DNA of 64,000 nucleotides from Planctomycetota bacterium (GTDB lineage Bacteria; Planctomycetota; Phycisphaerae; Phycisphaerales; SM1A02), in assembly GCA_016873115.1 (NCBI GenBank), contig VGYB01000003.1, forward strand, positions 1-64,000, in the 5' to 3' direction. Below the pieces are notes generated by a model, which saw only the letters and a program-made list of their open reading frames with translations, had not been told where the DNA came from and did not search any database. Positions 1 to 64,000 of the stretch are shown here, in pieces. Positions within the stretch are counted from its first letter, which is position 1; each line of letters starts with the position of its first letter. The translations under genes and the position numbers were made by a program.

Positions 1-243
1 TCGCTCGGTAGCTCGGCCTACAACTACAGCGGCGCTGCGTTCGGCTCCGCGCAGATCGGGCCCGAGTCGTTCGGCCCCACCGCGGGTCCGGCACTCACGA
101 CGACCATTGGCCTGCAGTTCCGCTTCAACCTCAGCGCCGGGGACAGCGTGTCGTTCTCCAGCCTGTTCAACGTCGTCCCCGCGCCAGGAGCCGTGGCGTT
201 GCTGGGTGCTGCCGGCTGCATCGGGTCTCGACGTCGTCGGTGA
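1..243 (+). CDS. PEP-CTERM-like exported protein, C-terminal end only
   Basis: The reading frame is open from the first base and ends at TGA 241-243, giving the last 80 residues of a protein whose start lies outside the window. The tail reads VPAPGAVALLGAAGCIGSRRRR: a Pro-Gly motif, a hydrophobic helix and a terminal Arg cluster. This is the layout of PEP-CTERM/exosortase sorting signals, in the VPAPG form typical of Phycisphaerae. The gene at 404-1111 ends almost identically, so the two are tandem relatives. By family knowledge such proteins are exported and processed at the cell envelope. The cargo portion visible here (Gly/Ser/Thr/Phe-rich beta-like sequence) has no recognisable catalytic motif. 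Confidence 0.8.
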   Translation, partial: SLGSSAYNYSGAAFGSAQIGPESFGPTAGPALTTTIGLQFRFNLSAGDSVSFSSLFNVVPAPGAVALLGAAGCIGSRRRR

Positions 244-403
244 GGCAAGCAGATCAACAAGACCTTCCTGAGTACGCCGAGGTGACAGCGCGTGATGGAA
301 GGCAGGGTGGCGGAGGTGGGCCATCCGGGAGAGTTCCGACAGGGGATCCAAGGGAGACCAGCGTGCCAAGGCAGGCTGGGTGAAGCAGGAGGGAAGAAGA
401 GAC

Positions 404-1111
404 ATGAACCGACACCATCGCAACGCCGTCATCGCCACCACGCTGTTGGCCTCGTCCACAGCCTCGGCAGCGATCTCGGCCAATGCAGCCACCTTCAGCC
501 TTACAGCCAACGGTACTGCGCAGACCGTCAACAACAGCGCGGTGGACCTGGGCGACGGTCGCTTCGCACACACAGGATTCTGGGCAAACAACGGGATGCT
601 TGTGCAGTGGTCGAACCTCATCACGAGTTACTCGGTGGTGAGTGGTGTTGAAACCGCCTATGTGTCCGGTGGCTTCACCGTCAAGAACAACAACGCCACG
701 AACCCCCTGTTGCTCGATCTCAGCGTGCTTATGGCGGGCACCATGGGGTGGGGCGGGACCTACACGGGTTCGGCCGGCGGACAGGGCGTGAATTTCTCGT
801 TCAACCAAGGCACGCTCGGTGCCGTGAACGGCGCCCCTGTGTGGGCTGGGCTGATCAATGGATCGCTCGTCGGTGGTGCGATCACCTCGACCCAAACCGT
901 CAACCCCTTCTCGCTCGCGAGTTTCGCGCCGCAGTCGTTCAACGGCTCGGCTGGCTCGGTGACAAATGGTGTGGGCATGCGCCTGCGCCTCACGATCTCG
1001 GCCGGGATGGAATCGAGTTTCAGCGGGACCTTCGCTGTGTCGGTCCCTGCACCAGGGGCCGTGGCGCTGGCTGGTGCTGTCGGACTCCTCGGCGGCCGTC
1101 GCCGCCGTTAA
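404..1111 (+). CDS. PEP-CTERM-like exported protein
   Basis: This 235-residue protein starts with a signal peptide (MNRHHRNAVIATTLLASSTASA) and ends with VPAPGAVALAGAVGLLGG followed by four Arg, a planctomycete PEP-CTERM-type sorting tail. The ATG at 404 was chosen because a near-perfect Shine-Dalgarno (AGGAGGG, 387-393) sits ten bases upstream; an in-frame GTG at 380 would swallow it. The middle is rich in Asn, Gly, Ser and Thr and looks like beta-sandwich surface material without catalytic residues. It follows a relative with the same tail (1-243) and is closed by a strong terminator, so it is the last gene of its transcript. Function beyond an envelope or matrix protein cannot be said. Confidence 0.85.
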   Translation: MNRHHRNAVIATTLLASSTASAAISANAATFSLTANGTAQTVNNSAVDLGDGRFAHTGFWANNGMLVQWSNLITSYSVVSGVETAYVSGGFTVKNNNATNPLLLDLSVLMAGTMGWGGTYTGSAGGQGVNFSFNQGTLGAVNGAPVWAGLINGSLVGGAITSTQTVNPFSLASFAPQSFNGSAGSVTNGVGMRLRLTISAGMESSFSGTFAVSVPAPGAVALAGAVGLLGGRRRR

Positions 1112-1165
1112 CGGGCTCTTTCTTCCTGTCATCGCGGAGGGAGCGGTGACATCTACCCACGCGAC

Positions 1166-1201
1166 CCACGGCGCTCCCCACGAGCGCCGTGGATCGTTTT
1201 T
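1166..1201 (+). terminator. Rho-independent terminator after the PEP-CTERM-like genes
   Basis: A perfect 10-bp stem (CCACGGCGCT 1166-1175 with AGCGCCGTGG 1183-1192) around a 7-base loop is followed by ATCG and five T (1197-1201). It lies 55 bases after the stop at 1111 and is oriented for plus-strand transcripts. Confidence 0.88.
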
Positions 1202-1311
1202 GCCGAGGACGCCCTTCGGGCTCATGTTCGTCAGAGCAACAGCACAGTCCTCGTGGGCGGGGTGGATCGCCGCAGCACATGCGTGAAGGTCGTCAGCGTG
1301 CGCCGATCCGC

Positions 1312-1884
1312 TCAGGGAACCCTGAGATCCTTGGCCTGGGGCAAGTCGCTGATCGACGCGATGCCGAAGGTGCGCAGGAACTCACCTGTCGTGCCATACA
1401 GCATGGGTCGGCCGATCTCTTCGCTGCGGCCCACGATCCGCACCATGCGGCGCTCCATCAGGCTGCGCAGCACTTCACCGCAGGCCACACCACGGATCGC
1501 CTCGATGTCGGCGCGCAGGATGGGTTGCCGATAGGCCACGACGGCCAGTGTCTCCAGGGCGGCTTGCGTCAAGCGGGCTTGTGCCCGTTCTCCCCTCAGC
1601 CTCGCCACGACCGGACCGAGCGCCGGGATCGTCATCACCTGACGACCACCCGCCACCTGTTCGATGCGAAATGTCCGGGCCGTCGCCTCATAGCCAGCAT
1701 TGAGCTCATCGATCGCCGCACGGACCTGCGGTGCACCGAGCTCGAGGCCCAGCACATCGGCGATGCGACCATCGGCCATCGGCCGATCCGCCGCCAAGAG
1801 CACGGCTTCAACGCGCTGGGACAGCGGCCGATCGGCACAGGGTGCCTCGTGTGACGGCGTAGGCTCGGTCTCGTGCTCGCTCAC
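1312..1884 (-). CDS. scpB: Segregation and condensation protein B (ScpB)
   Basis: The 190-residue protein matches ScpB: two winged-helix domains, with the family signature LTQAALETLAVVAYRQPI near residues 105-122 followed by RADIEAIRGV. ScpB binds the ScpA kleisin and SMC to form the bacterial condensin complex that compacts and segregates chromosomes. The start is GTG at 1884, which overlaps the atpC stop in a GTGA arrangement, so it is translated by coupling to atpC. No scpA or smc gene is in this window. Pairing scpB with atpC is unusual. Its last codons contain a 16-base palindrome (1311-1326) with no T tract. Confidence 0.92.
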   Translation of the reverse strand: MSEHETEPTPSHEAPCADRPLSQRVEAVLLAADRPMADGRIADVLGLELGAPQVRAAIDELNAGYEATARTFRIEQVAGGRQVMTIPALGPVVARLRGERAQARLTQAALETLAVVAYRQPILRADIEAIRGVACGEVLRSLMERRMVRIVGRSEEIGRPMLYGTTGEFLRTFGIASISDLPQAKDLRVP

Positions 1885-2300
1885 GAGCCCCGACCGGCAA
1901 GGGCAATACGGGCCGCTGCGCGACGCTGCGCACGCTCGATCTGCTCGCGCTGCTCAAGGGTGAGTGGGGCGGGATTGGTGGCACTCGCACGGGCGTTTGC
2001 CTCGGCAAGATCGGTCTGCGCCTTGCCGGCGTCGATCGAGCCCGCATCCTCGGCACCATCGACCAGCAGCGTGAGGGCATCACCCTGCATCTGTGCGAAG
2101 CCGCCGTCGATCACGAACCACCGTGACTGGCCGCTGGCCAGGTCAAGACGCGCCGCACCGGGCCCGAGCTTGACAAGGAACGCGCTCGCCCGGGGTGCAA
2201 CGCCCTTCTGGCCATCCCAGGCCTGGAAGGTGGCGTAGGTGACCTGCTCGTCGAGGAGCGCGTCGGATGGGGTGACGATGGTGCAGCGGAAGTTGGCCAT
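1881..2300 (-). CDS. atpC: F1Fo ATP synthase epsilon subunit (AtpC)
   Basis: A 139-residue protein beginning MANFRCTIVTPSDALLDEQV, the standard N-terminal beta-sandwich of F1 epsilon, with a shorter helical C-terminal hairpin (residues about 90-135, LTLEQREQIERAQRRAAARI). Epsilon links the rotor to the catalytic head and can inhibit ATP hydrolysis. A GGAG sits a few bases before ATG 2300. None of the other atp genes flank it; the genes upstream on this strand are a CYTH protein and holB, so this is an atpC detached from the atp operon, or a second copy. It is coupled to scpB by a GTGA overlap. Confidence 0.9.
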   Translation of the reverse strand: MANFRCTIVTPSDALLDEQVTYATFQAWDGQKGVAPRASAFLVKLGPGAARLDLASGQSRWFVIDGGFAQMQGDALTLLVDGAEDAGSIDAGKAQTDLAEANARASATNPAPLTLEQREQIERAQRRAAARIALAGRGS

Positions 2301-2392
2301 GGGTGCTCCGTGGGTCGGGAATGGTAGTGGCTCGACACGGCCGGGTGCATCGCTGATTGTGGGGCCGGGAATGCGGAAATCCCCATCGCTGC

Positions 2393-2920
2393 CTACTGTG
2401 GCGGGCCCCGCAGGGCCAACGCGCTGTTGCGATAGCGGGGATCGGCCGTCACCTCACGCACGATCCACGGGGCGAGCCATGCCGGTGGATCGATCGTGGT
2501 GTCCACGCTTGGCAGCTCGACTTCGGCCAACCAGAGGTCGAGGCCGATGAAACCGTCGATCTCCCAGCGTAGCGATCCGTGCGGCACGACATGCCGGATC
2601 TTGCTCAATCGCCGACCAACCGTCTGCGGCCAGAGTTCATCGAATGCTGCCGGCTCAAGCGCGTATTCCTCCTCGTGGCGCACCAGACCCATGCCGGACT
2701 TGCGGGTCATGGTGCAGTGCACGGTGCCGCCCGGACCGATCGCGCGACGCAGGCGTGCACCATGGCGCACGCCGTCGGGCCCGAGGAGATACCCCTGCTC
2801 GATCCGGATCGCTGTCCGCGCATCAGGAAGTGCAGGCTCACCGCGCAGGAGCCACACACGCTCGATCTCAAGGTGTCCGCTCATGTGTTCGGTCATGTCT
2901 TCGCCCGCACGAGCATTCAT
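2393..2920 (-). CDS. CYTH-domain protein (adenylate cyclase/triphosphatase superfamily)
   Basis: The protein shows the CYTH tunnel pattern: an N-terminal EIERVWLL strand, then RIEQGYL, ARLRRA, CTMTRKSG and EEEYAL, and a C-terminal GLDLWLAEVELPS strand. CYTH proteins bind triphosphorylated substrates with divalent metals (triphosphatases, class IV cyclases). The usual ExExK becomes EIERV here, so the family lysine is replaced by Val, while later Arg, Lys and Glu residues are kept. ATG 2920 overlaps the holB stop (ATGA) and gives 175 residues; ATG 2896 or 2884 would also leave the domain intact. The substrate cannot be inferred. Confidence 0.75.
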   Translation of the reverse strand: MNARAGEDMTEHMSGHLEIERVWLLRGEPALPDARTAIRIEQGYLLGPDGVRHGARLRRAIGPGGTVHCTMTRKSGMGLVRHEEEYALEPAAFDELWPQTVGRRLSKIRHVVPHGSLRWEIDGFIGLDLWLAEVELPSVDTTIDPPAWLAPWIVREVTADPRYRNSALALRGPPQ

Positions 2921-4125
2921 GCACCGCGGAGGGACAAGAGCGGCGCACACTGGGCCATGAGGTTCGCGAGTACGAGTTTCTGGTTCACATTGCTCGATAC
3001 CGAGTGCTCGGCATCGATGAGTGCATCGACGCATGCCGTCAAGGCATCGACACGATCGGTGGAGCCTGACCTCGACGCTGCGACCATCCGCTGCTGGACG
3101 ATGCGCCCGAGCACGGCCATGAGCAGGCCGAGTGCCTTGCGATTGGCAGCATCCTTGCTGGCGTCAGGATTGGCCTTCACCACCCGCTCGGCAAAGGTCG
3201 ACACGAGTTCAGACATCGTCTCGGCCATGGCGGGGGCGACCGTGCCGCGCTCGAGGTCCGCGACCATGGCCTGGAGCTGCTGGTTCCATGCGTGCAAGCC
3301 ATGCTCGATGGCCTCGAGCGCCAGGCCCGGGCTGCCGCCCGCGAAGCCGATGACCCACTCAAGCGCCGGGGTGGCCGGATCGATCCGGCGATCGACCCAC
3401 GCCTGCATGGACCCGGGATCAAGCGGACCGCATGGCACGCGCTGGCAACGGCTGCGAATCGTGGGCAGCAGCCGATCCTCGTGCGAGACCACGAGGATGA
3501 TCGTCGTGTACTGCGGCGGTTCCTCAAGGGTCTTCAGCAGCGCGTTCTGGCCATCGGTGTCGAGCAGTTCCGCTTCGTCGATGATGAAGACCTTGCCCGC
3601 ACCGAACACCGAGGAGTGCGAGACGCGCGACTCGTGCACATGTCCATCGCCCGATGAGCCCCCGATCATTCGCTCACGCAAGAGGCCAATCGGGATGTTG
3701 AGCTGCTTGCGGTCGCGCAGTTCCCGGTCGGCGCTGGTGGCCGCGAGTTCCTTGCGGATGAGATGGACATCGGGGTGCGTGCCCTGACGCAAAAGGTCCG
3801 CACTGCGGGAGTCGCGCAGTGGTGTGAAGGTGCGCAGGCACTCAGGGGTCGAGTCAGGATCGACCAGGAGCGCCGCGAAGCGCACCGCAAGCGTGCACTT
3901 GCCCACGCCCATCGGCCCCGACACGATCCAGGCGTGGTGCGGCCGACCCGAACCGAGCGCCTGGGCAAGCCGGCGCTGGGCGATGTCCTGGCCGAGCACA
4001 CCGTCGTCAAGTGCCACGCGCGCAAGCGCCGAGAGCACACCATCGCCACCTGGTGGTGGTGGCTCTGGGATCGACTCGGTACGGCGGCGCGGAGCGGCCT
4101 TGCCCGCCTGTCGTGACTTGCTCAC
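2917..4125 (-). CDS. holB: DNA polymerase III delta-prime subunit
   Basis: A 402-residue AAA+ clamp-loader subunit. A disordered Pro-rich N-terminus of about 30 residues leads into GQDIAQRRLAQAL, a Walker A (GPMGVGKC, about 70-77), Walker B-like FIIDEAELLD, the family motif NALLKTLEEPP and the SRC motif (IRSRCQR) that reaches into the neighbouring subunit. Delta-prime is part of the complex that loads the sliding clamp. The presence of a good P-loop means it could bind ATP, as DnaX-type subunits do, but no DnaX zinc module was seen, so delta-prime is preferred. The start is GTG 4125, overlapping the stop of the preceding lipoprotein gene (GTGA). Confidence 0.85.
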   Translation of the reverse strand: MSKSRQAGKAAPRRRTESIPEPPPPGGDGVLSALARVALDDGVLGQDIAQRRLAQALGSGRPHHAWIVSGPMGVGKCTLAVRFAALLVDPDSTPECLRTFTPLRDSRSADLLRQGTHPDVHLIRKELAATSADRELRDRKQLNIPIGLLRERMIGGSSGDGHVHESRVSHSSVFGAGKVFIIDEAELLDTDGQNALLKTLEEPPQYTTIILVVSHEDRLLPTIRSRCQRVPCGPLDPGSMQAWVDRRIDPATPALEWVIGFAGGSPGLALEAIEHGLHAWNQQLQAMVADLERGTVAPAMAETMSELVSTFAERVVKANPDASKDAANRKALGLLMAVLGRIVQQRMVAASRSGSTDRVDALTACVDALIDAEHSVSSNVNQKLVLANLMAQCAPLLSLRGA

Positions 4126-5234
4126 TTGGGCACCTCGACCAGCGTCGGTGGCTGCGCGCGGAGCTTGCTCGGATCGCTCTTGTCGTAGGGCAGCATCAGC
4201 GGCTCACCATTCACCAGGTGCTTCGGGAAGCGTCGGAGCACGGCTTCAACCTCGGCTGAGTAGAGCGTGCTGCGTGGGTCGTAGGCATCCTTGCCGAAGA
4301 CGCCAACGCACACACAGCTGGTCTTCGTGCCGCCGTCGTGGAACACATAGGCCTCGATGCCTCGCGTGCGCAGCTGCTTGCAGTACGAGTCGGCGCGCTG
4401 CTTGACCTCGGCGCGTGAGAGTTCACCGGATCCAAGATCGCTCCACACGGCAACCTGCACTGAATAGAGTGGATTCTGGTTGGGGAATCGTTCCCGCGCA
4501 CGGCGGATGTCGAATTGTCCCATCACTCCCGGACTGGCTTCGAAGCGCGTGAGCATCGCCAAGGCAAAGGGTCGCGCTTGGCCATCGACGATCTGCTTGA
4601 TCTGATCCAACTGCTGCTTGGCGCGTGGGTCGGTCGGGCCAGAGAATGTGCCCATGAGCACCGCGCTGCCGCCACCCACTTGACGCACATAGGCACCGTC
4701 GAGCTGGGACCAGCGTGAGCGGATCGACTTCAGCGCCGACTGGGCGCGTGCGGCGTGATCTGCCTGCGAGAAGGTCAGCAGGACGATGCCCCAGGCTTCG
4801 CCGTCACCATCAGGATCAAGATCCGAGGTTGCGCTTGAACGAGCGGATCGCGGTGTGCCAAGGTCGATCGGCTGCGGCGCCAGATCGTCGGCCGTGGGCT
4901 GGCTTTCGGCCTTGGGCCGGGATCCGGTCGGCGAGGACCGTGTGGGTGACGCTGCTGACGCTGTGGGACCTTCGCCGGTTGCCGTTGGTTGCGTCCCCCC
5001 GGGATCTGCTGACGGTGCAAAGCGCTTCGGTGGGAGGCGCGTGGTGGCGCTGGCCCCCTGCTTGCCCTTTGGGGTTGCGGGTTCGGGAAGTTCGTCATCC
5101 CACTGCAGGCTTGTGGACTCGCTCGCCGCCGCAGGCTTGGGTTGGGTTGACGCGGGGCCACCACAGGCTGGAATCAAGCTGGCCGCCAGAATGAGGCCGA
5201 AGCCAAGGATTGAAACTCTTGTTTTATTGGCCAT
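4122..5234 (-). CDS. SPOR-domain-like lipoprotein
   Basis: This 370-residue protein has a lipoprotein-type leader ending IPAC at residues 21-24, then a long Pro/Ala/Thr/Ser-rich linker (about 25-145). The C-terminal half has two alpha/beta repeats of the kind seen in SPOR-type domains: WGIVLLTFSQ to VLMGTFSG, and YSVQVAVWS to VCVGVFG. SPOR domains bind septal peptidoglycan; that role is inferred from the fold pattern, not from diagnostic residues. It heads the minus-strand group with holB and the CYTH gene, coupled by GTGA at 4122-4125. GCAGAGTGAA just upstream of ATG 5234 is a weak ribosome site, and a 12-bp palindrome lies 24 bases upstream. Confidence 0.65.
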   Translation of the reverse strand: MANKTRVSILGFGLILAASLIPACGGPASTQPKPAAASESTSLQWDDELPEPATPKGKQGASATTRLPPKRFAPSADPGGTQPTATGEGPTASAASPTRSSPTGSRPKAESQPTADDLAPQPIDLGTPRSARSSATSDLDPDGDGEAWGIVLLTFSQADHAARAQSALKSIRSRWSQLDGAYVRQVGGGSAVLMGTFSGPTDPRAKQQLDQIKQIVDGQARPFALAMLTRFEASPGVMGQFDIRRARERFPNQNPLYSVQVAVWSDLGSGELSRAEVKQRADSYCKQLRTRGIEAYVFHDGGTKTSCVCVGVFGKDAYDPRSTLYSAEVEAVLRRFPKHLVNGEPLMLPYDKSDPSKLRAQPPTLVEVPK

Positions 5235-5257
5235 TTCACTCTGCCGGATGTGAGGTT

Positions 5258-5269
5258 CGCCCTAGGGCG
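5258..5269. promoter_or_regulatory. 12-bp palindrome upstream of the SPOR lipoprotein gene
   Basis: CGCCCTAGGGCG is a perfect palindrome 24 bases upstream of the ATG at 5234, in the 255-base divergent region between the SPOR lipoprotein and the FlgM-like gene. It could be an operator. No matching copy was noticed elsewhere. Confidence 0.3.
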
Positions 5270-5489
5270 GTTGCGGGTCCGGATTGTAAGCGGATTTGTT
5301 TGGATTTCGTGCGAAAGTCGTCGCTGGTGGCGTTGAATCACTCAAGATCGGAAGGGTTCTGTGTCGATACCGTCCTTTGCGGCTCATACATCCTGTTGTG
5401 TGTGATCTAGCCGCAACCACCATGGATGTCCACGACAACCTTGGGCGGTGCCGAGGAAGGACTCAAGGCCCGTCTACTTGGAGTTTGCC

Positions 5490-5810
5490 ATGTCGATTGA
5501 CTTGCGAAACGACGGCACCTCAGCCCTGAGCGCGGCCCCAACCTTTTCGGATCGTTCCTCATCCTGCGGTTCGACCGCCGCTGCCCACGGACTGCGGCTG
5601 AACGCCGAGTGTTGTGGTGGACCTGCACCCGCCGGCGATGAACCCACCCCCGCTTCCGAACATGATCGGCGCCTGGATCAACTCCGCGCCATGCCTGATG
5701 TGCGTCAGGCCAAGATCGCCAAGATCAAGGAACAGCTCCAGCAAGGGTCCTACGACCCTGATGTGGTCCTGAACAAGGCCATCGAGCGCATGCTCGACGA
5801 GATGGACTGA
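5490..5810 (+). CDS. FlgM-like anti-sigma-28 factor
   Basis: A 106-residue protein. The last 45 residues (RRLDQLRAMPDVRQAKI, then KEQLQQGSYDPDVVLNKAIERML) match the C-terminal helices of FlgM, which bind sigma-28/FliA. The N-terminal 60 residues are Ser/Ala/Gly-rich and probably disordered, as FlgM is when free. ATG 5490 was chosen because of a GGAG at 5480-5483; a longer frame from 5448 would include untypical residues. No flagellar genes are near, so the regulated sigma factor must be encoded elsewhere. The 255 bases upstream hold no other gene. Confidence 0.7.
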   Translation: MSIDLRNDGTSALSAAPTFSDRSSSCGSTAAAHGLRLNAECCGGPAPAGDEPTPASEHDRRLDQLRAMPDVRQAKIAKIKEQLQQGSYDPDVVLNKAIERMLDEMD

Positions 5811-5901
5811 ACGCCGCCTGCGCGGCCTCCACAAGCCACTGACCGTCACGGAATGATGGTCAGCCGAACAGTGCCGCCCGTGAGCGGGCGCTGTTCATCG
5901 A

Positions 5902-5907
5902 TCTATG
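5902..5907 (+). promoter_or_regulatory. Possible -10 element before the double amidohydrolase gene
   Basis: TATGCT lies ten bases before ATG 5917 and itself contains the competing ATG at 5905. If it is the -10 box, transcription would begin at or just before 5917, so 5917 is the likelier start and the mRNA would be almost leaderless. No -35 box is obvious. Confidence 0.35.
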
Positions 5908-5916
5908 CTGCGGTCC

Positions 5917-8900
5917 ATGACCACCATGACCTGCGGTGTGCTCGGGCTGATCGTGTCGACTGTCGTGGCACAAGTGGCGCCACCCAACGGCATGCGCGTG
6001 AGCGATGTACGGCACGATGCACTGGTGCACTGCACCGTGGTCACGCAACCGGGCACGGTGATCCTTGACGCCACGATCGTGATGAAGGATGGCTGGATCG
6101 TCGCGGTGGGTCCCTCTGGCTCCACGGCGATCCCCGCTGGTGCAACCGCACATGACTGCACCGGACTGATGGCCTACGCAGGATTCATCGAGCCCTACCT
6201 GCCTATCGACACCACCGCCCAGGCGCGTGCCGCAGCATCGCAGGCCGACGCCCACTGGAATGCGCGCGTCACGCCGCAGGTCCGTGCGCGTGATGCCCAG
6301 TTCCCGGCAGCCTCCATGCGTGAAAGCCTCCGTGATGCCGGCTTCTGCGTCGCCGCAGCCTGGCCATCGGTTGGTGCGTGGCGAGGCAGCGGCGCAGCGA
6401 TGACGCTCGCGGACGACGACACGCACGTGATGTGGGTCGGCCATGATCTTGGCCAGGTCGCTGCCTTCGATCGATTCACGCCACCCGAGGGCCAGGAACC
6501 ACCCTTCGACAGTGCGCGTGCCGTGGTGTATCCCGCATCGCGCATGGGGGCGATCGCGCTCGTGCGACAGGTCATGCGCGATGCTGCGTGGAACGCGCAA
6601 GCCGCCGCAGCGTGGAACGCCCAGCCAACGGGCCAGGATCCACCGCGCGCCAGCGCTGCGTTGGCGGCGCTCGCGCCGTGCCTCCCTGGGCCCGGTGCCC
6701 GCGCGCTGCCCTTGGTCGTCGAATGCAGTGATGAACACGCCGTCCTCCACACCAAGGGCCTGTTGGACGAGGCGGGCTGGACGGGGTGGTGCGTGGCGAG
6801 TGGCCTCGAGTTCCGGGAGCTTGATGCGGTCGTGGCCACACGGCTGCCGCTCGTGGTGCCTCTGGACTTCGCGAAGGCTCCCGACCTCACCAACCCCAGG
6901 CGTGCCGACCAGATCTCGCTGCGTGAGTTGGGGACCTGGGCATGCTCACCCATGAATCCGGCGCTCCTGGCGGGGCGCGGAGTCACGGTGGCGCTGACCA
7001 CCCATCGGCTGAAGGACCGCGGCGACCTGCACGCACGCCTGCGCACGGCCGTGGAGCATGGGCTCTCGGCCGATGAGGCACTTGCTGCGCTCACCACCAC
7101 GCCAGCCACATTGCTTGGGCTTGGGACGACGCATGGTCGCATCGCTCCCGGCTGCATGGCCAACATCGTGCTCATGGAGGGGGCGCTCGCCTCCAAGGAC
7201 ACACAGGTGCGGCGGGTCTGGGTCGCCGGTCGGCAGTCGATCGTCAAGCCGAAGCCGGTCCTGCCGATCGATGGCGGCTTCGTGATGACCTCGGGTGATC
7301 GATCGCTGCGCGGCTCGATCAACCTGGTCAAGGGAACCGTCAGCCTGATGAAGCCGCCCGCCGAGGGTGCCGAGGCCAGCTCGAAACCGGAGTTCGTGAA
7401 GGCCGACAAGGTCGATCTTGGCCAACGCATGATCTCGTTCGTGGCGCCAGCCGGGACGCTCGACGCCACGGCGCGTGTCCGGATGGTGGGCGAGGTCGAT
7501 GGCACGACCATCCGGATCGAGGGCGTGACGCCGCGGGGCGATCGCACGGTCTGGACGATGATCGCCGATGCAACCGTACCCACCGACGACAGCCCGAAGA
7601 CCACGGCGAATGGAGGGGAGGAAGATGATGGTGCGAAGGCCGTCCCTGATGCGCCCAAGGGCAACGATGCTGCATCGCAGGACGACGGGTCATCGGCCCC
7701 GAAGGATCCGCGTCATCCTGCCGCACTGACCCTGCTCTCGACGGCACCCTTTGGGGATGCGGGTGTTCGCTTCGACCGGACAGCCAAGGGTGACCGCGCT
7801 CCACGCGCGATCCAACGCACGGTCTTCCGCAACGCCACCGTCTGGACCAGCTCCGCCGCGGGCATCATGGAGGGTTGCGATGTGCTCATTGACGGTGGCA
7901 AGGTCGCTGCGATCGGTCGTGCGCTCGCCGTGCTTGCCGGCACCCAGGAGCTCGACTGTGCCGGGCGGCACATCACTCCCGGCCTGATCGATTGCCACAG
8001 CCACACCGGCGTGCTGGGCGAGGTCAACGAGTGGACGCAGGCGTGCACCGCGGAGGTGAGCATCGGTGACGTGATCGATCCCACCGACATCAACTGGTAC
8101 CGGCAACTCGCCGGTGGCCTGACCGCGGCGAACCAACTGCACGGAAGTGCCAACCCAATCGGCGGACAAAACAGCGTGGTCAAGCTCAAGTGGGGTGAGC
8201 CGGCATCCGCCTTCCTGATTCCCGATGCCAAGCCCGGCATCAAGTTCGCCCTGGGCGAGAATGTGGTACGGCCACGCGATCGCTACCCCGATACCCGCAT
8301 GGGTGTCGAGGCATACATGCGTGATCGATTCCGTGCAGCGGCCGAGCAACGCGCGGCACTCGCTCACTGGAATGCGCTGCCGACCGCCACGCGTTCGCGC
8401 ACCGTTCCACCGCATGTGGATGACGAACTCACGGTGCTTGGTGAGATCCTCGTCGGCGAGCGCGTCGTGCATTGCCACTCCTACCGCCAGGACGAGATCG
8501 TGATGCTGCTGGATCTTGCCGACGAGCTCGGATTCAAGGTGGCCACGCTGCAGCACATCCTCGAGGGCTACAAGGTTGCCGACCGCATCGCACGCCATGG
8601 TGCGGGGGCGAGCAGCTTCAGTGACTGGTGGGCCTACAAGATGGAGGTCATGGATGCCGTCCCGCACAACGGCGCGGTCATGGCGGGCCAAGGGGTGCTC
8701 ACGAGCTTCAATTCCGACAGCGACGAACTGGCGCGACGGATGAACACCGAGGCCGCGAAGGCCTGTCGCTACGGCGGGCTCGAACCCGCGGAGGCCCTGA
8801 AGTTCGTGACCATCAACCCGGCGATCCAATTGGGGATCGGGCACCGCACCGGCAGCCTCGAGGTGGGCAAGGATGCGGATCTGGTCGTGTGGACCACCGA

Positions 8901-9240
8901 TCCATTGTCGAGCTACGCGATCTGCGACCAGACCTGGATCGAAGGCGTGAAACGCTTTGACCGCGCAGAGGACCGCGTGCGTCGCACGGAGGATGCTGCC
9001 CTTCGCGCCCAGTTGCTCGAGGCGGCGTTCGAGCGCGGCGCGATGGATCGACCGCCGACCAAACCCGAGTCGGAGGGTGGCGATCAACGCCGCGGGCCGA
9101 CGCTGCTTGCCCGCATGCTTGAGACACGCGAGGAGGCGTTCTGGGAGATGTACCGACGAGGCCAGGACCCGGGCGCCGTGCGTTCCGGTGAGTGCGGATG
9201 CGGTGCAGCGATGAGCATCTTCGGTGGAGGTGACCGGTGA
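5917..9240 (+). CDS. Exported double-module amidohydrolase
   Basis: A 1,107-residue protein with a signal peptide (MTTMTCGVLGLIVSTVVA). The first half (about 20-480) has the composite-domain strands and the C-terminal GRIAPGCMANIVLM typical of imidazolonepropionase-like amidohydrolases, but at the metal site it reads MAYAGFIEPYL instead of PGxIDxHxH, so it lacks the HxH ligands. The second half (about 610-1060) is intact: ITPGLIDCHSHTG (HxH near 690), later HCHSYRQDE, LQHILEGYK and FNSDSDE supply further His and Asp ligands, and LEVGKDADLVVW closes the beta domain. It therefore looks like an active metal-dependent hydrolase fused behind a dead copy. The substrate is unknown; exported peptidase- or cyclic-amide-type activities are possible. 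GTGA overlaps the next gene. Confidence 0.85.
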   Translation: MTTMTCGVLGLIVSTVVAQVAPPNGMRVSDVRHDALVHCTVVTQPGTVILDATIVMKDGWIVAVGPSGSTAIPAGATAHDCTGLMAYAGFIEPYLPIDTTAQARAAASQADAHWNARVTPQVRARDAQFPAASMRESLRDAGFCVAAAWPSVGAWRGSGAAMTLADDDTHVMWVGHDLGQVAAFDRFTPPEGQEPPFDSARAVVYPASRMGAIALVRQVMRDAAWNAQAAAAWNAQPTGQDPPRASAALAALAPCLPGPGARALPLVVECSDEHAVLHTKGLLDEAGWTGWCVASGLEFRELDAVVATRLPLVVPLDFAKAPDLTNPRRADQISLRELGTWACSPMNPALLAGRGVTVALTTHRLKDRGDLHARLRTAVEHGLSADEALAALTTTPATLLGLGTTHGRIAPGCMANIVLMEGALASKDTQVRRVWVAGRQSIVKPKPVLPIDGGFVMTSGDRSLRGSINLVKGTVSLMKPPAEGAEASSKPEFVKADKVDLGQRMISFVAPAGTLDATARVRMVGEVDGTTIRIEGVTPRGDRTVWTMIADATVPTDDSPKTTANGGEEDDGAKAVPDAPKGNDAASQDDGSSAPKDPRHPAALTLLSTAPFGDAGVRFDRTAKGDRAPRAIQRTVFRNATVWTSSAAGIMEGCDVLIDGGKVAAIGRALAVLAGTQELDCAGRHITPGLIDCHSHTGVLGEVNEWTQACTAEVSIGDVIDPTDINWYRQLAGGLTAANQLHGSANPIGGQNSVVKLKWGEPASAFLIPDAKPGIKFALGENVVRPRDRYPDTRMGVEAYMRDRFRAAAEQRAALAHWNALPTATRSRTVPPHVDDELTVLGEILVGERVVHCHSYRQDEIVMLLDLADELGFKVATLQHILEGYKVADRIARHGAGASSFSDWWAYKMEVMDAVPHNGAVMAGQGVLTSFNSDSDELARRMNTEAAKACRYGGLEPAEALKFVTINPAIQLGIGHRTGSLEVGKDADLVVWTTDPLSSYAICDQTWIEGVKRFDRAEDRVRRTEDAALRAQLLEAAFERGAMDRPPTKPESEGGDQRRGPTLLARMLETREEAFWEMYRRGQDPGAVRSGECGCGAAMSIFGGGDR

Positions 9241-10541
9241 GAGCCATCATCCTGAGCCTGGCACTGTGTGCGACCGCGTACGCCCAGAATTCGACGGCGC
9301 CCAGCCCCGCTCCCGGGCAGGTGACCTGCATCCGCAACATCACCGTCCACACGATGGACCCCGGCTTCACCGTGATTCCCGATGCCGCGGTCCTGATCGG
9401 CGTCGATGGTCGCATCGAACGCATCGTGCCGGCTGCGCAGGCGCCGCAGGACGGTGTGCTGGTCTTCGATGGCCGGGGTCGACACCTGTGGCCGGGCTTC
9501 ATCTCGAGCGCCACCACGATGGGCCTGATCGAGGTGCAGCAGGTCCGCGCGACGGATGACCGGACGGAAGTCGGCCAGTTCCATCCCGAGGTCGAGGCCT
9601 GGGTCGCCATCAATCCTGACAGCGATCTGCTGGCTGTCGCAAGAGCCAACGGGATCCTTGGTGCGCTTGTCTTCCCGCAGGGTGGTCGCGTGAGCGGCAC
9701 GGCCAGCATGATCAGGCTCAACGGGTGGGATACCCACGACTTGGTCTTGCGAAAGGACAGTGGCGTCATCGTTCGTTGGCCGGCCACCGAACCGACGGTG
9801 CAGTGGTGGACGCGCTCGACGCCTGATGACCAGGCCAAGCGGATCAACCGCGACCTTCGAGAGGTGCGGGAGTTCTTCAGCCGCGCCAAGGCCTATGTTG
9901 CCGCGCGTGATGCCGGATCGACCAAGGTCGACGACCTGCGGTTCGAGCGGCTGCGTCCTGTCCTCTCAGGCAAGGCGCCCATCTACCTCGAAGCCAGCAG
10001 TGCCGGCCAGGTCGCCAGCGCAGTGACCTGGGCCATCGCCGAGGGCTTCAGGCCGGTCATCGTCGGCGGTCCGGGTGCGCTCGACCAGGCGGATCTGCTG
10101 CGCGCGCACGAGGTGCCCGTGATCGTCATGGGGGTCCACCGCGTGCCGCGGTGGGCGCACGAGGCCTGGGACGCTGCCTTCACGCTGCCGGCACGACTGG
10201 CCGAGGCGGGCATCCGGTTCTCGATCGCCACCGGCGATGAGCCGAGCAACGACCGAAACCTGCCGCACCACGCCGCGACGGCCGTCGCTCATGGCCTGCC
10301 GCATGACCGTGCCGTGGCCGCCATCACGCGTGATGCGGCCATGATTGCAGGTGTCGGCGACCAACTCGGCTCGATCATGCCCGGCATGCGAGCCAGCGTG
10401 ATCCTCTGCAGCGGCGACCCGCTCGATGTGCGCACCCCCGTCGAGGCTGCTTGGATCGACGGGCGACAGCTGGATCTGTCGAATCACCAGACCAGGATGC
10501 TCGAGAAGTACCAACGGAAGTACGACGCACCCAAGCCTTGA
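9237..10541 (+). CDS. Exported amidohydrolase-like protein without metal ligands
   Basis: A 434-residue protein with a short signal peptide (MRAIILSLALCATAYA). It has the amidohydrolase composite beta domain at both ends (VLIGVDGRIERIV and SIMPGMRASVILCSGDP) and a TIM-barrel-like middle, but the expected PGxIDxHxH site reads LWPGFISSATTMG, so no HxH is present. Late motifs such as FSIATGDEPSNDRNLPHHAATAV resemble the barrel strand that normally carries the catalytic Asp. It starts at GTG 9237 inside the stop of the double amidohydrolase (GTGA), so the two are co-translated and probably act together, this one as a pseudo-enzyme or binding partner. Confidence 0.8.
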   Translation: MRAIILSLALCATAYAQNSTAPSPAPGQVTCIRNITVHTMDPGFTVIPDAAVLIGVDGRIERIVPAAQAPQDGVLVFDGRGRHLWPGFISSATTMGLIEVQQVRATDDRTEVGQFHPEVEAWVAINPDSDLLAVARANGILGALVFPQGGRVSGTASMIRLNGWDTHDLVLRKDSGVIVRWPATEPTVQWWTRSTPDDQAKRINRDLREVREFFSRAKAYVAARDAGSTKVDDLRFERLRPVLSGKAPIYLEASSAGQVASAVTWAIAEGFRPVIVGGPGALDQADLLRAHEVPVIVMGVHRVPRWAHEAWDAAFTLPARLAEAGIRFSIATGDEPSNDRNLPHHAATAVAHGLPHDRAVAAITRDAAMIAGVGDQLGSIMPGMRASVILCSGDPLDVRTPVEAAWIDGRQLDLSNHQTRMLEKYQRKYDAPKP

Positions 10542-10604
10542 TGGACGCACGACGGCTGCGCGCGAAGCGCGGCCCCGTGCAGGATCCCATGGGGCGCGCC
10601 GCGG

Positions 10605-10853
10605 TCAGGCTGCGTCGATGACCGAATAGCGGTCGAGGTTCAGGGTGACGAGCTCGCCGTCGTCCTTGCGCAGCTCCAGGCGATCGAGCCAGAGGCGATC
10701 CTGGTGGGCATGCGCGAACCACGAGCCGGTCTTGGCCTGGCGCCAACGGATCACGACGCCCTCGACCGCGGTGGTCCACACCTGGGCGACTTGGGGCATC
10801 TGCTGCATCACGCGCACGCGCGTGCCGGGCTGGAGCGCGAGTCCTTCGAACAT
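10605..10853 (-). CDS. Small protein of unknown function
   Basis: An 82-residue, beta-rich protein (MFEGLALQPGTRVRVMQQMP onward) with many Trp, Arg and Asp residues; no signal peptide, membrane segment or known motif is visible. The pattern of alternating hydrophobic residues (TTAVEGVVIRWRQ, then DRLWLDRLELRKDDGELVTLNLD) suggests a small beta-barrel such as an SH3- or OB-like fold; that is inference. ATG 10853 was chosen because a TATACT hexamer lies eight bases upstream and the longer frame overlaps the peptidase gene. It follows the minus-strand dapB/peptidase pair after 22 bases. Confidence 0.6.
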   Translation of the reverse strand: MFEGLALQPGTRVRVMQQMPQVAQVWTTAVEGVVIRWRQAKTGSWFAHAHQDRLWLDRLELRKDDGELVTLNLDRYSVIDAA

Positions 10854-10861
10854 GGTCGGGA

Positions 10862-10867
10862 AGTATA
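10862..10867 (-). promoter_or_regulatory. Possible -10 element for the small gene at 10605-10853
   Basis: Read on the minus strand, TATACT ends eight bases before ATG 10853, where no Shine-Dalgarno exists. It lies in the 22-base gap after the M16-like gene, so the small gene may be transcribed independently with almost no leader. Confidence 0.35.
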
Positions 10868-10875
10868 GCCGTGCC

Positions 10876-12126
10876 TCATGCAAGATCGGTCGGTGCGACG
10901 ATCGATCGGCAGAGTCCGTCGCGCCATGACGCGCCGCAACGACGCGCAAGCAGTGCATTGACCTGGTCGAGGCTGACGCCACGCAGATCGGAGGTGAGTT
11001 CATCGAGCGAACGCAGTCGCCCATAGGTGAACCAGTCGCTGGCCAAGGCCATGGCGCGGGCCGATGTGCTTTCCTCACTCATGACCATGCGGCTGAGGAT
11101 GCCGGTACGGGCACGCTCGAGCTCCTCGGCATCGATGCCCCGCTCAAGGCGCTCGAGTTCGCGCAGGATGCAGTCCAGGGTCTCTTGTGCCCGCTCGGAA
11201 CGCGACCCGGCGTAGATCATGACACGACCAAGATCCCGGCCGCCGGAGTAGGAACTGCCCACGCTGTAGCACAGCCCGCGGCGTTCGCGCACTTCGTCGA
11301 AGAGCCTGCTGCTTGAGCCTCCGCCGAGGACGCGGGTGGCAAGCCGCATGGCGTGGCGATCCTCATCGCGCGCGCTGGGTGCATCGAGCGAGAGCGCCAT
11401 GTGGGTCTGGGAGGTCGGCATCACCTCGATGTGGCGCGTCGAGCGCGGTGATTGGCCCGGGACCATCGTGGTCGAGGATCCGGCCCACCCAGCGAGCGCT
11501 TGGTCAAGCACGGCACAGGCCGCGTCATGATCCACATCACCGGCAAGACCGATCAGCGTGCCGCCCGGAGTGCAGCGACGATGCCAAGCTGCGTGCAGTC
11601 CATCGGCGGTCAGCGCTCGAATGCCCTCCGGCGTACCCAGCCCCGACCGGTTGAAGGGCGCGGGCATGCTGATCCGCAGGAGGTGCTGTGTGCATAACTG
11701 TTGTGGTTCGTCGCGGATTGCAGCGATGGCCTGCAATCCAAGGGCCTTCGCTTGTTCGACACCATCAGGATCCATGCGTGGCGATCGCACCATCTCCCCC
11801 AGGCACGCCAGCATGTCGTTCGCCTTGGGACCCGTGGTCACGGCCGACAGGTTCACATGGTGCATCGAGGCTGCGGTGTTGCGCTGCACTCCCAGGACAT
11901 CGAGTCGCCGGGCCAACTCCTCACTCGTACTGCGTTCAGTGCCACGAAGGAGCATCTCGGCGCACATCGCGCTCTCTCCCTCTCCGGCTGCGCCGTCTGG
12001 ATCGCCCGAGGTACCGACGGGCGAAAGCCATGCGACACTGACGCTCGACATCGACGGCATGTGCTCGGAGAGCAGCCAGGCCCCACAGGTCAACCGGGTC
12101 GATCGGAGCGGTTTGGTCAGCGTCAT
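10876..12126 (-). CDS. M16 (insulinase/pitrilysin) family protein lacking the zinc motif
   Basis: A 416-residue protein with the two-lobed M16 architecture: a first lobe starting with VAWLSPVGTSGDPDG and a second lobe with the conserved RGLCYSVGSSYSGGRDLG segment (the Arg/Tyr pair that helps bind substrate). Where active members have HxxEH, this one reads ESAMCAEMLLRGT, so the zinc ligands are gone. Bacterial M16B enzymes often pair an active and an inactive chain, like the two mitochondrial processing peptidase subunits. A plausible active partner is encoded at 21970-23196, about 9 kb away. ATG 12126 overlaps the dapB stop (ATGA). Confidence 0.85.
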   Translation of the reverse strand: MTLTKPLRSTRLTCGAWLLSEHMPSMSSVSVAWLSPVGTSGDPDGAAGEGESAMCAEMLLRGTERSTSEELARRLDVLGVQRNTAASMHHVNLSAVTTGPKANDMLACLGEMVRSPRMDPDGVEQAKALGLQAIAAIRDEPQQLCTQHLLRISMPAPFNRSGLGTPEGIRALTADGLHAAWHRRCTPGGTLIGLAGDVDHDAACAVLDQALAGWAGSSTTMVPGQSPRSTRHIEVMPTSQTHMALSLDAPSARDEDRHAMRLATRVLGGGSSSRLFDEVRERRGLCYSVGSSYSGGRDLGRVMIYAGSRSERAQETLDCILRELERLERGIDAEELERARTGILSRMVMSEESTSARAMALASDWFTYGRLRSLDELTSDLRGVSLDQVNALLARRCGASWRDGLCRSIVAPTDLA

Positions 12127-12848
12127 GTCCTTGCTCCGGCCTGGTGACCAAGACGATGGTCGAGCCAGTCATCCATGGTCACCAGGCCGCTGGGCCGGCC
12201 ATGAAGCCAGTGCGCCAGGCGCAACGCGCCGATCGCGAAGAGCTGGCGACCGATGGCATCATGCTCGATGCGGATCATCTCGAATGGTCCCGCAAACTGC
12301 ACGGAGTGTGTACCGATCGTGTCACCCGCACGGATGCTGTGGATGCGTGACGGTGGCACCGGAATCCCCGACCCGGCGCTGACTGCGTCGGCCAGGGTCA
12401 GCGCGGTACCGGACGGAGCGTCGGCCTTGCGGTGGTGGTGGTGCTCGATGAGGTCGACCGCATACTCCGATCCGAGCAGGCGAGCGGCGTCACGGCAGAG
12501 CCGACGCGCCACCGCGACGCCCAAGGAGGTGTTTGGGGCGACCATCACGCAGATTTTTTTTGCGGCCCCCAGCACGGCCTCCCGAGCCTCGTCGTCAAGC
12601 CCCGTCGTGCAGGAAAGCAGCGCCGCTCCGTGTTCGGTCGCCAGGTGCGACGCTCGGATCGCGCCACGAGCGCTGCTGAAGTCGATCACACAGTCGATCG
12701 CTGCAACTGCTTGCGAATCAACGGTTTTTGTATCCATCTCCAGGACCGTCCGGCACCGCAATGATGGATCCGTCGCTGCTTCGATGACCGCGCGACCCAT
12801 TCGGCCGGATGCTCCGACGATGGCGATGTTGGTCATGGTGTGTGTCAT
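12123..12848 (-). CDS. dapB: 4-hydroxy-tetrahydrodipicolinate reductase
   Basis: A 241-residue DapB. It has the Rossmann nucleotide motif VGASGRMG (about 11-18), the CTTGL strand end near 80, and the substrate site EHHHHRKADAPSGTA at about 135-149 with the catalytic His and Lys. DapB reduces hydroxy-tetrahydrodipicolinate with NAD(P)H in the lysine and diaminopimelate pathway, cytoplasmic. No other dap gene is in the window. It is the first gene of a minus-strand pair with the M16-like gene (ATGA overlap). Its upstream region contains a 27-base interrupted palindrome that could be a control site. ATG at 12836 (MTNIAIVG) is an alternative start. Confidence 0.95.
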   Translation of the reverse strand: MTHTMTNIAIVGASGRMGRAVIEAATDPSLRCRTVLEMDTKTVDSQAVAAIDCVIDFSSARGAIRASHLATEHGAALLSCTTGLDDEAREAVLGAAKKICVMVAPNTSLGVAVARRLCRDAARLLGSEYAVDLIEHHHHRKADAPSGTALTLADAVSAGSGIPVPPSRIHSIRAGDTIGTHSVQFAGPFEMIRIEHDAIGRQLFAIGALRLAHWLHGRPSGLVTMDDWLDHRLGHQAGART

Positions 12849-12885
12849 GGATCGCGTCGGCGGTGAGTCGTGTCAAGGCCCCTGC

Positions 12886-12912
12886 TGACCCAAAATCAAA
12901 GATTTTGGATCA
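12886..12912. promoter_or_regulatory. Interrupted palindrome in the dapB / Lys-Ala mini-gene divergent region
   Basis: TGACCCAAAATC (12886-12897) and GATTTTGGATCA (12901-12912) form 12-bp arms with one mismatch around AAA. The arms are AT-rich in a GC-rich region and lie 38 bases upstream of the dapB start. There is no T tract, so an operator for divergent transcription is more likely than a terminator. Confidence 0.45.
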
Positions 12913-13026
12913 AGCCCCTTTCCAACTCCCGTCGATAACGGTACAACATGTGTGGTCACCGAGGTAACGCTGCGCGCCTCGACTGACTCTCCGACCCGAA
13001 GCGTGGCCAACATGGAGCCCATCACC

Positions 13027-13086
13027 ATGGCTAAGAAGAAGGCTAAGAAGAAGGCCGCGAAGAAGTCCGCCAAGAAGTCGAAGTGA
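13027..13086 (+). CDS. 19-residue Lys/Ala-rich peptide gene
   Basis: ATG 13027 to TGA 13086 encodes MAKKKAKKKAAKKSAKKSK: 11 Lys, 5 Ala, 2 Ser and the Met. The sequence resembles the tail of histone H1-like bacterial DNA-binding proteins but has nothing else. An in-frame ATG at 13012 would add MEPIT. A strong terminator (13108-13146) follows after 21 bases, and dapB diverges upstream, so this is a self-contained transcription unit. That isolation, plus the absence of any longer frame, argues that it is real and not the remnant of a larger gene. A role in nucleic-acid binding is inferred only from charge. Confidence 0.55.
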   Translation: MAKKKAKKKAAKKSAKKSK

Positions 13087-13107
13087 TTCGGCGGTAGGCC
13101 AAGCAAG

Positions 13108-13146
13108 ACACCAAGGGCCGGCCATGAGCCGGCTCTCGGTGTTTTT
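13108..13146 (+). terminator. Rho-independent terminator after the Lys/Ala mini-gene
   Basis: A 15-base arm (13108-13122, GGGCCGGC core) pairs with 13128-13142 around the loop CATGA, with one mismatch and one G-T pair, and is followed at once by five T (13142-13146). It lies between the mini-gene and the ferredoxin gene, and it rules out ferredoxin starts upstream of 13146. Confidence 0.88.
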
Positions 13147-13186
13147 GGGCGCATTACACTTCGGCCCGCCCGCACCACCAACGCCC

Positions 13187-13447
13187 ATGCCGCATGTCAT
13201 TGCTGAACCGTGCATCGCCACCAAGGACGCCAGCTGCGTCGAGGTCTGTCCTGTCGATTGCATCCACCCCACCAAGGGCGAGGGCTCGTTCGCCGGAGCT
13301 ACGCAGCTCTACATCGATCCGGCCACCTGCATTGACTGCGGACTGTGTGTGGATGAGTGCCCGGTCCGGGCCATCTTCCCCCAGGACGACCTGCCCGAGG
13401 AATGGAAGAAGTACATCCAGATCAACGCGGATCACTACACGAAGTGA
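13187..13447 (+). CDS. Ferredoxin, 7Fe/8Fe type
   Basis: An 86-residue ferredoxin with two iron-sulfur motifs: an N-terminal C-ATKDAS-C-VEV-CPVDC set (about 9-21), where the irregular spacing resembles the [3Fe-4S]/[4Fe-4S] FdxA family, and a regular CIDCGLCVDECP set near 48-59. It acts as a cytoplasmic electron carrier; the partner is unknown. ATG 13187 was chosen because an upstream frame start at 13124 falls inside the terminator hairpin. TACACT at 13155-13160 may be its -10 box. A hairpin follows in the convergent gap. Confidence 0.9.
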   Translation: MPHVIAEPCIATKDASCVEVCPVDCIHPTKGEGSFAGATQLYIDPATCIDCGLCVDECPVRAIFPQDDLPEEWKKYIQINADHYTK

Positions 13448-13501
13448 TCGGGGCCGACTTGATCGGTACCCGTCGCCACATGGCTCGCTGGGTGGCTGAT
13501 G

Positions 13502-13522
13502 CGGATTCCGCCTTGGAATCCG
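13502..13522. terminator. Hairpin between convergent genes
   Basis: CGGATTCC (13502-13509) and GGAATCCG (13515-13522) form a perfect 8-bp stem with a five-base loop in the 97-base gap between the ferredoxin and the convergent gene at 13545-13937. There is no T tract on either strand, so it may be a weak bidirectional terminator or an mRNA-end stabiliser. Confidence 0.4.
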
Positions 13523-13544
13523 AGCCAATCCCGGTCCCTGCCGC

Positions 13545-13937
13545 TCACTCGTCGTCGGGCGCTTCCTTGTTCACGCCGCTGGAGGCATCAGGCCGCTCGG
13601 TCCAGTCCTCGCAGCGCCCCGCGAGGTTGATCTCACTGGGCATGGTCTTGCGATAGCCGAGCTTGCGGGCGACTTCGAGCACATCGGTCCAACTCGGGAA
13701 AGGCTTGCCATTGACGCGCTTGAACGCATCGATGGCCATGAGCCACATGTACTGTTCGCGGCTCATCTCGCCCTCTTCGGCGCTGCGGATGAAGTCGGTG
13801 AGTCGGCGGCCGGGACCACGGCGGCGCTCCAGGTTGGTCGGTGACGCCGGTGCGGCGTCGCGGCGATCCTCGCCACCGCGTCGCTCCTTCATTCCGTAGC
13901 TGGGCTCAGGCTTGGCTGGGTCGTACGGGTCGCTCAT
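13545..13937 (-). CDS. Conserved-looking protein of unknown function
   Basis: A 130-residue protein. The first 60 residues are charged and low-complexity (KERRGGEDRRDAAP). The rest is helical, with a distinctive core, MSREQYMWLMAIDAFKRVNG, then FPSWTDVLEVARKLGYRKT. That core reads like a planctomycete protein of unknown function, but no domain name can be assigned with confidence. The helix-turn-like VLEVARKLGYRK might bind nucleic acid; that is speculation. ATG 13937 is supported by GGAGG nine bases upstream. It diverges from the membrane-protein gene at 14001 over 63 bases. Confidence 0.7.
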   Translation of the reverse strand: MSDPYDPAKPEPSYGMKERRGGEDRRDAAPASPTNLERRRGPGRRLTDFIRSAEEGEMSREQYMWLMAIDAFKRVNGKPFPSWTDVLEVARKLGYRKTMPSEINLAGRCEDWTERPDASSGVNKEAPDDE

Positions 13938-13983
13938 GGCGTGGTCCTCCGCGCCGGACGGATCCGCGCGCATCCCTACACTC

Positions 13984-13989
13984 TACAGT
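13984..13989 (+). promoter_or_regulatory. Possible -10 element before the membrane-protein pair
   Basis: TACAGT ends 11 bases before ATG 14001, which has no Shine-Dalgarno. A second similar hexamer, TACACT, lies at 13977-13982. Confidence 0.35.
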
Positions 13990-14000
13990 GCGTCACCCCC

Positions 14001-14468
14001 ATGAGCACCCTGCCCGACGAGGATGGATTGAACTGGTTCGAAGCTGCTTTGGGCTGGCTTCTTCCCGGCTACGGGCTCATCCGGCTCGGCCATCGTCGCC
14101 GTGGTATCTGGGCGATGGCGGCTGTGCTCGGTCTGTTCACCTCTGGCACGTTGATTGGTGGACTGGACTCGGTCGACCGGCGCGAGGATGGGCTCTGGTT
14201 CGTCATGCAGGCCGGCGCCGGACCGGTCGCGTTCGCTGCCGACTGGGGCAACACACGGCTCATCAAGAGCGGGCACTTTGGCCGGCTCGTCGAGACGCCA
14301 CCATCGCGGCTCATCGATCGCGGCTCGCAGCCGCGGGTCAGCACGCTCAAGTCCATCACCTATTCAAACGAGATTGGCACGCTGTTCAGCGCGTTGGCTG
14401 GCCTCATGAATGTCTCTCTTGTCCTGGACACGCTTCAACGCCGCCGGACCGAGGAAGCAAACTCATGA
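14001..14468 (+). CDS. Small polytopic membrane protein, function unknown
   Basis: A 155-residue protein with two or three predicted membrane helices (GWLLPGYGLIRLG to GIWAMAAVLGLFTSGTLIGGL, and a C-terminal LFSALAGLMNVSLVL). The opening WLLPGYG resembles a family of planctomycete membrane proteins of unknown function with an xWLxPGxG motif. ATG 14001 fits a TACAGT box just upstream; the longer frame from 13941 overlaps the divergent gene. Its stop overlaps the next start (ATGA at 14465), so the two form a pair. Confidence 0.65.
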   Translation: MSTLPDEDGLNWFEAALGWLLPGYGLIRLGHRRRGIWAMAAVLGLFTSGTLIGGLDSVDRREDGLWFVMQAGAGPVAFAADWGNTRLIKSGHFGRLVETPPSRLIDRGSQPRVSTLKSITYSNEIGTLFSALAGLMNVSLVLDTLQRRRTEEANS

Positions 14469-14710
14469 CGGCCCTTGCCTGGATCCCGATCCTTGAGCCT
14501 GTCGATCTGGGGCGGCTCTGGTGGCTGCTCATCGTGCCATTGTGCTTCGGCATCGCCATCGTCTATCGCGCCGTGAAGGCACCATCCATGGACCGCTTCC
14601 TGCCCGGTGTGCTCCGGCTCACGGCCAACATCCTTGGCGTGATGGCGCTTCTGGCTGCGCTCGTCTTCGTGGTGGTTTACGGTGCGCTACCGCTCTTGCC
14701 GGCGGATTGA
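14465..14710 (+). CDS. Small membrane protein partner
   Basis: An 81-residue protein with two membrane helices (LWWLLIVPLCFGIAIVY and ILGVMALLAALVFVVVYGAL) and a short basic link between them. ATG 14465 overlaps the preceding stop (TGA 14466-14468), indicating coupled synthesis with the 155-residue membrane protein. The 3' end overlaps the convergent gene by 34 bases. No motif indicates a function; a two-subunit membrane assembly is a reasonable guess. Confidence 0.6.
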   Translation: MTALAWIPILEPVDLGRLWWLLIVPLCFGIAIVYRAVKAPSMDRFLPGVLRLTANILGVMALLAALVFVVVYGALPLLPAD

Positions 14711-15246
14711 CGGGTCGCCAGGACAACCAGCACCATTGGCGCGGCGATGGTGAGCCAGCACACCACCACACCCGTCATGCCAACCCACGACCGTACCGAC
14801 GCACCATCGGCTGATTGGCCCCAATCGCGCACGGCACGCCGGAGCGACTGACAGGGCTCCTCATTCTCGGCGATTGGGGGGAAGAAGTGCTCGGTGTCCG
14901 TGGCGACCCACTGACAGAAGGACCACCGGACCGGCCATCCCAGCGCGACCGTCCCAACCCTGCGCTCCGCGGCCGATTCCGGCACGATCGGCAGGTCGAG
15001 CCACGCAGGAAGCCCAGGATCGGGCGTCTGGTCGGGCGCGTCGTCCTCGGCCTCGAGGTTGATCCACTCGACACCCGGACTGGATGCGCCATTGGCAACC
15101 CACAGGATGCCCCGAGCAGCAACGGCGTCGGTGAAGGACGGCTTGCACTGATCAACCTGTGAACCAAGGATCATGGGCTGCGCAGCAACGCCGAGTGCAG
15201 CCACCAGGCCGATCACGATCAACTTGGTCCGTCGTGACATGGCCAT
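14677..15246 (-). CDS. Bitopic membrane protein of unknown function
   Basis: A 189-residue protein with an N-terminal membrane segment (LIVIGLVAALGVAAQPMIL), an extracytoplasmic middle of about 115 residues with several Cys and Trp, and a C-terminal membrane segment (VGMTGVVVCWLTIAAPMVLVVLAT). ATG 15246 comes eight bases after the helicase stop, so it is the downstream gene of that minus-strand pair; ATG 15240 is an alternative. Its 3' end overlaps the convergent gene by 34 bases. No known domain was recognised. Confidence 0.6.
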   Translation of the reverse strand: MAMSRRTKLIVIGLVAALGVAAQPMILGSQVDQCKPSFTDAVAARGILWVANGASSPGVEWINLEAEDDAPDQTPDPGLPAWLDLPIVPESAAERRVGTVALGWPVRWSFCQWVATDTEHFFPPIAENEEPCQSLRRAVRDWGQSADGASVRSWVGMTGVVVCWLTIAAPMVLVVLATRQSAGKSGSAP

Positions 15247-15253
15247 GGTGGAC

Positions 15254-16753
15254 TCACGCCTTGGGCCTGCGGACACCACCGCCTGGCTTCTGGTCGGGCA
15301 TCAGAGGCTGTTTGCGCATCAAGCCGCGCAACTTCTTGCTGCTGGCCATTCGCGAGATCCGATCGACCTTGCCTGAGCGGCGAGGCTTCTGGGGACCTCG
15401 CGGACCCTTGCTGCTCCAGGAGGGTCGATCACCACGCTGGTTGGACGGGCGCGGATCAGTGGCGGGTTGGGCGGCTCCGTCCTTGGTACGACCCGTGGCT
15501 GCGGGTCGACGCGACCCGTGTGTCGCCCTGGACGATCGGGCGCCGCGCTCAGGCGATGTGGATGCCGTGGCGGTCCGACGGCCCTTGTTCTGGACTCCGA
15601 ACTCCGCGAGGTCCGGGGCGGTACGCGCCGGAATGTCGACCCCGGCGAAGTCGCCGATGCGCTTCCAGCGGTCAGCATCGAGCCCTGCGACGAAGGTCAC
15701 GCTCTGGGCCTTGCCGCCACCATGGCCGGCGCGACCCACGCGATGCACGAAGTCCTCAAGCATGATCGGAACGTCGTAGTTCACGACAGCCTTGATGGCC
15801 GGCACATGCAGACCGCGCGCTGCGACATCGGTGGCCACAAGCACCTTGGCTGAACCCGACGCGAAGGCCTCGAGCGCCTGGTTGCGGCGGGTCTGAGAGA
15901 GGTCGCCATGCAGCATCGCCACCGCAACGCCGTGCCGGCGCAGTGCACCATCGACCCAACCCACGCGGCGGCGCGTCCGGCAGAAGACTGCAACACCGTT
16001 GCGCCGCTCGTTCTTGAGCCACCAGAGCAGCATCGCAACCTTGTGTTCGTCCTGGACAAGGAAGGCATCATGGCCAACCTCGGTGGCAGGAGCGTTCTGC
16101 CGGCCAACACCGACCTCGACGGGATCCGTACCGAGCAGCCCGAGCACCGTGTCGCGCAGCGTTCTCGGCATCGTGGCACTGAAGGCCATCGTGATGCGAT
16201 TCCCGGGCGCACGGCCGAGGATCTGGGTGACCTGCGGAAGAAAGCCCATGTCGCTCATGCGATCACCCTCGTCGATGATCGCGTGCGTGAGATAGGCGAG
16301 CGTCACTGCATCATCATCGAGCAGTTCGCGCACGCGCCCCGGCGTACCGATGAGGAGATCAATGCCATGGGCAACGGCCTCCTTCTGGGGGCCGATGGCG
16401 CTCTTCCCATAGACGCACGCCACGCGCAGGACCGTACCGCGCACGAGGAGCTGGAGGTCCTTGGCGACCTGCTGGGCAAGTTCCCGTGTGGGAACGAGCA
16501 CCAGGGCGCGCAAGCGCTCGCGTGGGTCGATGCCGTGGTGGCGGCGGCGCGGAGGCGTGATGAGCAAGGCATCGAGCACCGGGAGTGCGTAGGCATAGGT
16601 CTTGCCGCTGCCGGTCGGGGCGAGCGCGAGCACGCCCCTGCGCGCTGCGGCAGCCTCGATCGCCTGTGCCTGGACTGGTGTGGCCTCGTGAAAACCCTGG
16701 GCATGGAGGGCACGGACCAGGATGGGTGACAGGGTGGTTTCGTCGAAGCGCAC
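15254..16753 (-). CDS. DEAD-box-type RNA helicase with DEGD motif
   Basis: A 499-residue RhlE/DeaD-type helicase. It has the Q motif (GFHEATPVQAQAI, about 20-32), Walker A APTGSGKT (about 45-52), PTRELAQQ, TPGRV, motif III FSAT and the C-terminal VATDVAARGLH and HRVGRAGH boxes, then a basic, low-complexity tail of about 125 residues for RNA binding. Motif II reads DEGD rather than DEAD (near residue 160), an uncommon change at a conserved site. The start is taken as GTG 16753 because residues further upstream (to 16846) look non-coding and overlap the divergent lemA gene. Confidence 0.88.
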   Translation of the reverse strand: MRFDETTLSPILVRALHAQGFHEATPVQAQAIEAAAARRGVLALAPTGSGKTYAYALPVLDALLITPPRRRHHGIDPRERLRALVLVPTRELAQQVAKDLQLLVRGTVLRVACVYGKSAIGPQKEAVAHGIDLLIGTPGRVRELLDDDAVTLAYLTHAIIDEGDRMSDMGFLPQVTQILGRAPGNRITMAFSATMPRTLRDTVLGLLGTDPVEVGVGRQNAPATEVGHDAFLVQDEHKVAMLLWWLKNERRNGVAVFCRTRRRVGWVDGALRRHGVAVAMLHGDLSQTRRNQALEAFASGSAKVLVATDVAARGLHVPAIKAVVNYDVPIMLEDFVHRVGRAGHGGGKAQSVTFVAGLDADRWKRIGDFAGVDIPARTAPDLAEFGVQNKGRRTATASTSPERGARSSRATHGSRRPAATGRTKDGAAQPATDPRPSNQRGDRPSWSSKGPRGPQKPRRSGKVDRISRMASSKKLRGLMRKQPLMPDQKPGGGVRRPKA

Positions 16754-16776
16754 GGCGTGAGCGTAGCCGGGCGCAG

Positions 16777-16792
16777 TACAGTGCCGCGGCAC
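16777..16792 (+). promoter_or_regulatory. -10-like hexamer and palindrome in the helicase/lemA gap
   Basis: In the 40-base divergent gap, TACAGT (16777-16782) ends 11 bases before the lemA ATG, and GTGCCGCGGCAC (16781-16792) is a perfect 12-bp palindrome immediately before that start. The palindrome could be an operator covering the lemA start region. Confidence 0.35.
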
Positions 16793-16793
16793 G

Positions 16794-17465
16794 ATGACTC
16801 CGGACGCTTCCCTTTCCGTGATGTTGGGGTTCCAGGCTGTCTCCACCGCGATGGCGGCGCCTGTGGTGGCCGGCCTTGTGCTGGTGGTTCTCCTGCTGCT
16901 TGCGCCGGTGGTCTGGCTGATCGTGGTCTACAACCGGCTGGCGAGCCTGCGGGTGCGCTGCGAGAACGCCTACAGCCAGATCGATGTGCAGCTCAAGCGC
17001 CGCTTCGACCTCGTTCCCAACTTGGTCGAGGCGGTGAAGGGATACATGGCGCACGAACGCCAGACGCTCGAAGCGGTCATCAAGGCCCGTGCCGCGGCGG
17101 TCGATGGGCTGCGAGGGGCTTCGGGCGCGATGCATGGTGGTGCGGTCGGGATGGGTGCGCTTGCAGCCGCGAGTGGGCAACTCGATCTGGCGCTCGGCCG
17201 TCTCTTCGGCGTGATGGAGCGCTATCCGGACCTGAAAGCCAATCAGAACGCCCTGCAACTGCAAGAGGAATTGGTGCATACCGAGAATCGCATCGCCTTC
17301 GCGCGCCAGGGCTACAACGACAGCGTGCAGTCGATGAACTCGCAGATCGCGATGTTCCCCACCAACCTGGTCGCCGGGCTCTTCGCGTTCCGGCCGATGC
17401 CGATGTTCGAGGCCGCTGACCAGGAGCGCACCGCCGTGCGAGTCAACCTGAGTGATCCCTCATGA
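16794..17465 (+). CDS. lemA: LemA family membrane protein
   Basis: A 223-residue LemA protein: one membrane helix (about 21-46, VVAGLVLVVLLLLAPVVWLIVVY), then the family signature YNRLASLRVRCENAYSQIDV and LKRRFDLVPNLVEAVKGY, and a long helical bundle ending NSQIAMFPTNLVAGLFAF. LemA proteins form an extracytoplasmic or cytoplasmic helical domain on a single anchor and are often encoded beside HtpX-like M48 peptidases, as here. ATG 16794 is favoured by position after a TACAGT box; ATG 16818 or 16851 would also keep the anchor. Its stop overlaps the M48 start (ATGA). Confidence 0.9.
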   Translation: MTPDASLSVMLGFQAVSTAMAAPVVAGLVLVVLLLLAPVVWLIVVYNRLASLRVRCENAYSQIDVQLKRRFDLVPNLVEAVKGYMAHERQTLEAVIKARAAAVDGLRGASGAMHGGAVGMGALAAASGQLDLALGRLFGVMERYPDLKANQNALQLQEELVHTENRIAFARQGYNDSVQSMNSQIAMFPTNLVAGLFAFRPMPMFEAADQERTAVRVNLSDPS

Positions 17466-19396
17466 AGGACTTCTTCGATCACCAGGAGCGCGCACGGCGC
17501 TCGACCTGGTGGCTGGGGCTGTTCTTCGTGCTTGGTGTGGTGGGCACCGTGGGATCGCTGTTGCTCCTCGTCGGGGCGATCGCGCTCATCAAGGCCAAGG
17601 GTTCGGCGTCGGTCGAGTCGGTCGATGACCTGATGCGCCCGGAACTCGGTTGGGCGTGGGCCGTGGCGGGCCTCGCCACGCTCGTGATCCTGGTCGTGAG
17701 CCTGAACCGTCTCTGGCAGCTCTCGCGAGCCGGAGGCGCCGTGGCCGAGATGCTCGGTGGGAGGTTGGTCGACCGACGCACCACGGATCCGGCCGAGCGA
17801 CGACTGCTCAATGTGGTCGATGAGATGGCGCTGGCCAGTGGTGTTCCTGTACCGCCGGTCTATGTGCTCGAGGAGGCATCGATCAACGCCTTCGCTGCGG
17901 GGACGACCCATGCCGATGCGGCGCTTGGCGTGACGCGTGGGTGCATCGAGCAACTCGATCGCGATGAGCTGCAGGGTGTGATCGCCCATGAGTTCAGCCA
18001 TGTCTTTCACGCTGACATGCGCATCAACGCGCGCACGGCCGCGGCGATCGCCGGAATCATGGCGATCGCCACCATCGGCTATGTGCTGGCGCGGTTCGTG
18101 GGGCCATCGATCGCGCGTTCGGGCGGTGGTGGGCGCAAGAACAACGGCGCGGGCATCGGGCTGGCGATCATCCTCGGCGGGGTGGTGTTGATGATCATTG
18201 GCTTCGGTGGCTCATTTTTCGGGATGCTCATGCAGGCTGCCATGAGCCGGCAGCGTGAGTACCTGGCCGATGCGAGCGCTGTGCAGTACACGCGCAATCC
18301 GCGCGGGATCGCGGGCGCCCTGCGCAAGATCAAGGCAAGCGCACGCACACCAATCCACTCCTCCCATGTGCGCGACATGAACCACTTCTTCTTCGCCAAT
18401 GCGGCGGAGCAGTGGCTGTCGACGCACCCCCCGCTCGATGAGCGGATCCGCAGGATCGAGGGCCTGCCTTCTGATGCCCGGGTCCTGGTCGATGGAACAG
18501 CCTTGGCACCGGACTCTGCGGCCTTCGATCCATCGCAGCGCTTCAATCGGTACACACAGGAAGGTGCGCGAGGCTTGGTGGGCGCGATCGGCACGATGTC
18601 CGTGGCGCCGTCAGGACACGCCACGAAGGCGGTTCCGATCGCTCCGCCACCCCCCGTGCCTGTCGAGGGTGCTGCGTCGCTTGAAGAGGCTGCACGCGAT
18701 TCCACCATGGCACCGGCGATCGTGGCGTGCCTCTTGCTCTCGAAGCAGTCGTCGTTTCGTGAGCGCCAGCTTGCCATGGTGGCCGGGGCGCAGGCTGCGT
18801 GGGCCAGGAATGTCGCGGCGCTCGCGCCTGCCATCCTCGCGCTCCAGGCACGCGCGCGATGGGAACTCTTCGATCTTGCCTGCCCAACCATCATCCAGGT
18901 CGGTCCCGGACCCTATCGCTCGATGCGACAGGTCTGGGAGCAACTTGTCCGCGCGGACGGGTCGGTCTGCCTCGAAGAGTGGACGATCATCAATGCGCTC
19001 AGGTGCCATGTGGAATCGCAGTGGTCCACACGACCGATCGGTGAACCACGATTGCGTGCGCGTGAACTCGAGACCGAGATCCGCACCGTCCTGTGGACCA
19101 TCGCCGCGAACACGGGTTCGGCCGAACGCGCCGAGCGCGCCTTCAACGCCTCGATCGTGTTGGTACGGATGACGCCCGGCGTCCCGGATGCGCGACCGAG
19201 TCTTGAGGCCTTCGCCACGGCCATCACCCGCATCGGTTCCGCGATGCGTTTCATGGACCGACGCTTGCTCGTGTCGGCATGCCTGGAGTGCATCACGAAC
19301 GACCAGCGCGTGACGGACCAGGAGATCGAGCTGGTGCGCGCGATCTGTGACTCGCTCGGCTGCCCGATGCCGCGCCTTGGGCTGAGTGCGGCATGA
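17462..19396 (+). CDS. M48 family (HtpX-like) membrane metallopeptidase with C-terminal extension
   Basis: A 644-residue protein. Two membrane helices (about 15-45 and 62-82) precede the zinc motif HEFSH (176-180), and the third ligand Glu lies in SRQREYLAD (about 266). Two more hydrophobic segments (about 190-212 and 231-257) flank a Gly-rich loop. After HPPLDERIRRIEGL there is an extra region of about 290 residues absent from classical HtpX (about 290 residues in total). It is mainly helical and ends with a TerB-like alternation of short helices; that comparison is tentative. HtpX-type peptidases degrade damaged membrane proteins. It sits between lemA and pcp with ATGA overlaps on both sides. 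Confidence 0.9.
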   Translation: MKDFFDHQERARRSTWWLGLFFVLGVVGTVGSLLLLVGAIALIKAKGSASVESVDDLMRPELGWAWAVAGLATLVILVVSLNRLWQLSRAGGAVAEMLGGRLVDRRTTDPAERRLLNVVDEMALASGVPVPPVYVLEEASINAFAAGTTHADAALGVTRGCIEQLDRDELQGVIAHEFSHVFHADMRINARTAAAIAGIMAIATIGYVLARFVGPSIARSGGGGRKNNGAGIGLAIILGGVVLMIIGFGGSFFGMLMQAAMSRQREYLADASAVQYTRNPRGIAGALRKIKASARTPIHSSHVRDMNHFFFANAAEQWLSTHPPLDERIRRIEGLPSDARVLVDGTALAPDSAAFDPSQRFNRYTQEGARGLVGAIGTMSVAPSGHATKAVPIAPPPPVPVEGAASLEEAARDSTMAPAIVACLLLSKQSSFRERQLAMVAGAQAAWARNVAALAPAILALQARARWELFDLACPTIIQVGPGPYRSMRQVWEQLVRADGSVCLEEWTIINALRCHVESQWSTRPIGEPRLRARELETEIRTVLWTIAANTGSAERAERAFNASIVLVRMTPGVPDARPSLEAFATAITRIGSAMRFMDRRLLVSACLECITNDQRVTDQEIELVRAICDSLGCPMPRLGLSAA

Positions 19397-20016
19397 GAAT
19401 CCTGCTCACGGCGTTCGAGCCCTTCGGCGGCAGTGACCGGAACCCGACCATGGCGATCGTCCAGTCGATCGGTGCCTCCATGCCATGGGTCACCACGACG
19501 GTCCTTCCTGTCGTGACCGGTGTCGGATCCGGCAGTGCGTGGTCCGTGCTCCATCCGATCCTGCAGGAGTCGTGGGGCGCGATCGTGCATCTGGGTGAGT
19601 CAGCCAAGGCGAGCATGATCCTGGTCGAGCGCGTGGCCGTGAACCGGCGCGACAGCAGCGTGGCCGACAACAACGGATCCTTGCTTCATGACGCTCCGGT
19701 CGTGGATGGTGGGCCTGCCTCGTATCTCTCAACGCTGCCTGTACGCGAACTTGTCGAGGCGTCGCTTGCCGTCGATGTGCCGGCAGCCCTGAGCCCGAGC
19801 GCAGGTACGTTCCTCTGCAACGAGACGATGTATCGCTCCCTGCATGCGCTGCGTGGCGCCGGGCGATCCACGGCGGCAGGATTCGTCCATGTGCCGCAGT
19901 TGCCGGAGCAGGCCGCCTTGCGGGGTGGACCCTGCATGGACGCGGAGGTCATGGTGCGTTCCATTGGTTCCATGTTGAGCCGGCTTTGCGAAGGTCCTAG
20001 ACTCAACCACGCATGA
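19393..20016 (+). CDS. pcp: Pyroglutamyl-peptidase I-like cysteine peptidase
   Basis: A 207-residue protein with the C15 family plan: ILLTAFEPFGG at the N-terminus, catalytic Glu80 in LVERVAVNRRD, Cys142 in GTFLCNETMYRSLH and His166 in GFVHVPQLPEQ. These positions agree closely with the known Glu81/Cys144/His168 triad. The enzyme removes N-terminal pyroglutamate from peptides in the cytoplasm. It is co-translated with the M48 peptidase upstream (ATGA 19393) and the lipoprotein downstream (ATGA 20013), suggesting a peptide-processing module. Confidence 0.9.
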   Translation: MRILLTAFEPFGGSDRNPTMAIVQSIGASMPWVTTTVLPVVTGVGSGSAWSVLHPILQESWGAIVHLGESAKASMILVERVAVNRRDSSVADNNGSLLHDAPVVDGGPASYLSTLPVRELVEASLAVDVPAALSPSAGTFLCNETMYRSLHALRGAGRSTAAGFVHVPQLPEQAALRGGPCMDAEVMVRSIGSMLSRLCEGPRLNHA

Positions 20017-20408
20017 TGCGATCGATCTCCATCATCCTGTTGCTCCTTGCGTCATGTTCAACCGTCCCGGAACCCGCACCTGCGGTCACCGCGGCCATCA
20101 CGCAGCAATTGTCTGGTCCATGGACGGTCGTTGATGGTGGTGCTGCCTTCTTCGGGGCCGAGTCCGTGCTCTTCGTGGCGGACGGTCACATCCGCATCAC
20201 GCGCGAGGGCCGGCTCAGGCGGGGCACCTGGACCATGGTCGACGGCATGCTCGAGGTGAAGGGCCTGGACCAGACCACCAGATTCGACCTTGCGCCGACT
20301 ACCGATGGTCTGTTGTTGTGGCCCCTGGCCGAGCAGCGGGGCGCCTGGCGGCGGACCGAAGCCAAGGTCGCCCTTCGCGGCGCCCGTGTGCTGCCGACCA
20401 CGGGGTGA
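20013..20408 (+). CDS. Small lipoprotein
   Basis: A 131-residue protein with a lipoprotein signal (MMRSISIILLLLASC, lipobox LASC, Cys15) and a beta-rich remainder in which GPWTVVDGG, VLFVADGHIRITREGRLRRG and TWTMVDGMLEVKGL resemble the repeating strands of small lipocalin-like or META-like lipoproteins. ATG 20013 overlaps the pcp stop (ATGA). A TAGACT hexamer at 19998-20003 might give it an additional internal promoter. Function unknown; the terminal lipoprotein of the lemA operon. Confidence 0.7.
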   Translation: MMRSISIILLLLASCSTVPEPAPAVTAAITQQLSGPWTVVDGGAAFFGAESVLFVADGHIRITREGRLRRGTWTMVDGMLEVKGLDQTTRFDLAPTTDGLLLWPLAEQRGAWRRTEAKVALRGARVLPTTG

Positions 20409-20431
20409 TTCCCTCGACAACCTCATCGGCC

Positions 20432-20437
20432 TAGACT
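20432..20437 (+). promoter_or_regulatory. Possible -10 element before lipA
   Basis: TAGACT ends 12 bases before ATG 20450, which lacks a Shine-Dalgarno. The same CCTAGACT octamer precedes the lipoprotein start at 20013. No convincing -35 box was seen. Confidence 0.35.
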
Positions 20438-20449
20438 GATCCGTCCACC

Positions 20450-21460
20450 ATGGATGAGGCCCCGATCAATCCCGGGATTGCACGCACGCTGGCCCGCCAC
20501 CCCCGTCCACTCGGGGGTGACACGGTCCGTAGCGTTGGTCTGCCTGCCTTCAGCCTGACGGACAGGATCCTGCAGGATGGTGTGCAGCAGCGCGTGATCG
20601 GCAAGAAGCCAGACTGGCTCCGCGCCAGGGTCCCCGGGGGCGAGGGCTACGATCGCCTCAAGGCGATCATCGATGAGCATCGTCTGCACACGGTCTGCCA
20701 AGAGGCCAGTTGCCCAAACATGGGCGAGTGCTGGAGCCGTGGCAGCGCCACGATCATGATCCTGGGTGATACATGCACCCGAAGCTGTGGTTTCTGCAAT
20801 GTGAAGACCGGCAAGCCTCCTGTGTTCGATGTTGACGAACCGCGGCGCGTGGCGGCGAGCCTGGCGCTCATGGGCCTGAAGCATGTGGTCATCACCAGCG
20901 TCAATCGCGATGAGCTGCCGGATGGTGGTGCTGCGATCTGGGCCGAGACCATCGAGCGTGTGCATGAAGCGTGCCCCGGAATGAGCGTGGAAGTGCTTGT
21001 TGGTGATTTCCTTGGTGATGAGGAGGCCATCCAGGTGGTTTGTGATGCCCGGCCCGAGATCATCAGCCACAACATGGAGACCGTGCATCGCATGCACCCG
21101 GCTGTCCGGCCACAAGCCAAGTACGAGCGAAGCCTGGCGGTGCTCCGCCAGATGAAGGCCAGCGGCCTGGTCACCAAGACCGGCTGCATGGTCGGCATCG
21201 GCGAGCGTGATGACGAGGTGCTCGATTTGATGGATGACATCCGCGTGGCCTGCGAGTGCGACATCCTGACGATCGGTCAGTACCTGCAACCGACCCGCAA
21301 CCATCTGCCCATCGATCGATGGGTGCACCCTGACAGCTTCCGCATGTTCAAGGAGCAGGCCCTGGCGCGCGGATTCCGTGTCTGCGAGAGCGGCCCATTG
21401 GTGCGAAGCAGTTATCGAGCCGACGAGCAGGCGGCGCTCCTGAGCAAGCCTCGTCACTGA
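20450..21460 (+). CDS. lipA: Lipoyl synthase
   Basis: A 336-residue radical-SAM enzyme. Cys83, Cys88 and Cys94 (CQEASCPNMGEC) hold the auxiliary [4Fe-4S] cluster that is sacrificed as sulfur donor; Cys109, Cys113 and Cys116 (CTRSCGFC) bind the radical-SAM cluster. GDTCTR, VITSVNRDEL, SHNMETV and the C-terminal VRSSYRAD are all family motifs. It inserts two sulfur atoms into octanoylated lipoyl domains. The N-terminal extension of about 45 residues before KPDWLRARVPGG is somewhat long but in range. No lipB or dehydrogenase genes are adjacent; it is probably a single-gene transcript. Confidence 0.96.
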   Translation: MDEAPINPGIARTLARHPRPLGGDTVRSVGLPAFSLTDRILQDGVQQRVIGKKPDWLRARVPGGEGYDRLKAIIDEHRLHTVCQEASCPNMGECWSRGSATIMILGDTCTRSCGFCNVKTGKPPVFDVDEPRRVAASLALMGLKHVVITSVNRDELPDGGAAIWAETIERVHEACPGMSVEVLVGDFLGDEEAIQVVCDARPEIISHNMETVHRMHPAVRPQAKYERSLAVLRQMKASGLVTKTGCMVGIGERDDEVLDLMDDIRVACECDILTIGQYLQPTRNHLPIDRWVHPDSFRMFKEQALARGFRVCESGPLVRSSYRADEQAALLSKPRH

Positions 21461-21620
21461 GTGTTCCGTCTTGGTTGGCCGTCACAACTCTGACCGTGCC
21501 GTGGTTACACCGATCTTTCATCGGGAATCATGAATCGTCGCTTGTCCCAAGGGGCCCCGAAATCCACCCTTGGTCCGGGTTGGTGGGGCCGCGCGTGAGG
21601 TTCGCGTGGAGGGAGAGGAC

Positions 21621-21965
21621 ATGCCTGAACATTTTGACGACCTTCGCAGTCTCCGCAAAGCCATGGCACAGACGCTGGCCGAAGACCGCCGCGATCGAAG
21701 CCGCGTGACCATCGTGACCGATGTGCTGGTGCGTTGGCATCATGACCCCGGCAAGCAGATGCGCTACGAAACACTTGACATCTCAGAGGGTGGTTTGCGC
21801 ATCCGCAGCACTTGTGTGCTGCTTGAAGGTATGACGGGCCGGGTTCGATTCAGCCTACCCGAGTCGCCGACCATCGACCGCCCGGCCATGGTGGCCTGGA
21901 GCCGCGCGTGTTACAACCAAGAAGGGCGCGTCGACCACTTCGAAGCCGGCATCAGGTTGTTCTGA
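21621..21965 (+). CDS. PilZ-domain protein
   Basis: A 114-residue protein that is essentially one PilZ domain. The c-di-GMP-binding RxxxR is Arg24 to Arg28 and the second motif is LDISEGG at 52-58, followed by GLRIRS strands, so both binding elements are intact. PilZ proteins are c-di-GMP receptors. ATG 21621 is preceded by GGAGGGAGAGGA, a strong ribosome site, unlike most lead genes in the window. It lies close to a GGDEF response regulator at 23956-24882 that would make c-di-GMP, and it is convergent with the M16 peptidase with only four bases between the stops. Confidence 0.85.
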   Translation: MPEHFDDLRSLRKAMAQTLAEDRRDRSRVTIVTDVLVRWHHDPGKQMRYETLDISEGGLRIRSTCVLLEGMTGRVRFSLPESPTIDRPAMVAWSRACYNQEGRVDHFEAGIRLF

Positions 21966-21969
21966 TCGA

Positions 21970-23196
21970 TCACGCGGGAAGCGGCCGTGTGCGACCTGTC
22001 ACCCATGGTGCAAGCGGAAACCGCTGCGCAACGCGCCTGACATCGGCTGGGGTGACTGATTCGATGTGCTGAAGCTCTTCTGTGAGTGACTGGTACGGAA
22101 CCCCACGAGCCCAGTTGCCGCCAAGCCGGCGCATGCGGCCCGATGGGCGCTCGCCTGCAAGCGTGACCATGGTGGTGACCTTCGCGCGCACCGATGAAAG
22201 TTCATCGTCGCTCACACCATCGACGACCCTGTCGAGTTCATGGAGGAGGATCGACTCGACTTTCGCGCTGGCGCCAGGATCGCATGTGGCGCTGATCAAC
22301 ACAACCCCGCAGTCATCGTGCATGTCGAACGAGACATCGGCATTGTCGGCAAGTCCGGGTTCGACAAGGGCCCAGTGCAGACGGCCGCTGTCGGAGTCGC
22401 TGAGGATCTGGCAGAGCACCATGTATGCATAGCGATCCATGTCATGCACCGATGGACCCGGCGCCAGGCCAAGCATGTAGTGGCGCGTTGCCTTGGTGCT
22501 GTTGATCGTGAACTCCTGGCGCCCATGAACCGGTGTGGCGCGTTTGTTGTGTGGTGATTGTGGCTGGATCGCACCAAGTTCAGCTTCGGCGGTCCGGATC
22601 GCGGCATCGAAGTCGACCTTGCCGGCAAGGGCAAGCACCGTGTTGTCAGGGCTGTAGCGCGCCTTGAAGTACTCCCTCATGCTGCCGACCTCCATGGCCT
22701 GGATCGACTCGGGCGTGCCGAGCACACGGTGCCCGAGTGGATTCCCGGCATGGAAGGCTTCTGATGCGCGCTCGAAGAGCGGCCAGAAGGGGTTGTCGTC
22801 GTACATGGCGATCTCCTCGAGGATCACCTTGCGTTCCTCGGCAAAGTCCTCGCTGCGCAGTGCTGGGCGCAGCAGATCCGAAAGCAGCGAGATGGCCCTG
22901 GCCTGATGATCGGGAAGGGTGTGCGCGTGGTACGCCGTCATGTCGATCGTGGTGAACGCGTTGTGCTCTGCACCGATCGCATCGAAGCGGCGATTCACCT
23001 CCTGGGAGCCGATCGATGCGGATCCCTTGAACATCATGTGCTCAAGGAAATGGCTCACGCCCATGAGGTGCGTTGGTTCATCACGACCACCGGTGCGGAT
23101 GAAGTAACCGGCAGCCATGGTGTGGGCGCCCGGATCGATCTCGGCAATGATCGTGAGACCGTTGGGCAGCCGATGCTCGGTGTGGGCCGAACGCAT
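21970..23196 (-). CDS. M16 family zinc peptidase (active type)
   Basis: A 408-residue M16B peptidase beginning LPNGLTIIAEIDPG. The zinc site is HFLEH at about 49-53 and the distal Glu is in VILEEIAMYDD at about 127-128, so it should be catalytic. It also has the family motif FNAxxxxxxT-like HNAFTTIDMT. ATG 23196 was chosen because it follows the recO stop by ten bases; the open frame continues upstream through recO as a shadow. Its natural partner may be the zinc-less M16 protein at 10876-12126. It is the last gene of the Hpt-GGDEF-recO-M16 minus-strand group. Confidence 0.9.
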   Translation of the reverse strand: MRSAHTEHRLPNGLTIIAEIDPGAHTMAAGYFIRTGGRDEPTHLMGVSHFLEHMMFKGSASIGSQEVNRRFDAIGAEHNAFTTIDMTAYHAHTLPDHQARAISLLSDLLRPALRSEDFAEERKVILEEIAMYDDNPFWPLFERASEAFHAGNPLGHRVLGTPESIQAMEVGSMREYFKARYSPDNTVLALAGKVDFDAAIRTAEAELGAIQPQSPHNKRATPVHGRQEFTINSTKATRHYMLGLAPGPSVHDMDRYAYMVLCQILSDSDSGRLHWALVEPGLADNADVSFDMHDDCGVVLISATCDPGASAKVESILLHELDRVVDGVSDDELSSVRAKVTTMVTLAGERPSGRMRRLGGNWARGVPYQSLTEELQHIESVTPADVRRVAQRFPLAPWVTGRTRPLPA

Positions 23197-23206
23197 GCGG
23201 TCGATG

Positions 23207-23959
23207 CTAACTGTGTTGGTGGTCCGCGCCCCGACGCGGAACGATGCGGGTGCCTTGTGGGATTGGCCCGAAGAAGGCCGCCTGGGTCCCGGGCTCGGCC
23301 TGAAGGTGATGCCGGACGCAGGCTGCAAGCAATGTGGCGCCGCGGTGCGCATCATCTGCCCCGAGCGAAGGATCGTGTCGCAGGGCCCGGCTGATGGCCA
23401 TGAGTGTCGAGGATCGGACGGTCCAGGTGTGTTCCGTGGCTTGGTCGACGCAACCAATGCCTGGATCAAAGGCACATGTTTCGGTGGTGGGTCCATCGAT
23501 CGTGGGTCCAAAGCCGGTTTCCCCAAGCAGTGACCAGAGGAATCGAGCCATCGAAGGCTCGATGTCCCCGCCCGAAAGCTCACGGAAGGTCTCGATCAAC
23601 CTGTCGAAGAGTTTGGGGTGGGGATCATGTGGCTCAAGCATGCGACCGATGCACTCCAGCACATACCACGCACCGGCGTTGGCGCGTGCTGAGGTGCGCA
23701 GGGTCGGCCACGACTCTGTTGGGTACCATGAGGCCAGCGTGCATAGGTCACCGCCGCGGACCTCGATCCAAGAGAGTTCACCCATCGTGAGAAGATCCAT
23801 GCCACCGGAGAACGCACCGCGTTCTCGGCGCGCACCCTTCGCGATGCCACGGATGATGCCGGCGGTCCGGCAAAACATGCTGACCGTCTGGCTGGTGTCG
23901 CTGAAATCCCAGTGGCGGATGCAGACGGCTTGGTCGTGGTGCGTGGCCATGTGGCTCAC
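23207..23959 (-). CDS. recO: DNA repair protein RecO
   Basis: A 250-residue protein matching RecO: an N-terminal OB-fold (MFCRTAGIIRGIAKGARRER, the basic strand typical of RecO) and a helical C-terminal part. RecO anneals single-stranded DNA and helps load RecA with RecR. The zinc-binding Cys set of many RecO proteins is reduced here to CAFDPGIGC plus nearby His, so metal binding is uncertain. The start is either GTG 23959, which overlaps the response-regulator stop (GTGA), or ATG 23950, six bases after it; the coupled one is listed. Confidence 0.8.
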   Translation of the reverse strand: MSHMATHHDQAVCIRHWDFSDTSQTVSMFCRTAGIIRGIAKGARRERGAFSGGMDLLTMGELSWIEVRGGDLCTLASWYPTESWPTLRTSARANAGAWYVLECIGRMLEPHDPHPKLFDRLIETFRELSGGDIEPSMARFLWSLLGETGFGPTIDGPTTETCAFDPGIGCVDQATEHTWTVRSSTLMAISRALRHDPSLGADDAHRGATLLAACVRHHLQAEPGTQAAFFGPIPQGTRIVPRRGADHQHS

Positions 23960-24882
23960 GCCGGCGCCGACACGACCACACGGTTCCTGCCGCCCTGCTT
24001 GGCGTGGTAGAGCGCCGTGTCCGCGGCCTTCAGAATCGACTCAACCGTGTCGCGCCCCGAACCGAGTTCGGTCACGCCAAAGCTCGCCGTGACCACAAGT
24101 CCTGGGTGGTCGCTCCAGGCAATGTGCTCGAGTTGCTCGCGATAGCGGTTGGCCACTTCTTCCGCCTCTATGGCCGTGGTTGAGGGCAGAATCACGCAGA
24201 ACTCTTCTCCACCGTAGCGACACGCGACATCGGAACTTCGTCCACCCGAGAGGATCTGTGCGAATCGCTCGATGACGAGATCGCCGAACGGATGTCCAAA
24301 GTGGTCGTTGTGGTGCTTGAAGCGATCGATGTCACAGAGGATCATCGAGAGCGGCTGACCATGACGTCGTGCCTCGTCAACTTCCGCTGCCAGGCGCTGG
24401 TCCATGTAGGCACGATTCCAGAGCCCCGTCAGGCCATCGATCTGCGCCCTCTGTGCCAGCATCTTCAAGAGCCGCTGCGAACGGATTGCGGTGCGTACGC
24501 GAGCCTTGAGTTCCACGACCTCGAAAGGCTTGGTCACGAAATCGACAGCACCTTGGTCCAGGGCGCGGACCTTGTCCATCGCTTCTTCGGTTCCACTGAT
24601 GAAGATCACGGCAATGTCCTGTGTGAGTGGGTCGTTCTTCAGCGTGGTCAGTACGTCGAATCCGTTCATGTCCTCCATGTCGATGTCGAGCAGGATGACA
24701 TCGGGTTGGAGTTCGCGTGCCATCACGAGGCCTTCGCGGGCATTGATCGCGCCATGGATCTCAAGCCGCTCGTGTTGCAGGCGGAACTTGAGCAGACGAT
24801 GGATGAGTTCACTGTCATCGATGGCGAGCAGGCGCGCAGCTGCCGTGACTGCCATGAAGGCCTTGGGGTCGACCGAGTTCAT
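23956..24882 (-). CDS. Response regulator with GGDEF diguanylate cyclase domain
   Basis: A 308-residue PleD-like protein. The receiver domain has the acidic pair Asp22-Asp23, phosphoacceptor Asp66 (DVILLD) and Lys118 (TKPF). The cyclase domain carries GGEEF at 224-228 and an RSSD inhibitory site at 215-218, so both product synthesis and feedback inhibition by c-di-GMP are expected. Phosphorylation should drive dimerisation and c-di-GMP formation. ATG 24882 overlaps the Hpt stop (ATGA), which favours it over an upstream ATG at 24900. The Hpt protein next door is the likely phosphodonor and the PilZ protein a possible reader. Confidence 0.93.
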   Translation of the reverse strand: MNSVDPKAFMAVTAAARLLAIDDSELIHRLLKFRLQHERLEIHGAINAREGLVMARELQPDVILLDIDMEDMNGFDVLTTLKNDPLTQDIAVIFISGTEEAMDKVRALDQGAVDFVTKPFEVVELKARVRTAIRSQRLLKMLAQRAQIDGLTGLWNRAYMDQRLAAEVDEARRHGQPLSMILCDIDRFKHHNDHFGHPFGDLVIERFAQILSGGRSSDVACRYGGEEFCVILPSTTAIEAEEVANRYREQLEHIAWSDHPGLVVTASFGVTELGSGRDTVESILKAADTALYHAKQGGRNRVVVSAPA

Positions 24883-25184
24883 GATGAGACCCTTGTGCAC
24901 AACCTGATCAGGTCCTGTGCTGCATCGTGTGCGTCATCGAGGCGCTTCTCTCGGATGGCCAGTTCCACGATCCGTGCGGCGTCGGTCACTTGTGGAAATC
25001 CGTATCCGCCGCCGGCACCCTTGAGTTGGTGGGCCAGGACACGCGCCTGCTCAGTCGCGCCTTGATCGAGGCGCTCAAGGATGGTGCTGGCACGCGTGGT
25101 CAGTGATGAAACGAACTCGTCGATCAAGGTGGCCATGTCGGGATCGTCGGCAAACACGCTTCTGATGGGTGCATCGTCTGGCAT
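24879..25184 (-). CDS. Hpt (histidine phosphotransfer) protein
   Basis: A 101-residue single-domain Hpt protein. The phosphorylated His is His52 in the motif AHQLKGAGGGYGF, and the surrounding sequence forms the expected four-helix bundle. Hpt proteins relay phosphate between a hybrid kinase and a response regulator; no kinase of that type is in the window. ATG 25184 is preferred over a TTG 24 bases upstream. TACCCT twelve bases upstream may be its -10 box. ATGA overlap with the GGDEF gene shows they are made together. Confidence 0.88.
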   Translation of the reverse strand: MPDDAPIRSVFADDPDMATLIDEFVSSLTTRASTILERLDQGATEQARVLAHQLKGAGGGYGFPQVTDAARIVELAIREKRLDDAHDAAQDLIRLCTRVSS

Positions 25185-25196
25185 GACGCGAACAAC

Positions 25197-25202
25197 AGGG
25201 TA
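25197..25202 (-). promoter_or_regulatory. Possible -10 element before the Hpt gene
   Basis: Minus-strand TACCCT ends 12 bases before ATG 25184, the same spacing as at lipA. It is in the 41-base divergent gap to the metallo-hydrolase gene. Confidence 0.3.
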
Positions 25203-25225
25203 CGCCAAGGCGGTGCTGCGCTAGC

Positions 25226-26200
25226 ATGGATCCTTCCGCCGCGGACCGCCCCATGATCCCCAACCCCCCCGTCAAAGACGGTCAACTTTCGTTCCTTTGG
25301 CTTCCGCCCCATCGCGTGCAGGGTTTCAGTGTGGCCGGTGAACAGACCGTGGTGCATATCCCGGAGCTGGAGGTGGCCTTCGACGCCGGCTTTTGCCCGC
25401 GTGTGTTGGTGCCCTGCCCTTCGATCGCCCTGTCACACGCGCACATGGACCACATCGGCGGCCTGCCATACTGGTTCAGCCAGCGGTACTTCCAGAGATT
25501 GCCGGCGGGCAAGGTGCACTGTCACCGCGCGATTGTGCAGCCCCTGCTCAACATGATGAAGGGGTGGGTGGACCTTGAGTGCCAGCAGACGCCGCACGAG
25601 GTCATCGGGATGGAAGATGGCGAGGAAGTCCTCCTGAAGCCAAACATCTGGTTGCGCGCGATCGAGGTACGGCACACGGTGCCGGCGCTGGGCTTTGTCG
25701 TCATCGAGCGACGGAACAAGCTCAAGCCTGAGTTTGCAGATTTGCCGGCCGATGTCCTGCGCGAGGCGAAGGTGCGAGGCGAGACCATCACTCGGCAGAT
25801 CGACATCCCACTCGTGGCCTACACCGGCGACACGCTGATGGGTCCTCACTTGTTGCGTGATGAGTTCCGCCAGGCACAGACCGTGGTGACCGAGTGCACG
25901 TTCTTCGATCCTGAACACCGGGACCGGGCGGCCACCGGCATGCATCTTCATGTCGAGGACATTCGTGAGTTGTTGCAGGCTTGGTCTGCGCGTGATGTCG
26001 TGGTCGTGCACCTGTCGCGCCGCACGATGCTTTCATACGCGCGGAAACGCCTCGACGAGGTTGGTGGTGAGGGTCGAGTCCATATTCTCATGGACCATCG
26101 TGCAACACGCGCGCGTTATGAGCGCCAAGTGAGCGAGGATCAAGACGCGTCTGGTGCACAGGGTGCGTCAGACGGAACCGAGAAACCAAGTGCAGCCTGA
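25226..26200 (+). CDS. Metallo-beta-lactamase-fold hydrolase, RNase Z-like
   Basis: A 324-residue protein with the MBL zinc motif SHAHMDHIGG (HxHxDH, about 70-79), then VRHTVPALGFVV, AYTGDT (the metal-bridging Asp), TECTFFD and a late His in VVVHLSRR. The GFxVxxR and AYTGDT surroundings are those of RNase Z-like and plant RNase Z-related hydrolases, but the exosite arm was not identified, so a tRNA 3'-processing role is only a possibility. ATG 25226 follows 41 bases of divergent gap shared with the Hpt gene. The C-terminal 30 residues are low-complexity. Confidence 0.8.
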   Translation: MDPSAADRPMIPNPPVKDGQLSFLWLPPHRVQGFSVAGEQTVVHIPELEVAFDAGFCPRVLVPCPSIALSHAHMDHIGGLPYWFSQRYFQRLPAGKVHCHRAIVQPLLNMMKGWVDLECQQTPHEVIGMEDGEEVLLKPNIWLRAIEVRHTVPALGFVVIERRNKLKPEFADLPADVLREAKVRGETITRQIDIPLVAYTGDTLMGPHLLRDEFRQAQTVVTECTFFDPEHRDRAATGMHLHVEDIRELLQAWSARDVVVVHLSRRTMLSYARKRLDEVGGEGRVHILMDHRATRARYERQVSEDQDASGAQGASDGTEKPSAA

Positions 26201-26216
26201 TTTGGACAGCTGGGTG

Positions 26217-26245
26217 TTGATGCCCCGACGGTCACCACCTATATT
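26217..26245 (+). promoter_or_regulatory. dnaA promoter (-35 TTGATG, -10 TATATT)
   Basis: TTGATG (26217-26222) and TATATT (26240-26245) are separated by 17 bases, the best housekeeping-type promoter seen in the window. The predicted start near 26252 leaves a leader of about 65 bases before the dnaA ATG at 26317. Confidence 0.65.
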
Positions 26246-26316
26246 CCGCCCCCCGCCCTGACCTGGGCGATCATGGCAGGGATGCCACACAACACGACGA
26301 ACCGGATTGGGGTCCC

Positions 26317-27669
26317 ATGGGAACCGCCTTGATGCGCATGCATGACGATGACTTGAGGGCTGCCCTCATCACATACTTGCGCAAGCACCACACAGAGGTG
26401 TGTCGGCAGTGGTTCGACGACATCGCCTTTGGTGGGATCGATGGGGGCGTTCTGCGCCTGGTTGTCAGCGAGCCTGTCCAACTGAATTACCTGCAGCGCG
26501 CTTGTGGAACGCAGTTCACCGATGCCGCGCAGGCCGTGACCGGTCGGCTGCTCGCTGTGCGATTCGTGGGCTCGGGCCCGGAACTCGTCCATGAGCCCGC
26601 ACCTGAAGCCGTGACCGCCGACATGCCGGGCTTTGGCGAGCAGATGCTGCTCTCGCCGGACTACTCGTTCGACATGTTCGTGGTTGGACCGGGTAACCGG
26701 CTCGCCCACGCTGCTGCCCTCGCGGTCGCGGAGAAACCAGGCCGGGCCTACAACCCGTTCTTCATCCATGGTGGCATTGGGCTCGGCAAGACCCACTTGT
26801 TGCAGGCGATCTGCCAGACGTTCATCCGTAACCGTCCATCCACGAAACTGTGCTACATCAGCTGCAGCACATTCATGGACCTGTTCCATGAGTCCGTGAA
26901 GTGTGGTCGCATGCAGGACTTCCGCCTGCGCTTCCGCAATGTCGATGTGCTGGTCATCGATGACATTCACTTCCTCTCCAAGCGCGATCACTCGCAGGAG
27001 GAATTCTTCCATACCTTCAACGCGCTCCATCAAGCCGGCAAGCAGATTGTGCTCTCCAGCGATGCTGCTCCAGAGGACATTCCTGAGCTCGAGGAACGCC
27101 TGGTGAGTCGCTTCAAGAGCGGCCTTGTGGCTTGTCTGGAGCGTCCATGCTTCGAGACTCGGGTGGCAATCGTCAAGTCCAAGGCGAAGCTTGTCGGTGT
27201 CGAGTTGCCCGATGAGGTGCCGGCGTATGTCGCTGCGCGCATCGACTCAAACATCCGTGAACTCGAGGGGGCCCTCACTCGTGTGCGTGGACACGCCGCG
27301 GCAACCGGAGTTTCCATCACGCTTGAGAGTGCCAAGGCGGCCCTGCATGATCTTGGTGGTGGTTCGGGTGCGCCGAGCCTGCAAGCGATCATCCTCGCGG
27401 TGACCCGGTACTACGACATCAAACTCACCGATCTGGTGTCGCGACGGCGAACCAAGTCGATCGCGTTGCCGCGTCAGGTGTGCATGTGGCTTGCGCGTCG
27501 TCACACTCGATTCAGCCTTGATGAAATTGGTGGTCACTTTGGTGGTCGTGACCACACGACAGTCCTGCACGCGATCCGAACGATCGAAGAGCGTCGTGCC
27601 CGCTGCCAGGAACTCGGTCGAGCGGTTGAGGAGATCGAACGGACGCTTGGTCCACGGACCTCTGTCTGA
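26317..27669 (+). CDS. dnaA: Chromosomal replication initiator DnaA
   Basis: A 450-residue DnaA. Domain I (about 1-85) is followed by a short linker, then AAA+ domain III with Walker A GGIGLGKT (152-159), Walker B VLVIDDIHFL (about 211-220) and the sensor region SSDAAPEDIPELEERLVSRF, and domain IV with the DNA-binding signature GGHFGGRDHTTVLHAI (about 405-420). DnaA opens the replication origin. Domain I and the linker are short. Neither dnaN nor gyrB nor rpmH flanks it, so the classic gene order is broken. ATG 26317 was chosen; ATG 26332 is possible. The 303-base gap downstream may be the origin. Confidence 0.97.
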   Translation: MGTALMRMHDDDLRAALITYLRKHHTEVCRQWFDDIAFGGIDGGVLRLVVSEPVQLNYLQRACGTQFTDAAQAVTGRLLAVRFVGSGPELVHEPAPEAVTADMPGFGEQMLLSPDYSFDMFVVGPGNRLAHAAALAVAEKPGRAYNPFFIHGGIGLGKTHLLQAICQTFIRNRPSTKLCYISCSTFMDLFHESVKCGRMQDFRLRFRNVDVLVIDDIHFLSKRDHSQEEFFHTFNALHQAGKQIVLSSDAAPEDIPELEERLVSRFKSGLVACLERPCFETRVAIVKSKAKLVGVELPDEVPAYVAARIDSNIRELEGALTRVRGHAAATGVSITLESAKAALHDLGGGSGAPSLQAIILAVTRYYDIKLTDLVSRRRTKSIALPRQVCMWLARRHTRFSLDEIGGHFGGRDHTTVLHAIRTIEERRARCQELGRAVEEIERTLGPRTSV

Positions 27670-27830
27670 CCGTGGATTGGTGATCGTTGGCAACCCGTGG
27701 AGAAGATGTCGCAACGATCTGGGGCCTGGGTTGATCGGTCGACCCAGTCGCCTGTTGCGCTTCTCTGGTCCAGACGCGCCAGCTGATCCCCGACGGCGGG
27801 GTTGGTGTTCCCGACACAGAAGCCGACATG

Positions 27831-27839
27831 TCATCCACA
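27831..27839 (+). other. DnaA-box-like site TCATCCACA
   Basis: One mismatch from the consensus TTATCCACA, 162 bases after the dnaA stop. Confidence 0.45.
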
Positions 27840-27895
27840 GTTGTGTGTGGTCCTAAGTGTTGTCGGTGTTGGTATTTATGCAACTTGGTGTTGGG

Positions 27896-27904
27896 CTATC
27901 CACA
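27896..27904 (+). other. DnaA-box-like site CTATCCACA
   Basis: One mismatch from TTATCCACA, same orientation as the box at 27831 and 65 bases further on. Confidence 0.45.
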
Positions 27905-27972
27905 ATTCGTCAGGTGTTCTTCCTACGACGACGATGTTCTTTCTTCTCATAGAAGATGAGCCAAGACCCTTG

Positions 27973-28782
27973 TCAGGTTTGACAGCTTTCACACCACACG
28001 GTTGCGCGTCCGGCCACCCGTCCGGTTCGGAGAGGTCGGGAACAGACCGCGCAAGGCTGTCCGGACCGACCGTACACACGGAGCGAGTCCTGGAAGGCCC
28101 CTGCGCCGCCACCGAGCCGCCGATAGGTCCGGATGGTGCTGCCGCCACAGGCAATGGCAGATCGCATGATTGATCCGATTGCCTGCCCAAGGCCATCAAG
28201 TTCGCGCTGCGTGAGCCGACAGCATCTGCGTTGCGGCCTGATCCCCACAAGCGCAAGCGCCTCATCCGCATAGATGTTGCCAACCCCTGCCACAGCGCAC
28301 TGATCAAGCAGCGCCGCTTTGATGGCGCGACGGCTCGTGGAGAACGCCACAGACCAACCAGGCCGCAGATCAAGCGCATCGGGACCCAAGAGCGACCAGC
28401 GGGTCCTGAGGGCGGTCTGGCCCCCGAGCCATGTCACGCGCCCGAATCGGCGTGGGTCCACGAAGCGCAGGTCGCGCGATTGATCGAGGTGCCAGGTGAT
28501 GTGCGTGTGGGTCGCGATCGGCGAGGATGCCGGTACGACACCGAATGCGCCGGTCATGCCCAGCTGCACGACAAGTATGTTGCCGTCACATCCGACGAGC
28601 GCGAGTTGCTTTCCGTGCCTCAAGACGCGCTCAATGCGCGAACCAAGGAGGATCCGATCGATTTGCCCCGACGCCCCGGCCACGACATCCCAGCGATGCA
28701 CACTGGCACCGACGATTGTGGATCGCCGCAGTGCGCGGCGCACCTCACGGGCGACAGCTTCGACTTCTGGGAGTTCCGGCAC
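27973..28782 (-). CDS. mutM: Formamidopyrimidine-DNA glycosylase
   Basis: A 269-residue Fpg/MutM protein. The mature N-terminus PELPEV carries catalytic Pro2 and Glu3, Lys58 (HGKQL) contacts the DNA backbone, and the helix-two-turn-helix reads AVAGVGNIYADEAL. The zinc finger is C-AV-C and C-ES-C at the C-terminus (about 244-267). The enzyme excises 8-oxoguanine and formamidopyrimidines and cleaves the strand. The NIYADE motif separates it from endonuclease VIII. It is a single gene, convergent with dnaA across the candidate origin and divergent from moxR. Confidence 0.95.
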   Translation of the reverse strand: MPELPEVEAVAREVRRALRRSTIVGASVHRWDVVAGASGQIDRILLGSRIERVLRHGKQLALVGCDGNILVVQLGMTGAFGVVPASSPIATHTHITWHLDQSRDLRFVDPRRFGRVTWLGGQTALRTRWSLLGPDALDLRPGWSVAFSTSRRAIKAALLDQCAVAGVGNIYADEALALVGIRPQRRCCRLTQRELDGLGQAIGSIMRSAIACGGSTIRTYRRLGGGAGAFQDSLRVYGRSGQPCAVCSRPLRTGRVAGRATVWCESCQT

Positions 28783-28812
28783 GCGAAAACCTGCGGGAAA
28801 TGCCGCATCCGA

Positions 28813-28820
28813 AGTATAGT
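28813..28820. promoter_or_regulatory. Overlapping divergent -10-like hexamers between mutM and moxR
   Basis: AGTATAGT gives TATAGT on the plus strand (28815-28820) and TATACT on the minus strand (28813-28818), so one short AT-rich patch could serve both the MoxR operon and mutM. No -35 box is evident on either strand. A short GC hairpin (CCCGG 28831-28835 with CCGGG 28843-28847) lies in the moxR leader. Confidence 0.4.
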
Positions 28821-28866
28821 TTTATGAACCCCCGGGACTCCGCCGGGACCACACGAAAGGCCGCCC

Positions 28867-29934
28867 ATGGAAGCCCCCGCGTCACGCATCACCGGTTCGA
28901 GCATGCTGGAGCGCTCTGCCTCCGTGAAAGGTGCGCACGAGGCCCTGCGGCAGGAACTCGCCGGCACGATCGTGGGCCAGGATGATGTGGTGCAACAACT
29001 CCTGCTGGCGATCCTCTGCGGTGGCCACGCGTTGGTCGAGGGCGTTCCGGGCCTGGCCAAGACGCTGATCATCGGATCGCTCGCCAAGACACTCTCGCTC
29101 GAGTTCAAGCGCATCCAGTTCACACCAGACCTGATGCCCAGCGATGTCACGGGTACAGAGGTGATCCAAGAGGACAAGGCCACAGGCACACGCGAGTTGC
29201 GCTTCGTGCGGGGGCCGGTCTTCGCCAACATCGTGCTTGGAGACGAAATCAACCGAACACCACCCAAGACACAGGCCGCCCTGCTTGAGGCGATGCAAGA
29301 GGGTCAAGTCACCTCTGGCGGCATCAACCACCGCCTACCACGGCCATTCTTCGTGCTGGCCACACAGAATCCAATTGAGCAAGAAGGCACCTACCCGTTG
29401 CCCGAGGCTCAACTCGACCGGTTCATGTTCCTGATCCGGATCGACTATCCGACGGAAGCACAGGAACTGGAAATCGTCCGCCGTACAACTGGCCGCGCTC
29501 GACCGGAACCCAGGCGGGTGCTGAGCGCCGAGGATTGCACGGCCTTGCAGGACATCGTCCGCGAGATGCCGGTGCCCGACCACGTGATTTCATATGCCCT
29601 TCGCATCGTGCGGGCAACGCGCGGCAGTGACGCGTCGGCACCCACGATGGTCAAGGACTACCTCTCATGGGGCGCCGGGCCGCGCGCAAGTCAGTTCTTG
29701 GTGCTTGCAGCCAAGGCCAAAGCGCTCCTTGACGGCGACCAACATGTGATGGTCCACCACATCCGCGCCGTGGCGCTTCCTGTGCTGCGCCACCGCATCG
29801 TGACCAACTTCAACGCCCAGGCCGACCGCGTGACAAGCGATGATGTGATTGCCTCGCTGCTCGACTCCGTGCCCGTGGAATCCACCGATCCCGCGACGGC
29901 CAAGGGCCTTGATCGCACCATTCCGGTGCAGTGA
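28867..29934 (+). CDS. moxR: MoxR-family AAA+ ATPase
   Basis: A 355-residue MoxR ATPase with Walker A GVPGLAKT (near 59-66), Walker B-type VLGDEINRTPPKTQAALLEAMQEG, sensor ATQNPIEQEGTYPLPEAQLDRF and the C-terminal lid. MoxR proteins act as chaperones that remodel or assemble complexes with vWA-domain partners, and several such partners follow directly. The start ATG 28867 has GAAAGG upstream. It is the first gene of an eight-gene operon, separated from the DUF58 gene by seven bases. Confidence 0.95.
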   Translation: MEAPASRITGSSMLERSASVKGAHEALRQELAGTIVGQDDVVQQLLLAILCGGHALVEGVPGLAKTLIIGSLAKTLSLEFKRIQFTPDLMPSDVTGTEVIQEDKATGTRELRFVRGPVFANIVLGDEINRTPPKTQAALLEAMQEGQVTSGGINHRLPRPFFVLATQNPIEQEGTYPLPEAQLDRFMFLIRIDYPTEAQELEIVRRTTGRARPEPRRVLSAEDCTALQDIVREMPVPDHVISYALRIVRATRGSDASAPTMVKDYLSWGAGPRASQFLVLAAKAKALLDGDQHVMVHHIRAVALPVLRHRIVTNFNAQADRVTSDDVIASLLDSVPVESTDPATAKGLDRTIPVQ

Positions 29935-29941
29935 GCCCGCC

Positions 29942-30910
29942 GTGTCAACCCAAGGTCTTCGCGCCGAACAGTATCTCTCGCCCGAGACCCTGGCGCAGCT
30001 CGCTCCATTCGAACTCAGGGCCAAGATGGTTGCCGATGGCGTGATGAACGGCATGCACCAGTCGCCACTGCAGGGCATGGCTGTGGAGTTCGCGACCCAC
30101 CGGCAGTATTCAGCAGGCGACAGTGTCCGTCATCTCGATTGGAAGGTCTTTGGACGCAGCGACAAGCTGTATGTCAAGGAGTATCGCCAGGAAACGAACC
30201 TCGATGTGATGATCCTGGTGGATGGATCGGCCAGCATGTCGTTCGGCACGCTCGGCGTGAAGCAAGGCTGGGGCGGTACGGACGCCACGCGCCGGCGCGG
30301 TGCATGGACCAAGTTCGACCACGCCACGGCGAGCGCGGCTGCACTGGCATTCCTCTGCTTGAGCCAGCGAGACCGCGTGGGCGTGGCGGTTGGGGCCGAT
30401 GGCTTGCGCGGGGCGGTACGCAAGAGCGCGACGCGAGATCAGTGGCGCTCGATCGTGCGGTGTCTGTCATCGGAACCCGTCGAGGCGTCTTTCTCGCCGC
30501 CAGCATGCATCAATCAGTTGCTCGCACAGACCCCACACCGAACGCTCTTCGTGATCCTGAGCGACTTTCTGGGCGACCCAGAGGGATTGCGCGCGGCCCT
30601 GGCACGACTTCGTCACCGGGGCCACGATGTCATGCTCTTGGCCATGCTCGATCACCGGGAACTCACCCTTGATCTGGACATCGAGGCCCCATTCATCGGG
30701 CTCGAGGGAGAGGATGCGCTCGACGTGGACACACGCACGATCCGCGTGGCGTATCTCGAGGAGTTGCAGCGTCACCTGCAAGGGATCGACCGGCAGGCGC
30801 GCGCGTTCGGGTACGACCTGCAGGTCTTCGACACACACGAATCGGTTGGGCCGGTCCTCGCTGCACTGTTGTCTCGCCGCGAAGGCACGGTGGTCAGGGG
30901 TCGCCGATGA
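29942..30910 (+). CDS. DUF58 (vWA-like) protein
   Basis: A 322-residue DUF58 protein. The signature YSAGDSVRHLDWKVFGRSDKLYVKEYRQE (read in two parts around residues 56-84) is diagnostic; it is followed by the vWA-like MIDAS sequence LVDGSASM and a Rossmann-type body. DUF58 proteins are MoxR partners. GTG 29942 is the first start after the moxR stop and gives a sensible N-terminus; upstream residues in this frame lie within moxR. No membrane segment is present, so it is cytoplasmic. The stop overlaps the next gene (ATGA 30907). Confidence 0.9.
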   Translation: MSTQGLRAEQYLSPETLAQLAPFELRAKMVADGVMNGMHQSPLQGMAVEFATHRQYSAGDSVRHLDWKVFGRSDKLYVKEYRQETNLDVMILVDGSASMSFGTLGVKQGWGGTDATRRRGAWTKFDHATASAAALAFLCLSQRDRVGVAVGADGLRGAVRKSATRDQWRSIVRCLSSEPVEASFSPPACINQLLAQTPHRTLFVILSDFLGDPEGLRAALARLRHRGHDVMLLAMLDHRELTLDLDIEAPFIGLEGEDALDVDTRTIRVAYLEELQRHLQGIDRQARAFGYDLQVFDTHESVGPVLAALLSRREGTVVRGRR

Positions 30911-33000
30911 CCTTCATCAGCCCATGGCTTGCTGTGGCGGGCGCCGTCGCCATGGCGCTGCCGATCGTGATCCACCTGTTCTTGCGCCGTCGCCAGAGAC
31001 CCATCGAGTGGGCAGCCATGGAACTCCTGCGTCGAGCGGTACAGCAGAGCCAACGCGCGCGTCGTGTGGAACGGTGGATCCTGCTGGTTCTGAGGTGCCT
31101 GATCCTTCTCTTGGTGGGCTTGGCTCTGGCGCGCCCCGCCACGGTGACGGCTCTGTCCATGAGCCAACCCATCGCGCTCGCGGTCGTGCTCGATGACAGC
31201 GTGGCATCGCGAACCACCGCATCACCAGACATTGCACCAGGACAGACGGCGTTCGAGGCAGCGCGCGCAGCCTGCATCGAGTCCATCCAGGCTTTGCCGA
31301 GCGGTTCCTTGGTCCATGTTCTCACGACATCAGGAACCATCGAGCACACAAGCGAGGCGGTCCAACCCAACCGTGCCGTGGCCATCCTCGGCGAGCTTGA
31401 ACCGACCCACGAGCCTTCGCGCATGCGACAGGCGGTGGACCGCGCAGACGATGTTCTTGGTCGGCTATCGATGCCAGGCCGCATCGTGCTTGCCAGCTCC
31501 TTCTCGCGCGGCGCGATCGACACCGAGGCGCAGGTGTTGCCGGCCACCGAGGCAACCTTGGACATTCACGATGTTGGTTCGGATGACACGGGGACCGCGG
31601 CCATCGTGTCCATGCTGCAGCGAACCCTTGGTCCGCAGTTGACGGGTTCCATCACCGTGGACGTGACGGTCATGCGACCAGGCAATGACCAGGCGCGCCG
31701 CAGCGTTCCCGTGACGGTGACCGATGTGCAGACGGATCGATCAGCCACGGCTGATGCCGTCTTCATCGAAGGATCGCAGCGCGCGGTAGCGACCGCAACG
31801 CTTCCGGTCGACCCCACGGCGAGAGAGCATGCGTGGATGGCAACGATCCCCACGGATCGCCAGCCCGCGGATGATGTGCGCGCCGCCACGATCTCGACGG
31901 TGTCGGCCGACCCGGTACTGATCCTGGACCGCGAACGCCTCGACATCGACGAGGGATCGAGTGCGCAGTGGATCGAGCGCGCGCTTGAACCGATTGCCGG
32001 CATGGGCCTGGCCCACCAACGCCTGGATCCCAACGAGGTTCGCGAGGGATCACTCGGGGGTGCCACCTCGATCATCATCTGCCGGCCGGAACTGCTCGAT
32101 GCGGCCGGATGGGCCGAGTGCACCGCAGCCTGCGAGGCGGGCGCACTCATCGTGATTGTCCCCCCCACGGAAGAGACCTTCGTGGAGTGGCAGGACCCAT
32201 GTGCTGCCATGCTGGGTCCGGGTGTCACGATCCGCCGCGATCTTGTGAACCACGAACCACCGATGAGGCTGCGGCCCCAGCAACCCACAAGCCCGATCAC
32301 GCAATTGCTCACAGCCGAGCTGACCGAACTGATCGCACCCATCGAGATCAATCGGTCGGTCACAATCGATGGTCCGCCGACCACAGTGTCACCAATCCTC
32401 ATGATGGACGATGGTGCACCCATGATGGTGCTCTCGACCAGGGGGCGTGGTGCAATGGTCATGTTCGCCACGGCCCCCGTGCCATCCTGGAACACGCTCG
32501 CGACCAAGCCCATTTTTGTCCCGTTGATGCAGGAGACGATCCGTCAGGGCGAGGTGCTGTTGGACGCGGGCAGCGGCGTGACCATCGGTTCAGGTCGTCT
32601 CCCGGAGGGCACGACCGAACTTCGACCGGTCCTTGGATCGACGGCGGCAGATTCACCACTGGCGGTCGATCCTTCTGGCCAGATCGTGGGCGCCGGGGCC
32701 AAGCCGGGAATCATGCGGGTGGTCACGGCGCCAGGCACCACATCAACGGTTCGGCGCGCATCCTTCATCGCGCTCAATGTCGATCCAGAAGCATGTGACC
32801 CACAACACAACGACGCAGCCCGATTGACGGCCTGGCTCAACCAGACCGTGTCGCCCGGGGTTGTTGTCGGCACCACGATCCGAACGCCCCAGTCCTCAAC
32901 GAGCGCAGCGGTCTGGTTGCTGACGGTCGCAGCCCTGCTCGTTCTCGCCGAAACGCTGCTCGGACGCATGTTCTCCGTCCCGGAGCCCAAAGCCACATGA
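30907..33000 (+). CDS. BatA-like membrane protein with N-terminal double-TM domain
   Basis: A 697-residue protein. The N-terminus has the BatA/aerotolerance-operon double membrane domain (FISPWLAVAGAVAMALPIVIHLFLRRR, then WILLVLRCLILLLVGLALARP), followed by a vWA-like region with LAVVLDDSVAS in place of DxSxS, and a long extracytoplasmic or cytoplasmic body; a C-terminal helix (AVWLLTVAALLVLAETLLG) closes it. The weakened MIDAS (Asp-Asp-Ser) suggests reduced metal binding. The body around 350-560 resembles a glutamine-amidotransferase-like fold used for binding. ATGA overlaps join it to both neighbours. Confidence 0.82.
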   Translation: MTFISPWLAVAGAVAMALPIVIHLFLRRRQRPIEWAAMELLRRAVQQSQRARRVERWILLVLRCLILLLVGLALARPATVTALSMSQPIALAVVLDDSVASRTTASPDIAPGQTAFEAARAACIESIQALPSGSLVHVLTTSGTIEHTSEAVQPNRAVAILGELEPTHEPSRMRQAVDRADDVLGRLSMPGRIVLASSFSRGAIDTEAQVLPATEATLDIHDVGSDDTGTAAIVSMLQRTLGPQLTGSITVDVTVMRPGNDQARRSVPVTVTDVQTDRSATADAVFIEGSQRAVATATLPVDPTAREHAWMATIPTDRQPADDVRAATISTVSADPVLILDRERLDIDEGSSAQWIERALEPIAGMGLAHQRLDPNEVREGSLGGATSIIICRPELLDAAGWAECTAACEAGALIVIVPPTEETFVEWQDPCAAMLGPGVTIRRDLVNHEPPMRLRPQQPTSPITQLLTAELTELIAPIEINRSVTIDGPPTTVSPILMMDDGAPMMVLSTRGRGAMVMFATAPVPSWNTLATKPIFVPLMQETIRQGEVLLDAGSGVTIGSGRLPEGTTELRPVLGSTAADSPLAVDPSGQIVGAGAKPGIMRVVTAPGTTSTVRRASFIALNVDPEACDPQHNDAARLTAWLNQTVSPGVVVGTTIRTPQSSTSAAVWLLTVAALLVLAETLLGRMFSVPEPKAT

Positions 33001-35267
33001 TCGACCAACCGATCATCCGTTGGCTGCTCGGGATCGAGGTCGATCCGTCCACACGGGGATCGGTCCGGCTTGGATGGGAGATGCCGCTGGCCGGCTGGAT
33101 GTGGCTCGTTGGCATCAGTGCGGCCGTGGCCCTTGCGTGGCTCGCGTACACACGCATGACGCCGCGTCCCTGGGTACGGCGCTCCCTGACGGTGCTTCGG
33201 GCAGCAACGCTCCTGCTCCTCTTGGTGCTGGTGGCGCGACCCATCCTTGAGTTCGTCGAGGAACGGCGCGAGTCGGACCGCATCATCATGCTCGCTGACC
33301 GCAGCAAGAGCCTGCAACTGGCGGATTGGAAGGATGGCACCGGCACGCTGCGTACACGCGATGAGCAGTTGCGGTCGAGTCTCGAGGCGATCCAGCTTGG
33401 AGGGCGACCTGCGGAGTGGTTCGCATTCTCCGGCGATGTGGCGCTGATCACGCCCTCAGAGCCAGGACCCGCCAACGGTCGGACGACCGACCTGCCGCTG
33501 GCCATCGATCGTGCGCTCCGGCGCTCCGGCGGTGGCCCCATCGGTGGGCTGGTGCTGGTGACCGATGGACGGTCGACGCGACCGATCGATGCACGGCTGA
33601 TCAGGTCGCTGACGGCACGGTCGGTCCCGGTCTATGCGATCGCACTTGGATCACGCAATCCGCTCGGCGACGCCGCCATCATGGATGTTCAAGCGCCGGC
33701 CAAGGCCTTCGTCCGCGACCAGGTGCCATTCGTTGTGCGGGTTCAGCCCCTGCGCGATGCACCGGGCCGCCTGGAACTGGTGAACATGGACACCGGCGCG
33801 GTGATCGACCGGGCGTCCGTGCCGGCGGGCGAGGCATCGACCCATGTGCTCGTGGCCACGACGGACTCCGGCGACTCGATGGACCTTCGTGTGCGACTGG
33901 TTTGCGATGCCGAGGATGCCGTACCCACGAACAATGAAGCCACGGTCACCCTGGGCATCATCGATCGTGCGATCCGGGTCTTGATGGTCGAAGGCGGTCC
34001 TCGATGGGAGTACCGATACGTCAAGAACATCCTTGTGCGCGAACCCTCGATGGAGTCGAGCATCATGCTGCTCAGCGCAGACCGCGACTTCACGCAGGAA
34101 GGCAACATGGCGGTCACACGAATCCCGACCGCGCGCGAGGAGTTCGATCTTTACGACCTCTTCGTGATCGGCGATGTGGCTTCCGGGCAATTCAGCGATG
34201 CACAACTCGAGGAAGTCCGTCGCGCCGTGACCGAACGCGGTGCGGGACTGCTCTTGATCGGCGGCGAACGATCCATGCCGATGCAATGGATGGGAAGTCC
34301 TCTGGACGATGTCTTTCCCATGCGCTTGTCGAGTTCGATTCCACGACAGGCCGAGCCGGTGGCGATCGAGCCCACGCCGCTGGCGAAGGGGCTCGGGCTT
34401 CTTCGGCTTGGTGATGGTGACGATCACTGGCCACCCGAACTCGGCCGGGATGGCCCGGCGTGGTCGCGGCTGCAGTGGATGCAACGCATTCCCTTCGAGG
34501 ATCTGAAGCCGACGGCCGAGGTGCTCGCGACGGCATTCGGCTCGACGACCGAACCGATTGGCGCGGCCGTGCTCTCGATGCGGTTTGGTTCCGGCCACGT
34601 GGTGTATGTCGCGACGGACGAGACATGGCGCTGGCGCAACGGCATTGGTGAGGCGTATCAGGAGCGATTCTGGATCCAGCTCGTTCGCTACCTCTCCCGC
34701 GCCGGGCTTTCCGCGGCGAGTGGTGGAGCACAACTCTCCGTCGAGCCCACGACCATCACGGTCGGCCAGACCGCCACGATTCGGCTTGATGTGAAGGATG
34801 AACTCATTCAGCGCCGACTCCCCAACGCGATCGATGCCGTGGTGTCGCGCTCGATGCAGCGCGAGGATGTGATCCGGCTCTCGACGGATGCGGCGACCAA
34901 GGGATCATTGGTTGTTGGACTGGCCGGCATCTGGCAGCCGCGCCAGGCCGGTGAGTACGACGTCGCCGTCATGGACGCAGCGTTCGGCGACACCCTGATG
35001 GCGCGCGTGCGGGTGATCGAGCCGGATGACGAGTTTGCTCGACCAGAGACAGATCATGCCACGCTTGAGTCCCTGTGCGCCTCGACCGGCGGTCGCCTCC
35101 TGTCGGCAGCCGACCTCCCCGATCTGGCCACCATCATTCCCGATCGATCCACATTCACCGAGCGCATCGAGCGCGTGCCGGTGTGGTCAAGCCCACTCAC
35201 CCTGATCCTGTTGGTCGTGCTGTGCGGCCTGGAGTGGTCCATCAGAAGGGCGGTTCGCCTTGCTTGA
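32997..35267 (+). CDS. Membrane protein with vWA and amidotransferase-like regions
   Basis: A 756-residue protein with two N-terminal membrane helices (about 31-52 and 64-82), a vWA-like domain whose first motif reads IIMLADRSKS (Asp-x-Ser-x-Ser replaced by DRSKS) and second strand GLVLVTDGRS, a linker with beta-sandwich character, and a region from about 320 (RVLMVEGGPRWEYRYVKN, later GLLLIGGERSM) that resembles the glutamine-amidotransferase-like domain seen in planctomycete operons of this type. A C-terminal helix (PLTLILLVVLCGLEWSI) follows. Catalytic Cys-His was not found, so it is probably structural. Coupled to its upstream neighbour by ATGA. Confidence 0.8.
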   Translation: MIDQPIIRWLLGIEVDPSTRGSVRLGWEMPLAGWMWLVGISAAVALAWLAYTRMTPRPWVRRSLTVLRAATLLLLLVLVARPILEFVEERRESDRIIMLADRSKSLQLADWKDGTGTLRTRDEQLRSSLEAIQLGGRPAEWFAFSGDVALITPSEPGPANGRTTDLPLAIDRALRRSGGGPIGGLVLVTDGRSTRPIDARLIRSLTARSVPVYAIALGSRNPLGDAAIMDVQAPAKAFVRDQVPFVVRVQPLRDAPGRLELVNMDTGAVIDRASVPAGEASTHVLVATTDSGDSMDLRVRLVCDAEDAVPTNNEATVTLGIIDRAIRVLMVEGGPRWEYRYVKNILVREPSMESSIMLLSADRDFTQEGNMAVTRIPTAREEFDLYDLFVIGDVASGQFSDAQLEEVRRAVTERGAGLLLIGGERSMPMQWMGSPLDDVFPMRLSSSIPRQAEPVAIEPTPLAKGLGLLRLGDGDDHWPPELGRDGPAWSRLQWMQRIPFEDLKPTAEVLATAFGSTTEPIGAAVLSMRFGSGHVVYVATDETWRWRNGIGEAYQERFWIQLVRYLSRAGLSAASGGAQLSVEPTTITVGQTATIRLDVKDELIQRRLPNAIDAVVSRSMQREDVIRLSTDAATKGSLVVGLAGIWQPRQAGEYDVAVMDAAFGDTLMARVRVIEPDDEFARPETDHATLESLCASTGGRLLSAADLPDLATIIPDRSTFTERIERVPVWSSPLTLILLVVLCGLEWSIRRAVRLA

Positions 35268-35277
35268 TCCGCGCCAG

Positions 35278-38200
35278 ATGATCGACCGCGCGATGGTCCG
35301 TGCCCGTGTGGTGCTGACGATCGCGCTGCTGTCGCGTGTGGTGCGCAGCGCACTCGTCGTGCTGGCCGTACTGGTGGTGCTCGACTGGATCTTCCGCCTG
35401 CCGGTCGGATTCAGGATGGTGCAGGGCATCATTGCACTCCTTGCGCTGGCTGCCTTCGCGGCGTTCGGCGCGCGCCAGATCGTGGCGTTCAGACCAAGCC
35501 GCATCGATGTGGCCCTGCGCATCGAGCGGAACCACCCAGCACTTCGCAATCGGCTCGCTGCCCTGCTTGAGTTTGAGGACCTCCCCAGTGACGATCGCAC
35601 GGAACTCCTTGCCCTTGGATTGCCGATCCTGCGGCAGGAGGTCGATGGTGCCATGCGCGGGATGGATCCAACATCGATCACATCGATGCGACCCGCGTCA
35701 CGCCCGATTCGGCAGCTGGCCCTGGTCGTGGTGTTGTGGGTCGGAGTCGCGGCTGCGCTCCCCTCGATCGTGGGCGTCGGCATTGCGCGGGCCGTGGCCC
35801 CCTGGAGCGATGCGCAGTGGCCAAGCACCACCGAACTCATCGACCGCACCGATCGAACGGTTGTTGCCACGGGCACATCATTCCCATGGAAGGCTGAACT
35901 GGTCCGCGGCGACCCGTCACACGAGCGCGTGAAGGTCGAGTTCAGGATCCGGACCGGATCCTGGGGCGTCTGGCAGTCAGGCTGGCTGGGCAGGACCGAT
36001 GGTCCGATGTTCGACCGCATGCAGGATGTACCCACGGATGCCCGAGAGATCGAGTACCGGTTCACGGGTTCCGATTCGATGACGCCCCTCGCCGCGATGC
36101 GCTGTGTCCAGGCACCGAGCGTGGTGCGCGCGAACCTTCGCGTTGCCCCGCCGTCGTACCTGAAGGGCCGTGGTTCGACGATGCTCGATCTTCTTCCCGG
36201 CGGGGCACCAGCCGTTCGTTTCCATGAGTGCGTCGAAGGCAGCGCGGTCGAACTCGAATTGGCCTTCTCGCGGCCGGTCCAGGCACCCGACACCACGGAT
36301 GGGGCCCCTTCCGTTGCGTCGGCACTGGGAGTCACGGCACCCTGTGACGGGTGCTCGATCACCGCCACACCATCATCATGGACGGCGTCGTTGAACCTTG
36401 TCGAGGATCTCGCCATCTCCATCGTCGCCAGCGATGATGATGGTGTATCGATGATCGAGCCATTCACCATCAGGTTGGTGGCGCTGCGTGACCAGGTACC
36501 GATCGCCCGGTTGCTCCAACCAGCCACCGATCAGACCGTGTTGCCGACTGCCAAGGTCCCCACCGCAGCCCGCGCCGAAGACGACTTCGGCCTGATGCGT
36601 TCAGCGATTGCAGCGCAACGCATCGCCGGCACGGCCAGCGCCACCGAGCGAGTGTTGGTCGAGAGTGCCAACAGATCGATGGCACAGGATCTGACGGCGA
36701 TCATCGATCTTGCAGAGCTCGAGGCCGCTCCCGGCGATGTGGTCCTGGTGAGTGCGCTTGCCGAGGACGCCTACGAGCGCGATGGCAAGCGGCGCGAGGC
36801 CTCGCGCAGCACCCCACGACGCCTGCGCGTGATCTCAAACAGCGAGTTCAGCGAGGAGATCGCCGCGGCCACGGCATCACTGCGCCAAAGCGTTCTTCGC
36901 CTCGAGGAACGACAGGCCGGCGCCAAGGACTCCACGGATCGACAAGCGGTGCAACGCGAGCAGGTCGACATCACATCACGCGCAGCGAGCACCACTCGAC
37001 AGGCGCGCGCACTCGCTGATCGTGTCCGCATGAACGAGGATCGCGACACGCCGACCTCACGGCTCCTGGACGAAGCCACCAACCTGCTTGACGAAGCCCG
37101 GGCCGAAGCGTCAGCGGCCAGCGAAACGGCAACCGCGAGCGATCCATCCGCCTGGCGGACACCGGAACTCGCCGAGAAGCAGGAGGCCACACGGGCCACC
37201 CTCGAAGCAGCAGCGCGCCTGCTGGACCGAGACACGAAGTCATGGGAGGCATCACAGTCGCTGGCCCGCGCGGCGGAGGCGATTCGGTCCAGCCGGGGCG
37301 AGCGCCAGAGTCTTGGCGAGCATGTTCAAGGCAAGACCCGCGCCGAACTCACGCCAGGCCAACGCACCGCACTCGATCGGATTGCGCAGCGCGACGCGGA
37401 AACCGCGCAGGCCTTGCGCGAAGCCACGGAGTCGATCACGGCCCAAGCCCAGGAACTCGAGGAATCGGATCCCGCGCAGGCGGCAGCCATGCGGCAAGCC
37501 GCAGAGCGTGCCCAACAGGAAGGTGTCGTCGGCAAGGTTGAACAATCGGGTGAACAGACGCGCGAGAACGCCATACAGCAGGCACAGCGCTCGGCCCAGC
37601 AGGCGCTCGACTCGCTCGCTCGCATGCAGGATGACCTTGATGCGGCCCAGCAACTCGAATCCACGGTGCTCAGGCGCATCGCCGAGGAGTTGGCCGATCA
37701 CCTCAGGCAACTCATCGCGGATGCTGAGGCTTCAATGCAATCGGTCGATGATCTTGACGATGAGGATCCGCTGCCGCCACAGGCCATCAGCGGCGATGTT
37801 GATCGCCTGCGCCGCAACACCAGCGCCGCACTCGACGAAGCCATGCGCATGGAGCGCCAGCTTGATGTCGTGATCCGCCTGATCACCCCAGCGATTGGCC
37901 ACGAGGAACAGGCACTGGTTCGGCTTGCTGCGCTGCAGGAACTCGCTGGTCGCCCGGGAGTGAACCAGTCGATCGAGGCCGCGCAACAGGACCTGCGTCG
38001 TGCACTGGAAGCCACGCAAGCTGCCGCCGATGAGGCCAGGCAGAACGAGCAGCGCCAGGCACAACGGCGGCTTGCCGATCAATGCAAGGCACTCGTGGCA
38101 CGGGAGACAGCCATCGTGCAGAGTGCCACCGAACTCACCGGCCAGGCCGATGCTCGCCGCCGACTCATCGAGGGCCGTCGACTGGCCCTGGCACAGGACG

Positions 38201-38739
38201 AACTCGCCGAGGGCATCGGTTCCTTGATGGCCGATGAAGCAGTCGCCAAGAGCGAGATCTTCGGAGAGGCACTGTCCCAAGCGGGCGCATCGAGCACACG
38301 AGCCTCGGAAGCATTCCGACGGTCCGATGGACTGGCCGATGCAACGGATGCGGCACGCGACACCCTGGATTCGTTGGCGGGGTTGGCCAGCGCGCTTGCC
38401 GAGAAATCCATGGAGAAGGATCGCTTCGCCGAAGCCCGGCAGCAAGGCGACCAAGGGAACAACGCGTCAGGCGGCGGCGGTGGTGGTCAGCAAGACGGCA
38501 TCCTGCCAATCGCCGAACTCAAGTTGCTGCGTGATCTCCAGGCCAAGCTCGGTCGGCGCACGGCAAGCGCACTGTCGGATGGTGGCGATCGCTCGCGCCT
38601 TCCCGCCATACGACAGGCCCAAGAGCGGCTTGAGTCCATGGCCGGCCGGTTGCGCGAAGCGGTCATGCGCGCCGAGGGAATGACCCCGCGCATCACGCCG
38701 GCCGAGCCCGGTGCCCAGGAACCGGAGGCCACACCGTGA
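35278..38739 (+). CDS. Giant helical membrane protein (DUF4175-like)
   Basis: A 1,153-residue protein. Three membrane segments lie in the first 180 residues (about 10-35, 43-66, 145-170). A beta-rich section with RFHECVEGSAVELELAFS and IVASDDDGVSMIEPF follows (about 190-480). The remaining 650 residues are predicted almost all helical, Glu/Ala/Arg/Gln-rich and probably coiled coil. The layout resembles DUF4175-type proteins encoded beside MoxR/vWA genes. ATG 35278, eleven bases after the preceding stop, is preferred over a TTG at 35260. A Gly run (about 1062-1068) marks a flexible hinge before the C-terminal helix. A scaffold or long arm for the vWA partners is a guess. Confidence 0.75.
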   Translation: MIDRAMVRARVVLTIALLSRVVRSALVVLAVLVVLDWIFRLPVGFRMVQGIIALLALAAFAAFGARQIVAFRPSRIDVALRIERNHPALRNRLAALLEFEDLPSDDRTELLALGLPILRQEVDGAMRGMDPTSITSMRPASRPIRQLALVVVLWVGVAAALPSIVGVGIARAVAPWSDAQWPSTTELIDRTDRTVVATGTSFPWKAELVRGDPSHERVKVEFRIRTGSWGVWQSGWLGRTDGPMFDRMQDVPTDAREIEYRFTGSDSMTPLAAMRCVQAPSVVRANLRVAPPSYLKGRGSTMLDLLPGGAPAVRFHECVEGSAVELELAFSRPVQAPDTTDGAPSVASALGVTAPCDGCSITATPSSWTASLNLVEDLAISIVASDDDGVSMIEPFTIRLVALRDQVPIARLLQPATDQTVLPTAKVPTAARAEDDFGLMRSAIAAQRIAGTASATERVLVESANRSMAQDLTAIIDLAELEAAPGDVVLVSALAEDAYERDGKRREASRSTPRRLRVISNSEFSEEIAAATASLRQSVLRLEERQAGAKDSTDRQAVQREQVDITSRAASTTRQARALADRVRMNEDRDTPTSRLLDEATNLLDEARAEASAASETATASDPSAWRTPELAEKQEATRATLEAAARLLDRDTKSWEASQSLARAAEAIRSSRGERQSLGEHVQGKTRAELTPGQRTALDRIAQRDAETAQALREATESITAQAQELEESDPAQAAAMRQAAERAQQEGVVGKVEQSGEQTRENAIQQAQRSAQQALDSLARMQDDLDAAQQLESTVLRRIAEELADHLRQLIADAEASMQSVDDLDDEDPLPPQAISGDVDRLRRNTSAALDEAMRMERQLDVVIRLITPAIGHEEQALVRLAALQELAGRPGVNQSIEAAQQDLRRALEATQAAADEARQNEQRQAQRRLADQCKALVARETAIVQSATELTGQADARRRLIEGRRLALAQDELAEGIGSLMADEAVAKSEIFGEALSQAGASSTRASEAFRRSDGLADATDAARDTLDSLAGLASALAEKSMEKDRFAEARQQGDQGNNASGGGGGGQQDGILPIAELKLLRDLQAKLGRRTASALSDGGDRSRLPAIRQAQERLESMAGRLREAVMRAEGMTPRITPAEPGAQEPEATP

Positions 38740-39500
38740 ACACGGCATCGACTGCGGTCGTGAAGCATGGCATGATGACCATCATGCGTCACAGCCTGGG
38801 CCTGATGCTGGTCACGGCAACCGTGGTTGCGCAGGATGCACCACCAGTGACCGGCGAAGGGCCTCGCACCAAGACGCTCGATGAGCTCTTGGGCATCGAG
38901 GGTGATGGCGACGGTTCGAGGGCCGCACAGGACGATGCCCGAGCACGGCTTGATCGCGACCTCGGCGAGCAGAAGCTGGCCGACACCTTCGAGCGCGCGA
39001 TCGAGGGCATGCGGCGCTCGACGGAGTTGCTCGATCGATCGGCTGCTGCGGCCGATGTTGCGCGGACCCAGGAGGAGATCCTGTCCCGGCTCGATGCAAT
39101 CATCGACGAGGCGTCTCGCCGACAACAACAGCAGCAGTCCAGTTCATCATCGAGCTCATCCTCCTCATCAAGCGCCGGCCGGCCGGGCCAACAGGGCAGG
39201 TCGGGCCAACTGTCGAGCGAAAGTGAGCAGCAGCGCCGCGCCAACGCACGCAACAATCGCCCGGAACGCACTGGCAAGGGTCGGCAGGGCGCAGAATCCG
39301 GTGAACAGCAGACCGAGGACGCTGCCATGGAGGATTCACTCGATCCGGGTGACTTCCTCGCTGGTGAAGCCGAGTGGGGATCGCTTCCTCCGCGGGTACG
39401 CGAGCAGATGCGCCAGGGCATGCGTGAGCGCATGAGCAGTGTCTACCGCACCTGGACCGAGCGTTACTACGAGCGTGTGGCCAAGGAATCAAAGCCATGA
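38736..39500 (+). CDS. Exported low-complexity protein with Gln and Ser runs
   Basis: A 254-residue protein with a signal peptide inside MRHSLGLMLVTATVVAQ (residues 17-33). The following segment is helical and acidic/basic, then comes a run of five Gln directly followed by twelve Ser near 129-145, then a Gln/Arg/Gly-rich hydrophilic tail and a conserved-looking C-terminus (RVREQMRQGMRERMSSVYRTWTERYYERV). The GTG at 38736 overlaps the preceding stop (GTGA); ATGs at 38772, 38775 and 38784 are alternatives that better suit the signal peptide. Homopolymer runs are prone to length change. No catalytic motif; role unknown. Confidence 0.7.
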   Translation: MNTASTAVVKHGMMTIMRHSLGLMLVTATVVAQDAPPVTGEGPRTKTLDELLGIEGDGDGSRAAQDDARARLDRDLGEQKLADTFERAIEGMRRSTELLDRSAAAADVARTQEEILSRLDAIIDEASRRQQQQQSSSSSSSSSSSSAGRPGQQGRSGQLSSESEQQRRANARNNRPERTGKGRQGAESGEQQTEDAAMEDSLDPGDFLAGEAEWGSLPPRVREQMRQGMRERMSSVYRTWTERYYERVAKESKP

Positions 39501-40519
39501 TGTCGATCCTGTTCTCATTGGCGGTGCTCGCCCAGACACCCGTCAACGACGATGCGGGTGCCGAGAACCGGCCCATGGAGGGCGAGACCACGCCTGCCTG
39601 GCGTGCAAGCGTCGATCGTGGCCTGCGTGGGCTTGCTGGCCTGCAGAACGATGATGGGTCGTTCGGCCGCGGTCGTTTCGGTCGCCACAGCGGGATCACC
39701 AGCCTGTGTGCCTTGGCCCTGATGGCCGATGGTCATCTTCCGGGTCGCGGCGAGTATGGCGATCAGGTGGCGAAAGCGTTGGAGTTCGTCCTGAGCAACG
39801 TGACCGAGAGCGGGCTGCTTTCGGCGGAAGCGACCGCGGGTCCGATGTACGGCCACGGCTTCAGCACGCTCTTCCTGGGCGAGATCTATGGCATGAATCC
39901 GCAGGACACGCGGGTGCGCGACACGCTCGTTCGTGCGGTGCAGCTCATCGTGGCGAGCCAGAACGCGGAGGGTGGTTGGCGCTACTACCCCGTACCCAAC
40001 GATGCCGATGTGAGCGTGACGATCTGCCAGGTGATGGCGCTTCGCAGCGCACGCAATGCCGGGATCAAGGTGCCGCGCGAGACGATTGATGCCGCAACCA
40101 ATTACATCCTGCGTTGCCAGAATGATGATGGCGGCTTCCGGTACATGAGCGCGATCGGGCAAAGCGCGTGGCCACGCAGCGCGGCGGGCGTGGCGAGCCT
40201 GTTCTATGCCGGTGTCTACGAGGGCGATGCCATCACGCGCGGCCTGTCGTACATCAGGTTGAATGACGGTACCGACGCAGGCGGGCCGATGGGTACGCCC
40301 CACTTCCACTACGGCGCGTACTACACGGCACAGACGATGTACCTGGCTGGTGGCTCGTGGTGGCGCGGCTGGTGGCCGCAGGCGCGTGATGGATTCATGG
40401 CCACACAGGAGCGCGATGGCCTGTGGGTCGATCACCAGAATGGACCCGCCTATGCGACGGCGATGTCGCTGATCGTCATGCAGATGCCCAACCGATACCT
40501 GCCGATCTTCCAGCGATGA
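39497..40519 (+). CDS. Exported alpha/alpha-toroid (prenyltransferase/squalene-cyclase-like) repeat protein
   Basis: A 340-residue protein with a short signal peptide (MMSILFSLAVLA). It is built from repeats of the squalene-cyclase/prenyltransferase type: GLAGLQNDDGSFG, LIVASQNAEGGWRYYP, YILRCQNDDGGFRYM and MATQERDGLWVDH, each a QxxDGxF/W-like turn between helices. That makes an alpha/alpha toroid. The catalytic DxDD of terpene cyclases is not seen, so a binding or peptidase-inhibitor-like (alpha-2-macroglobulin domain) role is possible. It is the seventh gene of the MoxR operon, ATGA-coupled on both sides. Confidence 0.85.
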   Translation: MMSILFSLAVLAQTPVNDDAGAENRPMEGETTPAWRASVDRGLRGLAGLQNDDGSFGRGRFGRHSGITSLCALALMADGHLPGRGEYGDQVAKALEFVLSNVTESGLLSAEATAGPMYGHGFSTLFLGEIYGMNPQDTRVRDTLVRAVQLIVASQNAEGGWRYYPVPNDADVSVTICQVMALRSARNAGIKVPRETIDAATNYILRCQNDDGGFRYMSAIGQSAWPRSAAGVASLFYAGVYEGDAITRGLSYIRLNDGTDAGGPMGTPHFHYGAYYTAQTMYLAGGSWWRGWWPQARDGFMATQERDGLWVDHQNGPAYATAMSLIVMQMPNRYLPIFQR

Positions 40520-41721
40520 TGCGGTGCACCACCAGGTTCGTGCTGGTGTGTTTGGCGGCATCAGCCGTTGGCGCGAGCAACCATGCCACCGGGCCTGATG
40601 ATGTGGCCGACCCACTGCTGGGGACCACCATCATGCTGCGTCAGGATGGGTCGATCGTCCGTCTCTCCGAGAGTGTGGCCCTGTCGGTGCCATGGACCGG
40701 CACGGCGTCAGGCGTCTCGATCGGCAACGAGCGGGGTTGTGCGCTGGCTTGGCCCCTGGCCCTGGCTCCACGCGCCATCGGCCAGGCGTTGTGGCTTGCT
40801 GATGGGCAATGCCTGCTTGGTGCCTGCGATCTCGTCGAGGCGACGAAGCCGGGCACGATCCGATGGCGGTCCTCCTCGCCGCTCATGACGATTCCGCTGT
40901 CTGCGGTTCGGGCATGGACAGCCGCGGGAGTGGATGTACCAACCGACACCATCGATGCAGACCGCATCACACTGCGCAATGACGACACGGTCGATGGACT
41001 GGTGACGGACCTTGGATCGACGGTGACGATCGATGTCGATGGCGTGAAGAGAACCATCGATGTCGAGTTGATCGCGAGCATCCAGTTCGTGCAGGCGGCC
41101 GATGCGCCCGCGACAAGGGATCGCCTGCGGGTCTGGGTCGACGACGGTTCAATCATCGACGCCGAATCGATCGAGCGCGAAGGAACACTGCTCCGACTGA
41201 GTGTGCCGGTGCCGGCCGGCGAGAAGATGTCCACGCTCCGCTTGCGCATCGACCAGGTGTTGGGCCTGGCGACACCCGCGCTGTCGCGAGATGGACTCGT
41301 GCTGCGCAACCTTGGTGTGTCGCCGGCATCGACCACGGGCTCACCACCGCCAGGATCACCAGCATGGTCTTCATTGCCGGGCATCATTCCGAGCGTTGAA
41401 CTCACGGGTCCGGGACGACTCGGTTGGATGCAAGCCGTGTTGCGTGGACCGGGATCGTGGTCCTTGCCGATCGTCACGGATGGTGTGCTGGTGAGTCGGG
41501 TCCTGGTCCCCGACCGTGCCCGACCGGTGGCCGATCACGCGCTGGTGGTCCGGCAGGCCGGGGTCGAGCTCGCCAGGATCGAAGCGCGCTCGGAGACCCG
41601 CTCGATGCGGGTGGCAGTCAAGCCCGGAACGGTCGAACTTGATCTTGTTCCCGGAAAGCCAGGGCCCGTGGGGTGCGTGATGGAGCTTGCCGACCTCGTC
41701 TTCATCAGGGCCGCGCCATAG
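40516..41721 (+). CDS. Exported protein of unknown function, end of the MoxR operon
   Basis: A 401-residue protein with a signal peptide (MMRCTTRFVLVCLAASAVGA). The body is beta-rich; repeated strand pairs such as IMLRQDGSIVRLSESVAL, ITLRNDDTVDGLVTDLG and LRVWVDDGSIIDAESIE look like small beta-propeller-like or SH3-like repeats that follow a x(L/V)xxDDG(S/T)I pattern. The last part, WMQAVLRGPGSWSLPIVTDG and MRVAVKPGTVELDLVPG, resembles a carbohydrate-binding NPCBM-type fold, which is tentative. ATG 40516 overlaps the previous stop (ATGA). It ends 23 bases from the convergent comEC. Confidence 0.65.
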   Translation: MMRCTTRFVLVCLAASAVGASNHATGPDDVADPLLGTTIMLRQDGSIVRLSESVALSVPWTGTASGVSIGNERGCALAWPLALAPRAIGQALWLADGQCLLGACDLVEATKPGTIRWRSSSPLMTIPLSAVRAWTAAGVDVPTDTIDADRITLRNDDTVDGLVTDLGSTVTIDVDGVKRTIDVELIASIQFVQAADAPATRDRLRVWVDDGSIIDAESIEREGTLLRLSVPVPAGEKMSTLRLRIDQVLGLATPALSRDGLVLRNLGVSPASTTGSPPPGSPAWSSLPGIIPSVELTGPGRLGWMQAVLRGPGSWSLPIVTDGVLVSRVLVPDRARPVADHALVVRQAGVELARIEARSETRSMRVAVKPGTVELDLVPGKPGPVGCVMELADLVFIRAAP

Positions 41722-41744
41722 GCATATGACCATGTGGCCACGAA

Positions 41745-44354
41745 TCACCTTTGCGCTTGTGTTGGGCGCAGAGCGGTCATCGTGCGCCATCCTTGGTCCC
41801 ACCGCTCGATCGACATCGATCCATCCGTCACCGTGATCCGAACCGCACCATCGCGTGCCGTCACGCTGCGGGAAGTCTCCCCATCGATCCACGCCCATCG
41901 ATCACGAGTGAGGCGTGCCGGACCCGTGCTCTGCCCGATCCACGCCGGTCTCAGGCATGCGATGAGCGAGGCCGCGCCGGGCGTAAAGCTCCCATGATGG
42001 GGAAGTTCCATCAACAGGGTGTTGCTGTCGGGAACAGCACCATGGATCGCGGCGCGAACGCGTCGTGAACCCTCTTCCTCGATATCCCCCGTGAGGAGCA
42101 AGGAAGCCCCGACCGTGTGGATGAGCCAGACCAGGCTCGACTCGTTGCGTGGAAGCGGCGCCACATCACCCGGCGGATGCAGCGCCAGCCACGAGCCATG
42201 ACCGAACTCCAGCGCATCGTGAGCTTCGATCCCCACCACCACGCATCCAGACTCCCATGCCGCCGAGATCGCGCGATCCGATGGCGTGCCGGGACAGGCG
42301 CCCTGGATCACGCATGGCGTGGTCACCATGCGGTCAACCGGCACACGCTCAAGCACACTGGGCAAGCCGTTGAGGTGATCAAGGTCGGCGTGCGAGAGCG
42401 AGATCATCGTGAGTCGGCTGATGCCAAGGGCCCGCAGTGCCGGAACTATGGTCCGTGCACCGACATCGGGGACATCGAGGCTTCCGCCATCGACCAAGGC
42501 CACGACATCGCCATGTTCGACGACCCACGCCGATCCGTTGCCGACATCGAGCATGGTCACGCGGAGGTCGAATCGGCTCGGCCAGGCCCACCACACCAGC
42601 GAGATCACGGGTGGGACGAACCAAACCGGCACCAACAGGTTTCGACGGCCCCGCCCGGAACCCGCCAGGTCATGCAATCGGCGCATGGCCATGAACAGGC
42701 ATGCGAGTGATCCGATGCACACCGAACCATGGATGGGTTCAACGCTCCAGGAAGCATCCGTCCACGAAGCAAGTGCATCGGCGAGTGCTGCAAACGCAGC
42801 CGCACACCAACCGGCAGGGACGATCACCAACGATGCGAGGGAAGTGCTCACGCCCCCCACGATGAGCGCCACGGTGCCCAGCGTGACGATTGCCGCCGAG
42901 AGAGGTGCCGCCACGATCGAGCCGGGCACCACGAGCGGATTGATCGAACCGAAGTGATGCAACACGATCGGCCCACTGGCCAAGCCGGCGATCGTGCCCG
43001 TGATCAGGGCGACGAGGCCAATCTGGGTGACCACATGCAGTCGGGCATGCCATGGGCCAAGAGGCGCGCCAGCGGCCACCAGCCGATCGGCCCAGGCGCC
43101 GGCGATCATCGGTGCTCGACCACCCCACGCCGCGAGGGCCGCAGCCACCATCACGCTCAGTTGGAAACCGATGTCCAGGAGCGCTGACGGCGCGCCAACC
43201 ACCACGACGATCACGACGAGCGACGCAGCGTGCCAGGCCCGCACGCCACGCGCCGCACCGCCCACCCCCGACGCAAGCATGGCTGCGACAGCAGCGCGAT
43301 CAGCACCGATGCCGGCCGACGCACTGAGCATGAAGATCACCGCACACCCCACCAGCATCATGGCACGCACCGCACCGCGGCACGGCGTGATCGCAAGGAG
43401 TCGCCCGGCAAGCGCGAGCAGCAGGCCGACATTGAACCCGCTCAAGGCCAAGACATGCGTCATGCCGGTGACCTGGCAGTCGGCGGCGATGTCGTCCATC
43501 GGCGGGCTGGTGGGCCCGAGTGTCATCGCCACACAGAGTGCAGCATGCTCTGGCGCCATGCCGGACACGATGGATTGCAGATTCAGGACGAGGCGGTGCC
43601 TCCATTGTTCGATTGGCCGTGGTTCGCGCCCGACGCGCCTGACCAGATCGTTGGACTCGATGAAGAGCGACCCCAGGATGCATCGTGAACGGGCCCAACG
43701 CGACATGTCGTAGCCCCCCGGATTGGTCGATGGCGGCAGTGGCGAGATCCATCCCTTGACCATGACACGGTCGCCGATGGCCAGATCGGTGTGCGTACCG
43801 GCGATGCGCGCGTTGATGGTGGCACGCTCGGGCCACGGCGCACCATGCGTGCTGGTGATCGATCCGAGCGTGAACCGCACAGCGCGGCGATCGGCCGCGA
43901 GGGGTTCCATGACCGGGTCAGCCAGTCGCGAGGGCTCGGGTGCCGCCACGACGGTGGCGGTCAGCGCGACCAGGGTTCGCGCATCGGGATGGGTGATCCC
44001 GAGTGACATCATGCATGCCCGCCAGGACCGGGCATCGTGCGTGCCCAGTACCAGGCCGATGCTCGCGCACGCGACCAAGACGAGTGCCATGATCACGCGT
44101 GTCAGCGGCACGGACGCGACACAGACCACAGCCACCAGCACAAGGAACGCCGTGCATGCCGGCAGCGCAGCGCCCCATGCATCGAGCAAGGGTGGAGCCA
44201 ACCAGGCATGGTGGTCGGTACCCAGAGACACCATGGTGCCTGCCGCCAACGACACAGCGCCCGCGGGTAGCACCACGGACGGCGAAAGGCTGTGAACCCC
44301 GCGTGGGGCAGTGTGATCACCCCTTCGAGAGCTCGCACGCCTTCGCCAGGACAT
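41745..44354 (-). CDS. comEC: ComEC/Rec2-family DNA uptake channel with MBL domain
   Basis: An 869-residue protein. It has an N-terminal DUF4131-type region with an OB-like fold (ATINARIAGTHTDLAIGDRVMVKGW), the Competence domain with its signature MTHVLALSGFNVGLLLALAG (near 300), about ten membrane segments, and a C-terminal metallo-beta-lactamase-fold domain with SLSHADLDHLNG (near 650) and LLLTGDIE. ComEC forms the inner-membrane channel for transforming DNA, and the MBL part may act as nuclease. ATG 44354 overlaps the trpD end by 38 bases; GTG 44276/44273 or ATG 44234 are later candidates. No other competence gene is in the window. Confidence 0.92.
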   Translation of the reverse strand: MSWRRRASSRRGDHTAPRGVHSLSPSVVLPAGAVSLAAGTMVSLGTDHHAWLAPPLLDAWGAALPACTAFLVLVAVVCVASVPLTRVIMALVLVACASIGLVLGTHDARSWRACMMSLGITHPDARTLVALTATVVAAPEPSRLADPVMEPLAADRRAVRFTLGSITSTHGAPWPERATINARIAGTHTDLAIGDRVMVKGWISPLPPSTNPGGYDMSRWARSRCILGSLFIESNDLVRRVGREPRPIEQWRHRLVLNLQSIVSGMAPEHAALCVAMTLGPTSPPMDDIAADCQVTGMTHVLALSGFNVGLLLALAGRLLAITPCRGAVRAMMLVGCAVIFMLSASAGIGADRAAVAAMLASGVGGAARGVRAWHAASLVVIVVVVGAPSALLDIGFQLSVMVAAALAAWGGRAPMIAGAWADRLVAAGAPLGPWHARLHVVTQIGLVALITGTIAGLASGPIVLHHFGSINPLVVPGSIVAAPLSAAIVTLGTVALIVGGVSTSLASLVIVPAGWCAAAFAALADALASWTDASWSVEPIHGSVCIGSLACLFMAMRRLHDLAGSGRGRRNLLVPVWFVPPVISLVWWAWPSRFDLRVTMLDVGNGSAWVVEHGDVVALVDGGSLDVPDVGARTIVPALRALGISRLTMISLSHADLDHLNGLPSVLERVPVDRMVTTPCVIQGACPGTPSDRAISAAWESGCVVVGIEAHDALEFGHGSWLALHPPGDVAPLPRNESSLVWLIHTVGASLLLTGDIEEEGSRRVRAAIHGAVPDSNTLLMELPHHGSFTPGAASLIACLRPAWIGQSTGPARLTRDRWAWIDGETSRSVTARDGAVRITVTDGSMSIERWDQGWRTMTALRPTQAQR

Positions 44355-45375
44355 GCGCGCCGCCCCCCTGCTTCAAGGCACGACGGGCCATATCGAGCCC
44401 CTCGCGAAGATCGCGCGCCGCCCCACCCACACGCAATGCCATGGCCGCATTGAGCGCCAGCATGTCGTGGCACGCATCCATGCGCGTTCCATCAAGGAGC
44501 TGCGAGAGGAGCTGGGCCGCTTGGTCCGCGCTCGTGGGCGCCAGCGTGAGCGGATCGACCGGGTCGATGCCCAGCGCCGCCGGATCAACGACCCACTCGC
44601 GATTGCCATCGGGACTCACTTCGACCACATCGGTGGGTGCGCCGATCGAGATTTCATCGAGCCCATCACGGCTGTGCAGGATCACGGCGTGCTCGGTCCC
44701 GAGCCGTTGGAGCGCCTGCGCCATGGGATGCATGAACGCGGGGTCCCATACCCCGATCATCTGCCGACGCGCGCCCGCGGGATTCGTGAGCGGGCCAACG
44801 AGATTGAAGAGCGTTGGAAACGGCAGCGCTCGGCGGGCCGCGACGGCATGCCGTACCGCAGGGTGATGTTCGACAGCGAAACAGAAGCAGAACCGGACCC
44901 GTTGGAGCATGGTGGCCTGCGCCAAGCGCGAGCAGGAGAGGTTGAAGCCAAGTGCCTGGAGCACTTCGGCGCTGCCACGACCGGTGCGACTGCGGTTGCC
45001 ATGCTTGGCCGAGTGCACCCCACAGGCTGCGGCCACGAGCGCGGCACCGGTGCTGGCGTTGAAGGACTTGGGCGTGCCACCGGTTCCGGCGGTGTCGAGG
45101 ATGGACTCGGGTGGAAGCCCACTGTGCACCGTGCTCGAGACCGCGCGCATGGCCAGTGCCGCACCCACGATTTCATTGACCGATGGCGTGCGTGCGGCAA
45201 GCAAGAGCAGGAGCTCGGCGATCTCGCCATCAGGGCAGCCGCCCTGCATGATGAGCGTGAAGGCGGCGTAGGCCTGGTCCTGGCCCAGGTCGTGGCCAGA
45301 CCGCAGGTGCTCGATGGGCCCACGCAGCATGGTCGGTGTGCAGGGACCGAAAGGATTGTCGTGGGTGGGCGGCAT
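44317..45375 (-). CDS. trpD: Anthranilate phosphoribosyltransferase
   Basis: A 352-residue TrpD. The PRPP-binding signature reads LDTAGTGGTPKSFNASTGAAL (GTGG loop), followed by KHGNRSRTGRGSAEVLQALG and NLVGPLTNPAG, all diagnostic. The enzyme transfers a phosphoribosyl group to anthranilate in tryptophan synthesis. The start ATG 45375 was chosen because TAGGAT lies 13 bases upstream and the extra N-terminal residues of the longer frame are untypical. No other trp genes are near. Its 3' end overlaps comEC. Confidence 0.93.
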   Translation of the reverse strand: MPPTHDNPFGPCTPTMLRGPIEHLRSGHDLGQDQAYAAFTLIMQGGCPDGEIAELLLLLAARTPSVNEIVGAALAMRAVSSTVHSGLPPESILDTAGTGGTPKSFNASTGAALVAAACGVHSAKHGNRSRTGRGSAEVLQALGFNLSCSRLAQATMLQRVRFCFCFAVEHHPAVRHAVAARRALPFPTLFNLVGPLTNPAGARRQMIGVWDPAFMHPMAQALQRLGTEHAVILHSRDGLDEISIGAPTDVVEVSPDGNREWVVDPAALGIDPVDPLTLAPTSADQAAQLLSQLLDGTRMDACHDMLALNAAMALRVGGAARDLREGLDMARRALKQGGGAHVLAKACELSKG

Positions 45376-45388
45376 GGCAGCCGCGCCG

Positions 45389-45394
45389 ATCCTA
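45389..45394 (-). promoter_or_regulatory. Possible -10 element before trpD
   Basis: Minus-strand TAGGAT ends 13 bases before the trpD ATG in the 170-base divergent region shared with lgt. Confidence 0.4.
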
Positions 45395-45526
45395 ACGAGG
45401 GTGTTGGCATGAACCTCGAAACCCGAAGAAAATTCGGCGAAGTCAGCGACTTGATCATCCCGCCGTCCCTGCCCTGCACCATCCATCCGGGTCACGAAGC
45501 AGCCGGCATACACCGTGATCCTGGGA

Positions 45527-45532
45527 GATACT
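45527..45532 (+). promoter_or_regulatory. Possible -10 element before lgt
   Basis: GATACT ends 13 bases before the lgt ATG 45546, with no Shine-Dalgarno between them, mirroring the trpD side of the same divergent region. Confidence 0.4.
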
Positions 45533-45545
45533 GCCACCAACCGGC

Positions 45546-46514
45546 ATGCTGACCTTCGCAGCCATCCTCCACACGCTCGATCCATTCATCGTCCAGTTCA
45601 CGCCCAGCGTCGGCCTGCGCTGGTACGGGCTGCTCTATGTAGGCGGGTTGCTCAGCGCGTGGATGATCATGCGCGCGGTGGCCCGGCGGGGCCGGGCCGG
45701 GCTCACTCCGAAGCAGGTCGATGACTTCATCACCGAGGTCGTGCTCGGCGTGGTGATCGGTGCCCGTCTCGGGCACGCCCTCATCTACGACCGCGTGCTC
45801 TTCACGACCTTCACGCCGTCGTTCCCCTTCTGGGAACTGCTGGCGGTCCACAAGGGCGGACTGTCAAGTCATGGGGGCATGGTCGGGGTGTTGGTCGTCT
45901 GCTGGCGCTTCAGCGTGCGCAGCGGCGCGCCCTTCCGCACACTGCTCGATCTCTGCAGCATCAGTGCGCCGCCGGGGCTCTGCATGGGCCGCATGGCGAA
46001 CTGGATCAACGGCGAGCTCTGGGGGCGACCACTTCCGGCGGACCTGCAGGCCAACGCACCATGGTGGAGCATGAAGTACCCGCGTGAAGTGCTTGAGTCC
46101 AGTTTCGATCCAGCCCGCCTCGAACCACTTCGTCCACTCGTGCATGCGGGCGATGACCTGCAGCAGGCCGTGGTTGCCGCCGCCTACACCGGTGATGCCA
46201 AGGTGCAGGCTGCACTCGAGCCGCTGCTTACGGCGTACTGGCCCTCCAACTTCTTTCAGGCGTTCACGGATGGACCGGTCCTCGCACTCATCGTGTGGAT
46301 GGTGTGGCTCCGCAAGCCAGCACCCGGGATCACGGCCGCGTGGTTCCTGATGGGCTACGGCGTACTGCGCTTTGCGACCGAGCAGTTCCGCGAGCCCGAC
46401 GCGGGCGTGAACCGATTCGCCGGACTCACGAGCCCGATGCTCATCTCGATCGGGATGGTTGCGACTGGCGTCGTGCTGGCATGGCGTTGGCGGGCCGGGT
46501 CACGAGCCGCCTGA
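45546..46514 (+). CDS. lgt: Prolipoprotein diacylglyceryl transferase
   Basis: A 322-residue membrane enzyme. The family signature GRMANWINGELWGRP (about 149-163) is present; GGLSSHGGMVG (about 103-113) and VRYYGLLY-like LRWYGLLYVGG (about 24-34) carry the other conserved Arg, Tyr, His and Gly residues; seven membrane helices are expected. Lgt attaches diacylglycerol to the lipobox Cys of lipoproteins, and this window encodes several candidate substrates. An unusual insertion of about 50 hydrophilic residues (about 165-225) lengthens the periplasmic loop after the signature. ATG 45546 follows a GATACT box. Confidence 0.95.
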   Translation: MLTFAAILHTLDPFIVQFTPSVGLRWYGLLYVGGLLSAWMIMRAVARRGRAGLTPKQVDDFITEVVLGVVIGARLGHALIYDRVLFTTFTPSFPFWELLAVHKGGLSSHGGMVGVLVVCWRFSVRSGAPFRTLLDLCSISAPPGLCMGRMANWINGELWGRPLPADLQANAPWWSMKYPREVLESSFDPARLEPLRPLVHAGDDLQQAVVAAAYTGDAKVQAALEPLLTAYWPSNFFQAFTDGPVLALIVWMVWLRKPAPGITAAWFLMGYGVLRFATEQFREPDAGVNRFAGLTSPMLISIGMVATGVVLAWRWRAGSRAA

Positions 46515-46538
46515 ACGGCGCGATGCAACGGTCGATCA

Positions 46539-47414
46539 TCATCCGCCACGCGCCGCAGCCGTCGCCGGATCCTCACGCTTCACCGGTGGCGTCCCCGCCC
46601 TCCGCACCGGCAACTGGACCTCGCTCCACTTGTTGGCGTTGCGGATCTGTGGGCCGTTGTAACTGAATGCGCGCACATCACCGGCGCGCTCCCATTCGGG
46701 GTGGGTCTTGAGCCACGACTCGAGGATCGGCAGGCCTTCGTTCACGCGGCCGATGCCATACGGCCCAGTCAGGCCGACCGACAGCACCGTGACTTCGTCG
46801 TGGTCACGGACCTTCACGCGACCAGCCTCGCCGGTCGGTCCTTGCCCACGCTGCCGATACAGGAAGCTCATGGTCCACTCACCCCTGGACTCATCGAGTT
46901 GATATGGGTTGCCCTCGCTCTCCATGCCGCGGTAGTCCATCTCGACCGGACTGGTCATGGCGATGTCGCGGTCCTTGATGTGGTTGAAGAGCGGCCAGAA
47001 GGCGAAGTTCATGCCGACCATGGTGCTTCCCTTCGCGGTGATCTCGGCGCGGCGCACCACCGGATAGGTCTTCAAGTCGATCGCACCCGGCGGGGTCGGC
47101 GCGGGGTAGCCCTCGGGAAGCGGCGCTTCGATCAGGCAACGGCCCGAGCGCCAGGTCTCGCCATCGAGGTTCGATTCGACCTTGAGGTCGCCACCCACAC
47201 GAATCGTCGTCCCGATCTTTGGGGCGTCAACCGGTGCGGTCAACTCCTTCGCAGCCCAGGCCGCTTCTGCTGCCGCTTGGGCCGCATCCTTCGTGGCGGC
47301 ATCGTCACCCATGGCCGCAGGCGAGGGCGTGGAGCGCGACCCGTCCGTGGCGCAGGCGATGGCGCACAACCCGGTCGACACGATGGACAGGACGATCTGG
47401 ATGGCTCGGTTCAT
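46539..47414 (-). CDS. SOUL-family heme-binding lipoprotein
   Basis: A 291-residue protein with a lipoprotein-type leader (lipobox AIAC, Cys21) and a SOUL domain from about 65 onward: IEAPLPEGY, YPVVRRAEITAKGSTM, FWPLFNHIKDRDIAMTSPVEM (the usual signature is xxxIAMTxPV) and the C-terminal GYNGP-like FSYNGPQIRN. SOUL proteins bind heme or other tetrapyrroles in eukaryotes and are found as exported proteins in bacteria. ATG 47414 keeps the leader short; the longer start at 47450 adds eleven odd residues. Convergent with lgt and divergent from the aldehyde dehydrogenase gene. Confidence 0.85.
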   Translation of the reverse strand: MNRAIQIVLSIVSTGLCAIACATDGSRSTPSPAAMGDDAATKDAAQAAAEAAWAAKELTAPVDAPKIGTTIRVGGDLKVESNLDGETWRSGRCLIEAPLPEGYPAPTPPGAIDLKTYPVVRRAEITAKGSTMVGMNFAFWPLFNHIKDRDIAMTSPVEMDYRGMESEGNPYQLDESRGEWTMSFLYRQRGQGPTGEAGRVKVRDHDEVTVLSVGLTGPYGIGRVNEGLPILESWLKTHPEWERAGDVRAFSYNGPQIRNANKWSEVQLPVRRAGTPPVKREDPATAAARGG

Positions 47415-47472
47415 GGCCGGGACTTCGTTGGCCGTGACAGCCCGATTCACTCCGTGCCGTCATAATGCCCCA

Positions 47473-48918
47473 ATGCAGCCAGCCCCGACGGTCGTTTGGT
47501 CGTATGCCCCGGCCCCCGAGACCTTCCCGGTCGAGATTTCGCAGGAGCATGGCCTCTTTATCGGCGGCACATTCGTCGATCCCCGCTCGCGCAAGCACTT
47601 TGGGACGATCAATCCGGCGACCGAGAAGGAACTCTCCCGCGTGGCCGAGGCAGGCAAGGCCGATGTCGATGCGGCAGTCAAGGCGGCTCAGAAGGCCTTC
47701 AAGGGATGGAGCCGTCTGCGACCCGCCGAGCGCGCGGGTCATCTCTTCCGCATCGCTCGGCGCATCCAGGAGCGCGCTCGTGAACTCGCCGTGCTCGAGT
47801 CGATCGACAACGGCAAGCCGATCAAGGAGACACGCGATGTCGATGTGCCGCTGGTGGCCCAGCACTTCTTCCATCATGCTGGCTGGTGCGACAAGCTCGC
47901 TCACGCGGTGCCCGGCATCGATCCCCGTCCGATCGGCGTCTGCGCGCAGGTGATCCCCTGGAACTTCCCGCTGCTGATGGCCGCGTGGAAGATCGCGCCT
48001 GCACTCGCTTGTGGGAACACGGTGGTGCTCAAGCCCGCCGAGACCACGCCGCTGACCGCGCTTCGGCTGGCCGAGATCCTGCAGGAAGTCGACCTGCCGC
48101 CGGGCGTCGTGAACATCATCACGGGTGCAGGCGAGACAGGTCGCCTCCTTGTCGAGCACCCCAATGTGCAGAAGGTCGCCTTCACCGGCAGCACCGAGGT
48201 CGGCAAGCGCATCGCGCGTGCCTGCGCGGGGACCGACAAGCGGCTCACGCTCGAACTCGGCGGCAAGAGTCCCAACATCGTCTTTGCCGACGCGCCGATG
48301 GACCAGGCGATCGAGGGCATCGTGAACGGCATCTGGTTCAACCAGGGCCAGGTCTGCTGCGCCGGCAGCCGGCTGCTGGTCGAGGAAAGCGTGGTCGATG
48401 AGGTGATCGGTCGGCTCACCCACCGCATGCGCAGCCTCCGGGTGGGCAACCCGCTCGACAAGAACACCGATGTCGGGGCGATCAACAGCCGTGCCCAGCT
48501 TGAGCGCGTGAACCGCTTCATCGAGTGCGGGGTGCGCGAAGGGGCCGACCGCATCGTCTGCTTCGATGGTGCGCTGCCGGACACGGGCTACTGGGTCGCG
48601 CCCACGCTCTTCCGCGGCGTGCAGCCCGCCCACACGATCGCCCGCGAGGAGATCTTCGGTCCGGTGCTGACAGTGCTCACCTTCCGTACGCCCGACGAGG
48701 CGATCGCTCGCGCGAATGACACCAACTATGGCTTGAGCGCGGGCGTGTGGACGAGCCGCGCGAGCAAGGCGTACGAGGTCGCTGCCGGCGTGAAGGCCGG
48801 CGTGGTCTGGCTCAACACCTTCAACCAGTTCGATGCGACGAGCCCCTTCGGCGGGTTCAAGGAGTCTGGCTTCGGCCGCGAGGGCGGTCGAGCCGGCCTG
48901 GCCGCGTACCTCGCCTGA
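47473..48918 (+). CDS. Aldehyde dehydrogenase, catalytic chain
   Basis: A 481-residue aldehyde dehydrogenase. The NAD site includes VIPWNFPLLM and FTGSTEVG; the general base Glu is in LELGGKSPNIVF and the nucleophile Cys in QGQVCCAGSRLLVEE; EEIFGPVLTVLTF and PFGGFKESGFGREGG complete the family set. It oxidises aldehydes to acids with NAD(P). ATG 47473 was chosen over the much longer frame from 47182, which is antisense to the SOUL gene. CATAAT (47461-47466) may be the -10 box. The paired gene downstream looks like the empty second half of ALDH16-type proteins. Confidence 0.95.
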   Translation: MQPAPTVVWSYAPAPETFPVEISQEHGLFIGGTFVDPRSRKHFGTINPATEKELSRVAEAGKADVDAAVKAAQKAFKGWSRLRPAERAGHLFRIARRIQERARELAVLESIDNGKPIKETRDVDVPLVAQHFFHHAGWCDKLAHAVPGIDPRPIGVCAQVIPWNFPLLMAAWKIAPALACGNTVVLKPAETTPLTALRLAEILQEVDLPPGVVNIITGAGETGRLLVEHPNVQKVAFTGSTEVGKRIARACAGTDKRLTLELGGKSPNIVFADAPMDQAIEGIVNGIWFNQGQVCCAGSRLLVEESVVDEVIGRLTHRMRSLRVGNPLDKNTDVGAINSRAQLERVNRFIECGVREGADRIVCFDGALPDTGYWVAPTLFRGVQPAHTIAREEIFGPVLTVLTFRTPDEAIARANDTNYGLSAGVWTSRASKAYEVAAGVKAGVVWLNTFNQFDATSPFGGFKESGFGREGGRAGLAAYLA

Positions 48919-48929
48919 AAGGAACCACG

Positions 48930-49781
48930 ATGGCCACCGTGACCAAGACCTGGAAACTCTTCATCGGCGGCGCGTTCCCGCGCACCGAGAGCGGTCGCAC
49001 CATCAAGGCCGTTGCCGGTGGCACCGTGCACCACCTGTGCAAGGCGAGCCGCAAGGACCTGCGCGATGCCGTCGAGGCAGCGCGTGCCGCGCAGCCCAGG
49101 TGGGCGGCGTCGACCGCGTACCTGCGCGGGCAGATCCTCTACCGGCTTGCAGAAATGCTCGAGGCTCGTCGCGGCGAGTTCATCGAGGCGATCCGCGCGA
49201 CGAGCCGTGCCACGCCGCGCAAGGCCAAGGCCGAGGTCGAAGCCTCGATCGAGCATGTGGTGAGCTTTGCCGGCTGGACCGACAAGATCGCGATCGTGCT
49301 CGGTTCGCAGAACCCGGTGGCCGGGCCGTTCTACACCTTCACGGGCATCGAGGCGACCGGCGTCGTGGGCGTGCTTGCCCCGGATGAGTCACCCTTGCTC
49401 GGCGCACTGGCGCTTGTGTGCCCAGCCCTGGCGGCAGGCAATGCGGTCGTGCTCGTCGCGAGTGAGCGCCATCCGATCCCCGCATTGGTCCTGAGCGAGG
49501 CCCTTGCCACGAGCGATGTGCCCGACGGCGTCTGCAACATCCTGACAGGCGATCATGCCGAACTCGTGTTGCAGATGGCCGGTCACCGCGACATCGATGC
49601 GATCGTCGCTGGAGCGAAGGGCAAGCAGGCCGCCACCCTCAAGGCCGGTGCTGCCGAGAACATGAAGCGCGTGACGATCGTGGATCCCGCGAGCGACTTC
49701 ACGGATGCACGATGGCGCTCGCCGATCGCGTTTCGCGGCGTGACCGAGGCCAAGACGATCTGGATGCCCTCGATGGCGTGA
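48930..49781 (+). CDS. Half-length aldehyde-dehydrogenase-like protein without active site
   Basis: A 283-residue protein beginning LFIGGAFPRTESGR that aligns by eye with the N-terminal NAD-binding half of aldehyde dehydrogenases (AAQPRWAASTAYLRGQILYRLAEML, VVGVLAPDESPLLGALALVCPALAAGN), with IPWN replaced by LAPDES. It stops before the Cys-containing domain, has no GQxC, and lacks the ELGGK Glu. The ATG at 48930 has AAAGGA nine bases upstream and follows the catalytic chain by 11 bases. Chain lengths (481 plus 283) match the two domains of bacterial ALDH16, whose second domain is also inactive, so a partner chain is more likely than a decayed gene. Confidence 0.82.
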   Translation: MATVTKTWKLFIGGAFPRTESGRTIKAVAGGTVHHLCKASRKDLRDAVEAARAAQPRWAASTAYLRGQILYRLAEMLEARRGEFIEAIRATSRATPRKAKAEVEASIEHVVSFAGWTDKIAIVLGSQNPVAGPFYTFTGIEATGVVGVLAPDESPLLGALALVCPALAAGNAVVLVASERHPIPALVLSEALATSDVPDGVCNILTGDHAELVLQMAGHRDIDAIVAGAKGKQAATLKAGAAENMKRVTIVDPASDFTDARWRSPIAFRGVTEAKTIWMPSMA

Positions 49782-49784
49782 GCG

Positions 49785-51491
49785 TCATTCGCCCGGCTTG
49801 GCCACCGCGGCGGGATCGGCGGGCGGGGTCGCAGGCGGCGTCATGGCTTCGGGCTTGTCGGACGGTTCAGGCTGGCCTGCGCCGGCCGACGCATCACCAC
49901 CACGCGCCTCACGGCTGTCGGCAGCAGGCGGATTGACCACATCAGGTGAGAGTTGGCTCGTGATCTCGTCAGCGCGCGGTTCGCGCAGCAGCACGACATC
50001 ACCGACCGAGAGGCCATCCACGATCTCGGCATCGATCTCGCTCGTGCGGCCCACACGCACGAGCTTCTGCGCGAAGCCGCCGCCATCGGGCACATAGACG
50101 AAGCTCACACGACCCTTCCGGAAGACCGCCTGCACCGGCACGCTGAGTGCCTCACGCACCTCGTCGAGCAGGATCTGCGCCTTGCAGCGCATGCTCGGCT
50201 TGAGAGCAAGGTCCTCGCGCTGCTCGAGCGCCACGCGCACGGTGTAGTCGCGCCGGTTCGGATCGCGCCATCCGCCGCTCTCGGCAAGCACGCTCACCCC
50301 GAGCACATCGCCCGAGATCGGAACGCCCGGCGTTGCATCGCTGAAGACCGTCACACGCTGGCCGGGCTTGATGCGGCCTGAGAGCGCCTCGCTCACCTTG
50401 AGGTTGGCGACCATGGCGCTCGTATCAGGCAGGATCATCACGAGTTCGTTGGGCTTGAGCTCCATGCCAGCCTGCGGTGGCGGCGTCTCGTTGCCGCGGC
50501 CCCATCCGCCCGATTCGAGGCTGCTGGCATAGACGACCAGACCGTCGCTCGGCGCGTTCACGGTGCAGTAGGCGATCTGCTGCTTCGTTTGATCGAGCCG
50601 CTCCTGCGCGGTCTGCTGCTTGAAGTGCGCGCTGTCCAGTTCGGTACGCGCCTTCACCAGCTCGGCATCCTTCTTCTGCTCGGTGCGGCCGCGTTCGGCG
50701 CGGGCCTGGTCGAGGTCGCTCTGCTTCTTGGCCTCATCCTGCGGGTACTGAAACTCGTCGTAGACCTTGATGTCGATTTCGGCCTGCTTGACCTTGGCGT
50801 TGGCCTGGATGAGCGCGACGCGGTCCTTCTCATAGTCGTCACGGCTGATGAACCCCTTCTCGACCAGGCTCTTTGCCTCATCGAAGCGCCTGGCCAGCCG
50901 CTCGGCATCAATGCGGTTGGTCTCGAGCGCGGTCGCCAGTTCCTGGCGCTTCTTGACCACATCACCATTCAGCCAGCCCTGGAGACCAAGCTCTGCCATG
51001 CGCACGGCAACATCGGCCTTGTCGAGTTCGCTCTGCTTCTCCTGTTCCTTGATCGACAGGTTCTGCTCGGCGGCGATGACCTCGCCTTGCGCGGTCTTGA
51101 GTTTGTCCTCGCCATCCTTGAGCTTGGTGATCAGCTCCTCCTCGGCAAGCTTGATGAGGAGATCGCCCGCGGCCACGCGCTTGCCCTCGGGAGCGATCTC
51201 CGTGATGATCGCCCGGCCCTCGAGCTTGTTCCGGATCTCGATCTTGCGCAAGGCCGCCAGTTCCCCGCTCACGGGCAGCACGACATCGAAGCTCCCCTGG
51301 CGTGCCGTGGCCCGATCACCGCCCGGCGACCTGGAGGCGGACACGGACCACCCCGACGAACCCGAGTCATGACCACGACGACCCTTGAGGAGCACACCGG
51401 TGATGGCCAACGAAGCCACCCCGAAGATCACGGCACTCATGATCCGGATCCGTCGCCAAGGCGTGGAGGTTGGGGTCTCGTCGAGGGACAT
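49785..51491 (-). CDS. HlyD/RND-type periplasmic adaptor protein
   Basis: A 568-residue membrane-fusion protein with an N-terminal anchor (about 19-35), a lipoyl half-motif (IRNKLEGRAIITEIAPEGKRV), a very long coiled coil (about 110-320, Glu/Lys/Gln-rich), the second lipoyl half (YCTVNAPSDGLVVYA), a beta-barrel region and a Pro/Ala-rich tail. It links an inner-membrane pump with an outer-membrane channel. The TolC-type gene lies directly upstream with a 36-base gap. No pump gene (ABC or RND) is next to them; the convergent neighbour is the aldehyde dehydrogenase chain. Confidence 0.88.
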   Translation of the reverse strand: MSLDETPTSTPWRRIRIMSAVIFGVASLAITGVLLKGRRGHDSGSSGWSVSASRSPGGDRATARQGSFDVVLPVSGELAALRKIEIRNKLEGRAIITEIAPEGKRVAAGDLLIKLAEEELITKLKDGEDKLKTAQGEVIAAEQNLSIKEQEKQSELDKADVAVRMAELGLQGWLNGDVVKKRQELATALETNRIDAERLARRFDEAKSLVEKGFISRDDYEKDRVALIQANAKVKQAEIDIKVYDEFQYPQDEAKKQSDLDQARAERGRTEQKKDAELVKARTELDSAHFKQQTAQERLDQTKQQIAYCTVNAPSDGLVVYASSLESGGWGRGNETPPPQAGMELKPNELVMILPDTSAMVANLKVSEALSGRIKPGQRVTVFSDATPGVPISGDVLGVSVLAESGGWRDPNRRDYTVRVALEQREDLALKPSMRCKAQILLDEVREALSVPVQAVFRKGRVSFVYVPDGGGFAQKLVRVGRTSEIDAEIVDGLSVGDVVLLREPRADEITSQLSPDVVNPPAADSREARGGDASAGAGQPEPSDKPEAMTPPATPPADPAAVAKPGE

Positions 51492-51527
51492 CGTGGTGCA
51501 GGGTAGGTCGGCGAAATGGGGGATGGT

Positions 51528-53375
51528 TCAGGATTTCGCGGGAGCCGCGACGGGTGCCGTGGATGGCGGCTCTACCGTTGGCGCCGGCGGGGCGGGCACA
51601 TCGTTCACGGGATTGGGCATGAGCTCGGCCGTGCGCAGATAACGGACATCGAGGCCCTTCGGCGGCATCAGGCCCCCATCCTGCGACACGCGCAACTGGC
51701 CGGTCGAATTGAGGTAACCAAGGATCGCCACCTGGAGTTCGCGCCGCGCACGGTCGCGGTCGTTGAGCGCGCGCACGAGCGCATCCACGGTCTCGGTCCG
51801 GTCACGCGGCGTCGCGCGGTCGGGTGCAGCGTCGATCGACTCCTGCCGCTGCTGGGCGATGCTGATGTTGCGCTCCTGCAGCTGCAGCGAGAACAGGCTT
51901 CGCTCGATCGCGCGCGTGGCCTGGCGCACCTGGACGCTGACGGTGTCGCGCGTGTTGAAGAAGGCGCGCTGCACCTGCTCCTGGCGCAGTTGGGCCTGAC
52001 GCAGCGCGATGCGCTCGTCCACCCGGTCCAGCGGGACTTCGATGTTGATGCCGACCGTGTAGTCATCGAACGACCCATCCAGCTGGACGCCGTTGAAGAA
52101 GTCCGGGTCCTGCAGCATGTCGATCTGGGCTGCCAGGTCGACTGCCGGCAGCAGGCCGTTGCGCGCCAGTTCCACCAGGCGCTTCACGTCATCGACCTGG
52201 TCGCGGCTGTTCTGCAGATCAAGCCGAAGGTCGAGCGCCATCTGCACGGCCACTTCGCCATCGATCACCGGCGGCTGCATGTCGAGCAGTTCGGTCTCGA
52301 TCTCAAGCAGCTGGTCGGGCGGCAGGCCGATGCGCACCTTGTAGCGGTCGACCGCGAGCTTGAAGGCTTCCTCCTGCGTGGCCAGGCGATCGACCGCGAA
52401 GAGCGCGTTCTGCTTGGCCAAGTCAGCCTGGAAGGGCACCTGGCGCCCGCTGGCGACAAGCGCATCCTCGCGGTCCACGATCGCCTTGAGTCTCAGGATG
52501 CTCTGCTTGGCGTTGTTGATCTGCAGGCGCTGCACGACGAGGCCCATGTACTCGTCGACCAGGCTCACATAGAACCGGCGGCGGAAATCCTCGAACGCGC
52601 GCGCCGCGTAGATCGTGTTGCGCTGCGCCTGGATGAGCGGCTCCTGCGCCACCAGCCCCGCGCCCTTGAGCAGCGGCAGATCGAGCGCGAAGAACGCCTC
52701 GACGCTGTTCTGGCCGGCGATCGTCGCATCGCTCAGGTCGTCGGCGACCTGGGCAAGGATGTTCGCACTCACCTGGCCGCCGTAGGGCAGCTTCTGCGTC
52801 AGCTCGAACTCGTTGACCAGCTCGAGTGCGAGGGCGTCCGTGACTTCACCGGATGGGTTGAGGATGTCGTTCCCGGTCAGGTCCACCGACTGGAACTGCG
52901 GCGAGATCGTGTCGAAGATCCGTGGTGTCCATTCGTTGGTCTCCAGGAGCAGCGACAGGCACGCGAGCAGGTACTGCTCCTCGGCGTTGCGATACTCGAC
53001 GCTGGCCGTGAACGCCTGCTTGATCGCGCCAGCCAGGTCAAGCTTGACGATGGTGGTGCCGGAGACCGGCGTGGCGGCATCGGCGATCACCTTCTTGGGA
53101 TCGAACGGCGGTCGCTCGCGCACCGTGTAGTTGAGTTCGGACGCCTCGGGGTTCACGGTCGGTGGCGTCCGCAGCTCCGGCGTGTCGTCGTAGGCATTCG
53201 GGTTGCCGTCGGCCTTGCGGTCACGGATCGAGGGAACATTGGCCTTCTCCCCGATCTCGGCGCTCGCCTGCCGGATGCGCTCCTCGGTCTGGCGGTCGAT
53301 CGCCTGCATGCCGGTCTCGCACGCGTTGAGCGCGAGCAGCATGGGGGTGAGGAGGATGGCAGCCAGGTGGCGCAT
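51528..53375 (-). CDS. TolC-family outer-membrane efflux lipoprotein
   Basis: A 615-residue protein with a lipoprotein signal (lipobox LNAC, Cys19). The body carries long helical repeats of the OEP family, for example LLACLSLLLETNEWTP, RDQVDDVKRLVELARNGLLP, ALRQAQLRQEQVQRAFFNTRDTVSVQVRQATRAIERS and QRQESIDAAPDRATPRDRTE read in separate places, typical of the trimeric channel-tunnel. It is longer than E. coli TolC (about 490), with a 100-residue N-terminal segment (about 20-115) of charged sequence. ATG 53375 gives a clean signal; ATG 53393 adds six residues. The gene precedes its adaptor. Confidence 0.87.
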   Translation of the reverse strand: MRHLAAILLTPMLLALNACETGMQAIDRQTEERIRQASAEIGEKANVPSIRDRKADGNPNAYDDTPELRTPPTVNPEASELNYTVRERPPFDPKKVIADAATPVSGTTIVKLDLAGAIKQAFTASVEYRNAEEQYLLACLSLLLETNEWTPRIFDTISPQFQSVDLTGNDILNPSGEVTDALALELVNEFELTQKLPYGGQVSANILAQVADDLSDATIAGQNSVEAFFALDLPLLKGAGLVAQEPLIQAQRNTIYAARAFEDFRRRFYVSLVDEYMGLVVQRLQINNAKQSILRLKAIVDREDALVASGRQVPFQADLAKQNALFAVDRLATQEEAFKLAVDRYKVRIGLPPDQLLEIETELLDMQPPVIDGEVAVQMALDLRLDLQNSRDQVDDVKRLVELARNGLLPAVDLAAQIDMLQDPDFFNGVQLDGSFDDYTVGINIEVPLDRVDERIALRQAQLRQEQVQRAFFNTRDTVSVQVRQATRAIERSLFSLQLQERNISIAQQRQESIDAAPDRATPRDRTETVDALVRALNDRDRARRELQVAILGYLNSTGQLRVSQDGGLMPPKGLDVRYLRTAELMPNPVNDVPAPPAPTVEPPSTAPVAAPAKS

Positions 53376-53517
53376 GGCTTGGTGAACGATCACATCTCCG
53401 CTGCATTCGACCGCAAAGGCCCGTTGGAGCCAAGATCATCGGTTATCACACTCGGTACCGTGCGGGGAGCCGCGGGAATTCCTGACCCGAGCCGCGGACC
53501 GTACCCAAGGAGCGGCC

Positions 53518-54099
53518 ATGAACGACACGGTGAACGAGGACTGCACCGACCTCGATGCCCATCGGGCCGGCGACCGCGAGGCCTTCACACGGCTGGTGGA
53601 TCGCCATGGCGCCGTCACGCTGGCCATCTGCCGCCAGCACACGGCCAGCCTGCCCGATGCCGAGGACGCGTGCCAGGAGACCTTCATCCGTGCCCACCGC
53701 AAGCTCAACCAGGTCCATGACTGCACCGGGTTCCGATCGTGGCTCTACGCGATCGCCAAGCTCGCGTGCAGCGAGCGCCGCCGCAGCGCCGGCCGCCGCG
53801 CGCGCCATGAGGGCGAGGCCATGACCATGCATGCCCAGCGCGATCGAGTCAGGTCCACCACGCCAGGCGAGGACGCGGCCCGTGCCGAGTCACTCGCTCG
53901 CCTTGATCGTGCGCTTGACCACCTGCCCGAGGATGAGCGCCTCGCGATCCACCTCTACTACCTCGAGCCTGATCCCGTGACCGCTGCTCGCAGCGCGCTG
54001 GGCTTGGGCCGAAGCGCCTTCTACAAGCTGCTTGCGCAGGCGCGCGAGCGGCTCGCTGGACTCCTTGAACAACCCGCCATGAATCGAGGCACCCCATGA
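53518..54099 (+). CDS. ECF-type RNA polymerase sigma factor
   Basis: A 193-residue sigma-70 family factor with region 2 (DAEDACQETFIRAHRKLNQV, about 50-70, and FRSWLYAIAKLACSERRR) and region 4 (ALDHLPEDERLAIHLYYLE, then ARSALGLGRSAFYKLLAQARERL). Region 3 is absent, as in the ECF group. An AAGGAG (53507-53512) supports ATG 53518. Its stop overlaps the start of the giant VIT/vWA gene (ATGA 54096), so this sigma factor and that membrane protein are made together; the N-terminal cytosolic part of the latter is the candidate anti-sigma segment. Confidence 0.92.
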   Translation: MNDTVNEDCTDLDAHRAGDREAFTRLVDRHGAVTLAICRQHTASLPDAEDACQETFIRAHRKLNQVHDCTGFRSWLYAIAKLACSERRRSAGRRARHEGEAMTMHAQRDRVRSTTPGEDAARAESLARLDRALDHLPEDERLAIHLYYLEPDPVTAARSALGLGRSAFYKLLAQARERLAGLLEQPAMNRGTP

Positions 54100-57000
54100 T
54101 GTTCCGATCGCTGCTGGCCTTCCCCTTGCGTTCACCCAACGATGACGATGGCGCACCGCCGCGCGATGCGCTCGATGGCCTCCTGCGCGAATGGCATGAC
54201 CGCCATGGCGCCGTGGCGAGCGCCAACCGCGACCGACTGCTTGACGCCGTACGCAAGGATGCGCGCCTGCGGCCGTCGTTCGTGCCCCGCTGGGTACGGC
54301 CGCTCTCGATCGCGGCGTCCCTCGGGCTCATGGTGGTCCTTGGGTTGCTCTTCACGACCGCCATCGATCGCCCCGCGTACGCGGATGGGGTGGTGATGAT
54401 GCCCGAGGCCGGCCGGCTCGATGCGCTTGCCCCCAATGGACAGCTCATCGGCCCCTGCCCCTTGCGTCACACGGATGTGCAGGCGTCGGTGGTGGGTCCG
54501 TTCGCGCGCGTCACACTGCTCCAGCAGTACCAGAACACCTACCCCACCAAGATCGAGGCCGTCTACACCTTCCCGCTCTCGCACCGTGGTGCCGTCGATC
54601 GCATGACCATGACGATCGTGCAGCCTGATGGTGAGCGCGTGGTGGTCGGCGAGGTGCGCGAGCGCTCGATCGCCCGTGCGATGTACGAAGCCGCACGCGA
54701 GCAGGGCTATGTCGCGAGCCTGCTCGAGCAGGAGCGTCCGAACATCTTCACCCAGAGCGTGGCCAACATCGAGCCCGGAGCGCGCGTGGACATCGAGATC
54801 TCGTATGTCGAGACGCTGGTGGCCAAGGATGGTCGCTACGCCTTCGAGTACCCGACCGTCGTGGGACCGCGCTACATCCCCGGCCCGGCGCCCTCGCCAG
54901 GCATGATGCCACCCGGTTGCACGCCGCGCTTGGGCGTGGTGCTGCTTGCGCCAGTCACCGCCGCCGCTGCCGATGGCGAGGTGCCCGCTTGGATGCCCCC
55001 GCTCGCGCAACTCCCCGAAGCACTCGCCGCGGCTCTGCCCATCGCCACACCCGAGGCGATGATCAAGCGCGATGCAGCATCGACCTGCGGCTTCATGGTC
55101 ACCTACGGCAACGGCAGCCAAGAGCGCTGCATGGTCTTCGACGATGGCACGGGTTGGGTGAATGGCCGGTGGTTCTGCCTGCCCAACGCAAGGCCCGGCG
55201 CGCCGTTCGCCCAGCCGACGACGCAGGTCCCCGATGCCGATCGCATCACGCCGATGCCGGTGCTGCCTGGCACACGCGCTGGTCATGACCTTGGCATCTC
55301 GCTGTCGATCGACGCCGGTGGCATCCCGATCACGAGCCTGCGCAGCGCGCTGCATGTCGTTCGCGACCAGGCCGTGACGGAGTCGCGGCGCGTGGTGACC
55401 CTGGCTAAGCAAGCTGAGCTCCCCAACCGCGACTTCATCGTGGAGTGGTCGCTCAAGGACGATGCGATCCTCGAAGCCACCGCTTCGCATTGGTCCACGC
55501 GCACAGCACCCACTGGCATGGGCACAAGTTTCGATCCAGCGAGCGTGCCGGCAGCGATCGAGGGTGGCTACCTCACGCTGGTCGTCTCGCCGCCGGCCGC
55601 GATCGCGCCAACGGAGATCCCCGCGCGCGAACTCGTCTTCGTCCTTGACACCAGCGGCAGCATGCGCGGATTCCCGATCGACAAGGCCAAGCAAGTCATG
55701 TCCAAGGCCATCGCCGCGATGCGCCCGGCCGACACCTTCAATGTGATCACCTTCGCGGGCTCGACGCGGGTGCTTTGGCCGCAGCCCGTTCCGGCAACAC
55801 CAGCCAACATCCAGTCAGCCCAGGCGTTCGTTGATGGCCAGCAGGGTGGCGGCGGCACCGAGATGATGCAGGCGATCAACGCAGCGCTTGTGCAGCGTGC
55901 GGGTGGTGGGCTCACGCCGGCAGAACTCATCGATCTTCCTGCCGATGGTCGCGAGGTTCATGTGCTTGTGCCCTACACGGCCATCGTCGACCAAGGCGGT
56001 CGCCTGCAGATCCAGGCTTCACCCACCGTTGCCTTCCCCTTCACAAGCCCGGTCGAACTGCCGAGCGTGCTCAAGCCCGAGGGCGTCACGCTCTCGATGC
56101 GCGGGCGCTGGGCGACCGTCGGTGGCGAGCGCGTGCTTGAGGTGCGCGAGGCGGGCTTCGCGCCCATGGCCGCCACCTCACCCATGCGCCTGTGCATCTT
56201 CCTGACGGATGGCTACGTCGGCAACGATCGCGGCATCGTCGCTGCGGTGCGGGCGAACGCGGGCACCACGCGGGTCTTCAGCTTCGGCATCGGCAACAGC
56301 GTGAACCGCTGGCTGCTCGATGAGATGGCGCGTGCCGGTCGCGGCGAGAGCGAGTTCGTCACGCTCGAAGCCTCGGCTGACGAGGCGGTCGAGCGGCTCA
56401 CGCGCCGGATCCAGACGCCGGTCCTGGCGGATGTCTCGGTCTCGTTCGAAGGATTCGAAGCGACCGCGACGACGCCTGCCCTGATCCCCGATCTCTTCGA
56501 TGCCAAGCCCATCGTGGCCCATGCGCGCTACCTGAAGCCCGGCAGCGGCACGGTGATTGTGCGCGGCCGCACCGGCGGTGGTCCGTGGGAACGACGCATC
56601 CCCGTGCAGTTGGTCGGGCCCGGCTCGGGCAACGCCTCGGACATGCTGCCCTCGCTCTGGGCGCGCAGCCAGGTCGATGATGCGCTGGCTCCCGTCCTCA
56701 AGGAACTCGAGCAAGGTGCCGTGCCGGCTGATGTGCGCCGCCGCGTCACGAGCCTTGGTGAAGGCTGGCAGGTCATGACGCCCTTCACGAGCTTCATCGC
56801 GATCGAGAAGGCGCGCGTGACGATCGGCGGCCGTGCGCTGCTCGTTCCGGTGCCGATCGAACTGCCGCAGGGCACGCGGTTCGACGGATTCTTCGGCGAG
56901 TGGTGTGGTGGCCCTGTCCCGATGGTCGGGCGCATGAGGGGTGGCCTCCTTGGTTCGGGTGGCGATGATCAGGACATGAGCCTTGGCTTCGCTGCCGAGG

Positions 57001-58199
57001 CTGCACAGAACGCGCAGGGCGTCTCGGTTGCACCACCCGTACCGGCGAGTGCGGCTCCCGCGCCAAGCGCGGCAGCCGATCCCAAGGCAGCACCAGCACC
57101 AATGGTTGCGTCGAGTGCACCCCCAGTCGGAGTTGTCGAAGCACGCAAGGAGTCCGCATCGCGCGGCTTGCGCCGGGGCAGTGGTGACGCGGGACGCGCT
57201 GGCACCGGTCACCCTGGCGGCGGTGGTGGCGGGTCGCAGGGCCAAGGTGCAGCTGGTGGATTCGGCGGCGACTCCAAGGGCAAGATGGAGTCGATGGCTT
57301 CCCGCCCAGCCAAGCCTGGGGCGCCTGCCGAGGTTCAGCAGCCTGAACGGAAGGGCCAATCGGCAGGTGGTGGGATGCCTCCCGCCGGCACGGCAGCCGA
57401 CCGCGCCGGGCGCAACGAAGCGGATTCGCTGGAGCGCTCGACGGGTCGAGGAATCGACGCCAAGCGGGATGCGGCAGTCGATGCAACGCGAGATGCGCCA
57501 ACCCGGGCTCGCGATGGATCCAATGATGGCGAACCTCCGGCGGAGCCCGCGGCACCGGTCGCACCAGCCGAAGATCCAGTCATCGTGCTCCATGATGTGC
57601 GTGATCTGGTTGGCCTTGGTGCCGAGCCAGCCGTCGTCGCGCAGGCGACCGAGCGCTTGGTGCGCGAGCTGCAGAGGTTCACGGGTCGTGAGCTCTGGAC
57701 GGATCAGGGTGGGCGCAGCGCGGCGTGGTCGGCGCAGGATGGCCTTCTCAGGATCGAAGCCTGGCCGAGCCTGCAGCGCATGATCGACGGCGCCCTGCGC
57801 ACGCGCCGAGCGGCGATGGGCGCAACCGGCGGAATCGACCGCGACCTCGTGCGCGCCGATGAGGGTGCAGCGATCACGGCCATGCGTGCGCGTGTCGCGC
57901 GTCCGCTCACCACGGTCGAACTCGCCCGGGCGTGGGACCTGCTTGGCACCGACCTCATCCGCGCTGCACTCCTTGGCACACCGCCCGCGGGGACTTTGGG
58001 CACCATGGAGGATGGCTCGGTCTGGGTCTCGATCAGTGTGACCGAGAACAATGCACTTGGAAGGCTGGCGTCGGGGCTTGTGGAGCCCGGCATCAACGCT
58101 GCGGCGCGCGTGGTGGTTGGTCGTGTGCAGCCGGTGCGCCTTGTCGAGCTTGTGCAGGACCCCGGCGTTGCCGCGGTCAACACGATCCCGGCACCGTGA
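54096..58199 (+). CDS. Giant VIT/von Willebrand A membrane protein linked to an ECF sigma factor
   Basis: A 1,367-residue protein. A short cytosolic N-terminus (about 1-68) and one membrane helix (about 70-90) precede a VIT domain (about 105-235, FARVTLLQQYQNTYPTKIEAVYTFPL and VGEVRERSIARAMYEAAREQG) and a vWA domain with intact MIDAS LDTSGSM (about 515-521). The vWA body contains a long insert (about 600-690) before the TDGYVGND strand. A Gly/Ala/Gln-rich disordered stretch (about 990-1140) leads to a C-terminal segment where HDVRDLVGLGAEP resembles a motif repeated in planctomycete proteins with zf-HC2 or sigma-linked domains. Role: surface sensing with the sigma factor, by inference. Confidence 0.8.
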   Translation: MMFRSLLAFPLRSPNDDDGAPPRDALDGLLREWHDRHGAVASANRDRLLDAVRKDARLRPSFVPRWVRPLSIAASLGLMVVLGLLFTTAIDRPAYADGVVMMPEAGRLDALAPNGQLIGPCPLRHTDVQASVVGPFARVTLLQQYQNTYPTKIEAVYTFPLSHRGAVDRMTMTIVQPDGERVVVGEVRERSIARAMYEAAREQGYVASLLEQERPNIFTQSVANIEPGARVDIEISYVETLVAKDGRYAFEYPTVVGPRYIPGPAPSPGMMPPGCTPRLGVVLLAPVTAAAADGEVPAWMPPLAQLPEALAAALPIATPEAMIKRDAASTCGFMVTYGNGSQERCMVFDDGTGWVNGRWFCLPNARPGAPFAQPTTQVPDADRITPMPVLPGTRAGHDLGISLSIDAGGIPITSLRSALHVVRDQAVTESRRVVTLAKQAELPNRDFIVEWSLKDDAILEATASHWSTRTAPTGMGTSFDPASVPAAIEGGYLTLVVSPPAAIAPTEIPARELVFVLDTSGSMRGFPIDKAKQVMSKAIAAMRPADTFNVITFAGSTRVLWPQPVPATPANIQSAQAFVDGQQGGGGTEMMQAINAALVQRAGGGLTPAELIDLPADGREVHVLVPYTAIVDQGGRLQIQASPTVAFPFTSPVELPSVLKPEGVTLSMRGRWATVGGERVLEVREAGFAPMAATSPMRLCIFLTDGYVGNDRGIVAAVRANAGTTRVFSFGIGNSVNRWLLDEMARAGRGESEFVTLEASADEAVERLTRRIQTPVLADVSVSFEGFEATATTPALIPDLFDAKPIVAHARYLKPGSGTVIVRGRTGGGPWERRIPVQLVGPGSGNASDMLPSLWARSQVDDALAPVLKELEQGAVPADVRRRVTSLGEGWQVMTPFTSFIAIEKARVTIGGRALLVPVPIELPQGTRFDGFFGEWCGGPVPMVGRMRGGLLGSGGDDQDMSLGFAAEAAQNAQGVSVAPPVPASAAPAPSAAADPKAAPAPMVASSAPPVGVVEARKESASRGLRRGSGDAGRAGTGHPGGGGGGSQGQGAAGGFGGDSKGKMESMASRPAKPGAPAEVQQPERKGQSAGGGMPPAGTAADRAGRNEADSLERSTGRGIDAKRDAAVDATRDAPTRARDGSNDGEPPAEPAAPVAPAEDPVIVLHDVRDLVGLGAEPAVVAQATERLVRELQRFTGRELWTDQGGRSAAWSAQDGLLRIEAWPSLQRMIDGALRTRRAAMGATGGIDRDLVRADEGAAITAMRARVARPLTTVELARAWDLLGTDLIRAALLGTPPAGTLGTMEDGSVWVSISVTENNALGRLASGLVEPGINAAARVVVGRVQPVRLVELVQDPGVAAVNTIPAP

Positions 58200-58273
58200 C
58201 TCGATCGAACGATTCGCTGTGGACAACCTTGCAGCAGGCCCGTGCGCCGGACCGGGCCTCGTACCGTTCCTGC

Positions 58274-59200
58274 ATGGCCGCTGCCTTCATGTCACGGATC
58301 GCGTGGGGCGCTGCACGGCGGGTCTGGGGAACGGTGCGCGAAGCCCTTGAGGTTGTGTTGCCGCCGTCCCTGGCCATTGGTGCAGTCGGCTTGGTCGTGG
58401 CGGTCGTCGGCGCGCCAAGCGGCGCAGCGGTGCTGGATGCATCGCACCCTGCAGGGACTGCAGGGCCGGCTGACCCCGCCACGCATGGAGCAGACATGGT
58501 CCTGCAGGTGCCCACCGTACCGGCCAAGGCCGGCGTGCTGATCTTCTCGAAGACTGCGGGCTTCCGGCACGACAGCATCGAGACCGGTGTCGCAGCGATG
58601 AAGGAAGTGCTGGCACCGACCTACATGGTCGATGCCACCGAGGATGCAGCGGCCTTCACGCCCACGAACCTCGAACGGTTCCGCGTGGTTGTCTTCCTGA
58701 ACACGACAGGTGATGTCCTTGATGATGCGCAGCAAATGGCCTTCGAGCGCTTCATCGAGGATGGCGGCGGCTATGTCGGCGTTCACTCGGCCAGCGACAC
58801 CGAGTACGACTGGCCTTGGTACGGCCGGCTGGTGGGTGCCTACTTCAAGACCCACCCGGCGATCCAGGAAGCGGTCATCCGCAACGAGTCGAAGGATCAT
58901 CCGAGCATGGCGGGCTGGCCCGCCGAGCTCAAGCGCACCGACGAGTGGTATGTCTATCGAACGAATCCGCGCTCGGTGAAGGGCATGATGATCCTGGCGA
59001 GCCTTGACGAATCGAGTTACACCGGCGGTGGGATGGATGGCGACCATCCGACCACCTGGTGCCACGAGGTCGGCAAGGGCCGCGCTTGGTACACCGGCGG
59101 CGGGCACACCAAGGAGTCGTTCGCCGAGCCGCTCTTTCGCAGCCACCTGAAGGGCGGCGTTGACTGGGCGTGTCGCTGTGCCGGCCCGGGTCGTGGTTGA
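58274..59200 (+). CDS. ThuA-like protein with N-terminal membrane anchor
   Basis: A 308-residue protein. The N-terminal 50 residues contain a hydrophobic helix (LAIGAVGLVVAVVGAPSGAAVL). From about 77 the ThuA fold begins: VLIFSKTAGFRHDSIETGV, VVVFLNTTGD, FIEDGGGYVGVHSASDTEYDW, FKTHPAIQEAVI, and late WCHEVGKGRAWYTGGGH. ThuA-like proteins have a glutamine-amidotransferase-like fold and are linked to trehalose and other sugar use; a hydrolase role for this one is unproven. ATG 58274 is the first start after the giant gene; ATG 58289 is an alternative. Convergent with the kinase gene. Confidence 0.85.
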   Translation: MAAAFMSRIAWGAARRVWGTVREALEVVLPPSLAIGAVGLVVAVVGAPSGAAVLDASHPAGTAGPADPATHGADMVLQVPTVPAKAGVLIFSKTAGFRHDSIETGVAAMKEVLAPTYMVDATEDAAAFTPTNLERFRVVVFLNTTGDVLDDAQQMAFERFIEDGGGYVGVHSASDTEYDWPWYGRLVGAYFKTHPAIQEAVIRNESKDHPSMAGWPAELKRTDEWYVYRTNPRSVKGMMILASLDESSYTGGGMDGDHPTTWCHEVGKGRAWYTGGGHTKESFAEPLFRSHLKGGVDWACRCAGPGRG

Positions 59201-59286
59201 ATCCGCGTCCTGCGTGCTGCATGCGGTCAATGACCAGTGGAGTGGGTCCGATTCGTCCTTGAGGTAGGAGAGAGAATCAGTTGGAT

Positions 59287-61821
<2,535 letters not shown>

Positions 61822-61848
61822 CGCTGCATCGTACGGTCGCTCACAGGT

Positions 61849-63201
61849 TCAATTATTGCCCCACTGCGAGAGCAGAAGCGAGAGATCGTTTCCGTCGACG
61901 CTGCCATCGCCATTGACATCGGCGTCGGGCGGAGCCGGAATGCACGCGATGGTCAGTAAGCCCGGACTAGAGACCGGGCTCTGCGAACTGTTGTTGTACT
62001 TCAGCGGTCCGTAGGCGATGAAGTAGGTCTCGGACGAATCAGTGTTGAAGGTGAGTACACCTTCCATGCCGCTGCCGTTGTCGCTGCACGCGATCGGATG
62101 CAAGTGCCCGCACGATCCCGTGTAGACGAGGAACCCGTACCTCGCCGACTGTCCCGTCGACGGCTGGACCTTGACGGTCGTCGAACCGGTGCACGCGTCG
62201 AGTTGGAACCACGTCGGGGTGCGAATTACTGCAGCAACGCCACAGATGTTGTCCAGTCCGATGTTGTTGTTGCTGCCTTCGGTAGCGGTCTCGACGGTGC
62301 TGAACGAGTAGGTGCCGCTCCCCAGCACCGGAGCGTCATCGCACGCCGCAGGGCGCGAGAGCCAGACACCCCCGATGATGTTGATCGTGTAGGTGCCTGT
62401 GGCAGTGTCCGAGGGTCCGCAGTCACCACCGTCGTTGCAGTACTGATCGCAGTTCAAGAAGATCGGGATGCCGTTCCAGGAGTAAGTCCCATTGTCGCAC
62501 GCACCGTCGCCGACCCAAGTTGCGGGGCAGCAATTGCCGTTGCAGTCGCGGATCAGGCCCGCAGGGCAGTTCCCCTGAACGCTGTTCCCGTCGCAGATCC
62601 AGTCGCAGAGCTCGCCGGAGCTCACCGGAGTGAGGGTCTGCGTGGCATTGTCCGAGGTGAAATTGAACAGCTCAAAGGGAGCCTCAGCACGCGGACACGT
62701 CGTGGGGACGGAGTTGCCGGTGACCGCGAGGTAGTACGCGCCAGCTGTGAGCCCGGGAATGCCCCCGCCTGTCACGGAGACATTGTGGAGACGAGACCAC
62801 GTGACGTTCGATGCCTTGTTGTTGTTCGCAGCCAACGGAATCGCACCGAGGCTCCCATCAGGTTTGACGACCTTCTTGAACAGGAAGAGTCGAGTGTCGA
62901 AGGACGAGCCCTGTGTGTTCACGTCGAACGCTTGAGCATTGGAAATGAAGATCTCGTAGAGGTCGATCGAGTCTGGAAGCGCGGCAACAAGGGACGTGGT
63001 GCCGGTCTGGCCTTCGATGAGCGTGAGCGCACCGCCTCCTGAGTCGCTCGCGGCGACGGACTTGATCCGGCTGGCGGTCTCTGCACTCGCGCCGGCCTTG
63101 TCACCGCCTCCCTCGCACCAGATTGGGCCGGCAAGGCCGCCATCGTCAGCGAACGCAGGAAGGACGCAGAGCATCGGGACGAGCAGGGCAACACAACGCA
63201 T
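61849..63201 (-). CDS. Secreted protein with LNR-like Cys segment and dockerin-like repeat
   Basis: A 450-residue protein with a signal peptide (MRCVALLVPMLCVLPAFA). Two beta-sandwich-like regions flank a Cys-rich segment (about 205-275: CDWICDG, NCCPATWVGDGACDNG, CDQYCNDGGDCG) that resembles a Lin-12/Notch repeat. The C-terminus carries one EF-hand-type dockerin-like loop, DADVNGDGSVDGNDLSLLLSQWG. ATG 63201 is preceded by GGAGGT, the best ribosome site in the window. The sequence is richer in A/T and in Asn/Thr codons than its neighbours, which may reflect relaxed selection or transfer. Surface adhesion or matrix binding is inferred. Confidence 0.8.
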   Translation of the reverse strand: MRCVALLVPMLCVLPAFADDGGLAGPIWCEGGGDKAGASAETASRIKSVAASDSGGGALTLIEGQTGTTSLVAALPDSIDLYEIFISNAQAFDVNTQGSSFDTRLFLFKKVVKPDGSLGAIPLAANNNKASNVTWSRLHNVSVTGGGIPGLTAGAYYLAVTGNSVPTTCPRAEAPFELFNFTSDNATQTLTPVSSGELCDWICDGNSVQGNCPAGLIRDCNGNCCPATWVGDGACDNGTYSWNGIPIFLNCDQYCNDGGDCGPSDTATGTYTINIIGGVWLSRPAACDDAPVLGSGTYSFSTVETATEGSNNNIGLDNICGVAAVIRTPTWFQLDACTGSTTVKVQPSTGQSARYGFLVYTGSCGHLHPIACSDNGSGMEGVLTFNTDSSETYFIAYGPLKYNNSSQSPVSSPGLLTIACIPAPPDADVNGDGSVDGNDLSLLLSQWGNN

Positions 63202-63332
63202 GGGACCTCCAAGGGATAAGTCGGCCTTGGGCCAGAAGCCCGCCGCGCAGCGAGTGTCACCGCGAATGGGCGCGATTCCAGTTGTCGCTTTGGGAAATCG
63301 GGGATAATCTCATTTACCGGACACTAGGTCGG

Positions 63333-63962
63333 TCATTGCCCCCGGGCGCGATCGACCCAGGTATTCCAAAGTTGGAACGCCCGTTGCGTAGCCGCCAGAA
63401 GACTGCGCCGGTCGTCTTCGATCCGTGCACTGCTCACCGGGGGATCCACGACCGATCGACCGAGCTCGGTGTTGCAGGCCGTGCACCGGAACCGGGCTCG
63501 TGCAAGGATGAAGCGCTTCCACTGGATCGGTCCCAAACGGATCCGCTTGGCACAGCCAGGGCAGACCAGTTCGGTACCGGGCTTGCGCTGCACGCTGCCA
63601 TAGTCATGGCAGCGATCCACCGGCAGGCCCAACTGGTGCATGAGACGCTGCCACCGTTGGTCATGATGGCACGAGCGTCGGTGATGGAGATCGCAGGCGA
63701 CATGAGCGACTTCATGCCCGATGGTGCTGTCAAAGCGCTCGAGGCCCTCGTGACGGAACATGTGGAACGAGAGTTTGATGTGGCGACGGGCCGGCATGGC
63801 CAGTCCGGCGGTCGTGCGCAGCCGGGCGCTCAACTCGACGCTGGGTTCCGGGCCGAGCGGCTTGCCCAACGCCCGTTCGCATGCGCGCCACCAGTGGCTG
63901 ACGCGGTCCTGGGCCAGGCGTTCCCAATCGGCATGGAGGATGGGGACGGCTCGGCCCACCAT
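63333..63962 (-). CDS. SprT-like zinc metalloprotein
   Basis: A 209-residue SprT-like protein: the metalloprotease motif HEVAH (about 83-87, in IGHEVAHVACDLHH), and a C-terminal zinc ribbon C-PG-C (134, 137) and C-TA-C (160, 163). SprT/Spartan-type proteins cleave DNA-bound proteins in eukaryotes; in bacteria the role is uncertain. ATG 63962 with an AGGGAG just upstream was chosen over GTG 63998, which lies at the window edge. The 131 bases before the secreted-protein gene hold no other gene. Confidence 0.85.
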   Translation of the reverse strand: MVGRAVPILHADWERLAQDRVSHWWRACERALGKPLGPEPSVELSARLRTTAGLAMPARRHIKLSFHMFRHEGLERFDSTIGHEVAHVACDLHHRRSCHHDQRWQRLMHQLGLPVDRCHDYGSVQRKPGTELVCPGCAKRIRLGPIQWKRFILARARFRCTACNTELGRSVVDPPVSSARIEDDRRSLLAATQRAFQLWNTWVDRARGQ

Positions 63963-64000
63963 GCTCCCTAGAACGGATGGTTCGTCACCGCGTGACACGG

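Follow-up and report, generated by a model that had tools for sequence, protein, structure and literature searches.

Comparison with related genomes indicates that the 19-codon lysine/alanine reading frame beside dapB in the window (the whole stretch of 64,000 nucleotides that was analysed, part of a 2.36-Mb genome) is a real gene and no stray ORF, that its 5' leader is a conserved H-type pseudoknot situated just 5' of the Shine-Dalgarno site, and that the 19-residue peptide marks the lower length limit of a family of proteins resembling histone tails which extends across the order. A first-pass annotation of this DNA had described a 19-codon ORF with 11 Lys codons, a strong terminator and a 27-base palindrome by dapB, all of which are present in the sequence, and its proposal of a real, separate transcription unit is supported by the conservation of the reading frame in relatives. 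The unit itself thus stood, whereas the pseudoknot leader and the place of the 19 residues at the short end of a family had been overlooked. The mini-gene, read on the + strand and divergent from dapB, belongs to a compact self-contained unit consisting of a promoter, a 5'-terminal H-type pseudoknot, a Shine-Dalgarno sequence, a tiny Lys/Ala ORF and a terminator, and conservation is seen in the unit as a whole, in its frame and in both interleaved helices. The features are as follows:

12123-12848, - strand: dapB, the divergent neighbour, with DapB_N and DapB_C matches
12886-12912, no strand: 27-base interrupted palindrome TGAcCCAAAATC-AAA-GATTTTGGaTCA, flanked by the promoters of dapB and of the mini-gene
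12919-12947, + strand: promoter-like TTTCCA - 17 nt - TACAAC, by eye and conservation
12954-12964, + strand: pseudoknot stem S1, 5' strand GGTCACCGAGG (S1 in the genus, p = 0.017-0.023, two members shown)
12969-12975, + strand: pseudoknot stem S2, 5' strand GCTGCGC, in the S1 loop, by the S2 pairing count
12977-12988, + strand: pseudoknot stem S1, 3' strand CCTCGACTGACT, by the S1 shuffle test
12989-12994, + strand: invariant single-stranded CTCCGA separating S1 from the 3' strand of S2, by its presence in the R1 loci (see below)
13001-13007, + strand: pseudoknot stem S2, 3' strand GCGTGGC, by the S2 pairing count
13014-13017, + strand: Shine-Dalgarno GGAG, 10 nt 5' of the mini-gene ATG
13027-13086, + strand: mini-gene MAKKKAKKKAAKKSAKKSK, by its frame and family conservation
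About 13108-13146, + strand: intrinsic terminator, a long G+C-rich stem followed by T5, by scan and fold
13188-13447, + strand: ferredoxin-like protein with two Cys clusters, downstream of the terminator

The mini-gene runs from the ATG at 13027 to the TGA at 13084-13086. A second in-frame ATG at 13012 precedes the Shine-Dalgarno sequence and is CTG in the same-genus locus L008, and 13027 is therefore the likelier start. When a 341-bp query around the unit was compared with 61 genomes, all eight same-genus genomes matched over nearly the full length at 86-88% identity, while the remaining matches mostly span the Lys/Ala repeat alone and are not evidence by themselves. In the realigned sequences the start, the stop position and the terminator are common to nine of nine same-genus genomes (own included), with ORFs of 60, 63 or 72 nt (19, 20 or 23 aa) that differ by whole-codon indels only; these lengths come entirely from metagenome assemblies, where the assembly process may have shortened or lengthened K/A repeats. 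An unconserved frame in close relatives had been named by the first-pass annotation as the result that would speak against the gene; instead the frame is kept in 9/9 same-genus genomes and, more widely, a Lys/Ala(/Arg/Thr)-rich ORF stands behind a CTCCGA leader at 120 of 124 loci in 43 genus-level groups, a count in which the presence of CTCCGA was required. The other four loci (L215, L217, L218 and L219) carry no CTCCGA-plus-Lys/Ala unit. In the same-genus genome G005 (the L008 CDS) Cys takes the place of two Ala (MAKKKACKKACKK...). A small upstream ORF (MCGHRGNA..) was rejected as a gene, since its ATG is missing in L004 and its replacements fall at first codon positions.

Within other genera, equal-length pairs of mini-genes show changes at codon positions 1/2/3 of 10/0/65 (g47), 15/13/48 (g58) and 48/38/117 (g56), a third-position excess in each case, and of 17/14/20 in g25, where the excess is weak. 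The replacements in g47, g58 and g56 are of the A/T/S/V/G/K/R type only. The changes in the window's own genus are few (22/12/6) and show no third-position excess, with more non-synonymous than synonymous differences (22 vs 6), so that the counts there leave the frame unsupported; in the aligned own-genus sequences it is the in-frame indels, not the synonymous/non-synonymous counts, that argue for it. The codon counts bear on the idea that the functional product is a short structured RNA whose ORF is vestigial, which would agree with the strong conservation of the leader, with the unit's own terminator and with one genome where the ORF has 7 aa. We find this idea quite improbable in view of the third-position bias, the restricted replacements and the ORFs of the same composition of up to 172 aa behind the same leader. 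In the genome with the 7-residue ORF (L026:1543-1566, G062) the leader and terminator are intact around MAAKKKK, which reflects either true repeat shrinkage or assembly collapse.

Lys/Ala ORFs between dapB and a ferredoxin-like gene were first noticed in five genera of the window's family. With a covariance model of the leader, R1, which contains helix S2 only, matches at E <= 0.1 were obtained in 101 of the 181 family genomes, and 92 of the 100 R1 matches that were followed start a Lys/Ala-rich ORF (92 genomes, 17 genera); the eight matches without such an ORF (L145-L152) were dropped before further counts. The R1 matches from other families (seven read; L146-L148, L150-L152) and the weak L149 are weak, and none of them starts a Lys/Ala ORF; the R1-positive genomes G149, G151, G152, G161, G197 and G199 and the weak G107 and G108 stand outside the locus reading. 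In 16 of 28 R1-negative family genomes dapB was matched, and at all 16 of these dapB loci a divergent Lys/Arg/Ala-rich ORF of 28-172 aa was found with CTCCGA in its leader. A pattern search of 392 genomes from the phylum gave 19 matches, 12 of them leader plus Lys/Ala units, six from the window's family and the other six spread over three further families of its order; the remaining seven are unrelated, one (L172) being the Lys/Ala-rich start of a larger protein. Within the limit set by that pattern, the genomes searched thus place the unit in one planctomycete order only. There is one strong copy of the leader unit per genome, including one in the window's own genome. Complete family ORFs have 7-172 aa, mostly 16-60 aa, and several small-genome genera retain ORFs of 16-23 aa; groups with larger genomes tend to have a higher median ORF length (Spearman 0.42, p 0.009, 38 groups, with rounded genome sizes and kinship uncorrected). 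A search of the open-access literature by title and abstract found no description of the mini-gene or of the leader. The leader is an uncatalogued RNA, which is well supported, and the product is similar to H1-like proteins already described in bacteria.

Pooled over the family, the composition is K 46%, A 24%, T 12% and R 11%. A histone-H1-tail-like protein, as had been suggested in the first-pass annotation, is the best reading of the mini-gene product, which may then bind nucleic acid, because the longer orthologues found at this position (up to 172 aa) combine an Hc2/H1-like composition with weak matches to the Hc2 and H1 models, all under threshold. In a scan of five members with the HC2 model PF07382 the best score was 19.5 bits (172 aa, E 0.0012), below the gathering score of 40 bits; a 59-aa member reached 10.5 bits and three other members gave no match. 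Three members were compared with NF038053, the Burkholderiales histone H1-like DNA-binding protein, and one match was obtained (172 aa, 25.6 bits, E 1.3e-5), which resembles that protein in composition and differs from it in falling short of the curated cut-off of 80 bits. The family is similar to Hc2 (chlamydial hctB and the proteobacterial Hc2-like proteins) in its Lys/Ala-rich repeats, repeat-dependent length and absence of an apparent folded domain. It differs from Hc2 in being mostly 16-60 aa, in matching PF07382 below threshold or not at all and in the pseudoknot leader in front; chlamydial Hc2 has 165-237 aa and varies in length by repeat number (PMC2848022). AlgP of Pseudomonas aeruginosa offers a further likeness, both in H1-tail-like composition and in a possible polyanion-binding role: AlgP has an H1-like C-terminal tail and is connected with polyphosphate granule spacing (PMC9239181). 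There the tail is part of a larger protein with KPAA repeats, whereas the tail-like part encoded by the mini-gene stands alone. HU is also present, and the HU of the window's own genome has no Lys/Ala tail, so the Lys/Ala product would not be the sole nucleoid-type protein.

The leader is built from an S1 hairpin of 5-12 bp with variable sequence and a 7-nt arm in its loop that pairs with a downstream arm to form S2, with a pseudoknot loop 1 of 1-5 nt. All 644 S2 cells are paired (92 R1 loci, 92 genomes, 17 genera), a count that leans towards S2 because the R1 model was built on that helix alone. Nine arm combinations occur, among them GTTACGC/GCGTAAC, GCTACGC/GCGTAGC, GTTGCGC/GCGCAAC, GGTACGC/GCGTACC and GTCACGC/GCGTGAC, with compensatory changes of U-A to C-G and G-C and of A-U to G-C, and double changes at three of the seven pairs over the 92 loci. 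In the seed alignment, made by MAFFT with no structure, 100% of 147 cells are paired vs 96% after shuffling, and pairing falls to 12-43% when the alignment is slid by 1 to 3 columns. S1 is part of no model and was tested against shuffled 3' strands, giving a Fisher p of 1.8e-15 over 17 genera, with p < 0.05 in 14 of the 17. For the R1 group there are two interleaved helices, each with covariation support; in most groups outside it the S2-like helix is weak (p < 0.05 in 9 of 41 genus-level groups, median 0.23), but CTCCGA persists together with the ribosome-binding site and the ORF. A knot-free fold of the window leader was no better than shuffles (z 0.81), which is uninformative since such a single-structure fold cannot form knots. 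In the leaders of L211-L214 (g61, g8) an upstream TCGGAG and TTCCGC are complementary respectively to CTCCGA and to GCGGAA farther downstream in L212; this would be another interleaved pairing, using CTCCGA itself.

CTCCGA (usually CTCCGAC) is present in 92/92 R1 loci. Among the 120 loci the Shine-Dalgarno sequence is GGAG in 94, GGAA in 19 and otherwise in seven. A pairing of CUCC with GGAG as an off-state was weakened as a candidate by g47 and g28, which have GGAAG with CTCCGA unchanged. Transcription of the mini-gene is predicted to start at about 12954. The promoter-like element TTTCCA/TACAAC agrees with the sigma-70 consensus at 8 of 12 positions, which is under the scan cut-off, and a sigma-70 promoter scan reported 0 promoters at the mini-gene locus. 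The element is flanked by conserved TCAAG and CGATA; CGAT..TANAA is found in 79 of 118 loci, and 49 of the 118 have the whole TCAAG-CTT-CGAT-TANAA string. S1 begins 0-12 nt (median 6) past a -10-like box, which was found in 60 of the 92 loci, and the end of S2 precedes the ATG by 15-22 nt (median 17, 92 loci).

Pseudoknot leaders acting on translation are known from the preQ1-II and SAM-II riboswitches and from the autoregulation of ribosomal proteins S4 and S15. The mini-gene leader is like these in that a pseudoknot of the H-type or a related kind immediately precedes the Shine-Dalgarno sequence, and unlike them in its loop, its gene, the absence of an Rfam match and of a known ligand: Rfam 15 gave three sub-threshold matches only (E 0.068 to 8.5) and no lysine riboswitch for window positions 12700-13500, and nothing at E <= 1 for 12 relatives. 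The leader could be a metabolite riboswitch whose invariant CUCCGA loop forms a pocket for a small ligand next to the Shine-Dalgarno sequence, as an invariant loop among changing stems, a constant spacing to the start codon and a size and geometry resembling preQ1-II and SAM-II would allow. We think this rather unlikely, since the leader precedes one gene type only (92 of 100 R1 matches, the other eight looking like chance), while one would expect a sensor of metabolites to stand, at least in some genomes, in front of other genes too, and no Rfam family matches. Alternatively the knot may do little more than protect the 5' end of a very short message, stabilising it with no switching; S1 starts close to the predicted first base, and terminators stand at the other end of the message. 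Such a role leaves the invariant CTCCGA and the fixed knot-to-ATG spacing unexplained and is in our judgement unlikely.

The mechanism we favour, and consider fairly probable, is that of an H1-tail-like polycation with a dedicated mRNA pseudoknot which sets its translation or stability. The product would be a disordered polycation like Hc2 or the tail of histone H1, serving to neutralise nucleic acids or some other polyanion, and its net charge may be the selected property, which would explain the drift from 16 to 172 aa at a stable Lys/Ala composition. The pseudoknot would begin close to the first base of the transcript and end at the border of the ribosome during initiation, positions from which it could both set translation and protect the 5' end against decay, and the knotted leader probably controls the amount of peptide made. 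Control would be exerted on the mini-gene alone, for which feedback by the product is the simplest candidate reason; alternatively a protein or ligand may read CUCCGA. Dedication to one gene favours product feedback or a gene-specific CUCCGA binder over a general metabolite sensor. It is a tentative suggestion that the leader is a true gene-specific control RNA. Equally speculative is an as yet undescribed class of gene-control RNA in which a CUCCGA-loop H-type pseudoknot serves one gene throughout one planctomycete order, this gene encoding a minimal stand-alone histone-tail-like polycation (16-23 aa in several small-genome genera) with its level held by direct feedback or by a dedicated binder.

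The mini-gene is a clear example of how a bacterial gene of less than 25 codons can encode a functional protein, and it has longer orthologues at the same place; this length series lets one ask for the minimum length of a histone-tail-like polycation. As the uncatalogued leader RNA has a single target gene, its regulator (product, protein or ligand) is directly searchable. Genes this small are usually omitted from annotation, and an order-wide small protein may have been overlooked.

The combination of a Lys/Ala-rich ORF and a terminator beside dapB recurs in relatives, where the first-pass annotation had proposed to look for the exact peptide with its terminator. A terminator lies at most 110 nt past the stop in 70 of 104 loci vs 1 of 104 after shuffling, with g47 as the main exception (3 of 17). 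At the terminator of the window's unit two overlapping terminator-like sites were found vs 0.6 expected in shuffles, and folding gives the same hairpin. Divergent dapB lies within 600 nt in 103 of the 118 loci with enough sequence, and the 15 loci with no adjoining dapB belong to the window's family (nine) and to other families (six). In 19 family genomes chosen for a missing R1 match, a missing dapB match or both, DapB_C was absent in 19/19, a check that was positive in 11 of 14 well-known control genomes. The unit is present in five to six loci (L196, L211-L214, L216) of the DapB_C-negative genera g11, g61, g8 and g14. Since the unit persists where dapB is missing, the link to dapB is old family synteny and no functional need. 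The 19 DapB_C-negative genomes come from g5, g8, g9, g11, g14, g15, g18, g22, g47 (part), g50 and g61, and would have either another diaminopimelate reductase or have lost the pathway.

These neighbourhoods also bear on the idea that a leader peptide or attenuator senses lysine and controls either dapB or the next gene, at 13188-13447, which we take from its Cys motif to encode a ferredoxin-like protein and which has no Pfam match. The 11 Lys codons, the frequent divergent dapB and the terminator between the mini-ORF and the ferredoxin-like gene would suit such a role, which the first-pass annotation had raised with respect to dapB. On the other side, dapB is on the opposite strand and is not adjoining in 15 of the 118 loci where the unit is kept; 72 of 103 loci have the ferredoxin-like gene at most 900 nt away in the same orientation, and in 31 it is farther away or absent; ORFs of over 100 aa are no leader peptides; and the unit has its own terminator, with no conserved antiterminator, lysine riboswitch or Rfam family. 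Attenuation by lysine is thus highly improbable, and we have abandoned it.

The operator-like palindrome of the first-pass annotation, TGAcCCAAAATCaaaGATTTTGGaTCA at 12886-12912, is a real palindrome with inner arms that are perfect over 8 bp. The arms are conserved in nine of nine same-genus genomes and the centre is variable. As a regulon operator it was rejected: allowing one mismatch, its own genome contains this single site (reversed control 0), and hence no regulon is seen. Outside the genus its place is taken by other A+T-rich sequence, and the palindrome is not needed there. On the far side of the unit, a 142-aa protein at 13545-13973 (- strand) has no Pfam match and shows 63-92% identity in relatives, where it often adjoins the leader/mini-gene unit.

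What the first reader, a model, noticed from the sequence alone, without database searches (positions are those of the whole stretch)
53518..58199. ECF sigma factor co-translated with a giant VIT/vWA surface protein
Seen: the sigma-factor stop overlaps the start of a 1,367-residue protein that has a 68-residue cytosolic N-terminus, one membrane helix, VIT and vWA (intact MIDAS) domains, and a C-terminal DVRDL segment. Classical ECF sigma factors are paired with anti-sigma proteins; here no zf-HC2-type anti-sigma gene is present. Inference: the N-terminal segment acts as anti-sigma and the vWA part senses an extracellular ligand or mechanical state, a one-protein receptor and anti-sigma.
Basis: partly seen in the sequence, partly recalled or inferred. 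Interest (0 to 1): 0.7.

Follow-up and report, generated by a model that had tools for sequence, protein, structure and literature searches.

The report
Sigma factor paired with membrane sensor
In Phycisphaerae bacteria one gene pair encodes a gene-switching protein (an ECF sigma factor) and a large membrane protein that probably holds it silent with a short inner tail until its outer part, which resembles an animal plasma protein, senses something; the pair is always found together, but binding has not been tested.

Summary
An ECF sigma gene (53518-54099) shares ATGA with a 1,367-residue protein (54096-58199): 66-residue tail, one membrane helix, VIT, vWA with intact MIDAS, C-terminal DVRDL. 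The genome has no zf-HC2 match. The pair is a conserved unit: of 49 pairs from about 17 genera, 46 keep the 4-bp overlap. This sigma type occurs once per genome in 58 of 181 family genomes; 55 copies sit directly before a long VIT/vWA gene, the other three are on broken contigs or not resolved.

The conserved part of the tail is a 27-residue helix (residues 26-52, LDxLLRxWHxxxxxxAxxxRDxLL), as conserved as the sigma factor, flanked by variable stretches, unique in the genome, and without a Pfam or PDB relative. A sister clade has the same logic as separate genes: another ECF, a tail-plus-membrane-helix protein, a VIT/vWA protein. A conserved xAA at the inner end of the membrane helix resembles the RseA/RsgI degradation site.

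Best explanation: a one-protein receptor and anti-sigma, built like RsgI but with an unrelated tail and an inter-alpha-inhibitor-heavy-chain-like sensor. Sigma binding, inhibition and ligand are untested. New variant of a known kind.

The parts
53518..54099 (+). ECF sigma factor, 193 aa; a subfamily found once per genome
   Evidence: Pfam Sigma70_r2 4.5e-12, TIGR02937 above cut-off; A6 profile 292.7 bits, one match per genome
54096..54099 (+). ATGA overlap of sigma stop and receptor start (translational coupling inferred)
   Evidence: same overlap in 46 of 49 pairs
54096..58199 (+). 1367-aa membrane protein: tail, TM helix, VIT, vWA, low-complexity linker, C-terminal segment
54171..54251 (+). 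Tail island, residues 26-52 (LDGLLREWHDRHGAVASANRDRLLDAV), proposed sigma-binding helix
   Evidence: invariant D, L, W, H, A in 48 unique islands; helical periodicity of conservation p=0.013; only significant match in the genome, E=6.8e-15
54294..54365 (+). Single transmembrane helix, about residues 67-90, with xAA at its cytosolic end (IAAS)
   Evidence: hydropathy, AF2 helix 67-87, AA near the start in 24 of 25 helices
54462..54806 (+). VIT domain, residues 123-237
   Evidence: Pfam PF08487 E=5.4e-30; the only VIT match in the genome
55629..56420 (+). vWA domain, about residues 512-775, MIDAS D518/S520/S522, T588, D705
   Evidence: Pfam, alignment A3, positions
55905..56165 (+). Beta-rich insert of about 87 residues inside the vWA, between the T588 helix and the D705 strand
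   Evidence: AF2 model, block pLDDT mostly 62-82
57573..58196 (+). C-terminal segment (residues 1160-1367) with DVRDL at 57594-57608
   Evidence: seen in the window's close relatives, not in the three more distant loci aligned; AF2 pLDDT 71.5, no significant PDB match
53404..53450 (.). Conserved block between the divergent TolC and sigma genes; candidate promoter region, function unassigned
   Evidence: alignment of the window and four close relatives; motif not found upstream of the distant relatives
51528..53393 (-). TolC-like outer-membrane efflux protein, divergent neighbour; TolC and/or HlyD lie beside the pair in 8 genera
   Evidence: Pfam OEP 3.7e-13
49785..51491 (-). HlyD-type adaptor protein next to TolC
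   Evidence: Pfam HlyD_D23 9.4e-9

Best explanation
The two genes form one signalling unit. The large protein is a receptor and an anti-sigma factor in one chain. In the resting state its cytosolic tail, through the amphipathic helix at residues 26-52, holds the ECF sigma at the membrane away from RNA polymerase (inferred). The extracytoplasmic part, an inter-alpha-inhibitor-heavy-chain-like VIT/vWA body with an intact metal site, receives the signal (inferred; ligand unknown). Release most likely goes by regulated proteolysis: loss or cleavage of the outer part, a cut by an M50 protease in the membrane, and removal of the tail by a ClpXP-type protease at the conserved xAA (inferred by analogy with RseA and RsgI). 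Shown here: gene coupling, one-to-one co-occurrence, the conserved island, topology by hydropathy and charge, MIDAS residues, xAA, and a sister clade with separate genes.
For: ATGA overlap in 46 of 49 pairs, the other 3 within 12 nt. Sigma subfamily present once in each of 58 of 181 genomes, 55 adjacent to a long VIT/vWA gene. Long VIT/vWA genomes without a sigma hit have contigs that end beside the gene, except G067, which belongs to the separate-gene clade. Island: 50% mean pairwise identity, equal to the sigma (50%) and near the VIT-vWA core (53%), against 10-20% for the linker and 27-30% for the TM helix; helical periodicity; AF2 helix 26-56 (low confidence); unique in the genome; in 9 of 9 matches outside the family the sigma lies directly upstream. 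No zf-HC2 match in the genome. Sister clade: ECF, then tail+TM protein, then VIT/vWA; tree long 100/100, separate 100/99, joined 92/80. xAA in 24 of 25 helices, shuffled mean 7.2; M50 proteases in the genome. Foldseek: inter-alpha-inhibitor heavy chain 1, E=5.8e-30 over 813 columns. Architecture precedent: RsgI (PMC12203970).
Against: No binding or inhibition evidence. The tail has no detectable similarity to any anti-sigma of known structure or to a Pfam family. Distance correlation sigma-island is weak (0.35; sigma-VIT/vWA 0.65). The AF2 model is poor (pLDDT 51.6). Co-occurrence would also follow from any obligate partnership, not only inhibition. In L138 sigma and tail remain while the VIT/vWA gene is missing downstream, a rearrangement or assembly fault that was not resolved. 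Joint support of the two ECF-linked clades is only 92/80 and the tree is flagged for long branches. AA near the start of a membrane helix could be a packing preference.
Confidence: 0.74

Rival explanations
1. The tail helix binds the sigma but is mainly an activator or pro-sigma chaperone, as in FecR-type regulators, so deleting the receptor gene abolishes rather than unleashes sigma activity.
For: Same gene coupling and one-to-one co-occurrence; the tail is short and not of class I type. FecR-type positive action is from general knowledge.
Against: The neighbouring HlyD/TolC genes are not a TonB receptor of the FecA kind; nothing here separates activator from inhibitor directly.
Confidence: 0.12
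2. The tail does not touch the sigma. The sigma merely drives expression of its own operon, and the tail island binds another cytosolic partner such as a protease or an envelope-building enzyme.
For: Anti-sigma function was not measured; the island has no relative among known anti-sigma domains; a conserved upstream block could be an autoregulated promoter in the close relatives.
Against: No sigma of this type was shown to occur without the long protein; the separate-gene cassettes put a tail+TM protein directly after the ECF; the overlap is typical of stoichiometric partners.
Confidence: 0.12
3. The tail is an anti-sigma, but the VIT/vWA body is not a ligand sensor: it is an adhesive or matrix protein that works outside, and the signal is envelope stress or export status, for example of the neighbouring TolC/HlyD system.
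For: VIT/vWA fold matches a secreted matrix-associated protein; TolC/HlyD genes beside the pair in 8 genera, with the orientation changed in the window's genus.
Against: Many genera with the pair lack TolC/HlyD beside it; MIDAS and VIT are kept while the C terminus drifts.
Confidence: 0.25

Closest known systems
SigI/RsgI of Clostridium thermocellum and Bacilli
   Same: Sigma factor plus a single-pass protein with a short cytosolic anti-sigma domain, TM helix and large extracellular sensor in one chain; xAA sites in the TM helix used by ClpXP (PMC12203970)
   Different: SigI is a different sigma type; no RsgI family was matched; the sensor is VIT/vWA, not a carbohydrate-binding module
Class I anti-sigma factors (RseA, RsiW, RskA, ChrR)
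   Same: Encoded with an ECF; often membrane-bound with a cytosolic N-terminal domain; RseP/ClpXP-type release suggested by xAA
   Different: Class I domain averages about 101 residues with four helices (PMC7406223); here one conserved helix in a 66-residue tail, no zinc motif, no sequence match
Class II anti-sigma CnrY (CnrH-CnrY)
   Same: Short cytosolic tail of few helices (PMC7406223)
   Different: No sequence match found; CnrY has two helices
Inter-alpha-inhibitor heavy chain 1 (6FPY)
   Same: VIT-vWA body, Foldseek E=5.8e-30 over 813 columns
   Different: 13-14% identity; here membrane-anchored with a cytosolic tail and with a beta-rich insert in the vWA
TIGR03788 marine proteobacterial sortase target protein
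   Same: VIT and vWA organisation, 426.8 bits
   Different: Below the curated cut-off of 551.65; long tail and ECF partner
Separate-gene ECF / tail+TM protein / VIT-vWA cassettes (L106-L109 and others)
   Same: ECF-linked VIT/vWA in the same bacterial family; sister clade in the tree
   Different: Different ECF type, anti-sigma-like protein on its own gene, with a dockerin in the four tested, VIT/vWA with an apparent lipoprotein signal in several

Membership tests
ECF sigma factors | Sigma-70 regions 2 and 4, small size | tested here: met
   PF04542 4.5e-12 above cut-off; PF08281 matched below its cut-off; TIGR02937 72.1 against 42.9 bits
ECF-associated anti-sigma factor (functional class) | Encoded directly with the sigma, in fixed partnership | tested here: met
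   46 of 49 ATGA overlaps; 55 of 58 sigma copies adjacent, none shown to be an orphan
ECF-associated anti-sigma factor (functional class) | Binds and inhibits the sigma | not testable with these tools
   Only single chains could be folded; no wet experiment
Class I anti-sigma domain (ASDI) | About 100-residue four-helix domain, in about half of cases with Hx3Cx2C zinc motif | tested here: not met
   27-residue conserved helix; no zf-HC2 in the genome; no Pfam or PDB match
Class II anti-sigma (CnrY) | Short two-helix cytosolic domain homologous to CnrY | tested here: inconclusive
   Short tail fits; profile search of the PDB did not list CnrY, but CnrY-like domains are too divergent for this to exclude
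RsgI family | RsgI N-terminal domain and SigI partner | tested here: not met
   No RsgI family among Pfam matches; the partner is an ECF
RseA/RsgI-like proteolytic release | xAA at the cytosolic end of the TM helix and an M50 protease in the genome | tested here: met
   24 of 25 helices; M50 in the genome
RseA/RsgI-like proteolytic release | Actual cleavage and degradation of the tail | not testable with these tools
   needs experiment
Inter-alpha-inhibitor heavy chain-like VIT/vWA proteins | VIT followed by vWA with MIDAS in one body | tested here: met
   Pfam, MIDAS residues, Foldseek 6FPY
TIGR03788 sortase target proteins | Score above the curated cut-off | tested here: not met
   426.8 against 551.65 bits

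The most novel reading that the evidence does not exclude
A new class of anti-sigma domain, a single conserved helix (LDxLLRxWHxxxxxxAxxxRDxLL), arose in Phycisphaerae when a separate anti-sigma membrane protein merged with an inter-alpha-inhibitor-like VIT/vWA protein, giving a receptor whose MIDAS-dependent ligand binding or mechanical state sets gene expression directly.
Probability: 0.35. Interest if true: 0.8.

Novelty: new variant of a known kind. Interest (0 to 1): 0.62.

Why it matters
Planctomycetes encode many ECF sigma factors whose controllers are unknown. This links one ECF type to a specific membrane receptor through a short tail motif that can be searched for and mutated, and it suggests a role for the bacterial relatives of an animal plasma protein, the inter-alpha-inhibitor heavy chains, which have been reported in planctomycetes (PMC6906331) without a function that I found. 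The separate-gene cassettes in the same family give a natural comparison for testing how one-protein receptors arise.

Tried and rejected
Sequence search of the tail profile against the PDB and Pfam: nothing relevant. Fold search of the C terminus: no significant match. Distance correlation sigma-island: 0.35, inconclusive with 27 residues and 17 sequences. Promoter motif shared with distant relatives: not found. Direct coupling analysis was not attempted: far too few pairs. Complex modelling of sigma with tail: the structure tool folds single chains of this window and of certain loci; the overlap puts the two genes in different frames, and no artificial fusion was made. A profile of the tail across the phylum gave no match outside the family in 392 genomes, while the class sample gave 9 genomes outside the family. 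Paper searches found no description of an ECF/VIT-vWA pair; the main ECF reclassification paper (10.1093/nar/gkaa1229) is not held, so prior notice there cannot be excluded. Several genome-search runs failed because the machine gave no answer; the same question was answered later.

Full report
1. Observation. Pfam and NCBIfam identify an ECF sigma factor, a VIT domain and a vWA domain. The MIDAS residues D518, S520, S522, T588 and D705 are present, DVRDL is at residues 1167-1171, and there is one hydrophobic segment, about residues 67-90. Positive charge before the helix exceeds that after it in 43 of 50 proteins, which puts the tail in the cytosol. The six flanking proteins tested carry no anti-sigma domain, and the 96% complete genome has no zf-HC2 match, twelve matches to sigma-70 region 2 and one VIT protein.

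2. The pair is a unit. Fourteen loci came from public genomes, with the overlap kept down to 48% identity and with different upstream genes. In the bacterial family, 181 genomes were searched for VIT and 80 regions fetched. Of 49 pairs from about 17 genera, 46 have the ATGA overlap and three lie within 12 nt. In the reverse direction, a profile of the sigma subfamily found exactly one copy in 58 of 181 genomes and no weaker hit down to E 1e-30. Fifty-five copies sit before a long VIT/vWA gene. Of the other three, the tail of G133 starts on the sigma's contig and ends with it; G042's sigma lies 441 nt from a contig end; in G051 the two genes are on different contigs and the VIT ORF runs off its contig. 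These three were not resolved further. Genomes with a long VIT/vWA gene but no sigma hit have contigs that end beside it, apart from G067, which belongs to the separate-gene clade. These are mostly metagenome-assembled genomes.

3. The tail. Across the pairs the leader varies from 14 to 76 residues and the linker to the membrane from 7 to 49, while a 27-residue island is fixed. D, L, W, H and A are invariant in 48 unique islands. Its mean pairwise identity equals that of the sigma and is near that of the VIT-vWA core, while linker, TM helix and C terminus are far more divergent. Conservation repeats at about 100 degrees (p=0.013), and the AF2 model, poor overall, gives one helix at 26-56. The island occurs once in the genome at E=6.8e-15, the next match being 0.55. 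In the class it is found in three further families, each time with the sigma directly upstream; in the phylum sample there was no match outside the family. It resembles no Pfam or PDB family.

4. The outer part. Foldseek matches the model of residues 1-990 to inter-alpha-inhibitor heavy chain 1 (6FPY) at E=5.8e-30 over 813 columns. The vWA carries a beta-rich insert of about 87 residues. The C terminus (residues 1160-1367) is predicted with moderate confidence and matches nothing significantly.

5. Separate-gene relatives. Short VIT/vWA genes that score 210-362 against the window's protein follow a different ECF and a tail-plus-membrane-helix protein. In the four cases tested by Pfam from L106-L109 that middle protein carries a type I dockerin; a further secreted protein, cohesin-like by my reading only, lies between it and the VIT/vWA gene. 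L084 (with L196) has an ECF further upstream with another gene in between. Other short VIT/vWA proteins score 57-147. In the tree the long form is one clade (100/100), the separate form another (100/99), and they join with 92/80. The simplest reading is that ECF linkage is older and that the long form merges the anti-sigma membrane protein with the VIT/vWA protein; the direction is inferred.

6. Mechanism. The membrane helix has AA near its cytosolic end in 24 of 25 representatives, against 7.2 in shuffles, and the nine middle-protein helices I picked out by eye have it too. RsgI is cut in the membrane by RseP and its stub is recognised by ClpXP at xAA (PMC12203970); the same holds for RseA (general knowledge). 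M50 proteases are present in the genome. I infer sequestration by the tail and release by regulated proteolysis after a signal at the VIT/vWA body. The first protease and the signal are unknown.

7. Context. HlyD and/or TolC genes lie beside the pair in eight genera, divergent in the window's genus and co-directional elsewhere. Many genera with the pair lack them, so this is a lead on function, not a part of the system.

8. Comparison and verdict. It works like RsgI, but is not an RsgI or a class I anti-sigma by the features tested. It is a new variant of a known kind: a one-protein receptor and anti-sigma. What is missing is any direct evidence of contact between tail and sigma.

Noticed in passing
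L106-L109, L188, L190-L192, L194: Cassettes of ECF sigma, tail+TM protein (type I dockerin by Pfam in the four tested, L106-L109), cohesin-like secreted protein (my reading, no Pfam match) and short VIT/vWA protein; in L101, L105, L195 the middle protein is longer and had no Pfam match in the two tested (L101, L105).
   Followed up: partly
window 49785-53393 and L160-L166: TolC and HlyD genes beside the sigma/VIT pair in eight genera, in two orientations.
   Followed up: partly
window 55905-56165: Beta-rich insert inside the vWA domain between the T588 helix and the D705 strand.
   Followed up: no
L138:3512-3878: Sigma and tail island followed by nonsense sequence instead of VIT/vWA; rearrangement or assembly fault.
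   Followed up: partly
window 61849-63201: Secreted protein on the minus strand ending in DVNGDGSVDGNDLSLLLSQWGNN, which looks like a calcium-binding dockerin-type end; no Pfam match.
   Followed up: no
L050, L051, L056: In genera g13 and g14 sigma and receptor are in the same frame, separated by the sigma stop codon and a further 3 to 12 nt before the receptor start.
   Followed up: no
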